Origin: Deltaproteobacteria bacterium
GTDB taxonomy: Bacteria > Myxococcota_A > UBA9160 > SMWR01
Assembly (NCBI GenBank): GCA_019310425.1
Contig: JAFDEI010000011.1
Location: forward strand, 1-43,082
Length of the DNA stretch: 43,082 bases
Direction: 5' to 3'
Shown: positions 1 to 43,082 of the stretch, one piece after another
Layout of the letters: each line of letters begins with the position of its first letter
Position numbering within the stretch: the first letter of the stretch is position 1
Notes under the pieces: generated by a model
What the model was told of the DNA's origin: nothing
Seen by the model: the letters and a program-made list of their open reading frames with translations, nothing else
Databases searched by the model: none
Made by a program: the position numbers and the translations under genes

Positions 1-105
1 CAGTCCCTCGACCCACGCTTCCGCTTGCGCGAATTTCCTCCCGCGGACATTCGCGGAATCGCCGAGCCGGTCGGGATCTACGCGGTCGACGGGCTGGAAC
101 CATGA
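1..105 (+). CDS. C-terminal fragment of a CDS entering from the left edge; tail resembles class III adenylate/guanylate cyclase C-termini
   Basis: Frame +1 is open from base 1 to the TGA at 103-105: QSLDPRFRLREFPPADIRGIAEPVGIYAVDGLEP*. The 'RGIAEPVGIYAV' tail is typical of cyclase ends. Confidence 0.45.
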   Translation, partial: QSLDPRFRLREFPPADIRGIAEPVGIYAVDGLEP

Positions 106-128
106 TGCGGGACGCTCGCCGCACTCGT

Positions 129-1310
129 CTAGCCGAATCCTGGAGGTTTCGATCGAGAACGCGCCAGCGCAATCCGCACACTCGTCCAGAGAAGCACCGA
201 CGCGAGCAGCAGGCTCCCCCAGCCGGGCAGCGCCGGAACCGGCTCCGTGGAGTATGCCCAGAGCACTGCGGTATCCCAGTCGGACGTACTACTCCAACTC
301 CACCCCACAGCGACGCCCTGGTCGTTCACGTCGCGAACCGTGAGCTCGGTCGCCCCGGGCAGCGGCTCGAGCTCGTGAAGCACGGCGGGCGCCACGACGC
401 TCCACACGATTCCGCGCTGCACGCCGACGCCGTCCGTGCAGCGCCCCACCGCGTGGCCGATGTCGTTGATGCCCGTCGCCTCGCAGTCCTGCCCGGCCGC
501 CAGACGCGGCAGGGCAACCGCCAGATAGACCCCGCCACCGAGGGGCTCCCAGAGCACGGCGGTTTCGAACGCAGTGCCGTCGTCCGCGGTTCCGACGACC
601 TGCCCCGCGTCGTTGATGTCCTTGGCGCGGGCATGGCTGCCGGATGGGAGCAGCGGCAAGCTCGACAGCTGGTAGCCCCCGTTTGGGATCCAGATCGCTG
701 CGTAGGGGATCACTCCATCCGTGTGGCCGACGATGATCCCCGCGTCGTTGATCGCCTTGGGAAAGGGTCCCAGGGAGGGCCCGTCGTTGGGGAGGGTCTC
801 GGGAGATGCCTGCGCGTCTTCCCAGCGGGTGGGGTAGCGGGGTCCGTCTACTTCTTGCAGGGTGCCGACGATGGTGCCGGAGCTGTTGATGCCCTCGGCC
901 GCGTTGGGGGGGATCACGGAGGTCCCGTACAAAAAGACCAGATCGGTCAGTGCCCCCGTGGGACTCCAAGTCGCCGGCCAGGTTACCCGGAGACGGTAGT
1001 GCGTGCCCACCACCCGCCCATCCGGGGCGATGTCCTCGGGCCCGATCGCTTCCTGAAAGCAGTCTTCTTCAACGCATTCCAACCACATCACCGTGCCCCC
1101 GGGATGCGGCGGGAGCAACACCGCCGCTCCTCCGTAGGGGAAGAACTCGAAGGACCCCTCGATCGCGATCTGCCCGGCGGAATTGATCGCATGGGCACGG
1201 CTGTCCGCGGTGTAGGGGCTCTCGAGGTCCGTGGCAGGCACGACAGCCGCGCGAACGGGAAGCGCCAAGGTCAACAAAACCGGGAACAGCGGGAGCCAAC
1301 CGTGGAACAT
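129..1310 (-). CDS. Secreted HAF-repeat protein with a C-terminal sorting-signal-like tail
   Basis: Start at MFHGWLPLFPVLLTLALPVRAA (signal peptide). Repeated 'IN(D/S)xGxxVG' units (AINDAGIIVG, DINDAGQVVG, GINDIGHAVG, DVNDQGVAVG). C-terminus VPALPGWGSLLLASVLLWTSVRIALARSR resembles IPTL-CTERM-type motif + TM + basic tail. Confidence 0.75.
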   Translation of the reverse strand: MFHGWLPLFPVLLTLALPVRAAVVPATDLESPYTADSRAHAINSAGQIAIEGSFEFFPYGGAAVLLPPHPGGTVMWLECVEEDCFQEAIGPEDIAPDGRVVGTHYRLRVTWPATWSPTGALTDLVFLYGTSVIPPNAAEGINSSGTIVGTLQEVDGPRYPTRWEDAQASPETLPNDGPSLGPFPKAINDAGIIVGHTDGVIPYAAIWIPNGGYQLSSLPLLPSGSHARAKDINDAGQVVGTADDGTAFETAVLWEPLGGGVYLAVALPRLAAGQDCEATGINDIGHAVGRCTDGVGVQRGIVWSVVAPAVLHELEPLPGATELTVRDVNDQGVAVGWSWSSTSDWDTAVLWAYSTEPVPALPGWGSLLLASVLLWTSVRIALARSRSKPPGFG

Positions 1311-1494
1311 GGAACACCTCGCACTGCTCTCGATTATCTCAGCACATGCAGACCAGGTCAAGTCGATTCGGCCTCGCACCCAACCCAGCGGAGGATCGTT
1401 GATTCAAGGCCCTATGAAACGACCGACCCCGACGTCGCGATCCGTATCGCGTGATAGACTCCCCCCGGATTTCCTGGTTCGAGGCTCCCGCGAG

Positions 1495-2426
1495 ATGAGC
1501 AACCCGTTCGATCCCCAACGATTCGATGAAGCCAACGCGAGCAGCAAGATGCGTGCGCTCGTGGACCTGATCGAGAAGTCCATCAGGAGGCACGCCGGAA
1601 CTTCGACGAGCAGAGTGCGTTCTCGCTGGGCGAGCCTTCCGACCGCGCGGAGGAGCGCGCGCTTCCGAACGCGAACCATCCGGTTCCCGTCCGCATCTTC
1701 CGGCCGAAGAAGAGGGCGCGGGGCGCACTCCTCCACCTCCACGGTGGTGGCTGGGTCGTTGGTCGCGCGTCGATGAACGATGCACAGAACCAGCGCCGCG
1801 CCGACGAGCTCAGCCTCGCGGTCGTGAGCGTCGACTATCGCCTCGCACCGGAACACCCCTACCCCGCCGCACCGGATGATTGCGAAGCCGCCGCACTGTG
1901 GCTGGTCGAGAACGCAACTTCGGAATTCGGCGTGCCCCCCGAGAAAGTCCTCATCGGCGGCGAAAGCGCGGGCGGTCACCTGAGTGCCGTGACGATGCTG
2001 CGGATGTTGCGGCGACACGGAGTGCAGTTATCGGGCGCGAACCTCGCGTACGGGATCTACGACCTCTCGGGCGTTCCGAGCCACGATGCCTTCGACGACC
2101 GCAACCTGATCCTGAACTCCCACAGCATCCGGTGGTTCACGGAATGCTTCGTCCCGGACGGAGCGTTGCTTCGCGACCCGGACGTGTCGCCCCTCTACGC
2201 CGACCTCGTGGGAGCGCCGCCGGCCCTGTTCACCGTGGGCACGCTCGACCCGTTGCTCGACCACACCCTCTTCCTCTACGCGCGCTGGGTCGCGGCCGGG
2301 AACCCCGCCGAACTCCAGGTCTACCCAGGCGCACCACACGGCTTCGACCTCTTCCCGACCCGCGAAGGCGAACAGGCCACGAAGGCCATCGACGCCTTCT
2401 ACGACCGCTGCATCAACGCTGCCTGA
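1495..2426 (+). pseudogene. Alpha/beta hydrolase (HSL/Abhydrolase_3 type), frame-disrupted near 1590-1600
   Basis: Frame +1 from ATG 1495: MSNPFDPQRFDEANASSKMRALVDLIEKSIRR. Frame +3 from about 1599: NFDEQSAFSLGEPSDRAEERALPNANHPVPVRIFRPKKRARGALLHLHGGGWVVGRAS, then into the 1773-2426 ORF with GESAGG and a C-terminal catalytic-type D/H. HGGGW and GESAGG are the HSL-family signatures. Confidence 0.75.
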
Positions 2427-2712
2427 GACGCCCTATCGCGAAGCCCCAGCTGCCTGGAATCATTTCACGGCTTCCCGGAGCGGATTCCGCAGCCCTATCG
2501 CCAACACTGCGCCCAGTGCGAAGCACAGCTCTAGCCTGATTTCCGGGCGGAACGCGTGCGAGCCCGCGAAGACCGCGCATGCAGCATCCAGGCGACAGTG
2601 CAGTGCCTGGGCTGCGGTCTACTGCCTCCAAGCACGCGCTGGAGCATACTCCCGTCGGCACGCTGCGTGCAGTCTCAGAAGACAGAAGAGCACTCGCTCA
2701 CAGGAGGCCAGT

Positions 2713-3120
2713 ATGAGTGGTTCGACTATTTCGGACGCCCAGAGAATCTACCAACTCGACATCGACCCGCGGGACACCGGAATCCGCATCCTCTTGACCC
2801 TGCTCTTCACGGTCGTCGCGAGCGTGCTCGACACCTTGGTGGGAGTGCTCGTGGCTTTCAGCTTGCTGTGGGCCCTGATCACACGGCAAGCGCCTCACCC
2901 GCGCCTGCGTTCGCTGGCCAATCGCATCATCACCTATGGCTATCGGATCGATCGCTACGTCACGTACAACGACGCCGAGGTTCCGTTCCCGTTCTCCGAC
3001 CTGTCGAACCCGCTCGAAGCACCCACCTGGGACGGCGAAGCCGCAACCGCGGAAGCGGTCGGCCTGACGCCCCGAAGACAGCCGCACCGTGACGACGAAC
3101 CGGATCCGCGAGAACCCTGA
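2713..3120 (+). CDS. DUF4389 domain-containing membrane protein
   Basis: 135 aa with two TM-like stretches and 'LRSLANRIITYGYRIDRYVTYNDAEVPFPF', DUF4389-like. SD (AGGAGG) just upstream. Confidence 0.75.
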   Translation: MSGSTISDAQRIYQLDIDPRDTGIRILLTLLFTVVASVLDTLVGVLVAFSLLWALITRQAPHPRLRSLANRIITYGYRIDRYVTYNDAEVPFPFSDLSNPLEAPTWDGEAATAEAVGLTPRRQPHRDDEPDPREP

Positions 3121-3168
3121 CCGACACCCGGGGGAAGGACATCACCCCGAGACATGCCACACTCGGAG

Positions 3169-3696
3169 TCAACGCACTTGCTCGCTCGCCAGGAGTGCGG
3201 CCTTTCGGCGCACCCCGGCCGTGTAGCCGCCGAGGTCGCCACCTTTTTCGACGACACGGTGACATGGCGTCACCACCAGCACCGGATTGCGCGCGCAGGC
3301 ATTCGCCACGGCGCGCGCGGCGCGCGGCGATCCGATCGTGGCAGCGACCTCGGAATAGGCACGCGTCTGCCCGCGCGGAATCTTCGCGAGGGCGCACCAG
3401 ACGCGCTTCTGAAAACGGCTGCCGCGCACGTCGAGTGGAACGTCGATCGCCTCGCTGCGCCCGTCGACGTAGTCGACGAGCAGCGAAGCCCATTCCACCA
3501 CACTCCCACGACCAGCTGGAACGAACACGCCAAACGCGAATTCCGACTCGAGCAGGCGCACCAGGTCCGCTTCACGAGTGCCGAAACGCACGAAGCAGAC
3601 GCCCCGCTCGGTGCCGGCGACGAGCAGCAGGCCCAGCCGGCTCGGCTGGATGCAGTAGTGAATCCCTTCGCTTCGCGTCGCCTGCATCGTCCACAC
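3169..3696 (-). CDS. ogt: Methylated-DNA--[protein]-cysteine S-methyltransferase
   Basis: Active-site block 'VLVVTPCHRVVEKGGDLGGYTAGVRRKAALL' (PCHRV) and 'FQKRVWCALAKIPRGQTRAYSEVAATIGSPRAARAVANACARNP'. Confidence 0.93.
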   Translation of the reverse strand: MWTMQATRSEGIHYCIQPSRLGLLLVAGTERGVCFVRFGTREADLVRLLESEFAFGVFVPAGRGSVVEWASLLVDYVDGRSEAIDVPLDVRGSRFQKRVWCALAKIPRGQTRAYSEVAATIGSPRAARAVANACARNPVLVVTPCHRVVEKGGDLGGYTAGVRRKAALLASEQVR

Positions 3697-3845
3697 TCCG
3701 ATGGAGCGAAGGTATCGCCGCTACCGGTCGAAACTGGCAGAAATCGGACCTCGCTGCGGACGCAGCCACAAGGCCGCCTGCTGCAGCGGCTCGCGTTGAC
3801 ACCCCCATTCGCCGGGCTAGGGTCGCGAGGGGACAGGAGGCGAAC

Positions 3846-4145
3846 ATGATCCGACGGACACTCATCACTTGCATGACCTTGATTGCCATCGTCCTGCCGG
3901 CCGCTGCAACTCACGCCGCACCGGTGAAATACGTGCTTCAGACACCCGGTGTCGTCTGAGGCGGTACCGCGTCGAGGGCCCGTGCGGCCGTCGTGAACAT
4001 TGCCGGAACGGATTCCGTCACGACCGACATGGACACACACACCGTCACCGTCCAATTCGACGACGACGAGTTGTCCATCGATGAAATCATCGGGGCGCTG
4101 GGTGATGCGGGTTATACCGTCCCCAGCCATGCGAAGATTCCGTAA
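3846..4145 (+). CDS. Candidate selenoprotein: secreted heavy-metal-associated (HMA/MerP-like) domain protein with in-frame TGA (Sec38)
   Basis: ATG 3846 with SD AGGAGG. Reading through TGA 3957-3959 gives MIRRTLITCMTLIAIVLPAAATHAAPVKYVLQTPGVVUGGTASRARAAVVNIAGTDSVTTDMDTHTVTVQFDDDELSIDEIIGALGDAGYTVPSHAKIP*. Signal peptide plus HMA pattern; U sits at the first Cys of the usual CxxC. Confidence 0.7.
3960..3992 (+). promoter_or_regulatory. Putative bacterial SECIS-like hairpin directly after the UGA
   Basis: GGCGG(3960-3964)/CCGUC(3988-3992) 5 bp, UA bulge (3965-3966), CCGCG(3967-3971)/UGCGG(3983-3987) 5 bp, loop UCGAGGGCCCG. Two G-U pairs, the rest Watson-Crick. Confidence 0.55.
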
Positions 4146-4213
4146 CGGCAGGTTGAAGTCGGCGTGACGAGAATGCCCACGTCGCCGGGCTCACACTCGT
4201 CCTCGGCGGCGGA

Positions 4214-4999
4214 TCAATGGGATCGCTGCGCCTTCGTCCCGGTGTACTCACAGAATGCACCGGGCACCACGAGTTCGTATTTCGCGTTCTCGAAACCGGC
4301 CGCTTCCAGCGCCGCGAGGATGCCCTCGGGCGGAACGCATTGATCGACCGTGTCCCAGTAGTAGTCCATCAGCAACTTTGCATCGCGACTTCCGGTCGAA
4401 ATCAGCGTCATACCGGGAATCACCTTCGCCCACATGAACTCGGTCAGCTTGTGCCCCAGCCCGGAGCGGGGCGTGTGCCCTTCGAGGATCCAGAGCTTCC
4501 CGCCCGGCTTCAGAACGCGCAGGTACTCGCGGAACGTCGCCGCAAGGTCGGAAACGTGCCGCAGCGCGATCCCCATCGTCACGAAGTCGAAGCTGTCGCT
4601 CGCGAATGGAAGCTCTTGCGCGACACCGCGCGTGAGCGGCCCCTTGAAGACCTTCTGCGCCTGGCCGAGCATGCCCGTACTCGGATCTACGCCGAACACG
4701 CGCCCCTCCGATCCGACCAGCCGCGTCGCGCCGCGCGCAACAGCGCCCGTTCCGATCGCAACGTCGAGCACCTTCATGCCCTTCTTCAGGCCCGCGCGTC
4801 GAAGCGACAATCTGCGATACAGCAGGCCACCGTTCAGGAACAACAGCTCGATCGTGTTGTAGTGCTTCGCGGTGCGATTGAAGAGATCGAGGACGTAGCG
4901 GCTGCGCGCTGCGTCCTTGTCGTAGTAGTTCGTGAGCGGCGTGTGGGGCGGCAGCGGTTCATCGGCCTGTGTCGACCGCGCTGACTGCTTGGGATCCAT
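4214..4999 (-). CDS. Class I SAM-dependent methyltransferase, UbiE/COQ5-like
   Basis: MDPKQSARS...; 'GMKVLDVAIGTGAVARGA', 'FDFVTMGIALRHVSDL', 'EYLRVLKPGGKLWILEG'. Confidence 0.85.
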   Translation of the reverse strand: MDPKQSARSTQADEPLPPHTPLTNYYDKDAARSRYVLDLFNRTAKHYNTIELLFLNGGLLYRRLSLRRAGLKKGMKVLDVAIGTGAVARGATRLVGSEGRVFGVDPSTGMLGQAQKVFKGPLTRGVAQELPFASDSFDFVTMGIALRHVSDLAATFREYLRVLKPGGKLWILEGHTPRSGLGHKLTEFMWAKVIPGMTLISTGSRDAKLLMDYYWDTVDQCVPPEGILAALEAAGFENAKYELVVPGAFCEYTGTKAQRSH

Positions 5000-5256
5000 C
5001 GGCTGCCTCCGTTTGGGCCCGATGGTGCCGGTGCTCGAGGGCGATTTCAAGGTGTCGATGAATTCAGGGGTGACCACACCATGCTGCATGCCGGCTGAAC
5101 CTCGAACCCGCCTCCGAGACCTTCACCCCGACGATGAGACGCCGTTTCCCGACGGAGCGCGGTTCGGCACACACTGTTATCGTTCGACGCAGGGCGATCG
5201 AGCAAGACGACCCCAGTTTCCGGCGGGCCCGGCCCCACCACATCACAGACGAGTCC

Positions 5257-5958
5257 GTGCAGACCGATTCAGCCGCAGACCTCGAAAACGACGCATCGCA
5301 CGCCGGGCGTTCCGGGTGGCTGCTTGCTGCGTGCGTGCTCGCGGTGCTGCTTGTCTGCTCGGGTACGGCCAGCGCCGAGCCCGAGAGCGCGCCGGCGATC
5401 CCTCCGTATTTCGACCGGCGCGACGCCGACGTCTACCTCGTCCCGGTAGGGGCCTGCTCGAAGGAATACCTGGTAATGCTCGCCGACTACTACGAGCACG
5501 ACCTCGGCATCCGGATGGGGATCGCCCCCGCCCTGACCTATCGCGACGGCCTGTACAACCCGCAGCGGAAACAGCTCGCCACCGAGCCGGTGATCGCGTG
5601 GATGATGACGAAGTTCGAGGACTACTCGACCAACGCGGATGCGGTCTTCATTGGCGTCACCCACAACGACATCTACATCGCCACCTCGAGCCGGCCCTTC
5701 GCCTTCGAGCAGCGCGTTCCACCACACTACGCGTTCATTTCGAGCAATCGGACCTCCCAGAGGCCGGTCGGCGAGACTGCCAGGATCACCGAGGTACAAC
5801 CGAGCCTGCGCAAACTGGTGACCAGGACCATCGGCGCACTTCACTTTGGGAAGCCCGAAAGCACCAATCCCAGGAACGTGATGTACGGCCCGCTACGCAG
5901 CCTCGACGACCTCGAGTCTATCGACGAGTCGACCGCCCGGAGCTTGTTGATCGAATGA
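5257..5958 (+). CDS. Hypothetical secreted protein
   Basis: ORF 5134-5958; signal peptide WLLAACVLAVLLVCSGTASA. Probable GTG start at 5257, so the start is uncertain. Overlaps the next gene by ATGA. Confidence 0.65.
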   Translation: MQTDSAADLENDASHAGRSGWLLAACVLAVLLVCSGTASAEPESAPAIPPYFDRRDADVYLVPVGACSKEYLVMLADYYEHDLGIRMGIAPALTYRDGLYNPQRKQLATEPVIAWMMTKFEDYSTNADAVFIGVTHNDIYIATSSRPFAFEQRVPPHYAFISSNRTSQRPVGETARITEVQPSLRKLVTRTIGALHFGKPESTNPRNVMYGPLRSLDDLESIDESTARSLLIE

Positions 5959-6380
5959 CGGCACTCTCGATCGGTTCGGCGCGCTATTCTTCTTCGTGGA
6001 TGGCGATCTCTGTATTCCTGCTCGTCGCCGTGGGGTCCGGCTGTGCGGAAGCCCCCGCCGCTGCCACGATCAGCCAGAAGAATCTCGCAGCGCGGATTTC
6101 CGACGCATCGGCGCCGGTGATCTTCGACGTTCGCAGCGAGAAGGAGTTCGCGAGCGGACACGTTCCGGGTGCGGTGAACCTGCCGTATGACGAGATCGCA
6201 GATCGTCTGGCCGGCCAGAACCTGGATCCCGACGACGAAATCGTCGTGTACTGTGAATCGGGGCGCCGGGCTGCGGTTGCCGAGGAGGCGCTCCGCCATG
6301 CCGGCTTCACCAGCGTTCGCCATCTCGAAGGCGACATGCGCGGCTGGCGGGAGAGCCACCTGCCCTGCGACGGTTGTTGA
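5955..6380 (+). CDS. Rhodanese-like domain lipoprotein
   Basis: Lipobox-like 'LLVAVGSGCAE'; 'VIFDVRSEKEFASGHVPGAVNLPYDEI', active-site loop 'VVYCESGRRA'. Confidence 0.88.
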   Translation: MTALSIGSARYSSSWMAISVFLLVAVGSGCAEAPAAATISQKNLAARISDASAPVIFDVRSEKEFASGHVPGAVNLPYDEIADRLAGQNLDPDDEIVVYCESGRRAAVAEEALRHAGFTSVRHLEGDMRGWRESHLPCDGC

Positions 6381-6401
6381 ACACGAACCCGGGAGGCCGC
6401 G

Positions 6402-6653
6402 ATGGCCGGTAAGGAGACTCGTGGCGATGGCGAACCGCCTGCGGCGGGCGACACATCCGCTGGAGCGGGCTGGCTCGTCGCGCTTCAGCGCAACCGTGCC
6501 TTCACCGCTTTGTTTGCGACCTGCATCGTCGCGGGTGCGGTTGCTGGAGTCGTCTATCTCCCCGAGGAATTATCTTGGATCCGAAGGCTGGTTGGAGGGG
6601 CAATCAGCGGTGCGGGTGTCGCATTCCTGATGACCGCGACGAAGCTGATGTAG
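6402..6653 (+). CDS. Hypothetical small membrane protein
   Basis: 83 aa with two hydrophobic segments; follows the rhodanese gene in the same orientation. Confidence 0.5.
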   Translation: MAGKETRGDGEPPAAGDTSAGAGWLVALQRNRAFTALFATCIVAGAVAGVVYLPEELSWIRRLVGGAISGAGVAFLMTATKLM

Positions 6654-6728
6654 CAGCCCGCGAGCTTCACCAGGTCACCATCGCGGCGACGAGACGCCCG
6701 CCCTGCCGAGAAGAAGGAGCGACCGAAC

Positions 6729-7259
6729 TCAGCGTGAATCGTCGGAAATATCCCGCTCCAGCACGGTCTTGCGCTCGAGGCGCGCAGCGTTCGCGATCGC
6801 TTCATCGCAGATGCGTCGCACCGCATCCGAGAGCGGAGCCAGAACTCCGTCGGAAGTATTGAATCCGGACTTCGCGCGGATGTATTCCTTGAGCCTGCTC
6901 GCAACGATCAGGATCTCGCGCGGCGGCACCTCGTCGGTGAAAGACGCTGCGGATGCCGGAACGATTCGGCGCTGCCCGGTCTTGGTCCCCTGCACTTCCC
7001 TGCTCGCCTTCACATCCCTGCTCGCCTTCGGCTCGGGGGGGGAGTCGGCCTCCGCCAGCTGCGGAGCGGACTTCTCGACGGCCCAGGTCTCGCGGTGGTT
7101 CGCTTCCGGCAGGTGAACCTCCCAGCACGTCACCGTGCAGAACACCAGCCCGGTCCGTTTGCGATTGCACGTCGAAACGTTGCACACCCAATAGGTTGCG
7201 CCGAGTTCGATCGGCTGCTTGCAGGTGCTACAGCGCCGCCACGCCTCACCAGTCGTCAT
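6729..7259 (-). CDS. Zinc-finger (CX2C...HX5H) / bacterial histone-fold fusion protein
   Basis: N-terminus CSTCKQPIELGATYWVCNVSTCNRKRTGLVFCTVTCWEVHLPEANH (CX2CX12CX4CX9CX3CX3HX5H). C-terminus ILIVASRLKEYIRAKSGFNTSDGVLAPLSDAVRRICDEAIANAARLERKTVLERDI fits the histone fold (RKTV...RDI end motif). Confidence 0.75.
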   Translation of the reverse strand: MTTGEAWRRCSTCKQPIELGATYWVCNVSTCNRKRTGLVFCTVTCWEVHLPEANHRETWAVEKSAPQLAEADSPPEPKASRDVKASREVQGTKTGQRRIVPASAASFTDEVPPREILIVASRLKEYIRAKSGFNTSDGVLAPLSDAVRRICDEAIANAARLERKTVLERDISDDSR

Positions 7260-7328
7260 CGAGACCTCCGAAACGACTCCAAACGTAGCACCCGTGCCGC
7301 GCAATCATCCGGCGATGCAGTTCCGCAC

Positions 7329-7784
7329 TCACTCGTCGCGGCGACGGCGCCCCGCCTGGATCAACTGATCGAGCTTGGAAAGAAAGCGCGAGCGATCCTT
7401 CGGCTGGATCGGCCGCGGCCCGCCGGACAGCACGCCCATCTCACGAAGTTCGGAATTCAGCGCACGCGTAGCGAGCGCGCCGCCGATCGAGTCCTCGGTG
7501 AATTCACGGCCGTTCGGGCCGAGCACTCGAGCACCCTGCTCGAGGCAACGGGCCGCAAGCGGGATGTCGGCCGTGATCGCGATGTCGTCCTTGCGGATGT
7601 TGCCCGCGATCCAGTCGTCGGCCACGTCGGCGCCCTGGCCGACGACGACCAACTCGACGGCGATCTCGGGCGGTACCGCCATTCGCGAGTTTGCCACCAG
7701 CACGACCGGAAGACCGCAACGCGAGGCAACAGCGTAGATCTCATCCTTGACCGGACAGGCGTCTGCGTCGACGAAGATCTCGAT
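7329..7784 (-). CDS. YaiI/YqxD (DUF188) family protein
   Basis: The track ORF starts at an internal GTG (7703). The in-frame upstream sequence gives IEIFVDADACPVKDEIYAVASRCGLPV, the conserved family N-terminus. Start appears to be a non-canonical ATC at 7784. Confidence 0.85.
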   Translation of the reverse strand: MEIFVDADACPVKDEIYAVASRCGLPVVLVANSRMAVPPEIAVELVVVGQGADVADDWIAGNIRKDDIAITADIPLAARCLEQGARVLGPNGREFTEDSIGGALATRALNSELREMGVLSGGPRPIQPKDRSRFLSKLDQLIQAGRRRRDE

Positions 7785-7988
7785 GGCGACCTCCCCATGT
7801 GGTCGTTCCTGATCGGTGCGGCCCGACTGCCCGGCGATCGGGCGCCCAACGCCTCTGCCGTGTTACAGTCCGGCGCGATTCAACGATCGCGATTTCGCGT
7901 GAGTGAATCAAGGCCCTGATACCCGGATCTGGTATCTCCTGTGTCTCAATCGGCCGAAATTCGAGGGAAGGCCCAAATCGGAGGTAGC

Positions 7989-8171
7989 ATGTCTCACTTT
8001 TCGAGTCGGATGGCAGCAGTCGGTTTCGCGCTGGTCTTTTCACTGGGAGTCGTCGCCTGCTCGCTGCAGGTCGGCAGCGACGCATGGTGCGAGAAGATGA
8101 AGGACAAGGACAAGGTGAAATGGAGCACCGAGGATGCGGGAAACTTCGCAAAGCACTGCATCTTGAAATAG
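7989..8171 (+). CDS. DUF3012-like small lipoprotein
   Basis: MSHFSSRMAAVGFALVFSLGVVACSLQVGSDAWCEKMKDKDKVKWSTEDAGNFAKHCILK; lipobox VVAC and DUF3012-like 'GSDAWCEKMK...AKHC'. GGAGG SD upstream. Confidence 0.75.
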   Translation: MSHFSSRMAAVGFALVFSLGVVACSLQVGSDAWCEKMKDKDKVKWSTEDAGNFAKHCILK

Positions 8172-8217
8172 TCCGGTGCAGCGGGCCGCCGGACCGGAAG
8201 CACGAGGGCAACCAGTC

Positions 8218-8850
8218 GTGATCCTTCATTTCTTTCCGGTCGCTCCGAATCCGACCAAGGTGCGTCTGTACATCGCCGAGAAGGAGGCTGACGGTGCCAC
8301 ACTCGGCATCGACGAGTCACTCGTCAACCTGCAGTCCGGTGACCAGAAATCGCCCGAGCACCTCGCACGCAATCCCCTCGGAAAGCTGCCGGCCCTCGAA
8401 CTCGACGATGGCAGCTGCGTGATCGAGTCCCTTGCGATCATCGAGTTCCTCGAAGAGCTCCACCCCGAACCGGCGATGATCGGCCGGAACCCGCGCGAAC
8501 GCGCCCGGGTGCGCGAACTCGAGCGGATCTGCGACCTTGGCGTGCTGGTTCCGATCGCGCGAACGGTCCACGCAACTCGGTCGCCACTCGGGCTCCCGCC
8601 GTCACCCGAAATCGCCGAGAACGCACGGGAGGCGCTGAAGCGCCCGCTGCAGCTGCTGGATGATTACCTCGCGGACGGACGGTCGTTCGTCGCGGGATCA
8701 CAGCCGACCATCGCAGATTGTACTCTGGCGGCAGCACTACAGTTCGGGCGTTTCGGCGAAGTCGCGCTCGACCCGTCGCTCGAAAACCTGCACGCTTGGG
8801 ATCGCCGGTTCCGTGAACGCCCTTCCGCCAGAGCCGTGCTGGCGGTCTGA
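8218..8850 (+). CDS. Glutathione S-transferase family protein
   Basis: Thioredoxin-fold N-domain 'HFFPVAPNPTKVRLYIAEK', 'NPLGKLPALELDDGSCVIESLAIIEFLEE', C-domain 'PTIADCTLAAALQF'. Confidence 0.88.
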   Translation: MILHFFPVAPNPTKVRLYIAEKEADGATLGIDESLVNLQSGDQKSPEHLARNPLGKLPALELDDGSCVIESLAIIEFLEELHPEPAMIGRNPRERARVRELERICDLGVLVPIARTVHATRSPLGLPPSPEIAENAREALKRPLQLLDDYLADGRSFVAGSQPTIADCTLAAALQFGRFGEVALDPSLENLHAWDRRFRERPSARAVLAV

Positions 8851-8868
8851 ACCCCCGAAAGGAGTCTC

Positions 8869-9138
8869 ATGCACCCCGCAAAGATCTTCCTGATCGTCAC
8901 CTGGGCCTACGGCCTCGGGTCGTTCTTCATCGCTCCGGAGTCGACGGCTGCAGGCGTCGGCCGGTTGCTGTTCGGGGGAATGGCCGTGATCCACGTAATC
9001 GAGTGTGCGGTCTTCCTCCCCGCAATCCGGCGCGCCGAGGGCGGGGTCGGTTCGCATCTCGCGCAGGTCTTCGCATTCGGCTTCCTGCACCTGCAGGAGA
9101 TCGGCGCCTTCACGAAGCCCAGCGACCCGAATGCCTGA
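8869..9138 (+). CDS. DUF1145-like small membrane protein
   Basis: 89 aa, three hydrophobic helices; GAAAGGAG SD upstream. Confidence 0.6.
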   Translation: MHPAKIFLIVTWAYGLGSFFIAPESTAAGVGRLLFGGMAVIHVIECAVFLPAIRRAEGGVGSHLAQVFAFGFLHLQEIGAFTKPSDPNA

Positions 9139-9146
9139 CACGAGCC

Positions 9147-9662
9147 ATGCCGAAACCGAAGCCCCAGACCGACGCTGACAGGAGCGTGATACGCGACATC
9201 GCCACGCGCGGCTGGCACATCGTGACCGTTACAGAGCGAAACGACCAGCCGGGCTGGGCGTTCACGATCGGCCTGCAGGGTTCCTTCGAACACCCCGAAG
9301 TGATCGTATTCGGGCTCCCCGGCAAGGTGAATCAGGAAATCGTCGAGCGCATCGCCCGCGACATCGCCGCAGGTACCGCCCACCCGGCCGCTTCGACTTG
9401 CGACACGATCCTGCAGGGGCTTCCGTGCGAATTCCGCCCCGTCGCCCGCGGCTGGTACGAGACGTTCCTCGGCTACGCGGTCTGGTATTACGGCGACCGG
9501 AACTTCCCGGTCGTCCAATTCCTCTGGCCCGACCGCGAGAACCGACTGCCGGACCAGTCCGATTTCGACCCGGAGCTCGCCGGGCTACAGCCGCTGCTGG
9601 AGCACGCCAACGCGGAAGAGGCCCGGGTGAGCGACCTTCTCCACGCACTCGACAAGGTCTAG
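9147..9662 (+). CDS. DUF4262 domain-containing protein
   Basis: 'GWHIVTVTERNDQPGWAFTIGLQGSFEHPEVIVFGLP', 'YYGDRNFPVVQFLWPD' are typical of DUF4262. Confidence 0.85.
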   Translation: MPKPKPQTDADRSVIRDIATRGWHIVTVTERNDQPGWAFTIGLQGSFEHPEVIVFGLPGKVNQEIVERIARDIAAGTAHPAASTCDTILQGLPCEFRPVARGWYETFLGYAVWYYGDRNFPVVQFLWPDRENRLPDQSDFDPELAGLQPLLEHANAEEARVSDLLHALDKV

Positions 9663-9681
9663 GAGTGTGAAGCACGAAGTA

Positions 9682-9702
9682 TTTCCCGCGACGACGCGGA
9701 AA
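9682..9702. terminator. Terminator-like hairpin downstream of the DUF4262 gene
   Basis: TTTCCCGCG ACGA CGCGGAAA: 8 bp stem with one bulged C; no strong U-tract. Confidence 0.35.
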
Positions 9703-9841
9703 CATTGGTCGCGCAGCGACGAACGCGCAGCTGCTAGCCTGATCGATACGCAAGAACGGAAATTTTCAGCGATGATTCCAGTCGAACCCGAGGAAGGGCG
9801 AGGGGTAGCGAACATCCGGGGCAGACTCTGAGTATCCAGCG

Positions 9842-10330
9842 ATGATCACGCCCGACTCCTTCGAAATGATCGAGACCGTCTCGCGCGAAGCGCTCGAGAA
9901 GCATCCGGTCTGGGCACACTTCGAATCTCCAGAAGACCGGCGGACCATCTTGGGCTGGGGCATCGCTCCCGAGGTCGTCGACGGCGAGATCAGCCGCTAC
10001 GAGTATTGTGGCCCGCCCGCCCTCTACCCGGTGCTCGAACTCGACCCATTCCCGTCGCAACGACACCTCATCGTCGGGGTTACGTTCGAATCGAGCGGCG
10101 GCATACGCTGTGCAGGCTATCTGCTCGAACCGCACGCATTCGGCATCTTCGTCGGGGACGACGAATTCTGCCTGAATCGGAACCTCGTGGAGCTTTCGGA
10201 ACAGGTCGCCGTACGGCTGGCCTCGGCGCTCGACACCGACGCGGATCTGCTGTTTCCGCTGCGGTACACCAGCGAACTCCGGGATCAGCAGGGAATCGCG
10301 ATCCAGGGAACGCTCGAAACCTTCTGGTAG
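9842..10330 (+). CDS. Hypothetical protein
   Basis: 162 aa open frame with good codon bias, ending 2 nt from the convergent H-NS-like gene. Confidence 0.6.
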   Translation: MITPDSFEMIETVSREALEKHPVWAHFESPEDRRTILGWGIAPEVVDGEISRYEYCGPPALYPVLELDPFPSQRHLIVGVTFESSGGIRCAGYLLEPHAFGIFVGDDEFCLNRNLVELSEQVAVRLASALDTDADLLFPLRYTSELRDQQGIAIQGTLETFW

Positions 10331-10331
10331 A

Positions 10332-10616
10332 TCAACCACGCCTTTCGGGATGGTCGTCCGAGATCATCAGGCTGTCGAGATCATGCCCCTCGTCGAGCGC
10401 CGCATCGAGCCAGGCGGGGCGCTTGCCGCGACCGGACCAGGTCTGGGCCGGGTTGTCGGGATTCACGTACTTCGGCCCGGCCCCCTCGACGAGACCACCG
10501 CGGCGCCTCACCAGGCGTTTCGCGGCCTCGCGACGCCGGACGAATTCGGCAGTCAGCTGACGTGCAAGCGCTCCGAGTTGCCGGTCCGTAAACAAGCAGA
10601 AATCGAATTCTTTCAC
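10332..10616 (-). CDS. H-NS family nucleoid-associated protein
   Basis: C-terminal 'PKYVNPDNPAQTWSGRGKRPAWLDAALDEGHDLDSLMI' matches the H-NS DNA-binding domain (TWSGRGxxPxW). GTG start inferred (VKEFDFCLF). Confidence 0.85.
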   Translation of the reverse strand: MKEFDFCLFTDRQLGALARQLTAEFVRRREAAKRLVRRRGGLVEGAGPKYVNPDNPAQTWSGRGKRPAWLDAALDEGHDLDSLMISDDHPERRG

Positions 10617-10805
10617 CGCAAGCCCCTCACTACGCGTCGGGCGGACCTCCCACGGTCCGTGTCCACTTGTCGAACACCCAGGCGGTGGGCCCTGTGACAC
10701 GGGTCACAGGCCACCGCGGCGATCCGGAATGGCGCTTTCGCTTGACCACCCGACGAGAGCCGTGCAACTTCCTCCGGACGCCGGTTCCCAGAGGGCTGGC
10801 GGCGT

Positions 10806-10825
10806 ACCACCTATATAGGAGGTGA
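10806..10825. promoter_or_regulatory. Operator-like dyad overlapping a full Shine-Dalgarno
   Basis: ACCACCTATATAGGAGGT (16/18 symmetric; CCTATATAGG is a perfect palindrome). AGGAGGTGA SD at 10817-10825, ATG at 10827. Confidence 0.45.
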
Positions 10826-10826
10826 C

Positions 10827-11129
10827 ATGTTCATCGCGATGAACCGTTTCCAGATCTCGCCCGGCAGCGAAGACACTTTCGAAGCCCTGTGGCGAAACCG
10901 TGACTCACACCTCGATGCGGTTCCGGGCTTTCGTGAATTCCAGCTACTGCGCGGACCATCGAGCGACACCGCCACGCTGTACGCCTCGCACACGACCTGG
11001 GATAGTCGGGAGGCCTTCGAGGCATGGACGGAATCCGAGGCGTTCCGCAGTGCACACTCCCAGGCAAAGGCACCCAAGGGCACCTACCTCGGGCATCCAC
11101 AGTTCGAGGGCTTCGAAGCCATTTTGTGA
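10827..11129 (+). CDS. Antibiotic biosynthesis monooxygenase (ABM)/heme-degrading HmoA-like protein
   Basis: MFIAMNRFQISPGSEDTFEALWRNRDSHLDAVPGFREFQLLRGP...LYASHTTWDSREAFEAWTESEAFRSAH. Confidence 0.87.
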   Translation: MFIAMNRFQISPGSEDTFEALWRNRDSHLDAVPGFREFQLLRGPSSDTATLYASHTTWDSREAFEAWTESEAFRSAHSQAKAPKGTYLGHPQFEGFEAIL

Positions 11130-11289
11130 AGCCGGAACGCCGGAGCAGGTGAGTTGGTTCGCCTCTACCACCTGCAGTACTCGAGCCTCCTGATTCGCAA
11201 ACACTCGCTGGATAGCCCGCGTCTGCGAGTGTTAGGATCCGCGTCGATTCGAGGAGTTCCCCCTGACCAACCAATTCGTCGACGCCATC

Positions 11290-11964
11290 GTGTGGTACGC
11301 GGCATTCATTTTCGCCACGACTCTCCACGAGGCCGCCCATGCCCTCGCAGCCATGCGCGGAGGCGACACCACCGCCTACGAAATCGGCCAGGTCACGATC
11401 GACCCGATCCCGCACATCCGCCGCGAGCCGGTCGGCATGGTGGTGCTCCCGATCATTGCGCTCGCAATCATCGGCTGGCCGTTCGGTTATGCGAGTGCCC
11501 CGTACAACATCGCCTGGGCGGAACGCCATCCACGCCGCGCCGCATGGATGGCACTCGCCGGCCCGGCGGCCAATTTCGGGCTGGTGTTGATCTGCGCGGG
11601 GGCGATCCGGATCGGTGTCCTCGCGGGCGTGTTCCATGCGCCCGAATCCGCCCACTTCACTCAGGTCGTCGCAGCGGTTGGTGGAGGCGCATGGGATGCG
11701 GCCGCCTTCATCGTGAGCATCTTCTTCACCCTCAACCTGATCCTCTTCCTGTTCAATCTGCTGCCACTCCCTCCGCTCGACGGCAGTGGCGCACTCGCGC
11801 TCTTTCTGAGCGACGACGCCGCCCGCCGCTTCCGCGAATTCTCCTCCCGACCGATGTTCGGATTCATCGGCCTGCTGATCGCCTGGCGGTTCTTCGGTTC
11901 ACTCTTCGAACCGGTCTTCACGCTGGCGCTGAACCTGCTGTACCCGGGGTCGGGCTACTCCTGA
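11290..11964 (+). CDS. Site-2 protease family (M50) zinc metalloprotease
   Basis: HEAAH (HExxH) in TM1, 'AGPAANFGLVL', 'FNLLPLPPLDGSGAL' (NxxPxxPLDG). Confidence 0.92.
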   Translation: MWYAAFIFATTLHEAAHALAAMRGGDTTAYEIGQVTIDPIPHIRREPVGMVVLPIIALAIIGWPFGYASAPYNIAWAERHPRRAAWMALAGPAANFGLVLICAGAIRIGVLAGVFHAPESAHFTQVVAAVGGGAWDAAAFIVSIFFTLNLILFLFNLLPLPPLDGSGALALFLSDDAARRFREFSSRPMFGFIGLLIAWRFFGSLFEPVFTLALNLLYPGSGYS

Positions 11965-12025
11965 CCCCGAGCGCAAGCTAGTCTCCGATTCACGCGACGC
12001 ACTCAACCTTCGAGGACACCCGCCG

Positions 12026-12892
12026 ATGCGATTCACCTACGCCGAATCGATGTGTGACCCGAGCCAATACCTGCCGCTGGCAATGGCGGCCGAGCGATCG
12101 GGTTGGACCAGCTTCGCGATACCGGACAGCATCTGTTACCCGGAAGCCTCCGACAGCAAATACCCCTACACGCCGGATGGCAACCGCGAGTTCCTCGAAG
12201 ACAGACCTTTCGTAGAGCCGTTTACGCTGATTCCTGCGATGGCCGCCGTGACCGAGCGATTGCGCTTCACGACCTTCGTGGTGAAGCTCCCGATCCGGCT
12301 GCCGGTACTCGTCGCCAAGCAGGCGGCATCGGTCGCGGTGATGAGTGGGAACCGATTCGCTTTCGGTGTCGGACTCAGCCCGTGGCCGGAGGACTTCGAG
12401 GTCTGCGGCCAGGACTGGAAGTCACGCGGCAAGCGTATGGATGAGATGATCGACATCATCCGTGGCCTCTGCACGGGCGAATTCTTCGCCTACAAGGGCG
12501 AGCACTACGACATCCCGAGCATCAAGATCTGCCCGACCCCCAGCGTCAAGCTACCGATCCTGATCGGCGGCCACGCCGAGCCCGCGTTGAAACGCGCTGC
12601 GCGCCTGGGCGACGGTTGGATGCACGCAGGCGGCGATGCGGGAGATCTCGAGGGCTACATCGCGCGACTGAGCGACCTTCGCAAGGAGTACGACCGCGAG
12701 CAGGAGCCCTTCGAGATACATGTGATCTCGCTGGACGCCTATTCCCTCGACGGCGTGCGCCGCCTCGAAGATCTGGGCGTGACCGATGCCATCGTCGGCT
12801 TCCGCAACGCCTACGAGGTCGACACGCAGACTCTCGAGCACAAGATCAACGCCCTCGAACAATTTGCGGACAACATCATCGCGAAGTTGTAG
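12026..12892 (+). CDS. LLM class (F420/flavin-dependent) oxidoreductase
   Basis: Bacterial luciferase-like: 'FGVGLSPWPEDFEVCGQDWKSRGKRMDEMIDIIRGL', 'PILIGGHAEPALKRAARLGDGWMHAG'. Confidence 0.92.
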   Translation: MRFTYAESMCDPSQYLPLAMAAERSGWTSFAIPDSICYPEASDSKYPYTPDGNREFLEDRPFVEPFTLIPAMAAVTERLRFTTFVVKLPIRLPVLVAKQAASVAVMSGNRFAFGVGLSPWPEDFEVCGQDWKSRGKRMDEMIDIIRGLCTGEFFAYKGEHYDIPSIKICPTPSVKLPILIGGHAEPALKRAARLGDGWMHAGGDAGDLEGYIARLSDLRKEYDREQEPFEIHVISLDAYSLDGVRRLEDLGVTDAIVGFRNAYEVDTQTLEHKINALEQFADNIIAKL

Positions 12893-12996
12893 CCATTGCC
12901 GCGACAGCATGATGCAATCGCGAGCGTGAGCGAACCCTCGAGGGACCGCCAATTCAACCCGGCCCGCACCGTCCCGGTCGAGGCCGCGGGCTCGGC

Positions 12997-13590
12997 ATGA
13001 ACCCGGTCACACATCTGCTGGTCGGCTGGACGGTCGCGAATTCGGCTTCACTCGAGCGGCGCGACCGCGGGATCGTCACGGTTGCCGGGGTCATTCCCGA
13101 CGTCGACGGCCTCGGAATCCTGATCGATCTGGCGCGCAACAACGGGGACGGCGATCTCAGCTGGTGGTGGGCGCTGCACCACAACCTCGCACACAATCTG
13201 ACGACCGCGGTGCTGTACTCGGCGGCTGCCTTCTTCGTCGCCAAGCGCCGCTTCGCGACGGCCGGGCTGGCATTCCTGGCGTTCCACCTGCACCTGCTCG
13301 GCGACGTCGCCGGATCGCGCGGCCCCGACGGTTACCAGTGGCCGATCGCGTATCTGAACCCGTTCTCCAATGCCTGGCAGCTGACCTGGTCGGGACAGTG
13401 GGAACTCTCCGCGTGGCCGAACTTCGCCATCACCGCGCTCCTGCTCGCGTGGACCTTTCGAATCGCCTGGCTTCGCGGGCGTTCACCAATCGAGATCGTC
13501 TCACCGAGGACCGACCGCGCATTCACGCGCACATTGCGGGAACGCTTCGGGGAACCGGAAGCGACGCCGAGTGCTGCGGAACGGATATGA
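12997..13590 (+). CDS. Metal-dependent hydrolase, YdjM/membrane-bound type
   Basis: MNPVTHLLVGWTVAN..., 'GVIPDVDGL', 'HHNLAHNLTTAVLYS', 'FHLHLLGDVAGSRGPDGYQWPIAYLNPFS'. Confidence 0.85.
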   Translation: MNPVTHLLVGWTVANSASLERRDRGIVTVAGVIPDVDGLGILIDLARNNGDGDLSWWWALHHNLAHNLTTAVLYSAAAFFVAKRRFATAGLAFLAFHLHLLGDVAGSRGPDGYQWPIAYLNPFSNAWQLTWSGQWELSAWPNFAITALLLAWTFRIAWLRGRSPIEIVSPRTDRAFTRTLRERFGEPEATPSAAERI

Positions 13591-13979
13591 AGCGGTACCT
13601 GTTCGTTTGCGTCGAGAACGCCAATCGCAGCCAGATGGCCGAAGCCTTCGCGCGCATCCACGCTGGCCCGGACGTCGAAGCCATGAGCGCCGGGTCGAAT
13701 CCGTCCGGGCGCATCAATCCGAAGGCGGTCGAAGCGATGCTCGAGGTCGGCTATGACCTCGCACCCCATCGCTCGACCTCGCTCGACGAGCTGCCGGAGG
13801 TGGAATTCGACGTGGTCGTCACGATGGGCTGCGGCGATGCCTGCCCGAATGTGCGTGCGGCGCACCGCAAAGACTGGGAGATCCCCGATCCCGCTCATCT
13901 CCCCGAAGATGAATTCCGCGTCGTCCGCGACCTCATCGAATCGAAGGTCCGCGAACTACTCACCCCGATCGGCGCCTGA
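13587..13979 (+). CDS. arsC: Arsenate reductase / low-molecular-weight phosphotyrosine phosphatase family (ArsC)
   Basis: CX5R P-loop 'VCVENANRSQMAEAF', 'MGCGDACPN' redox Cys pair, 'WEIPDP'. ATGA overlap with the upstream gene. Confidence 0.9.
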   Translation: MKRYLFVCVENANRSQMAEAFARIHAGPDVEAMSAGSNPSGRINPKAVEAMLEVGYDLAPHRSTSLDELPEVEFDVVVTMGCGDACPNVRAAHRKDWEIPDPAHLPEDEFRVVRDLIESKVRELLTPIGA

Positions 13980-14080
13980 ACCGCCCGAAGCTCGATATAG
14001 AAGAACAAGCTGCGAAATCCGCAGGTCCGATAACGCCCCCATGTTCTGTCAAATAGCAAGGGAGGTGCCGAGAGGGGGCC

Positions 14081-14220
14081 CACACCATCTTCGGAAACCT
14101 CAAGGCGTGGCTACGCGGAACCTTCCACGGGGTCAGCCCGAAGCACCTTCAGCGCTACTTGCACGAGTTCGTGTTCCGCTTCAACCAACGCCCCTCCCCC
14201 TACAACCAATTGACGGCGGA
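14081..14220 (+). mobile_element. IS1595-like (ISXO2 type) transposase 3' remnant
   Basis: Translation HTIFGNLKAWLRGTFHGVSPKHLQRYLHEFVFRFNQRPSP matches the conserved transposase C-terminus; no upstream catalytic part. Confidence 0.75.
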
Positions 14221-14459
14221 GTCAGAGGTACAAGGCAGAGCCGTTGTAACTGCAACGCCATGGGATCGACGTCGAGGAGGCCACCGGAGTTCTACGACCG
14301 AGCTCGACCTGAAATTCGGGGTCCAGCTCGAATCAGCGATACACGCTGTGTGATCCAGGGTGTCCGCTGCGGTTCCCGCGATGCCTGCAGCGGGCAACCC
14401 GGCGAAAAGGTCGTCACGACCCGGTGCCGGACCTGAACGATTCGCTTACATTCCGCGCG

Positions 14460-15701
14460 ATGCTCTCGCGTATCCCGAAGGCCATCTGGATTGCAGCCGT
14501 AGCGCTCGCGATGACTGCTCTGCTTTGGCTGCTCTGGCCCTTCGAGAAAGACCTTCCGTGGTGGAAGGGCAACCTGCACACGCATTCACTCTGGAGCGAC
14601 GGGGATCAATTTCCCGAGATGATTACGGACTGGTACAAGCAGCGCGGTTATCACTTCCTGGCTATGTCGGATCACCGCGTCCTGGCGGAAGGCGAGAAGT
14701 GGTTCGAGGTTCCCAACGATCTGGAAATGCAGAACGCGCTGGCCCGCTACGAAGATCGCTTCGGCAGCGACTGGGTGAGTGCTGAGGTCGGAGACGACGG
14801 CGTCGCGAGATTGCGGCTCAAGACGCTCGAAGAGTACCGCGGGCTGTTCGAGGAGAAGGACCGCTTCCTGATCCTCCAGGCCGAGGAGATCACCGCATTC
14901 TTCGCGGGAATGCCCCTTCACGTGAACGCGACGAACATTCGCGAGCTGATTCCGGCGCGAAACGGAGAGAACGTCCTCGAGGTGTTGCAGAAGAACGTCG
15001 ACGCCGTGCTCGAGCAGCGAGTGCGTTCGGGTCAGCCCATGTTCCCGCACGTCCCGCATCCCAATTTTCGCTGGCTGGTGACCGCGGACGACCTGATTGC
15101 ACTCGACGGCGATCGCTTCTTCGAGGTGTACAACGGCCATCCGCTCGCCAACAACGACGGCGACGGCAGCCACCCGAGCAGCGAGCGCATCTGGGACACC
15201 GTATTGACGAAGCGTCTCCTGGCCGGAAAGGACGCGGTCTTCGCGCTGGCCGTCGACGACGCCCATCAGTATCACGTCGAGGGCAGGCACCAGGCCAACC
15301 CGGGCCGCGGCTGGATCATGGTGCGCGCGACGCAGCTCACGCCCGAGTCGATCATTGCCGCCATGGAAGCCGGCGACTTCTATGCCAGCACAGGGGTGGA
15401 GCTCAGCAGCCTCGAACAGCGCGACGGCGCGATCGAGCTGGCAATCCGGGCAGAGAAAGGGGTCTCCTACAGCACACAGTTCATCGGAACCCGCCGGGGC
15501 CGGTCTTCGGGCCGCGGAATCGGGACCGTGCTGGCCGAGCAGCACGGCACCTCGGCCCGTTACGAGCTCAGCGGAGACGAGATCTACGTCCGCGCCAAGA
15601 TCGTCTCCTCCAAACAGAAGCCGAATCCCTACCGTCTGGGTGAACGGGAGGTTGCCTGGACGCAGCCCTTGCTAGCCCGAATTATTCATGAAGGCCCGTA
15701 G
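14460..15701 (+). CDS. PHP-domain-like metal-dependent hydrolase, membrane-anchored
   Basis: N-terminal TM; 'GNLHTHSLWSDGDQFPEMITDWYKQRGYHFLAMSDHRVL' PHP motif. The last residues (ARIIHEGP*) lie inside a repeat. Confidence 0.85.
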   Translation: MLSRIPKAIWIAAVALAMTALLWLLWPFEKDLPWWKGNLHTHSLWSDGDQFPEMITDWYKQRGYHFLAMSDHRVLAEGEKWFEVPNDLEMQNALARYEDRFGSDWVSAEVGDDGVARLRLKTLEEYRGLFEEKDRFLILQAEEITAFFAGMPLHVNATNIRELIPARNGENVLEVLQKNVDAVLEQRVRSGQPMFPHVPHPNFRWLVTADDLIALDGDRFFEVYNGHPLANNDGDGSHPSSERIWDTVLTKRLLAGKDAVFALAVDDAHQYHVEGRHQANPGRGWIMVRATQLTPESIIAAMEAGDFYASTGVELSSLEQRDGAIELAIRAEKGVSYSTQFIGTRRGRSSGRGIGTVLAEQHGTSARYELSGDEIYVRAKIVSSKQKPNPYRLGEREVAWTQPLLARIIHEGP

Positions 15702-15757
15702 CGAGGACGTACCGCTGCGCGTCCGCAGTAGGGGTTTCATGAATTATTCGGGCTGGC
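15671..15757. repeat. Long inverted-repeat element (ARIIHE repeat), copies 1 and 2
   Basis: Left GCTAGCCCGAATTATTCATGAA (15671-15692); right TTCATGAATTATTCGGGCTGGC (15736-15757); 20/22 match as inverted repeat with an inner hairpin. Confidence 0.85.
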
Positions 15758-15938
15758 GGCCGCGCCGTAGCTGGCGCGTTATCGCAGAGCAAACGACGGG
15801 ACCGAAAAGGAGCGCAGCTAGGCGCCCGGTTCCCCGGGTCGCTGGAGCGCAATGCGGATCGAGCGACCCCGGAAGTGTGCCGCTCAAATCGAATCCCGGG
15901 TTGTGAATACGAGTACCCGACCACACGGTCGCAGCACA

Positions 15939-16607
15939 TCAGGAATCACGTTCGAAGACCTCGAGTGCCGAGCGATAGAGACCACGCTTGATCGCTCCCA
16001 TCGTCGCGCGGTCCTTGCCCGCGAGCCCGCGAACGAGTTCCGCAGCACGCGTCACGACCTCTGCTTCGGGCACGGCGGCATCGACGATTCCCTTCGCGAG
16101 CGCTTCCTCACCGCCGTAGCGCCGGCCGGTGATCAGCATCTCGTGAACGACCGGCCCGGGCAGACGTGCCTCGATGACCGCGTACATTCCGGCTGCGAGC
16201 GGAACCCCCATCCCGAGGTCGATCTCGGGCAGGCAGAAGAAACCGCGGTCGTGCCGCATCACGCGATAGTCGTGTGCGAGCGCAATCATGCCTCCACCCG
16301 CGAAGGCGTGGCCGTTCAAAGCAGCCACGGTCGCCATCGGAAAGGCCAGCAGACGCGCAAACAGCGCATTCAGGCCTGCGAGGACTTCGCTCGCCCGCTC
16401 GCGCCCCTCGCCAGCCATCCAGTCGAGGTCGAGACCGTTGGAGAAGAACTTCCCTGTACCGGTCGTCACCAGCGCCGCCGCACCCTCACTCGACTCGACA
16501 CGGTCGAGCGCATCGTTCATCGCGGCGAGAAAGTCGGGGTTGATGCGGTTCTCACCGCCGCACATGGTCAGAATGTGAAGGTCGCCGTCCCGCTCGAGTT
16601 CGATCAA
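15939..16607 (-). CDS. Enoyl-CoA hydratase/isomerase family protein
   Basis: MIELERDGDLHILTM..., 'TGTGKFFSNGLDLDWM', 'ATVAALNGHAFAGGGMIALAHDYRVM'. Confidence 0.93.
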   Translation of the reverse strand: MIELERDGDLHILTMCGGENRINPDFLAAMNDALDRVESSEGAAALVTTGTGKFFSNGLDLDWMAGEGRERASEVLAGLNALFARLLAFPMATVAALNGHAFAGGGMIALAHDYRVMRHDRGFFCLPEIDLGMGVPLAAGMYAVIEARLPGPVVHEMLITGRRYGGEEALAKGIVDAAVPEAEVVTRAAELVRGLAGKDRATMGAIKRGLYRSALEVFERDS

Positions 16608-16687
16608 CGCACTCCTCCGAGGGCCTCAGCAAGGGCGACGGGAAATATACCGCCGCGACTGGACGATTCCCTGCCGCGGTCGGCACC

Positions 16688-17266
16688 CTACCGCGCGGGC
16701 GTACTCGTCGAGCCGGAATCACACTCGACAGGACGTCGGCGGAATGGTGAGAGACCCGTGGCAAGAGCGGAATCGAGCATCCGGTCGCCCTCGAAAACGA
16801 AACGACCGTGAAAATACTCACCCGCAAGCAGCAGCGGCAGCCAGAAGCGATCGTCCTCCCACATCTCGTCGTAGGGGATCCGGTCCAGGGGTATCCACAG
16901 CGGCACCGCTTCGTCGGTCTCCCGAGCTTCTCCAAGGCAGCCGTCGGCGCGAAACACGTCGACGTGGATCGAATAGCCGTCGGTGAATTGGAACTGCAAT
17001 TCGCCCGCATGGGCGAGACCAGTGGGCGTAACGCACAGCTCCTCCTGGACTTCGCGAATCGCGCAGGCAACGGCCGACTCACCGGGTTCGAGTTTGCCGC
17101 CCGGACCGTTGACCTTGCCCGCACCGAGTCCGCGCTTCTTGCGAATCAGCAGGGTCTCATCGTGGCGAACCACGAATACCAGGGTCGCACGATCGACGGG
17201 TGTCCAATCGTGCCATTCCCGCTCTTCCGCGGTCGTGGGCCCGGTTCGGGTGCGATCGGCGGTCAT
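16688..17266 (-). CDS. NUDIX hydrolase (MutT-like)
   Basis: Nudix box '[24 protein letters not shown]' (GX5EX7REUXEEXGU-like). Confidence 0.93.
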
Positions 17267-17364
17267 CGAATCCCCTCTCGGGCATCACTCTGCCACGATT
17301 CCGACATGGCGTCGACGTGATAGCATCGGAGGCGCCGATTCGACGAAGGCGGAGGAATTCGACC

Positions 17365-17634
17365 ATGCTTCGACGCATTCGCATGACGCTACCGATCGCA
17401 ATCGCTCTGGCTATCCCGAGCGCGCACGCGCGCCAGCCGGACCAGATTCCACCCGCGACGGCACAGCCGTTGTCACAGATCGTGCGGGGCATCGAGGCCG
17501 AAGGCCACACCGTCATCCCCGAGATCGTGTTCGATGACGAGGTGTGGAACTTCCGGGTCTACAAGGCCGGGTTGGAATACGAGATCAAGGTCGATCCGGT
17601 CTCGGCCGAGATCCTGAGCATCCGTCCGAAGTGA
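17365..17634 (+). CDS. PepSY-like secreted protein
   Basis: Signal peptide; 'VRGIEAEGHTVIPEIVFDDEVWNFRVYKAGLEYEIKVDPVSAEILSIRP' is PepSY-like. GGAGGAATT SD. Confidence 0.75.
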   Translation: MLRRIRMTLPIAIALAIPSAHARQPDQIPPATAQPLSQIVRGIEAEGHTVIPEIVFDDEVWNFRVYKAGLEYEIKVDPVSAEILSIRPK

Positions 17635-17656
17635 CGGCTGCAGAACGCATGCCGCG

Positions 17657-18331
17657 ATGATCGCCAGCGGAGATCAGCGCGAGTACTGGGATCGCGTCGC
17701 GCCCACCGCAGTCTTCACACTTCCGCTCGACGTGCCACGGCTTCGCCGCTTTGTCGATCCGGCGGCGCGGGTCCTCGACTACGGCTGCGGCTACGGCAGG
17801 CAGCTCGCTGAACTCACGCGCCTCGGATATTGCGACCTCACGGGCGTCGACGCCTCGGCAGCGATGGTGAAGCGGGCCCGCGAGCAGCTACCGGGTGTGC
17901 CGATCGACGTCTGCGAAACATACCCGGCACCACATCCGGAAGCCTCCTTCGACGCGATCCTGCTGTCCGCAGTGCTGACCTGTATCGTGTGCGATGAGGA
18001 GCAGCGCGCGCTGATCGCTGAGCTCGGGCGAATGCTGCGCCCTGGAGGCGTCCTGCTGCTGAGCGATTTCCTGCTCCACTCGGACGCGCGCAACCTCGCG
18101 CGCTACGAAAGCTCGACAGACGATTGCGAGACATACGGCGTATTCGAGATCGAGGGCGGCGCGCTTCTCCGCCACCATCGCCTCGAGTGGATTCTCACAC
18201 TGACGGAAGCCTTCGAACCCGTCGTGCTGGAACCGTTCGCCGCTCGAACGATGAACGGAAACCACGCCACCGGGGTCTCGTTCATCGGGCGCAAACCCGA
18301 TGGCCACCTGCACGCGAGGAGAATGTCGTGA
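17657..18331 (+). CDS. Class I SAM-dependent methyltransferase
   Basis: 'RVLDYGCGYGRQLAELTRLGYCDLTGVDASAAMVKRARE', 'MLRPGGVLLLSDFLL'. Confidence 0.9.
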   Translation: MIASGDQREYWDRVAPTAVFTLPLDVPRLRRFVDPAARVLDYGCGYGRQLAELTRLGYCDLTGVDASAAMVKRAREQLPGVPIDVCETYPAPHPEASFDAILLSAVLTCIVCDEEQRALIAELGRMLRPGGVLLLSDFLLHSDARNLARYESSTDDCETYGVFEIEGGALLRHHRLEWILTLTEAFEPVVLEPFAARTMNGNHATGVSFIGRKPDGHLHARRMS

Positions 18332-18624
18332 ATGTTCGCTGGACCACCGCCGTGCCAATGGGAACACTGATCGCTGCGTTGGCACTCAGCGTCGGCTGCC
18401 AGACCACACGTTCGTTCGACCAGGGTTGTCCCGGCATCTATTCGGGCGTCCGTTACTACGGCGATCAGATTGGCAACCTGCCGGCAGACGGAAAATTGTT
18501 CTTCACGCTCGACCTGCCTTTGAGCGCCGTGCTCGACACCCTGCTGCTCCCGGCCACGGCGTTCATGGAGCAGAAGAAGCCGCCGCTCGGCTGGCCCGAA
18601 GGATGTAAGTGGGCGGCGCACTGA
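18328..18624 (+). CDS. YceK/YidQ-like lipoprotein
   Basis: GTG start overlapping the previous stop; lipobox 'LALSVGCQT'; 'GIYSGVRYYG...LDLPLSAVLDTLLLPAT' typical of the YceK/YidQ family. Confidence 0.82.
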   Translation: MNVRWTTAVPMGTLIAALALSVGCQTTRSFDQGCPGIYSGVRYYGDQIGNLPADGKLFFTLDLPLSAVLDTLLLPATAFMEQKKPPLGWPEGCKWAAH

Positions 18625-18673
18625 GCCACCCTCGAGGCCGGGCGGACGAGTTGAAATTCCAGCTCAGCGGCTG

Positions 18674-19159
18674 TTGCGACGACGTGATGAAGCGAACCAG
18701 CGCGTCGCTCGACTGAGGACCTTTGATAGACTGGAAGCCACGATCCACCAGAGAGGTCAGGCATTGGTCGCCCAAGAAGCCTTCCCCGACATCTGTCGCC
18801 GCGTCTGCGAGGAGCGCGGCTGGGAGCTGAACCCAAGCGGTGTTCACGTACCTCTCGACGACGGCCGCCACCAGGTGGTCGCGCTCGAACTGTTCGACCA
18901 CGAAGACGAGGAACTCGTGCGTCTGTCATCGACCATCGGGGAGGCCGCAAAGCTGACGCCGGTGCGGCTGACGATCGCGCTGCGGATCAACGCGGAGCTC
19001 GCGCACGGCGCATTCGCAGTCAAAGACGACCGCCTCATCATCGTCGACACCCTGATGCTCGAGGATACGGACCCCGGTGAATTCGAGGCATCGATCCGGT
19101 ATCTGGCGCAGACCGCGGACTATTACGAGCGAGTGATCTTCGAAACGGACGACCACTAA
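18674..19159 (+). CDS. YbjN-like hypothetical protein
   Basis: 'TPVRLTIALRINAELAHGAFAVKDDRLIIVDTLMLEDTDPGEFEASIRYLAQTADYYERVIF'; start uncertain. Confidence 0.65.
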   Translation: MRRRDEANQRVARLRTFDRLEATIHQRGQALVAQEAFPDICRRVCEERGWELNPSGVHVPLDDGRHQVVALELFDHEDEELVRLSSTIGEAAKLTPVRLTIALRINAELAHGAFAVKDDRLIIVDTLMLEDTDPGEFEASIRYLAQTADYYERVIFETDDH

Positions 19160-19178
19160 CCGCGCACTCGGAGAGTCG

Positions 19179-19682
19179 ATGCCGATTCGACACCGCGCCT
19201 GGGTGACCTTCGTATTCACCGTGCTGTGCATTTCGGCCGCCCCCGCTCGTGCCGTCGACGGACCACTGCTGCTGTTCGGCGGCCGTAACCACGACGAGTT
19301 CCTCGGCTGTCTGAACTGCTACCGAAGCGAGGCGTTCTCCATCTGGAACGAGAAGAGCGAACACGGCGACCCCGCGCAGGCAAATTCGATCTGGAACCAG
19401 AACGGCCCCTACGGGTCGCGCAAGAGCCCGCTCAGCCCCTGGAATCCGCGCGCGTCGAATCCACCGCTCGTGGTCGACCGGGCGGGTCAACTCTACGGCT
19501 ATTTGACTCGCAATTCCGGCCACCCGAATCAGATCGGATACAACTACGCACATCCGAAATCAGCCGATTTCCGGATGATGGCCTGGCTGCTCGAAAACTA
19601 TGACTGGGTCGTGACTCACCTGGAAGAAGTGCGCGTGCAGTACGACCCCACCCGCAACAATCCGCCCCCATCGCAGCGGTGA
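19179..19682 (+). CDS. Conserved hypothetical secreted protein with SIWN/SPWN repeats
   Basis: Signal peptide; 'GGRNHDEFLGCLNC...SIWNEKSEHGDP..SIWNQNGPYGSRKSPLSPWN'. Confidence 0.75.
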   Translation: MPIRHRAWVTFVFTVLCISAAPARAVDGPLLLFGGRNHDEFLGCLNCYRSEAFSIWNEKSEHGDPAQANSIWNQNGPYGSRKSPLSPWNPRASNPPLVVDRAGQLYGYLTRNSGHPNQIGYNYAHPKSADFRMMAWLLENYDWVVTHLEEVRVQYDPTRNNPPPSQR

Positions 19683-19746
19683 TTGTCGCTGTTCCGACGC
19701 AGTACTACGCTGAACGGGCGGTTTGCCGCATCCTTACGGAGTGGGC

Positions 19747-20154
19747 ATGGCTCTCGATTTCAACGACCCGGCGCGACGAATCCCGTGGTTGCTATTGCTC
19801 GCGATCGCGTGCGCCGGCCCCGCGGCGGTGGCGCCCAAACCGGCGGCGACCACGGCGGTCGAGAAGTACATCGTGATGATCGAGGGCCGGAACCTGATTC
19901 TGGTTTCGGAGGGAAGACCGAAGCGCTTCGGATTCTCGACTACGCGCGACATCGAGGCCCGCAGCCCGGAGGAAGCGGCGCAGCTCGCGATCCAGTCCGT
20001 GCGCGAGGACCAGGAGCTGAACCGGGCGCTGCGAAACGCCCCCTCCAACCCTCCGCACATCATCGTGACCCAGAACATCAGGGTCGAGTCCTTCGAATCG
20101 CATCGCCGACCCGATTTCGACTACATCTTCTACGCGGACCGCGATACGCGCTAG
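19747..20154 (+). CDS. Hypothetical secreted/lipoprotein-like protein
   Basis: MALDFNDPARRIPWLLLLAIACAGPAAV...; ends before the paired hairpins. Confidence 0.6.
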   Translation: MALDFNDPARRIPWLLLLAIACAGPAAVAPKPAATTAVEKYIVMIEGRNLILVSEGRPKRFGFSTTRDIEARSPEEAAQLAIQSVREDQELNRALRNAPSNPPHIIVTQNIRVESFESHRRPDFDYIFYADRDTR

Positions 20155-20161
20155 CTGCGTC

Positions 20162-20219
20162 TTGGCCACTTTGCGGCCAACGTTTCCGCCCGGCGCGTGA
20201 AACACTTTGCGTTTCATGC
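20162..20219. terminator. Two tandem hairpins with identical ACTTTGC loops between convergent genes
   Basis: TTGGCC-ACTTTGC-GGCCAA (20162-20180) and GCGTGAAAC-ACTTTGC-GTTTCATGC (20195-20219). Confidence 0.6.
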
Positions 20220-20231
20220 TCCTCGGCGAGG

Positions 20232-20786
20232 TCAAGTGTCGGTGGTTTCGCCCAGCGTGAGTTCGACCATCAGATCGTCGGCAATTTCCTCGAGCGCATC
20301 TTGAATTTCGTCCATCGGCGATCCCAGTGGAACGCGCAGACTGGCCTTCGCGGTAAAGAGAATCTCACCCGACATCGGCGCACTGGTGCATTCCGTGAGC
20401 AGTTCGTCGACGTTGATGTGCCTGCTCGCGAGTGCGTGCGAGATTTCACGTATGATGCCGGGGCGGTCCGCACCGATCAACTCGAGGGGAATTCTCCGGA
20501 ATTCCGACTCGACGTCGGAATCCGTGCTGCGCTCGACGACGACCCGGAGGCCCTGGGATTCCAGCGCGCCGAGCGCCGCGACGAGCGCATCGGCGCTCGC
20601 CTCGGGAACGCTCGCGCGCAGAATACCCGCAAAGCGGCCCGCCATCCTGGACATCCGGCTCTCGAGCCAGTTTCCATCGTGGTCCGCGACCGTCTGCGAC
20701 AACAGTCCGACGAGACCGGGTTTGTCCTCCCCGATCAGCGTAAGGACCAAGGACACCGACAATGGCACTCCCTCCGCGCGATTCAT
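20232..20786 (-). CDS. Tandem ACT-domain protein, GcvR-like
   Basis: 'VLTLIGEDKPGLVGLLSQTVADHDGNWLESRMSRMAGRFAGIL' and second ACT 'LELIGADRPGIIREISHALASRHINVDELLTECTSAPMSGEILFTAKASL'. Confidence 0.88.
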   Translation of the reverse strand: MNRAEGVPLSVSLVLTLIGEDKPGLVGLLSQTVADHDGNWLESRMSRMAGRFAGILRASVPEASADALVAALGALESQGLRVVVERSTDSDVESEFRRIPLELIGADRPGIIREISHALASRHINVDELLTECTSAPMSGEILFTAKASLRVPLGSPMDEIQDALEEIADDLMVELTLGETTDT

Positions 20787-20970
20787 TCGCCAGTATAGAG
20801 GTTCCGGGCGATGTCTTGCAGCTCGTGGTGCTCCCCGGATCTCGGGCTGCGCGTCGGCTGCTATGCAGCCAAGGCTTCCGCTCGGCGTTTGATCCACTCG
20901 TGCGGGCCCGCGCCAGGCTGCCGAGCCCGGCCCGTGACGTGCGGTACACTTCGCATCCGCGAAATCCGAG

Positions 20971-21429
20971 GTGAGTCCCGCAGTGAAAGAGCAGCCGTGG
21001 TACCAACAGGGCCTGCGATTCGAGTGCAGCCAATCCGGCAAGTGCTGCGGCGGCGGCCCCGGAACCATTCGGGTGAACGAAGACGAGATCGCCGCGCTGG
21101 CCGATCGCCTCGGCCTCTCGGAGGCAGAGTTTCGCCCCCGCTACACCTACCGGCTGCGCGGCGGCGATGTCAGTCTCGTCGAAACGGAGAACTACGATTG
21201 CGTCTTCTTCGAGCGGAAGCGGGGCTGCGCGGTCTATCACGACCGGCCAAAGCAGTGCCGAGCCTGGCCATTCTGGAGCAGTGTCGTCTTCTCTAGAGAG
21301 ACATGGGATGACCAGGCCGCAGAGTGCCCCGGTATGAATTCCGGCCCGCTGCGCGATGCCGCCGAGATCCTTCGCATCGCCAACGACGACGGCACCAGCG
21401 GTCGCCGGAGCCGATCGGCGTCGCGATGA
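20971..21429 (+). CDS. YkgJ family cysteine-cluster protein
   Basis: 'FECSQSGKCCGGGPGTIRVNEDEIAALADRL', 'CVFFERKRGCAVYHDRPKQCRAWPFW'. Confidence 0.92.
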   Translation: MSPAVKEQPWYQQGLRFECSQSGKCCGGGPGTIRVNEDEIAALADRLGLSEAEFRPRYTYRLRGGDVSLVETENYDCVFFERKRGCAVYHDRPKQCRAWPFWSSVVFSRETWDDQAAECPGMNSGPLRDAAEILRIANDDGTSGRRSRSASR

Positions 21430-21866
21430 ACCGGGCGAGCGTGGTGAGCCTGATCATCCTGCTCTGCAGCGGCGCAGCGCTCGCCGACGACGGCGCGCTG
21501 GGCTGGACCTTCGAGGTGCTCGAAGTCGCGGAGAGTGTTCCGGAGGGCCACATCATCCGGCTCCGACCGAGCCCGCCAGGAAAGCGCTTCCCCCGTTCAT
21601 GCAACACGTTCGTCATCTATTCCATATTCGACGTCAGCGGCTGGTCGCCGACTGGGCAGAGCGCTGTTTCGCGCACGAGCCACGATCGCGCGATCAAGGC
21701 CCTCGAACAGGCGAACGTGTCGGATCGCCTGATCCGGCTCGGAACCTTCGGCAACGGCTTTGCCGCGATGGCGGAGAAGTCGCGCTGCGAGGTCGCAAGC
21801 CTGGTACTGCAATACGTGGTCCGCAAAGGCAACGCGGCAATCATCTCGTTCTACGATGAGCCGTAG
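21426..21866 (+). CDS. Hypothetical secreted protein
   Basis: ATGA overlap with YkgJ; signal peptide MNRASVVSLIILLCSGAALA. Confidence 0.65.
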   Translation: MNRASVVSLIILLCSGAALADDGALGWTFEVLEVAESVPEGHIIRLRPSPPGKRFPRSCNTFVIYSIFDVSGWSPTGQSAVSRTSHDRAIKALEQANVSDRLIRLGTFGNGFAAMAEKSRCEVASLVLQYVVRKGNAAIISFYDEP

Positions 21867-21935
21867 AGCGCAGCGGAGCGAGCATGTGGGAACTTCGAAA
21901 CCCGATCTTCGCTACATCCGGCCCGGAGACACCGA

Positions 21936-22478
21936 TTGAGCATTGTCGTCTGTCACACGTGCAGTACCGAATGGGCAGCCACGGCCCGTCCGTGGTGCCC
22001 GACCTGCTTGCTGGCGAAATGGACCTCGAGCCCGAACCTCATCACCGAGAAACACGCACCCGAGAACGCAACCGCGATCCGTGAGGGCTACCGCTCGGTC
22101 GTGTCGGAAGAAGTCGTGAACAACCTCCGTGCATTTCTCGCAGACGCGGTCGAGAGTGGAACCTGGTACTACAACGCGGAGTACGAAAAGTACAACCACG
22201 TGACCCGCCTCCCACTCGAGCAGAAACCGGGTGCCGGGGTGAGCTCCGGGAACAGTCAACCCGACCGGCACCTCGACGACTTCGTGATCGCCGACGCGGA
22301 TTTCGACCCGCACCTCTTCGCGGACGACCGCGACGAGACGCGCCGAAAGCTCACAACGGGGATCTACCGGCCACTCGACGCCTGCAGCCGCGCCAAGTGC
22401 GACAACCTGAGCCAGCCGCGGGTCCGCAAATGCGTGCTCCACGCCGATCCGCCGATCGCAACGAAGAGCCGGCCATGA
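21936..22478 (+). CDS. Hypothetical protein with N-terminal zinc ribbon
   Basis: 'MSIVVCHTCSTEWAATARPWCPTCLLAKW' CX2C...CX2C; additional Cys near the C-terminus. Confidence 0.65.
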   Translation: MSIVVCHTCSTEWAATARPWCPTCLLAKWTSSPNLITEKHAPENATAIREGYRSVVSEEVVNNLRAFLADAVESGTWYYNAEYEKYNHVTRLPLEQKPGAGVSSGNSQPDRHLDDFVIADADFDPHLFADDRDETRRKLTTGIYRPLDACSRAKCDNLSQPRVRKCVLHADPPIATKSRP

Positions 22479-22530
22479 CATCCGGCTCGCATCCGGCAGG
22501 CCGGGCGGCGAGCCGGAGCGAGTGCGTAGA

Positions 22531-22572
22531 TGCGCGACCGCAGCAGAACCTTCATGAATAATGCGGGCTAGC
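22531..22572 (-). repeat. ARIIHE repeat, copy 3 (half element)
   Basis: TGCGCGACCGCAGCAGAACCTTCATGAATAATGCGGGCTAGC aligns, with the same 7-nt spacing, to 15716-15757. Confidence 0.8.
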
Positions 22573-22590
22573 AGAGGGAGCGGGCTCCAG

Positions 22591-23052
22591 ATGGCGTGCT
22601 CGACGTTCGAGAAACGCATCACGATCCGCTCCACCGCGGACGCGATCTATGCCGAGCTCTCCGATCCGGGGCGGCAGGTCGGGCTGCAGCCCCTGCTCGT
22701 CGAAACCGAGGAGCTCGTGGCTGCAGCATCGGGTTCTTCGCGCACATTCATCGCGATCGAGGCGGTCCCGGTCGCGCTCGGATGGACGCTGCGCAATCGA
22801 ATCGAGGTTCGCATCGACCTGACCCGACCCGGTGAAGTCGTCGAGTTCCACGCGCGAAGTATTCCGGGAGTTCGCGTATACAGTCGTTTCACGCTCACGC
22901 CCGACGGCGATCGAACGACGGTGCACGAGTGTGTTCGCGTCGAAATGCCGCGGCTACTGCGCGCGTTCATCGCAGCTCGCGCCGAGGCCGCGCATGCGAA
23001 ACTGCTCTGCAACCTCAAGCGGCGGCTCGAGCTCGATGGGGAAGCGACATGA
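22591..23052 (+). CDS. SRPBCC (START/polyketide cyclase-like) family protein
   Basis: 'FEKRITIRSTADAIYAELSDPGRQVGLQPLLVE...VRVYSRFTLTPDGDRTTVHECVRVEMPRLLRAFIAARAEAAHAKLLCNLKRRLE'. Confidence 0.75.
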   Translation: MACSTFEKRITIRSTADAIYAELSDPGRQVGLQPLLVETEELVAAASGSSRTFIAIEAVPVALGWTLRNRIEVRIDLTRPGEVVEFHARSIPGVRVYSRFTLTPDGDRTTVHECVRVEMPRLLRAFIAARAEAAHAKLLCNLKRRLELDGEAT

Positions 23053-23507
23053 CGAACTCCCGCGAAAGACTCGTCGCGGGAGCATTCTGTGCCTTCGGAT
23101 GGCTCTCGTCACTCACCTATCCATTCCACCTGATCGCTCCGCACCTGCACCCCTGCAGCGACGGAAACGCCCTGCCCTACCTCGTCAGCCTCGTCGCGGG
23201 CCCCGCGACGCTCGCCATGGCGGTGCTGCTGCTCACACTGGGCGCCGGGCTCGGGGTGGTGGTGCGTTGGCCCTGCCTGCTCCACCTCGGAACCGCAGCC
23301 GCGGCCGTTCTCGTGCTCCCGTCCTACTTGGTGAGTACCACGATCGAGGGCCATTTCATCTGTGCAGCGAACGCCGCCGGCGGCCCGTCGGACTTTCCGT
23401 CGGCCGCGTGGCAGCGCGGATTCGCCCCGGTTCATGACGCGACGATCGTGCTGTTCGGCGGATTCCTGGTCTGGTATTGGAGACGCGCGGCCGGCGGCGA
23501 CGCGTGA
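23049..23507 (+). CDS. Hypothetical membrane protein
   Basis: ATGA overlap; four hydrophobic helices. Confidence 0.65.
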   Translation: MTNSRERLVAGAFCAFGWLSSLTYPFHLIAPHLHPCSDGNALPYLVSLVAGPATLAMAVLLLTLGAGLGVVVRWPCLLHLGTAAAAVLVLPSYLVSTTIEGHFICAANAAGGPSDFPSAAWQRGFAPVHDATIVLFGGFLVWYWRRAAGGDA

Positions 23508-23914
23508 TGCACGCGACGCCCCGCAGATTGCTTCGCATTCTCCTTGCCGCCGTTGCGTTTGGCACCGCGGCGCACGCAGCTGAGACCGCGGAACCGGTCC
23601 CCGGCAAGATCACGACAATCCCGTGCTTCGAGCGCGCGGCTGCAGTGGCCTATCTGCACCGATTCCAGGATCAGATCATGCTTCGTTGGGTGATCCCCGA
23701 AGACACGATCTCCGACCAGATGGTCGCAGTGCGCTTCCGGCTCTCGGAAGACGGCAACGTGGCCGCTTGGAAACTCCTGTCCTGGACCAATCGCCGCATC
23801 GCCAACAGCGTCGAACTCGCCTTCCGACACGCCACCTCACCAGGTCCGATCCCCGAGCCCGCAATCTGCCTGGTCGACCGCATGGTCGAGATGCACTTCG
23901 AGAATCCCTACTGA
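23507..23914 (+). CDS. Hypothetical secreted protein, possibly TonB-C-like
   Basis: Signal peptide; 'VAVRFRLSEDGNVAAWKLLSWTNRRIANSVELAFRHATSPGPIPE'. Confidence 0.6.
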   Translation: MHATPRRLLRILLAAVAFGTAAHAAETAEPVPGKITTIPCFERAAAVAYLHRFQDQIMLRWVIPEDTISDQMVAVRFRLSEDGNVAAWKLLSWTNRRIANSVELAFRHATSPGPIPEPAICLVDRMVEMHFENPY

Positions 23915-24047
23915 TCCCAGGCTGGAACCCGCCACGACGTCGAGAGCCTCCCAGGTACTCCTCGGTCGCCAGGCGGCCGAATCCGAGCATCCGCGCTCTG
24001 TTTTCGGTATGAAGTGCCCTGCATTCGACACCCGAAGGAGCGGAATC

Positions 24048-24425
24048 GTGAGTGAAGCCGAACGAGGAATGATCGACGAAATTGCGGTCGACGCGACCAA
24101 TCTCTATCGCGAAGAGATCTTTACGGATCTCAAGGTCGCGACGATTCGACGCCTGGCCCCGATCCTTCCCGACGGCTCGGACGATCCCGCTCGCCCGGTG
24201 ATCTTCGTGGGCCAGACCACCCTGATGTCACAGGCCGGACCAGTGCCGGTGCAGTGTCCGATCGAAGCCGTCTCGCTCGAAGAAGCCATGAATGGCTTCC
24301 CGGCCGCGGTCAATCAGGCGGTCGAGCGGATGGTCGAAGAAGCCCGCGAAATGCAGCGCCAGGAGGCTTCGCGCATCGTCGTGCCGGGACGCGATACCGG
24401 CCCCGGCAAGATCACACTCGGCTGA
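24048..24425 (+). CDS. Conserved hypothetical protein
   Basis: GTG start with AAGGAG SD; 'EEIFTDLKVATIRRLAPILPDGSDD...'. Confidence 0.6.
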   Translation: MSEAERGMIDEIAVDATNLYREEIFTDLKVATIRRLAPILPDGSDDPARPVIFVGQTTLMSQAGPVPVQCPIEAVSLEEAMNGFPAAVNQAVERMVEEAREMQRQEASRIVVPGRDTGPGKITLG

Positions 24426-24549
24426 GTCCGGCCCAGGGCCGAAGGCCGGCCCCTTCGAATCGAACCGCGTGGTCCTTCGCCCCCCCTCCCTCCGCGCTGT
24501 ACCCGGCTCTCGAGATGGACGCACCGAGTTGCCAGCAGGAGAGGAGTGT

Positions 24550-25713
24550 ATGAGAAGACTTCTCTGGCGACTGCTGATCGTCGTCGCAGCTGGCGTCGCG
24601 CTCTTCTTCTGGTTTGGCGCCAACCTCGAGCGCTTCGTCAATCGAGTCGATGCGGTCGTGCTGCCGGGCGTGACCGAAGAGGCGCTCCGAATCCACGACG
24701 AGTCGTTGGTCGTGGATCTCCACGCCGACTCCCTGCTGTTCGACCGCGATCTCAGCGTCCGCAGCGACATCGGTCACGTCGACCTTCCGCGCCTGCGCGA
24801 AGGCGGCGTGGCGCTCCAGATGTTCACCGCGGCGACGCGCATGCCATTCACGTTCGACATCCACGAGGTCGATGCGAACGGCAGCGACATCCTGACCGTC
24901 GGGTTCGTAGCCCAGCGAGCGCCGATGGCCGGCATGGGCCCACGCGACCGCGCACTTCATCAGGCCGGGAGACTCGGCGAGCTGATCGAAAGCTCGGAGG
25001 GCGCCGTCATGCCGGTCCGGACGCGCGCCGATCTCGATGCCGCCATCGCGGCACACCGCGAGAACAGCGACGTCGTCGGTGTCATCTTCGGTATCGAGGG
25101 AGCCCACGCGCTCGAGGGCGACCTCGACAACCTCCCGGTGCTGTTCGACGCGGGCGTCCGGATGATCGGGCTCGCCCATTTCTTCGACAACGAATTCGCG
25201 GGCTCGGCTCACGGGATCGAAAAGGGTGGTCTCAGCGACCTCGGGCGCGAGCTCATTGCCCGCATGGAGGCGATGGGGATCGCGATCGACCTGGCCCACC
25301 TCTCGCCGACCGCGATCGACGACGTACTCGCGATCGCAAACAAGCCACTGCTGGTCTCCCACACCGGCGTACGGGCCACCTGCGACTCTCCCCGCAACCT
25401 CTCGGATGAACACATCCGAGCCATCGCCAACACCGGCGGAGCAATCGGCATCGGCTACTTCGAGCTCGCCATCTGCGGGACGAACCCGACCGAGATCGTC
25501 GCCGCAATGAAGCACGTCATCGAACTCGTCGGCGATGAACACGTCGCACTCGGCTCCGACTACGACGGCGGAACCGAGGTCGCGTTCGACACCAGCCAGC
25601 TGCGCGCCCTCACCCAGCAGATGCTCGACGACGGCCTGTCCGAAGAGTCGATCCGGAAGATCGCCGGGGAGAACGCGATCCGGGTGTTGCGACGCACCCT
25701 GCCGCGCCGCTGA
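24550..25713 (+). CDS. Membrane dipeptidase (peptidase M19)
   Basis: 'VVDLHADSLLFDRD', 'GVIFGIEGAHALEGDLDNLPVLFDAGVRMIGLAHF', 'IDLAHLSPTAIDDVL', 'VSHTGVRATCDSPRNLSDEHIRAIANTGGAIGI', 'ALGSDYDGG'. Confidence 0.93.
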   Translation: MRRLLWRLLIVVAAGVALFFWFGANLERFVNRVDAVVLPGVTEEALRIHDESLVVDLHADSLLFDRDLSVRSDIGHVDLPRLREGGVALQMFTAATRMPFTFDIHEVDANGSDILTVGFVAQRAPMAGMGPRDRALHQAGRLGELIESSEGAVMPVRTRADLDAAIAAHRENSDVVGVIFGIEGAHALEGDLDNLPVLFDAGVRMIGLAHFFDNEFAGSAHGIEKGGLSDLGRELIARMEAMGIAIDLAHLSPTAIDDVLAIANKPLLVSHTGVRATCDSPRNLSDEHIRAIANTGGAIGIGYFELAICGTNPTEIVAAMKHVIELVGDEHVALGSDYDGGTEVAFDTSQLRALTQQMLDDGLSEESIRKIAGENAIRVLRRTLPRR

Positions 25714-25888
25714 GCCACGCCACAGCTGCCGATCCCCTGCCGGTCGGCTGCGCAAGAGTTGCCGGTCATGGACGACTTCCGCATTTCTGTGCGCCGCATC
25801 ACTCATGCCGATGCCGCCTTCGGTCGTTAGACGGTAGGGCTGTGAACGTCGCGCGCGGCGACGATGGATCGCGAACCCGGAGGAACGA

Positions 25889-26293
25889 ATGAGCGACAAA
25901 AGCACCCGCAAGCTCGAGGCCAGCTCGCGCGATCTGGACTTTCAGGATTTTCGCTCGCGACACATCGCGTCGATCGTAGTGCTGTCGGGCGGTGTCATCG
26001 GCAACGAATTCGTCCTCGACGATCCCAAGATCCGGCTGGGTCGCGGGCCCGAGGTCGAATTCGAATTCGAAGATTCGGCAATGTCGCGCGAGCACGCGAT
26101 CTTCGAATTCGCGGACGGCGCCTTCGTGCTGCGCGATGCCGGCAGCACCAACGGGATCCGCGTGAACGGCGAGCAGCTGATGGCACACGAACTCGATCAC
26201 GGAGATCGGCTCGAAATCGGCGAGCACGTATTCCAGTTCTTGATCGAGAATCGCGAACAGACACCGCCGACCTACGTCATCGCTGACGACTGA
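25889..26293 (+). CDS. FHA domain-containing protein
   Basis: 'NEFVLDDPKIRLGRGPEVEFEFEDSAMSREHAIFEFADGAFVLRDAGSTNGIRVNGEQLMAHELDHGDRLEIGEHVFQFL'. Confidence 0.95.
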   Translation: MSDKSTRKLEASSRDLDFQDFRSRHIASIVVLSGGVIGNEFVLDDPKIRLGRGPEVEFEFEDSAMSREHAIFEFADGAFVLRDAGSTNGIRVNGEQLMAHELDHGDRLEIGEHVFQFLIENREQTPPTYVIADD

Positions 26294-26318
26294 CGGCTCG
26301 CACCGCGGAACACCCACC

Positions 26319-27644
26319 ATGTCGAATTCGCCGCGCAAGGCCATTGGGAACTACGAAATCCGTCGTGAACTCGCGCAGGGCGGGATGGGCATCGTCTACC
26401 TCGCGACACAGCCCGCGCTCGAGCGGGACGTCGTAATCAAGAGTCTCCGGCGCGGTCTCGCGGACGACCCGAGCCTGGAGAAGCGCTTCCAGCGCGAGGC
26501 TCAGGCGGCAGCCGCAATCCACCACCAGAACACGGTGGCAGTCTACGACTGCTTTGCATGGCGCGGCGAGCACTTCATCGTCCAGGAGTACGTCGCGGGT
26601 GAAGACCTCGCAGCCATCCTGCGCATTGTGCGACGGATCGAACCCCGAATTGCCGGAATGATCGCGCTGGAGATCGCGCGCGGGCTCGAGGAGGTGCACG
26701 CCCGCACCGTGGTGCACCGCGACCTGAAGCCGGGCAATATCCTGATCGGTCGCGCAGGTGAGGTGAAGATCGCCGACTTCGGGATCGCACTCGAACGGCA
26801 GAAGAGTGCGTTGACCCAGGTCGGCCACGCAGTCGGTACGCCGGGCTACATGTCACCCGAGCAACACCGCGGTGAGCGGGCCGACCCACGCAGCGATGTC
26901 TTCTCGTTCGGCGTGCTGCTCTACGAGATGTTGACCGGCACACTGCCGTTCCAGCGGTCGGACGAGGCGGACGAGGCGGACGAGGCGGACGAGGCGGACG
27001 AGGGCGAGCCCTCACTGATTCAGCAGATCGAGGCCGGCCACTACGTTCCGGCGCGCAGGCTCACCCCGGGCATACCGCGATCGCAGTCTGCGTTGATCCG
27101 GCGCTGCCTGTACGCGCGCCCGAAGCGCAGAATCCAGAGCGCGACCGGGATCCGCCGAGCCATCGAACGCAGCATCGGCCGTTTGACTCCCGCGGAATGC
27201 CGCAGCGAGATTGCCGCATGGCTCTGGGAGCGCGGGGTTTTCGTCGCCGAGGGCAATGAGACGGAAGTCATCCGGCCGCCTGAGAGCCGTCGTGCGCTAC
27301 GCCACCCCGTCCGCGCGGCCGCATTCGCGGCTGCGAGCGCAGCCGTTCTCGCAGGGGTCGGTCTCGTCCAGGTCGGCGGCTTCCCGCTCCCGGAAGCGAT
27401 GCCGGTCGCCGGTGAGCCGCTCGCGCGTGTCCGCTTTCAAATAGACCCCGCGACCGAAGTGCGCATCGACGGGGGCCCGGCCCTGCGCGTTCCCGCAGGC
27501 GACGCGGTCGACCTCGCACCGGGAAGTCATCACGTATCGTTCCGGCATCCCGAACTCGGAACCAGCGAGCAACGCATCGTCGTCGTCCGCGGTGAAGAAC
27601 GGACCCTCGAACCGATCTACGCCTCTCGATCCGAACAGCCCTGA
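26319..27644 (+). CDS. Serine/threonine protein kinase with TM and C-terminal PEGA-like domain
   Basis: 'GGMGIVYLA', 'VIKSL', 'HRDLKPGNILIG', 'DFG', 'GTPGYMSPEQHRGERADPRSDVFSFGVLLYEMLTG'; TM near 'AAAFAAASAAVLAGVGLV'. Confidence 0.95.
   Translation: MSNSPRKAIGNYEIRRELAQGGMGIVYLATQPALERDVVIKSLRRGLADDPSLEKRFQREAQAAAAIHHQNTVAVYDCFAWRGEHFIVQEYVAGEDLAAILRIVRRIEPRIAGMIALEIARGLEEVHARTVVHRDLKPGNILIGRAGEVKIADFGIALERQKSALTQVGHAVGTPGYMSPEQHRGERADPRSDVFSFGVLLYEMLTGTLPFQRSDEADEADEADEADEGEPSLIQQIEAGHYVPARRLTPGIPRSQSALIRRCLYARPKRRIQSATGIRRAIERSIGRLTPAECRSEIAAWLWERGVFVAEGNETEVIRPPESRRALRHPVRAAAFAAASAAVLAGVGLVQVGGFPLPEAMPVAGEPLARVRFQIDPATEVRIDGGPALRVPAGDAVDLAPGSHHVSFRHPELGTSEQRIVVVRGEERTLEPIYASRSEQP
26961..27005 (+). 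repeat. 9-bp in-frame tandem repeat GACGAGGCG x4 plus partial
   Basis: Four perfect copies, 26961-26996, followed by GACGAGGGCG; encodes (DEA)4-DEG. Confidence 0.95.
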
Positions 27645-27694
27645 TTCAAGCGTGAACGCAGCAACGCCCACCCCGCGTGATACTCTTACCGCGA

Positions 27695-28087
27695 ATGACG
27701 GACGTCGGACTCACCCACATCGCGCTCGAAGCCAGTGACCTCGACGAGAGCATCGCATTCTACGCCACTTTCGCAGCCATGCAGGTGGTCCACCGGCGCA
27801 GCGGCGTGGTGTGGCTCGGCGACAAGATCCGTCCTTTCGTGGTCGTGCTGATCCAGAGCGACCGGATCGAATCGTCGCTGTGCCCGCCTGCACACCTCGG
27901 CATCGCCTGCGCGGCGCGCGACGACGTCGACCGACTCGCCGAGCTCGCGCGCAAGCAAGGTCGGCTGATCCGAGAGCCCGAGGATGCCGGCCCACCCGTC
28001 GGCTACTGGGCCCTGATCCGCGACCCGGACAACCACACCCTCGAGCTGTCCTACGGCCAGGAAGTAGCAGTCACCGTTGAGGGCTAG
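27695..28087 (+). CDS. VOC family (glyoxalase/bleomycin resistance) protein
   Basis: 'LTHIALEASDLDESIAFYATFAAMQVVHR', 'YWALIRDPDNHTLELSYGQ'. Confidence 0.92.
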   Translation: MTDVGLTHIALEASDLDESIAFYATFAAMQVVHRRSGVVWLGDKIRPFVVVLIQSDRIESSLCPPAHLGIACAARDDVDRLAELARKQGRLIREPEDAGPPVGYWALIRDPDNHTLELSYGQEVAVTVEG

Positions 28088-29889
28088 AGGCGCTTGCGGA
28101 GGTTCGCGGCGAGGATCCGTTTGCGCAGCCGAAGATGGGCCGGGGTGACTTCGAGAAGCTCGTCGTCTTCCATCCACTCGAGCGCCCACTCGATCTGGAG
28201 CAGGCGCGGTGGAGTCAATACCGCGGCCTCGTCCTTGCCCGCAGCGCGCACGTTGGTGAGTTTCTTCGGGCGCGTGACGTTCACGTTCATGTCCTTCTCG
28301 CGGCGGTTCTCGCCCACGACCTGGCCTTCGTAGACCTGAACGCCGGCACCGACGAACATCATCGCGCGCTCCTGGATCCCGAACAGCGAGTAGGCGGTCG
28401 TCTTGCCCTGGTCGGTCGAGACGATCGCTCCGACCGGCCGCCCCTTGAGGTCTCCCGACCACGGCTCGTAACCCCGGACCGTTCGGTGCATCAGGCCGTC
28501 GCCGCGCGTGTCGGAGAGAAACTCACCGCGGTAGCCGAAGAGTCCGCGGCTCGGCGCGATGAAAGTGAGCCGCACCTGGCCCTCGCGATTCTCCATCGAG
28601 ATCAGGCGCCCCTTGCGTGTGGCGAGCTTCTCCATCACGACGCCGGTCGCGAACTCGGGCACGTCGATCACGACGTCCTCCACCGGCTCGCACTGCTTGC
28701 CGTCGATCTCGCGCCGGATGATCTCGGGCCGCGAAACATTGAACTCGTAGCCGTCGCGCCGCATCGTCTCGATCAGCACCGCGATCTGGAGCTCACCACG
28801 CCCCGCGACCACGAAGGTTTCCGGCGTCTCGGCAGGCTCGATCTGGAGCGAAACGTTGCCGAGCGCCTCACGCCGCAGCCGATCGCCGATCTGTCGACTG
28901 GTGAGGAACTTCCCGTCCTGCCCCGCGAACGGCGAGTTGTTGGGCGAGAAGCGCACCCGAATCGTCGGTGGGTCGATGTGGATCCGCGGCAGCGGGTCGG
29001 GCGAATCAGGGGCGCAGATGGTGTCGCCGATCTCGATCGAATCGACGCCTGCGATCACTGCGAGGTCGCCCGCGAGCGCGTAGTCGAGTTCGACGCGGGT
29101 GAGGCCACGCGCGCCGAGCAGCTTGGTAACCCGGAAGGTCTCGGTCACGCCCGACTCCGTCACCCGCGACACCATCGCGCCACGTTCGAGCCGACCGCGC
29201 GCGACCCGCCCGATCACGAGTCGACCGACGAAGTCGTCATAGTCGAGCGTCACGGCGTGGAACTGCAACGGGCCGTCGATATCGACGTTCGGCGCGGGCG
29301 CGTGCTCGATGATCGCTTCGAACAGCGGCCGCAGATCCGTGCCCGGTTCGCTGGGGTCGAGCGACGCAACGCCATGCTTGGCCGAGGCGTAGATGACCGG
29401 GAAGTCGAGCTGCTCGTCGGTGGCTCCCATCGAGGCCAGCAGATCGAAGACCTCGTCCACCACGGCATGCGCACGCTGCTCGGGGCGATCGATCTTGTTC
29501 ACGACGACCAACGGACGCAGACCGTGCGCGAGCGCCTTGCCGACCACGAAGCGCGTCTGGGGCATCACCCCCTCGACCGCGTCGACGAGCAGCAGCACCG
29601 CATCCACCAGGCCCAGCACGCGTTCCACTTCGCCGCCGAAATCCGCATGGCCCGGCGTGTCGACGAGGTGAATCCTCACCCCTTCGAATTCGATCGCGGT
29701 TTCCTTGGCGTGGATCGTGATCCCGCGTTCGCGCTCGATGTCCTCGCTGTCCATGACCCGGTCGGCGACCTGCTGGTTCTCGCGAAATGCGCCGGTTTGA
29801 CGCAGCAGTCCGTCCAGCAAAGTGGTTTTGCCGTGGTCGACGTGGGCGATAATCGCCAGATTTCGGAGATCTTTACGCGGCTCTTGCAT
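28084..29889 (-). CDS. typA: Translational GTPase TypA/BipA
   Basis: '[27 protein letters not shown]', '[13 protein letters not shown]', '[16 protein letters not shown]', '[43 protein letters not shown]'. Confidence 0.97.
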
Positions 29890-29954
29890 GGGAACGGCGG
29901 CAGGCTAGCAGATTCGCGATTCGACGCTTGGAAGCGTCGCCCGGCGCGCCGTAG

Positions 29955-30737
29955 TCAGAAATCGAGCGGGAGCTGCAGGAAGTCGCGATAGATCGCGTCG
30001 CGGTGCTCGAACAGGATCGGGTCGGCCGAGCCGCGCGGCTCCCCTTCGCCGAGTTCGTACTGGCCGCGCAAGAATTTCGGCATCGCGCACTGCTTTTCGG
30101 GCAACGGGCTGAGCAGCGCCGCAAACACCGCCCAGTGGATGTCGAGTGCCGTGAGCGCATCGCCGATGAAGAAACGACTGCCGCGATCGCGCTGTGCCCG
30201 CAGGCGCTCGCTCAGCGTGCGCAATATCTCGCCGACGCGGCCCGGTGCGGCCGCCGCGGCTTCGGCGCCGTAGCCGTAGCGACTTCCAAGGAGGCGAGCC
30301 GGTGCTGCGGCCGGCGAATCGGCGAATTCGGGAACCGTCAAGACCTGGTCGAGCAACATCATCCGACGATTCCAGCCGAAGCCATCTTCGCCGCAGATCT
30401 CGTGACAGAGACCCAGCATGAGCACCCGCTCCGAAGGGTCCGCCGGAATCAGCCGCGGGGCCGGCGCGAGCCGCTCGACGAAGTGCAGGATTTCGGCCCA
30501 ACCGGTTCGCGGCGGGTCGTCGCCGCAGACGACGATTGGCGCGTTCTCGCGGCCGGTCCACTCCCGCAGCTCGACGTTCTCCCCCCCGCCCTCCTGGGCA
30601 ACCGGCGTGTAGGAGATTCCCTTGACGTGAAACAGCCCTTTCGCAGCCTCGCCCCACGGACCGGGGACGCCCGCAGTCAGAACCAGGAAGAGTTCGTCCG
30701 TGCGCTGTTTCGCGGCTTCGATCGGCAGATAGTCCAC
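29955..30737 (-). CDS. Glutathione S-transferase-like protein
   Basis: 'LFHVKGISYTPVAQ', 'NAPIVVCGDDPPRTGWAEILHFVERLAP', 'FFIGDALTALDIHWAVFAALL'. Confidence 0.75.
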   Translation of the reverse strand: MDYLPIEAAKQRTDELFLVLTAGVPGPWGEAAKGLFHVKGISYTPVAQEGGGENVELREWTGRENAPIVVCGDDPPRTGWAEILHFVERLAPAPRLIPADPSERVLMLGLCHEICGEDGFGWNRRMMLLDQVLTVPEFADSPAAAPARLLGSRYGYGAEAAAAAPGRVGEILRTLSERLRAQRDRGSRFFIGDALTALDIHWAVFAALLSPLPEKQCAMPKFLRGQYELGEGEPRGSADPILFEHRDAIYRDFLQLPLDF

Positions 30738-30893
30738 TTTCCGTCCTCGCTCCGTCCCTCGTAAAGGCGCCACCCGTCGGTTCGACCGGCTCTCGACCAG
30801 GCGCCACCGTCGATAGCGCAGTCACCCACGGGCCGGGTATCGTATCTTCGTGCGGGTACTTTCGCACCGATCGCAAACCAGAAGAGAGGTCCC

Positions 30894-31163
30894 GTGCCCA
30901 GAGAACAACTCGGCAACCGCATCCAAGAACTCCTCGACGAACTCGAGAAGGTCGAGCCCGCCGACCCGGCAGCACGCGATCGCCTCGCACACGTGCTGCA
31001 CGACATCCGAACCATGGTCGCCGAATCAGAGCTGGAATCGGACGAGCACGAATCGCTGCGCGAGCGCTTCGACGAAGCCGCTCGGCAATTCGAAGAGAGT
31101 CACCCCACGCTCACCGCCGTAGTCGGGCGGGTGGCAGACAGCCTCGCCAACCTGGGCATTTGA
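30894..31163 (+). CDS. DUF4404 family protein
   Basis: 'RIQELLDELEKVEPADPAARDRLAHVLHDIRTMV...FEESHPTLTAVVGRVADSLANLGI'. Confidence 0.85.
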   Translation: MPREQLGNRIQELLDELEKVEPADPAARDRLAHVLHDIRTMVAESELESDEHESLRERFDEAARQFEESHPTLTAVVGRVADSLANLGI

Positions 31164-31184
31164 CACGCCGCCCGGCGCGCCCGC

Positions 31185-32276
31185 TCACGTGAGAGCTTCG
31201 CGGACGACCTCGCTGACCCGGTCGATCGCACTCGCGTCGAGGCCCGCGTGGACCGGGATCGACACGGCTTCCACGCAGGCGCGCTCGGCATTGGGGCAGT
31301 CGGGTGCGGCGGCTGCGGCCGCGGCGAAAGCCGGCTCGCGATACACCGGACGCGGGTAGTAGTGACGGCACTCGATGCCCGCACGCGCGAGGGCAGCGCG
31401 GATCTCGTCGGCGCGGGGTGAACGCAGCGTGTACTGGCTCCAGGCGGGTGCCTCCTCGGGCCCGGCCGCGGGCAGGCTCAGGTCGGCGCAATCCACGAGA
31501 TTGCGCGCATAGCGCACCGCATTGTGCGTGCGGCGGTCGTTCCAGCGCTTCAGATGCGGGAGCTTCACGCGCAACACCGCTGCCTGGATCTCGTCGATCC
31601 GGGCCGTCATTCCGGCGAGCAGGTGCGCACCACCGCGCTCCTGTCCGTGGTTGCGCAGACGCCGCAGCCGCAACGCGAACTCGGGGTCGTCCGTCGTGAC
31701 GCAGCCGGCGTCGCCAACCGCGCCGAGATTCTTGGAGGGGTAGAAGCTGAAGCCGCCCGCGAGCCCGAACGAGCCCGCCGCCCGGCCATCGCGGTCCGCA
31801 GCGATCGCCTGCGCGGCATCTTCGATCACCACCAGACCCAACGCGCGCGCGACCTCGCCGATACCCGCCATGTCGGCGCAGCGGCCGAACAGATGCACCG
31901 GCATCACCGCGCGCGTCTTCGCGGTCCGCCTCGCTTCGAGAGCTTCCGGAGCGAGATTGAAGCCATCGCTCTCGATGTCCGCGAAGGTCGGTATCGCCCC
32001 CGCGAGCAGGATCGCTTCGACTGTTGCAACAAACGTGAACGGCGAGGTAATGACCTCGTCGCCGTTGCCGATGCCGGCTGCGCGCAACGCCAGCACCAGG
32101 GACTGAGTCCCGGAGCCGACCGCAACCGCCTCGCGGACACCGACCAGACGCGCGAATTCGGCCTCGAAGGCCCGTGTCTCAGGGCCGAGCAGATAGCGCC
32201 CCGACCGCAGGACTCGCAGTCCCGCGACCTCGACCTCGGCACCGACTTCGGCGTATTCCGAAGCCAGGTCGACCAT
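31185..32276 (-). CDS. DegT/DnrJ/EryC1/StrS family aminotransferase
   Basis: 'MVDLASEYAEVGAEVE', 'VGSGTQSLVLALRAAGIGNGDEVITSPFTFVATVEAI', 'VIEDAAQAI', 'FSFYPSKNLGAVGDAGCVTT'. Confidence 0.95.
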   Translation of the reverse strand: MVDLASEYAEVGAEVEVAGLRVLRSGRYLLGPETRAFEAEFARLVGVREAVAVGSGTQSLVLALRAAGIGNGDEVITSPFTFVATVEAILLAGAIPTFADIESDGFNLAPEALEARRTAKTRAVMPVHLFGRCADMAGIGEVARALGLVVIEDAAQAIAADRDGRAAGSFGLAGGFSFYPSKNLGAVGDAGCVTTDDPEFALRLRRLRNHGQERGGAHLLAGMTARIDEIQAAVLRVKLPHLKRWNDRRTHNAVRYARNLVDCADLSLPAAGPEEAPAWSQYTLRSPRADEIRAALARAGIECRHYYPRPVYREPAFAAAAAAAPDCPNAERACVEAVSIPVHAGLDASAIDRVSEVVREALT

Positions 32277-32367
32277 CGGAATCCGCCATTTCCGCCGCGT
32301 GTCGTCCACCTGCCGTCCGTCTCCTCGCACTGCAGGCCCCGCAGCACTCGCACACCACCCGATCAGA

Positions 32368-32425
32368 CCCATCCGGCCCATCCGGACACATCCGGACCCG
32401 AACCCCCCGGATCCATCCGGCAGTC
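32368..32425. repeat. Low-complexity CATCCGG-rich heptad-like repeats upstream of the aminotransferase
   Basis: cccatccggcccatccggacacatccggacccgaaccccccggatccatccgg. Confidence 0.6.
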
Positions 32426-32722
32426 CCGCTGGACCCCGCTGGCCGGTGTGGCGGCCTCACTGCACCGGAATCAGCAGCTCCGGCATGATACGCGACAGCG
32501 CTGCCGACGGCTGCTGTGCCCCGAAAAGTCCCCTGTCGCTCCACAATTCCAGTCGCGGCGGAATCACCGTAGCCGCAGCGATCCGGTGGTCGAAACTCTC
32601 GCTTCATTTCAAGACATAACCGCCGCACGCCGATGAGTTCAGCTCCCGACATGCGTCAAAGCGGTACTCGACAAAGTGCCGCAGCGCGCCCGCCTTGCGG
32701 GTGATCCAGCTCGAGGTGAGAA

Positions 32723-35383
32723 ATGCATCTGTTCCGAAGGACACAAGAATCGCAGTGGTTGACCGCCATGTTTCTTGTCCTGATCTTTGCGAGCGTCGGC
32801 TGTGCATCCCGACCGAAGAGTTCCGACGTCGACGACGGAGCCCGCGCCTACCGTGAGGGGCGCTACTCGGACGCCGAGTTGATCTGGCTCGAGGCGCTGT
32901 CCGAGTCGGAAGCGTATGGCCCCGAAGACCCTCGGCTAGCGCAGAGCCTTCACATGCTCGCGAATCTGGCCGTGAAGCAGGAGCGTTACGAGGAATCGAT
33001 CCCGCTGTACGAACGCTGGATCGAGACTCGAGAAGTGGGCCTCTACCCCAAGGATGAGGTGTTCGCCGACGGTCTCGAAGCCCTCGCGGGCGTCCGCATG
33101 ATCCGGGGCGAATACGACGAGGCGGTAACGACCTACAGGCGCGCGCTCGCCGTTCGTCGAGCCGACTCGACGATCGACAACCTGGCACTCGCGGGAAACC
33201 TCGAGAGCCTTGCAGCGGCTTACGAGGCGGCCGGACGACGCGACGAGTCGCAGGCGTTGTACGCGCGCGCCATTGCGATCCGCGAGGAGATCTCGGGTGC
33301 GTTCGACGTCAGTGTCGCGGTCAGCCTGCACGACATCGCGGTGATCAACCACGACAAGGGCCGCTACCTCGAAGCCGAGCGCCAGTACGCACGCGCGCTC
33401 GACATCGTCGAGGTGAACTCGGGCTGGGATTCCGAATTCTCGGCCACGCTGCTGACCAACGCGGGCGGGCTCTACCGCGTCCTCGGTGAACTCGCGAAGG
33501 CAGAGCAGCTGCTATTGAAGGCGCGCGTGGAACGCGAGGAGCGGCTGGGGGCGGAAGATGTCGGCACCGCGGTCACGTTGAATGAACTCGCTTCCACCTG
33601 GGCGGCAATGCGAAGACTCGAGGAGGCGAAAACACTGCACGAGCAGGTGCTCGAGACTCGTACGACACACTACGGCGTGAACTCGCTCGCGGTCGCATCG
33701 ACCCTGAACAACCTCGCACTGGTCGAACAGTCCCAGCGCGACTACCGCGCCGCAGAGAAGAACTTCGAACGCGCCATTGCGATTCGGCAGCGCATACTCG
33801 GGCCGAGCCACCGCAAGGTGGCCGCGACCCACAACAACCTGGGCCTGCTCTACAAGCTCGAACGCCGGCACGCGAAGGCGCGCGAACAGCTGCAAACCGC
33901 GGTCGAGATGCAGGACGATGTCCTCGAACCGAATCATCCTGAAACCGCTCAGACCCTCCACAATCTCGCCGAGCTCCTGCTGATCATGAACGACCTCGCG
34001 AACGCGGATGCCGCCGCCACGCGCGCGGTCGACATGAAGGAACGCGCCTACGGCTCCGACCACCCGAATGTCGCCGACACCCTTGCGGTCCTGGGAACGC
34101 TGAAGGCCGCGGTCGGGGACTACGACACCGCCGAGACGATCTACCTGCGCGCACTCGCAATCTGGCAGACGCGGCCGCCGACCGACGAAGTCCGCGTCGC
34201 GGAAACGCTCGCCAACCTCGCGCTGATGCGGCAGGCGCAGGGCCGAAACGCCGAGGCCTTCACACTGTACGAGCAGGCGATTGCGATCTTCCAGCAGACG
34301 CTCGGGGCGAATGACGCCAACACCCTGCGCGCGCGCTACAACCAGGCCGCGACGATCGCCGGGCAACAGAACTACACCCTCGCGCTCGACCTCTACCGGA
34401 AGATGCTCAGTGCAGCGGAGGCGAAGGTCGGACCGAACGACCCGAGCCTCGCGCGACCGCTGATCGGGCTCGCCAGCGTGAACCTGCAGATGGGCAACCA
34501 CGCGCAGGCTGCAACCCACTTCGAGAGGGCCGCGACGTTGCTCGACCAGGTCGACCCGCCGCAACCGATCGCGCACGCCTACGCGAGAAACGGCCTCGCC
34601 GAAAGCCAATTGACGCTCGGACAGACCCAGCTCGCTGAATCGAACTACGAGCGCGGGATCGACCTCCTCATGAAGGAGCGCGACAGCAATACGCGCGAGT
34701 TCGCCACGATGAGTGCGAACCTCGCCGGCATCCAGGCTGCGGACGGCCGCCATGCCTCGGCGATCCAGCTCTACCAGCGAGCGATCGAAACACTCGAGAA
34801 GGCCTACGGGGCCGATTACGCAGTCCTCGCGACCCTATACGCTCGCCAAGGCGCGTCGTTCGAGGAAATCGGCAAGAACCGGGAAGCCGAAGTGCGCTAC
34901 GAGCACTCGCTCACGATCGGCCGCGCGTCACCCGGCGATCCGATGATGACGGCCCACACGCTCGACTCGCTGGCGTTGTTGTTGCTCGAACGCGGCGAAG
35001 CCAACCGCGCCGAGACACTGCTGCGCGAGGCCGTCGCGCTTCAGGAGAGTCAAGGAGCCGCCAACGGCGGCGAACTCGGCGCCAGCCTCCGCTACCTCGG
35101 GGCGGCCTTCCAGGCCCGCAACGCCTTCCCGGCTGCAGAAGAACAGTATGTGCGAGCGGCACCGCTGCTCGAAGCCGCACTCGGTCCGGACGACTCGAGT
35201 TACGGCTTCTTCCTGCGCGACCTGGCCCAGGTGTACGCGGCCCAGAACAAGCTCCACCAGGCCGAGGACGCCTACGGTCGCTCACTCAACATTCTCGAAG
35301 CCCGGCTCGGCGCCAGCGACCCGTCCGTGGTCCAGACCCGACGCAGCTACGAGCAGGTGATGCGCGCACAGAACACTCCCTAG
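32723..35383 (+). CDS. Tetratricopeptide repeat (kinesin-light-chain-like) lipoprotein
   Basis: Lipobox 'FASVGCASR'; many about 42-residue TPR units such as 'VASTLNNLALVEQSQRDYRAAEKNFERAIAIRQRILGPSHRKVAATHNNLGLLY'. Confidence 0.92.
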   Translation: MHLFRRTQESQWLTAMFLVLIFASVGCASRPKSSDVDDGARAYREGRYSDAELIWLEALSESEAYGPEDPRLAQSLHMLANLAVKQERYEESIPLYERWIETREVGLYPKDEVFADGLEALAGVRMIRGEYDEAVTTYRRALAVRRADSTIDNLALAGNLESLAAAYEAAGRRDESQALYARAIAIREEISGAFDVSVAVSLHDIAVINHDKGRYLEAERQYARALDIVEVNSGWDSEFSATLLTNAGGLYRVLGELAKAEQLLLKARVEREERLGAEDVGTAVTLNELASTWAAMRRLEEAKTLHEQVLETRTTHYGVNSLAVASTLNNLALVEQSQRDYRAAEKNFERAIAIRQRILGPSHRKVAATHNNLGLLYKLERRHAKAREQLQTAVEMQDDVLEPNHPETAQTLHNLAELLLIMNDLANADAAATRAVDMKERAYGSDHPNVADTLAVLGTLKAAVGDYDTAETIYLRALAIWQTRPPTDEVRVAETLANLALMRQAQGRNAEAFTLYEQAIAIFQQTLGANDANTLRARYNQAATIAGQQNYTLALDLYRKMLSAAEAKVGPNDPSLARPLIGLASVNLQMGNHAQAATHFERAATLLDQVDPPQPIAHAYARNGLAESQLTLGQTQLAESNYERGIDLLMKERDSNTREFATMSANLAGIQAADGRHASAIQLYQRAIETLEKAYGADYAVLATLYARQGASFEEIGKNREAEVRYEHSLTIGRASPGDPMMTAHTLDSLALLLLERGEANRAETLLREAVALQESQGAANGGELGASLRYLGAAFQARNAFPAAEEQYVRAAPLLEAALGPDDSSYGFFLRDLAQVYAAQNKLHQAEDAYGRSLNILEARLGASDPSVVQTRRSYEQVMRAQNTP

Positions 35384-35478
35384 CGTTTCGGCCGATTTTC
35401 AGCCCGAGCGACTCATCAGTCGAACCCCGACACGCTCGCGCTTGAGCTGAGGTCTGGCATGGCCGATACTTCGCATCC

Positions 35479-35904
35479 GTGAAGAATGGAGCCGGAAAGA
35501 GATCTGCTCAGCGCCTGTCGGCAATGGCTGCGATGATGCTGACTCTGGGGTTCGCCGGGATCGAGGGCGGCGTCGTTCTGTGCTTCGGAGGCGACGGCCA
35601 TCTCGCCATCGAGGTCGTCGGGCCGGACGGCTGTGCCGAGGCGGTGGAGGCTGCGGCTCACGCAGCATCCGCCATCGCGATTCTGGCCTCGTCGTCCCAT
35701 TGCGGCCCCTGTGTCGATGTGGCGCTCACGGCGCCATTGACCGCGGAGGGTGCCACGCCCGCGAAGCGAATCGGGTCCGCCCCGACGACGGTTTCCAGCG
35801 CCACACCAAGGTTGCCGATCCCACGTCTGCTTGCCGCGATTCCCGTCGAGCACTCCCTTCCCTTCATCTCCGAAAAGCCGAACACGGTCGTCATCCGCTG
35901 TTGA
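35479..35904 (+). CDS. Hypothetical secreted protein upstream of RND efflux genes
   Basis: 141 aa; 'VGPDGCAEAVEAA...SSSHCGPCVDVALTAPL' with CxxC motif; same orientation as and just upstream of the efflux operon. Confidence 0.65.
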   Translation: MKNGAGKRSAQRLSAMAAMMLTLGFAGIEGGVVLCFGGDGHLAIEVVGPDGCAEAVEAAAHAASAIAILASSSHCGPCVDVALTAPLTAEGATPAKRIGSAPTTVSSATPRLPIPRLLAAIPVEHSLPFISEKPNTVVIRC

Positions 35905-36012
35905 GCCCAGCGGCACCATCCGCGCCCTGACCCACACTTCAGTTTCCCGATCGGGTTTCTGCTCCCTCTGCGGGAGCGGGCTCGCGCGCGGCATTGGCCG
36001 CGCGCACGGAGA

Positions 36013-37377
36013 ATGGCCATGTCTTCCCATGAGGGGTTTCAACGCATGCGGCGCGCTGCCGTCGCTTCTGTGTTGGTGACATTGCTCGGGACTTGCCCGA
36101 GCGTCGCAGCTGACGAAAGCACTGGAAGCCAGAGCGTCGATTCGCAGGCGAGTCCCGCAGGGCACCGCCAGGGCGAACCGATGCGGAACGGACTGACGCT
36201 GCGCGATGCGCTCGCGCGCGCGCTCGATCGCAGTCCCTATCTCGCGTCATACTCCTGGGAGATTCGGGCGAGGGAAGCACGCGCATTGCAAGCGGGGCTC
36301 CCGCCGAATCCCATCTTCTCGGCCGAAGTCGAGAACATCGGAGGCTCGGGTCCCAAACGCGGCATCGAATCCGCCGAGACCACCCTGTTGCTCAGCCAGT
36401 TGATCGAACTTGGCGGAAAGCGCAGCAAGCGCCGGTCCGTCGGTGTGTTAGAGGCGCAGGTGGCGGAGTGGGAGTACCAGGGCGCGCGCCTGGCAGTCGT
36501 TGCCGCGACCACTGCTGCCTTCATCGATGCGCTGGCCCAGCAGGACGCCGTTCGCATGGCGGGCGAGCAGATCCAGTTGGCCGAGGATGTACTGCGCGCA
36601 GTCGAACGGCAGGTACGCGCCGGTGCGGTCTCGTCCGCCGAGGTGCCACGCGCCGAAGTCGAGGTCACGAACCAGCAGATCGAAAACAGGCTGCGGAAGC
36701 GCGCCCTGCGCGCGGCCTATGTACGGCTCGCGACTGCCTGGGGAGAGAGCGAGCCGGTGTTCTCTTCGCTCGAGGGTGATCTGAACGCGATGTCGGAGGT
36801 CCCGTCGGAAGCAGAGCTCGTCGAGAGAATGGCGACCGCCCCTGATCTCGCGCGCTGGCAAGCGGAAGTCACGAAACGCCGGGCTGCAATCGAGCTTGCG
36901 AACGCCCGCCGAATACCGGACGTGACGCTGGGCCTCGGGCCGCGTCACTTCAACGATACCGACGACTGGGCTCTGGTGGTCGGCATGCAGGTGCCGATTC
37001 CCGTGTTCGACCGCAACCAGGGAGCCCGTCGGGAGTCACAGAGCCGGCTCGCCAAGTCCCGAGAGCAGCAGCGGAGTAGCGAGCTTCGACTCCGACGTGA
37101 GCTCGCCGGCTCGTATCAAGGGCTGGCCTCCGCTTACGAAGAAGTCGTGGCCCTGCGGGATGAAGCCATTCCAACCGCCAAGCGTGCCTACGCCGCGACG
37201 AAGCGCGCTCAGAGGCGAGGTGCGCTTCGGTTCACCGACGTGCTCGACGCTCAGCGCTCACTCTTCGCTCTTCGCACACGCCTGTTGGAGGCCCTGGCGT
37301 CCTACCACCTCTCTCGAGCACAAACCGAGGCACTGATCGGCGGCCCACTCGTAACGGAGAAGGACGGGGGGAAATGA
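36013..37377 (+). CDS. TolC family outer-membrane efflux protein (CzcC/CusC-like)
   Basis: 'LTLRDALARALDRSPYLASYSWEIRAREARALQAGLPPNPIFSAEVENIGGSG'; OEP repeats; followed by adaptor and RND pump. Confidence 0.93.
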   Translation: MAMSSHEGFQRMRRAAVASVLVTLLGTCPSVAADESTGSQSVDSQASPAGHRQGEPMRNGLTLRDALARALDRSPYLASYSWEIRAREARALQAGLPPNPIFSAEVENIGGSGPKRGIESAETTLLLSQLIELGGKRSKRRSVGVLEAQVAEWEYQGARLAVVAATTAAFIDALAQQDAVRMAGEQIQLAEDVLRAVERQVRAGAVSSAEVPRAEVEVTNQQIENRLRKRALRAAYVRLATAWGESEPVFSSLEGDLNAMSEVPSEAELVERMATAPDLARWQAEVTKRRAAIELANARRIPDVTLGLGPRHFNDTDDWALVVGMQVPIPVFDRNQGARRESQSRLAKSREQQRSSELRLRRELAGSYQGLASAYEEVVALRDEAIPTAKRAYAATKRAQRRGALRFTDVLDAQRSLFALRTRLLEALASYHLSRAQTEALIGGPLVTEKDGGK

Positions 37378-38372
37378 TGGGACAAGCGCGTGTTTCCAGA
37401 ATGGCTGCGGTGGACTGCTGGTCCAGCCTCATTCTCACACTGTTCATCGGGGCTCTCGGGCTGGCCTGCGACTCGGGCTCGCGCGACGAACCGGAGGCTC
37501 TGCCGCCCCCCGAACACTCGCAAGCGGGCAACACGGATGAGCAGCAGGACGAACTCGTGTCGTTCACGGCTGCCGAGATCGAGGAGTTCGAGCTGCGCGT
37601 TGCACCCGCCGGCAAGGCGATCATCGAGCGATTCATCGAGCTTCCCGGTGTGGTTCGGGCCAATGAGGACCGCCTCGCCCACATCGTCCCGCGCTTCGCG
37701 GGAATCGTGACCAAGGTTCGCAGGCGTATCGGTGACACCGTCAAGAGCGGCGAGACCCTCGCCGTCATCGAGAGCAGCCAGAGCCTCTCACCCTACGCCC
37801 TCAAGACACTGCTCGATGGCGTCATCATCGAGAAGCATGTGACGCGAGGAGAGGCGGTGACGCCTGAGTCCCAGGCATTCGTGGTGGCCGATCTAAAGAC
37901 CGTGTGGATCGACCTGAGCGTTTACCAACGGGACCTCACCCGAATCCTCCCGGGTCAGCCTGCCCGGGTGATCGCAGGCCACGACCTCCCGGATGCCAAG
38001 GGTGTCGTGTCCTATGTGACCCCCGTGGTGGACGAAGTGACCAGAACTGCCATCGCGAGAATCGTGCTCGACAATCCCGACGGCTTCTGGCGTCCCGGCA
38101 TGTTCGCAACCGCCGAGGTGACGGTGGAGCGGGTCGAGATCGAGATCGCGGTTCCGATTACCGCTCTTCATTCGCTCGGCCAGGAGACGGTCGTCTTCGT
38201 GAAAGACAGCACGGGATTTCGCCCCAGACCAGTGACGGTCGGCAGGCGCGACGCGCAGTGGGCCGAGGTCCGCGAGGGCCTTGCCGCCGGAGAACCGATC
38301 GTCGTCCACGGCGGCTTCACGGTGAAGTCCGAGTTGCTCCGCGGCGAGTTCAGCGGCGGACACGGGCACTGA
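37374..38372 (+). CDS. Efflux RND transporter periplasmic adaptor subunit (CzcB/CusB-like)
   Basis: 'LPGVVRANEDRLAHIVPRFAGIVTKVRRRIGDTVKSGETLAVIES', 'LSPYALKTLLDGVIIEKHVTRGEAV'. Confidence 0.94.
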   Translation: MMGQARVSRMAAVDCWSSLILTLFIGALGLACDSGSRDEPEALPPPEHSQAGNTDEQQDELVSFTAAEIEEFELRVAPAGKAIIERFIELPGVVRANEDRLAHIVPRFAGIVTKVRRRIGDTVKSGETLAVIESSQSLSPYALKTLLDGVIIEKHVTRGEAVTPESQAFVVADLKTVWIDLSVYQRDLTRILPGQPARVIAGHDLPDAKGVVSYVTPVVDEVTRTAIARIVLDNPDGFWRPGMFATAEVTVERVEIEIAVPITALHSLGQETVVFVKDSTGFRPRPVTVGRRDAQWAEVREGLAAGEPIVVHGGFTVKSELLRGEFSGGHGH

Positions 38373-38384
38373 AGAGGAGCGGCC

Positions 38385-41300
38385 ATGAATCGCCTGGTGA
38401 ACTTCTCCCTCCATAACCGGCTATTGGCGTTCGTTCTCGGTCTCGTCGTGATGGCGGCCGGGTACTGGAGCTATCGCGCTCTACCGGTGGACGCCTTTCC
38501 CGATGTCTCCCCATCACTGGTTCAGGTCTTCACGGAGACCGAGGGACTGGCCCCGGAAGAAGTCGAGAAGTACGTGACCTACCCGGTCGAAGTGGCGATG
38601 AACGGACTTCCAGGGGTCGAGCGGATTCGCTCCGTGTCCAACTTCGGCCTCTCGGTAGTCAACATCTACTTCGAGGACGGCAGCGACATCTACTTTGCAC
38701 GCCAGCTCGTCAACGAAAGACTGCAAGAAGCACGCGAGCAGATTCCCGCCCTGTTCGGCGATCCGACGCTCGGGCCGATTTCGACCGGCATGGGGTTGGT
38801 GCTCTTCTACTACCTGTCGGACGAAACGGGTGAGCGCTCCCTCACGGAGCTGCGGACGATCCAGGACTGGTTTGTCAAGCGTCAACTCCAGACCGTCTCC
38901 GGCGTCACCGAAGTGTTGGGGATCGGCGGCTACGAAAAGCAATTCCAAGTAGAGGTCCATCCCGAAAACTTGCTCCGATACGGCTTGACCGTGGGGGATG
39001 TCATCGAGCGCATTCGCGCCAACAACCTCAACGTCGGGGCGCAGTTCATCGAGCGAAACGCCGAGGAGATCGTCGTCCGCTCCGTGGGGCTGGCAGCAAC
39101 CGAAGCCGACCTCGAGGGCATCGTTCTCCGGACAGAGGGCGGCATTCCCGTCTATGTGCGGGATGTGGCGGACGTGGGCGTGGGCGGTGCAGTCCGGCGC
39201 GGCTTGCAGACGCGCGATGGCGTCGAAGAAGTCGTGGCCGGAATGGTCGTGAAGCTCTACGGCGAGAACTCCTCCAGCGTGATCGAGAGAGTCGAGGAGA
39301 AGATCGAAGCGATCAACCGGAGTCTTCCCGAGGGCGTGCGGATGGTGCCCTACTACGAGCAGAAGAGCCTGGTCGAGGCGTGCATTGCCACGGTTCGGAG
39401 CGCTCTGGTCCAGGGCGTGGCCGTGGTGGCGCTCGTCGTCTTCGTCTTCCTGGGCGGCATCCGACCAGGCTTGGTGGTTTCGCTGGCGATTCCATTCTCG
39501 GTCCTCTTCGCCGCCCTGTGGATGGGATACCTCGGTATGTCTGCGAACCTCATGTCACTCGGGGGACTCGCGATCGCAGTGGGAATGCTCGTCGACGGAG
39601 CCATCGTGATTGTCGAGAACGTGGATCGGCGGCTGCGAAGCGGCGAGGGCGCAGGGTCGAAGCTGCGCGTGGTGAGCGAAGCGTGCGGGGAAGTGGTGCG
39701 ACCGATCGCATTCGCGACGATGATCGTCGTCACCGTCTTCGCCCCCCTGTTCACGCTTCAGGGCGTGGAGGGCAAGACCTTCCGCCCTCTCGCCTACACC
39801 GTCGCGTTGGCGATGCTCGGCGCTCTCGTCTTCGCGCTGGTTCTGGCCCCGGGCCTCGCGTCCGTTCTCCTGAAAACCCGCACAGCCTCGCCCGCGCAAG
39901 GGGCAGGCGGGATGGAGCGCATGGTTCGGGGATACCGGAGGCTGCTCGCTGTCTTCGTTGCACGGCGGTGGCTGGCCGGGGCGCTGGCAGCTGGCCTGCT
40001 GCTTCTGGGCGCTGCGCTGCTGCCGCTCCTCGGTTCGGAGTTCACCCCTCGGCTGCAGGAGGGGACGCTGGTCGTCCGCCTCACGATGGCGCCCTCGATT
40101 TCACTCCAGGAGAGTCAGCGGGTGACACAGATCGTGGAACGCCGCCTGGTGAAGATCCCGGAGATCGCAGGAGTCGTGAGCCGAATCGGGCGAGGAGAAG
40201 TCGGTGCGCACGCCGATCCCGTCAACAGCGCCGAGATGTACGTCTTGCTGCGGCCGAAAGAGGAGTGGCGCGCTTCGACCCAGGAAGAACTGGGAGGTGT
40301 GATTCGAGAGCGGCTGGGCCGTGTTCCGGGCGTCCTGGTGAACTTCACCCAGCCGATCGCAATGACGGTGGACGAGTTGCTGGAGGGCGTCCGAGCCGAG
40401 CTGGCCATCAAGGTCTTCGGAGAAGACCTCGATCTCTTGAAATCGACGGCCGAAGAGGTTTCGCGAGCCGTTTCGACGGTTCGGGGCGCGGCCGACGTAC
40501 AGGTCGACCAGGTCAGCGGGACACCGCAGCTCATCATCCGCGTGAACCGGAACGCGGTCGCGCGCTACGGCATCAACGTGAAAGACGTTCAGGCGACGAT
40601 TCGCGCCTCCATCGGCGGCGAGGTGGCGGGCGAGGTCTTCGAGGGAGTGCGGCGCTTCGACATTCTCGTTCGCTTCGCGCCGGAGTACCGGGAGACGGTC
40701 GAGTCGATTCGAGACCTCATCGTCGCGGGCCCCAGTGGCCTGCGCGTGCCCCTCTCGGAGCTTGCTTCGTTCGAGGAGGTCGTCGGCCCTCGCCAGATCA
40801 CGCGCGAGGACAACCAGCGTTTCGTCACCGTTCAGAGCAACGTGCTCGGTCGGGACATCGGCTCGTTCGTCGAGGAGGCTCGAGCAGTGGTGGAACGCAG
40901 CGTGGATCTTCCTCCGGGCTACATCGTGACCTGGGGCGGACAGTTCCGCCTCCAGCAGGAGGCGAACCGACGACTCGCGGTCGTCGTACCCGTGACGCTC
41001 ATGGCGGTACTGTTGCTCTTGTACGCGAGCTTTCAGTCCTGGAAAAACGCCTTCCTGATCCTGCTCAACATCCCGCTGGCATTGGTGGGCGGGATCGCGG
41101 CCCTGGCGGTGACGGGCCAGAACCTGTCGGTTCCCGCTTCCGTCGGCTTCATCGCGCTGTTCGGGATCGCCCTGGGCAACGGCATGGTGCTCGTATCCGC
41201 GATCAACCAGCTGATGGCAACCGGCCTGGGTACCCGCCAAGCTTCGATCGACGGCGCGTCGCTGCGCTTGCGAGCCGTCCTGATGACGGCGGCCACGACG

Positions 41301-41477
41301 GCCCTGGGCCTGATGCCGCTGTTGCTCTCGACCGGAGTCGGAAGCGAAGTCCAACGCCCCCTCGCAACCGTCGTCGTGGGCGGACTGCTCACCTCCACCG
41401 TCGTAACGCTGCTCTTCTTGCCCGCGTTCTACGAGTGGTTCGCAGCGACGCCGGGCCCGGAGGAGACTCACGGCTGA
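38385..41477 (+). CDS. CusA/CzcA family heavy-metal efflux RND transporter
   Basis: 1030 aa; 'LPVDAFPDVSPSLVQVFTETEGLAPEEVEKYVTYPVE', 'GMLVDGAIVIVENVDRRL' (TM4 DGA), 'MTAATTALGLMPLLLSTGVGSEVQRPLATVVVGGLLTSTVVTLLFLPAFY'. Confidence 0.97.
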   Translation: MNRLVNFSLHNRLLAFVLGLVVMAAGYWSYRALPVDAFPDVSPSLVQVFTETEGLAPEEVEKYVTYPVEVAMNGLPGVERIRSVSNFGLSVVNIYFEDGSDIYFARQLVNERLQEAREQIPALFGDPTLGPISTGMGLVLFYYLSDETGERSLTELRTIQDWFVKRQLQTVSGVTEVLGIGGYEKQFQVEVHPENLLRYGLTVGDVIERIRANNLNVGAQFIERNAEEIVVRSVGLAATEADLEGIVLRTEGGIPVYVRDVADVGVGGAVRRGLQTRDGVEEVVAGMVVKLYGENSSSVIERVEEKIEAINRSLPEGVRMVPYYEQKSLVEACIATVRSALVQGVAVVALVVFVFLGGIRPGLVVSLAIPFSVLFAALWMGYLGMSANLMSLGGLAIAVGMLVDGAIVIVENVDRRLRSGEGAGSKLRVVSEACGEVVRPIAFATMIVVTVFAPLFTLQGVEGKTFRPLAYTVALAMLGALVFALVLAPGLASVLLKTRTASPAQGAGGMERMVRGYRRLLAVFVARRWLAGALAAGLLLLGAALLPLLGSEFTPRLQEGTLVVRLTMAPSISLQESQRVTQIVERRLVKIPEIAGVVSRIGRGEVGAHADPVNSAEMYVLLRPKEEWRASTQEELGGVIRERLGRVPGVLVNFTQPIAMTVDELLEGVRAELAIKVFGEDLDLLKSTAEEVSRAVSTVRGAADVQVDQVSGTPQLIIRVNRNAVARYGINVKDVQATIRASIGGEVAGEVFEGVRRFDILVRFAPEYRETVESIRDLIVAGPSGLRVPLSELASFEEVVGPRQITREDNQRFVTVQSNVLGRDIGSFVEEARAVVERSVDLPPGYIVTWGGQFRLQQEANRRLAVVVPVTLMAVLLLLYASFQSWKNAFLILLNIPLALVGGIAALAVTGQNLSVPASVGFIALFGIALGNGMVLVSAINQLMATGLGTRQASIDGASLRLRAVLMTAATTALGLMPLLLSTGVGSEVQRPLATVVVGGLLTSTVVTLLFLPAFYEWFAATPGPEETHG

Positions 41478-41528
41478 TTCGGGCTGATCGAGGCCTCGTG
41501 TCAGGCATCCGGCTCTTTGGCATCGACG

Positions 41529-43082
<1,554 letters not shown>

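What the first reader, a model, noticed from the sequence alone, without database searches (positions are those of the whole stretch)
6729..7259. Zinc-finger-fused bacterial histone
The C-terminal 55 aa (ILIVASRLKEYIRAKSGFNTSDGVLAPLSDAVRRICDEAIANAARLERKTVLERDI) read as a histone fold with the hallmark RKTV-x-x-RDI end and resemble, from memory, the Bdellovibrio histone Bd0055. The N-terminus carries six Cys and two His (CX2CX12CX4CX9CX3CX3HX5H), enough for two zinc sites in a cross-brace-like finger, joined by a charged linker. Histone families with added domains, including zinc fingers, have been catalogued in bacteria, so the class may be known; this exact architecture and its function look little studied.
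Basis: partly seen in the sequence, partly recalled or inferred. Interest (0 to 1): 0.75.

Follow-up and report, generated by a model that had tools for sequence, protein, structure and literature searches.

The report
ZZ-type zinc-finger bacterial histone
The gene encodes a small bacterial protein that joins a two-zinc finger to a DNA-binding histone fold; this type ("ZZ histone") was catalogued in 2024, but what the finger binds is still unknown.

Summary
On the minus strand, 7259–6729 encodes 176 aa with an ideal ribosome-binding site. The N-terminal finger (C10, C13, C26, C31, C41, C45, H49, H55) keeps all eight ligands in 62/62 relatives. A variable linker follows, then a histone fold that matches Bdellovibrio HBb/Bd0055 by sequence (profile E 7e-17) and by structure (TM 0.9, 38% identity). 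Nine of ten mapped HBb DNA-contact residues are kept, α3 is truncated, and both face-to-face tetramer residues are missing. The gene is therefore a "ZZ histone" in the sense of Schwab et al. 2024: a new member of a known, uncharacterised class.

Beyond the catalogue: the finger is more conserved than the histone fold; it also occurs as a stand-alone 60–75 aa protein, including in genomes with no detectable histone fold; some members carry two histone folds in tandem; no gene neighbour is conserved.

Best mechanism: an HBb-like dimer that binds and bends DNA non-specifically and displays two flexibly tethered fingers, which recruit a conserved partner.

Noticed on the side, and possibly more notable: the same genome, and most of its bacterial class, carries a full-length HMf-like (nucleosomal-type) histone, a type the 2024 survey calls exclusively archaeal.

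The parts
6729..7259 (-). ZZ-histone gene, 176 aa + stop, ATG at 7259
   Evidence: relatives in 142/378 genomes of the phylum sample match some part of it
7265..7269 (-). Shine-Dalgarno GGAGG, 5 nt before the ATG
   Evidence: sequence
7062..7241 (-). Two-zinc cross-brace finger, residues 7-66 (site 1: C10, C13, C41, C45; site 2: C26, C31, H49, H55; pairing by analogy with Schwab 2024) plus conserved HRExWAxExxAP tail
   Evidence: all ligands 62/62; AF2 pLDDT 94; closest folds are p62/BIG ZZ domains, E 0.3, not significant
6924..7061 (-). Disordered, variable linker, residues 67-112
   Evidence: 21% mean pairwise identity; mostly low pLDDT, block means 47-64, lowest at 82-92
6963..6971 (-). Conserved basic patch R97-R98-I99 inside the linker
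   Evidence: R97 55/62, R98 52/62
6747..6923 (-). Histone fold of the alpha3-truncated, HBb-like type, residues 113-171 (alpha1 120-131, alpha2 137-160, alpha3 168-170)

Best explanation
The gene is a ZZ histone. The C-terminal histone folds of two copies pair into an HBb-like dimer that grips the DNA backbone through alpha1 and the L1/L2 loops and bends it without sequence specificity. Two long flexible linkers, each with a basic patch, hold two zinc fingers off the DNA. The fingers carry the more conserved surface and bind one conserved partner, more likely a protein or peptide than a histone tail. The protein thus acts as a low-copy adaptor that brings that partner to DNA, rather than as a bulk packaging histone. 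Shown here: family membership, conserved ligands, conserved DNA-contact residues, the histone fold, loss of tetramer residues, and separability of the finger. Inferred: dimerisation, DNA bending, partner recruitment, low abundance in this organism.
For: The HFD matches DNA-bound HBb (9f0e) at 38% identity, rmsd 1.0, TM 0.90. The ten HBb DNA-contact residues reported in PMC11317129 map to A120, S121, R122, K124, R128, N134, S136, K164, T165 and R169: seven identical, two K to R, one lost. Family-wide, S121 is 58/62, K124 60/62, N134 49/62, S136 58/62, T165 62/62 and R169 62/62. The face-to-face tetramer residues R48/N52 map to N157/L161 and are absent. Two HFDs fused in one chain in L083, L085 and L143 fit a dimeric working unit. 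The finger averages 63% pairwise identity against 57% for the HFD and 21% for the linker, so it has a specific constrained job. Stand-alone fingers in genomes G077, G150, G269, G330, G333, G346 and G365 without any HFD or PF00808 hit suggest the finger works without a histone. No operon partner: the best neighbour family occurs in 7 of 62 loci. The ZZ histone of Bdellovibrio is weakly expressed (PMC11390915).
Against: No multimer model, binding assay or expression data could be made for this organism. The finger partner is unidentified. The finger is basic (median net charge +4), which fits nucleic-acid binding as well as protein binding. A review (PMC11318664) states that deletion of both Bdellovibrio histone genes is lethal, which would sit less easily with a minor role, but Hocher 2023 as read here reports deletion attempts for bd0055 only.
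Confidence: 0.5

Rival explanations
1. The finger is a second nucleic-acid-binding module, so each dimer holds two DNA segments (or DNA and RNA) and works as a DNA bridge.
For: Finger is basic (median +4) with the invariant or near-invariant basic residues R33, R35, R56 and K14; weak Pfam echoes are of FCS/MYM/FLZ fingers; PARP-1 zinc finger 2 bound to DNA is among the weak fold hits; linker carries a basic patch.
Against: All finger fold hits are insignificant (best E 0.29), and the top ones are peptide-binding ZZ domains; conserved Trp and Glu residues (W46, W59, E62) suit a protein pocket better.
Confidence: 0.25
2. The finger reads the N-terminus or tail of another histone, like eukaryotic ZZ domains on H3, and targets the protein to existing bacterial chromatin.
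For: ZZ domains are the nearest folds and bind N-terminal peptides; in the window's own class 58 of 62 finger-bearing genomes also encode a second small histone.
Against: The only other histone detected in this genome has no tail: its frame opens at MGELPNAV directly after a stop. Most finger-bearing genomes outside the class have no second histone found, and seven with a stand-alone finger have none at all. Schwab 2024 notes the H3 pocket residues are not conserved.
Confidence: 0.12
3. The finger is a zinc or redox switch that controls DNA binding of the histone fold.
For: Eight invariant ligands per finger.
Against: High conservation of many non-ligand residues; the finger persists as a free-standing protein; nothing metal-related is a conserved neighbour.
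Confidence: 0.06
4. The ORF is a decayed or spurious reading frame.
For: No Pfam match for the single protein.
Against: Intact frame, ideal ribosome-binding site, invariant ligands and full-length relatives at 38-65% identity.
Confidence: 0.01

Closest known systems
ZZ histones (Schwab et al. 2024, PMC11390915; model D0LYE7 of Haliangium ochraceum; the Bdellovibrio member is probably Bd3044)
   Same: N-terminal C4 + C2H2 finger with the same ligand positions, flexible linker, C-terminal alpha3-type HBb-like histone fold.
   Different: Nothing architectural. The paper's profile position C43 (C53 in D0LYE7) for the sixth ligand does not fit the 62 sequences here, where it is C45; this looks like a slip in the text.
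Bacterial dimer histone HBb / Bd0055 (PDB 8cmp, 8fvx, 9ezz, 9f0e)
   Same: 38% identity over the fold, DNA-contact residues and RKTV...RD end conserved, FtF tetramer residues absent.
   Different: HBb is 60-odd residues with no finger or linker, and is abundant.
Eukaryotic ZZ domains (p62, BIG, PRT1, p300, HERC2, ZZZ3)
   Same: Cross-brace order of ligands (C4 site and C2H2 site), nearest folds by Foldseek.
   Different: E-values 0.3 or worse, TM about 0.5-0.6, no Pfam ZZ match, wider spacing (CX4C, CX3C), conserved C-terminal HRExWAxExxAP segment. Homology is not shown.
MYND and FCS/MYM fingers
   Same: FC-x3-C-x3-H core resembles the MYND C-terminal half; weak profile and fold hits.
   Different: Not significant; last ligand is His, not Cys.

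Membership tests
ZZ histone (Schwab 2024) | N-terminal finger with C4 and C2H2 zinc sites | tested here: met
   C10, C13, C26, C31, C41, C45, H49, H55 all 62/62; compact model at pLDDT 94. Zinc itself was not modelled.
ZZ histone (Schwab 2024) | C-terminal bacterial-dimer-like alpha3 histone fold | tested here: met
   HBb is the best match by sequence and by fold
alpha3 histone | alpha3 helix truncated to 3-4 residues, alpha2 4-5 residues shorter than in nucleosomal histones | tested here: met
   alpha3 modelled at 168-170 only; the stretch from N134-T-S to R163-K-T is 32 residues against 36 in HMfA and L001
bacterial dimer histone | RKTxxxD motif and alpha1 basic residues | tested here: met
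   R163-K164-T165 ... D170; R122, K124, R128
bacterial dimer histone | no additional domain | tested here: not met
   finger present, so it is not filed in this subgroup
Face-to-face histone | tetramer residues R48 and N52 | tested here: not met
   map to N157 and L161; position 161 is D or E in 51/62 relatives, and 157 is R in 12/62 (mapping)
Eukaryotic ZZ domain (Pfam PF00569) | significant profile or fold match | tested here: not met
   not among the 25 Pfam families shown for 60 members at E up to 1 (six further families were not shown); best PDB fold E 0.29
histone | forms a dimer and binds DNA | not testable with these tools
   contact residues conserved only; needs experiment

The most novel reading that the evidence does not exclude
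The finger, not the histone, is the ancestral working part: a previously undescribed bacterial cross-brace finger family that exists on its own, fused to one histone fold, or fused to two, and uses the histone fold merely as a generic DNA tether for a conserved, unknown partner.
Probability: 0.35. Interest if true: 0.55.

Novelty: new member of a known kind. Interest (0 to 1): 0.35.

Why it matters
ZZ histones are one of the few bacterial histone types with an added domain, and in the papers read here none has been purified. The data here turn the finger into a testable object: it is conserved more tightly than the histone fold and survives without it, so its partner should be found by pull-down of a 65-residue protein. 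The histone-tail-reader idea becomes unlikely for this genome because its only other detected histone has no tail. The same bacterial class also keeps a full-length HMf-like histone, so it could become a place to study two histone types side by side in bacteria.

Tried and rejected
Operon or partner by gene neighbourhood: nothing conserved, best family 7/62 loci. Pfam and NCBIfam on the single protein: nothing useful. PDB sequence search with the finger alone: no significant hit. Viral origin of the finger: no relative in IMG/VR, and only insignificant viral fold matches. Finger trees to count events: few columns and many open forks; they suggest at least two separate losses of the histone fold plus one divergent stand-alone finger clade. 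HFD tree: 16 of 17 stand-alone α3 histones of families f4 and f10 do not nest among the ZZ folds, with weak support. A face-to-face or nucleosomal assignment was rejected on residues and helix lengths.

Full report
Observation. The frame 7259–6729 on the minus strand encodes 176 aa. The start is supported by GGAGG five bases upstream.

Identity. The C-terminal 60 residues match the Bdellovibrio histone HBb/Bd0055 at E 1.6e-6. With a profile of 60 relatives the E-value is 7e-17, followed by Leptospira HLp at 1e-9 and Thermococcus HTkC at 1e-7. AlphaFold2 on that alignment gives α1 120–131, α2 137–160 and a three-residue α3 at 168–170 with block means of about 95. Foldseek ranks DNA-bound HBb first (9f0e, rmsd 1.0, TM 0.90 by target).

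DNA binding. The HBb residues with most DNA contacts (N22, R57, S9, T53, T8, S24, K10, K12, K52, K16; PMC11317129) map by the ungapped alignment (offset 112) to N134, R169, S121, T165, A120, S136, R122, K124, K164 and R128. Seven are identical, two are K to R, one is changed. The tetramer residues of face-to-face histones, R48 and N52, lie six and two places before the R of RxT (numbering). Here these are N157 and L161, so a dimer is expected. This is inference from residues; no multimer was modelled.

Finger. All eight ligands are invariant in 62 relatives, as are V28, F40 and R56. Near-invariant are W7, S11, K14, S29, T30, N32, R33, R35, W46, W59, A60, A65 and P66. The finger alone models at pLDDT 94. 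The nearest solved folds are ZZ domains of p62 and BIG and then MYND domains, but the best E-value is 0.29. No PDB sequence match and no Pfam ZZ match among the families shown were found. "ZZ-type" is therefore a description of topology; descent from eukaryotic ZZ domains is not shown.

Known class. Schwab et al. [quoted passage not shown] They report low expression in Bdellovibrio and a second histone in about half the proteomes. Every defining feature tested here is met. Bd3044, the longer second histone of Hocher et al. 2023 (PMC10627809), is probably the Bdellovibrio member. In the library searched, no paper reports biochemistry of a ZZ histone.

What is added here. (1) The finger is more conserved than the histone fold (63 versus 57% mean pairwise identity; linker 21%). 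(2) Stand-alone fingers of about 60–75 aa exist. In G077, G150, G269, G330, G333, G346 and G365 neither the histone-fold profile nor PF00808 finds a histone. In G227 and G310, relatives in the window's own family, the finger stands alone beside a PF00808 histone, with no histone-fold remnant found. (3) Two histone folds in one chain occur in L083, L085 and L143. (4) No neighbour gene is conserved. (5) Distribution: the finger is in 130 of 378 genomes of the phylum sample but only 4 of 148 in the phylum of G378, one of them marginal.

Companion histones. Counted by hand, the window's class has 62 finger-bearing genomes. In 38 of the 40 outside family f4 there is one PF00808 histone. In the 22 of family f4 there is none, but 20 carry a separate small α3 histone (examples L150–L165). 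Outside the class, 68 finger-bearing genomes have no PF00808 histone, and about nine have a second α3 fold. The finger therefore does not depend on a second histone, which argues against a histone-tail reader.

Side finding. The second histone of this genome (L001:1495–1713, 72 aa) aligns with HMfA of Methanothermus from residue 1 to 67 with one gap. It passes Pfam PF00125 at 8e-11 and PF00808 at 1e-9. Its RVS-to-RKT stretch is 36 residues, as in HMfA; the ZZ histone has 32. By eye on the alignment, the HMf tetramer residue H49 is G here, so assembly may differ. Its neighbour in the window's genome is GroEL, and GroEL motifs lie beside it in 13 of 31 loci, so archaeal contamination is unlikely. 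[quoted passage not shown] Whether other surveys have listed this family could not be settled with the open-access library.

Mechanism. Best supported is a dimeric DNA-bending histone fold that carries two tethered fingers, which recruit a conserved partner. The histone half is well supported by homology (about 0.85), the adaptor half is inference (about 0.5), and the partner is unknown. The main rival is that the finger itself binds nucleic acid, given its net charge of about +4.

Verdict. Modest interest, raised a little by the separable finger and by the companion histone.

Noticed in passing
L001:1495-1713 (+), G000:C153; similar in L096-L125: A full-length HMf-like, nucleosomal-type histone (72 aa, PF00125 and PF00808 over cut-off) occurs once per genome in 53 of 378 genomes, all in the window's class; the 2024 survey calls this type exclusively archaeal.
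   Followed up: partly
L150-L165 (family f4 genomes), L166 (family f10): Family f4 lacks the nucleosomal-type histone (0 of 30) but nearly all of its genomes (28 of 30, hand count) carry a separate 60-odd-residue HBb-like alpha3 histone: an apparent swap of the general histone within one class.
   Followed up: partly
L127-L133, L136, L140, L147, L148: Stand-alone copies of the zinc finger, about 60-75 aa, some as paralogues of a ZZ histone and some as the only finger in the genome.
   Followed up: partly
L083:1938-2651 (-), L085:5986-6744 (+), L143: Finger followed by two histone folds in one chain, which may be a covalent histone dimer.
   Followed up: no
PMC11390915, legend of Fig. 4: Sixth zinc ligand is given as C43/C53; 62 sequences here put it two residues later (CX3C), so the printed number is probably a slip.
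   Followed up: yes
window:7329-7703 (-): Upstream neighbour is a YaiI/YqxD (DUF188) protein; the neighbourhood is not conserved in relatives.
   Followed up: yes
window:6402-6653 (+): Convergent 83-aa ORF that looks like a small membrane protein, no Pfam match; coding status not tested.
   Followed up: no
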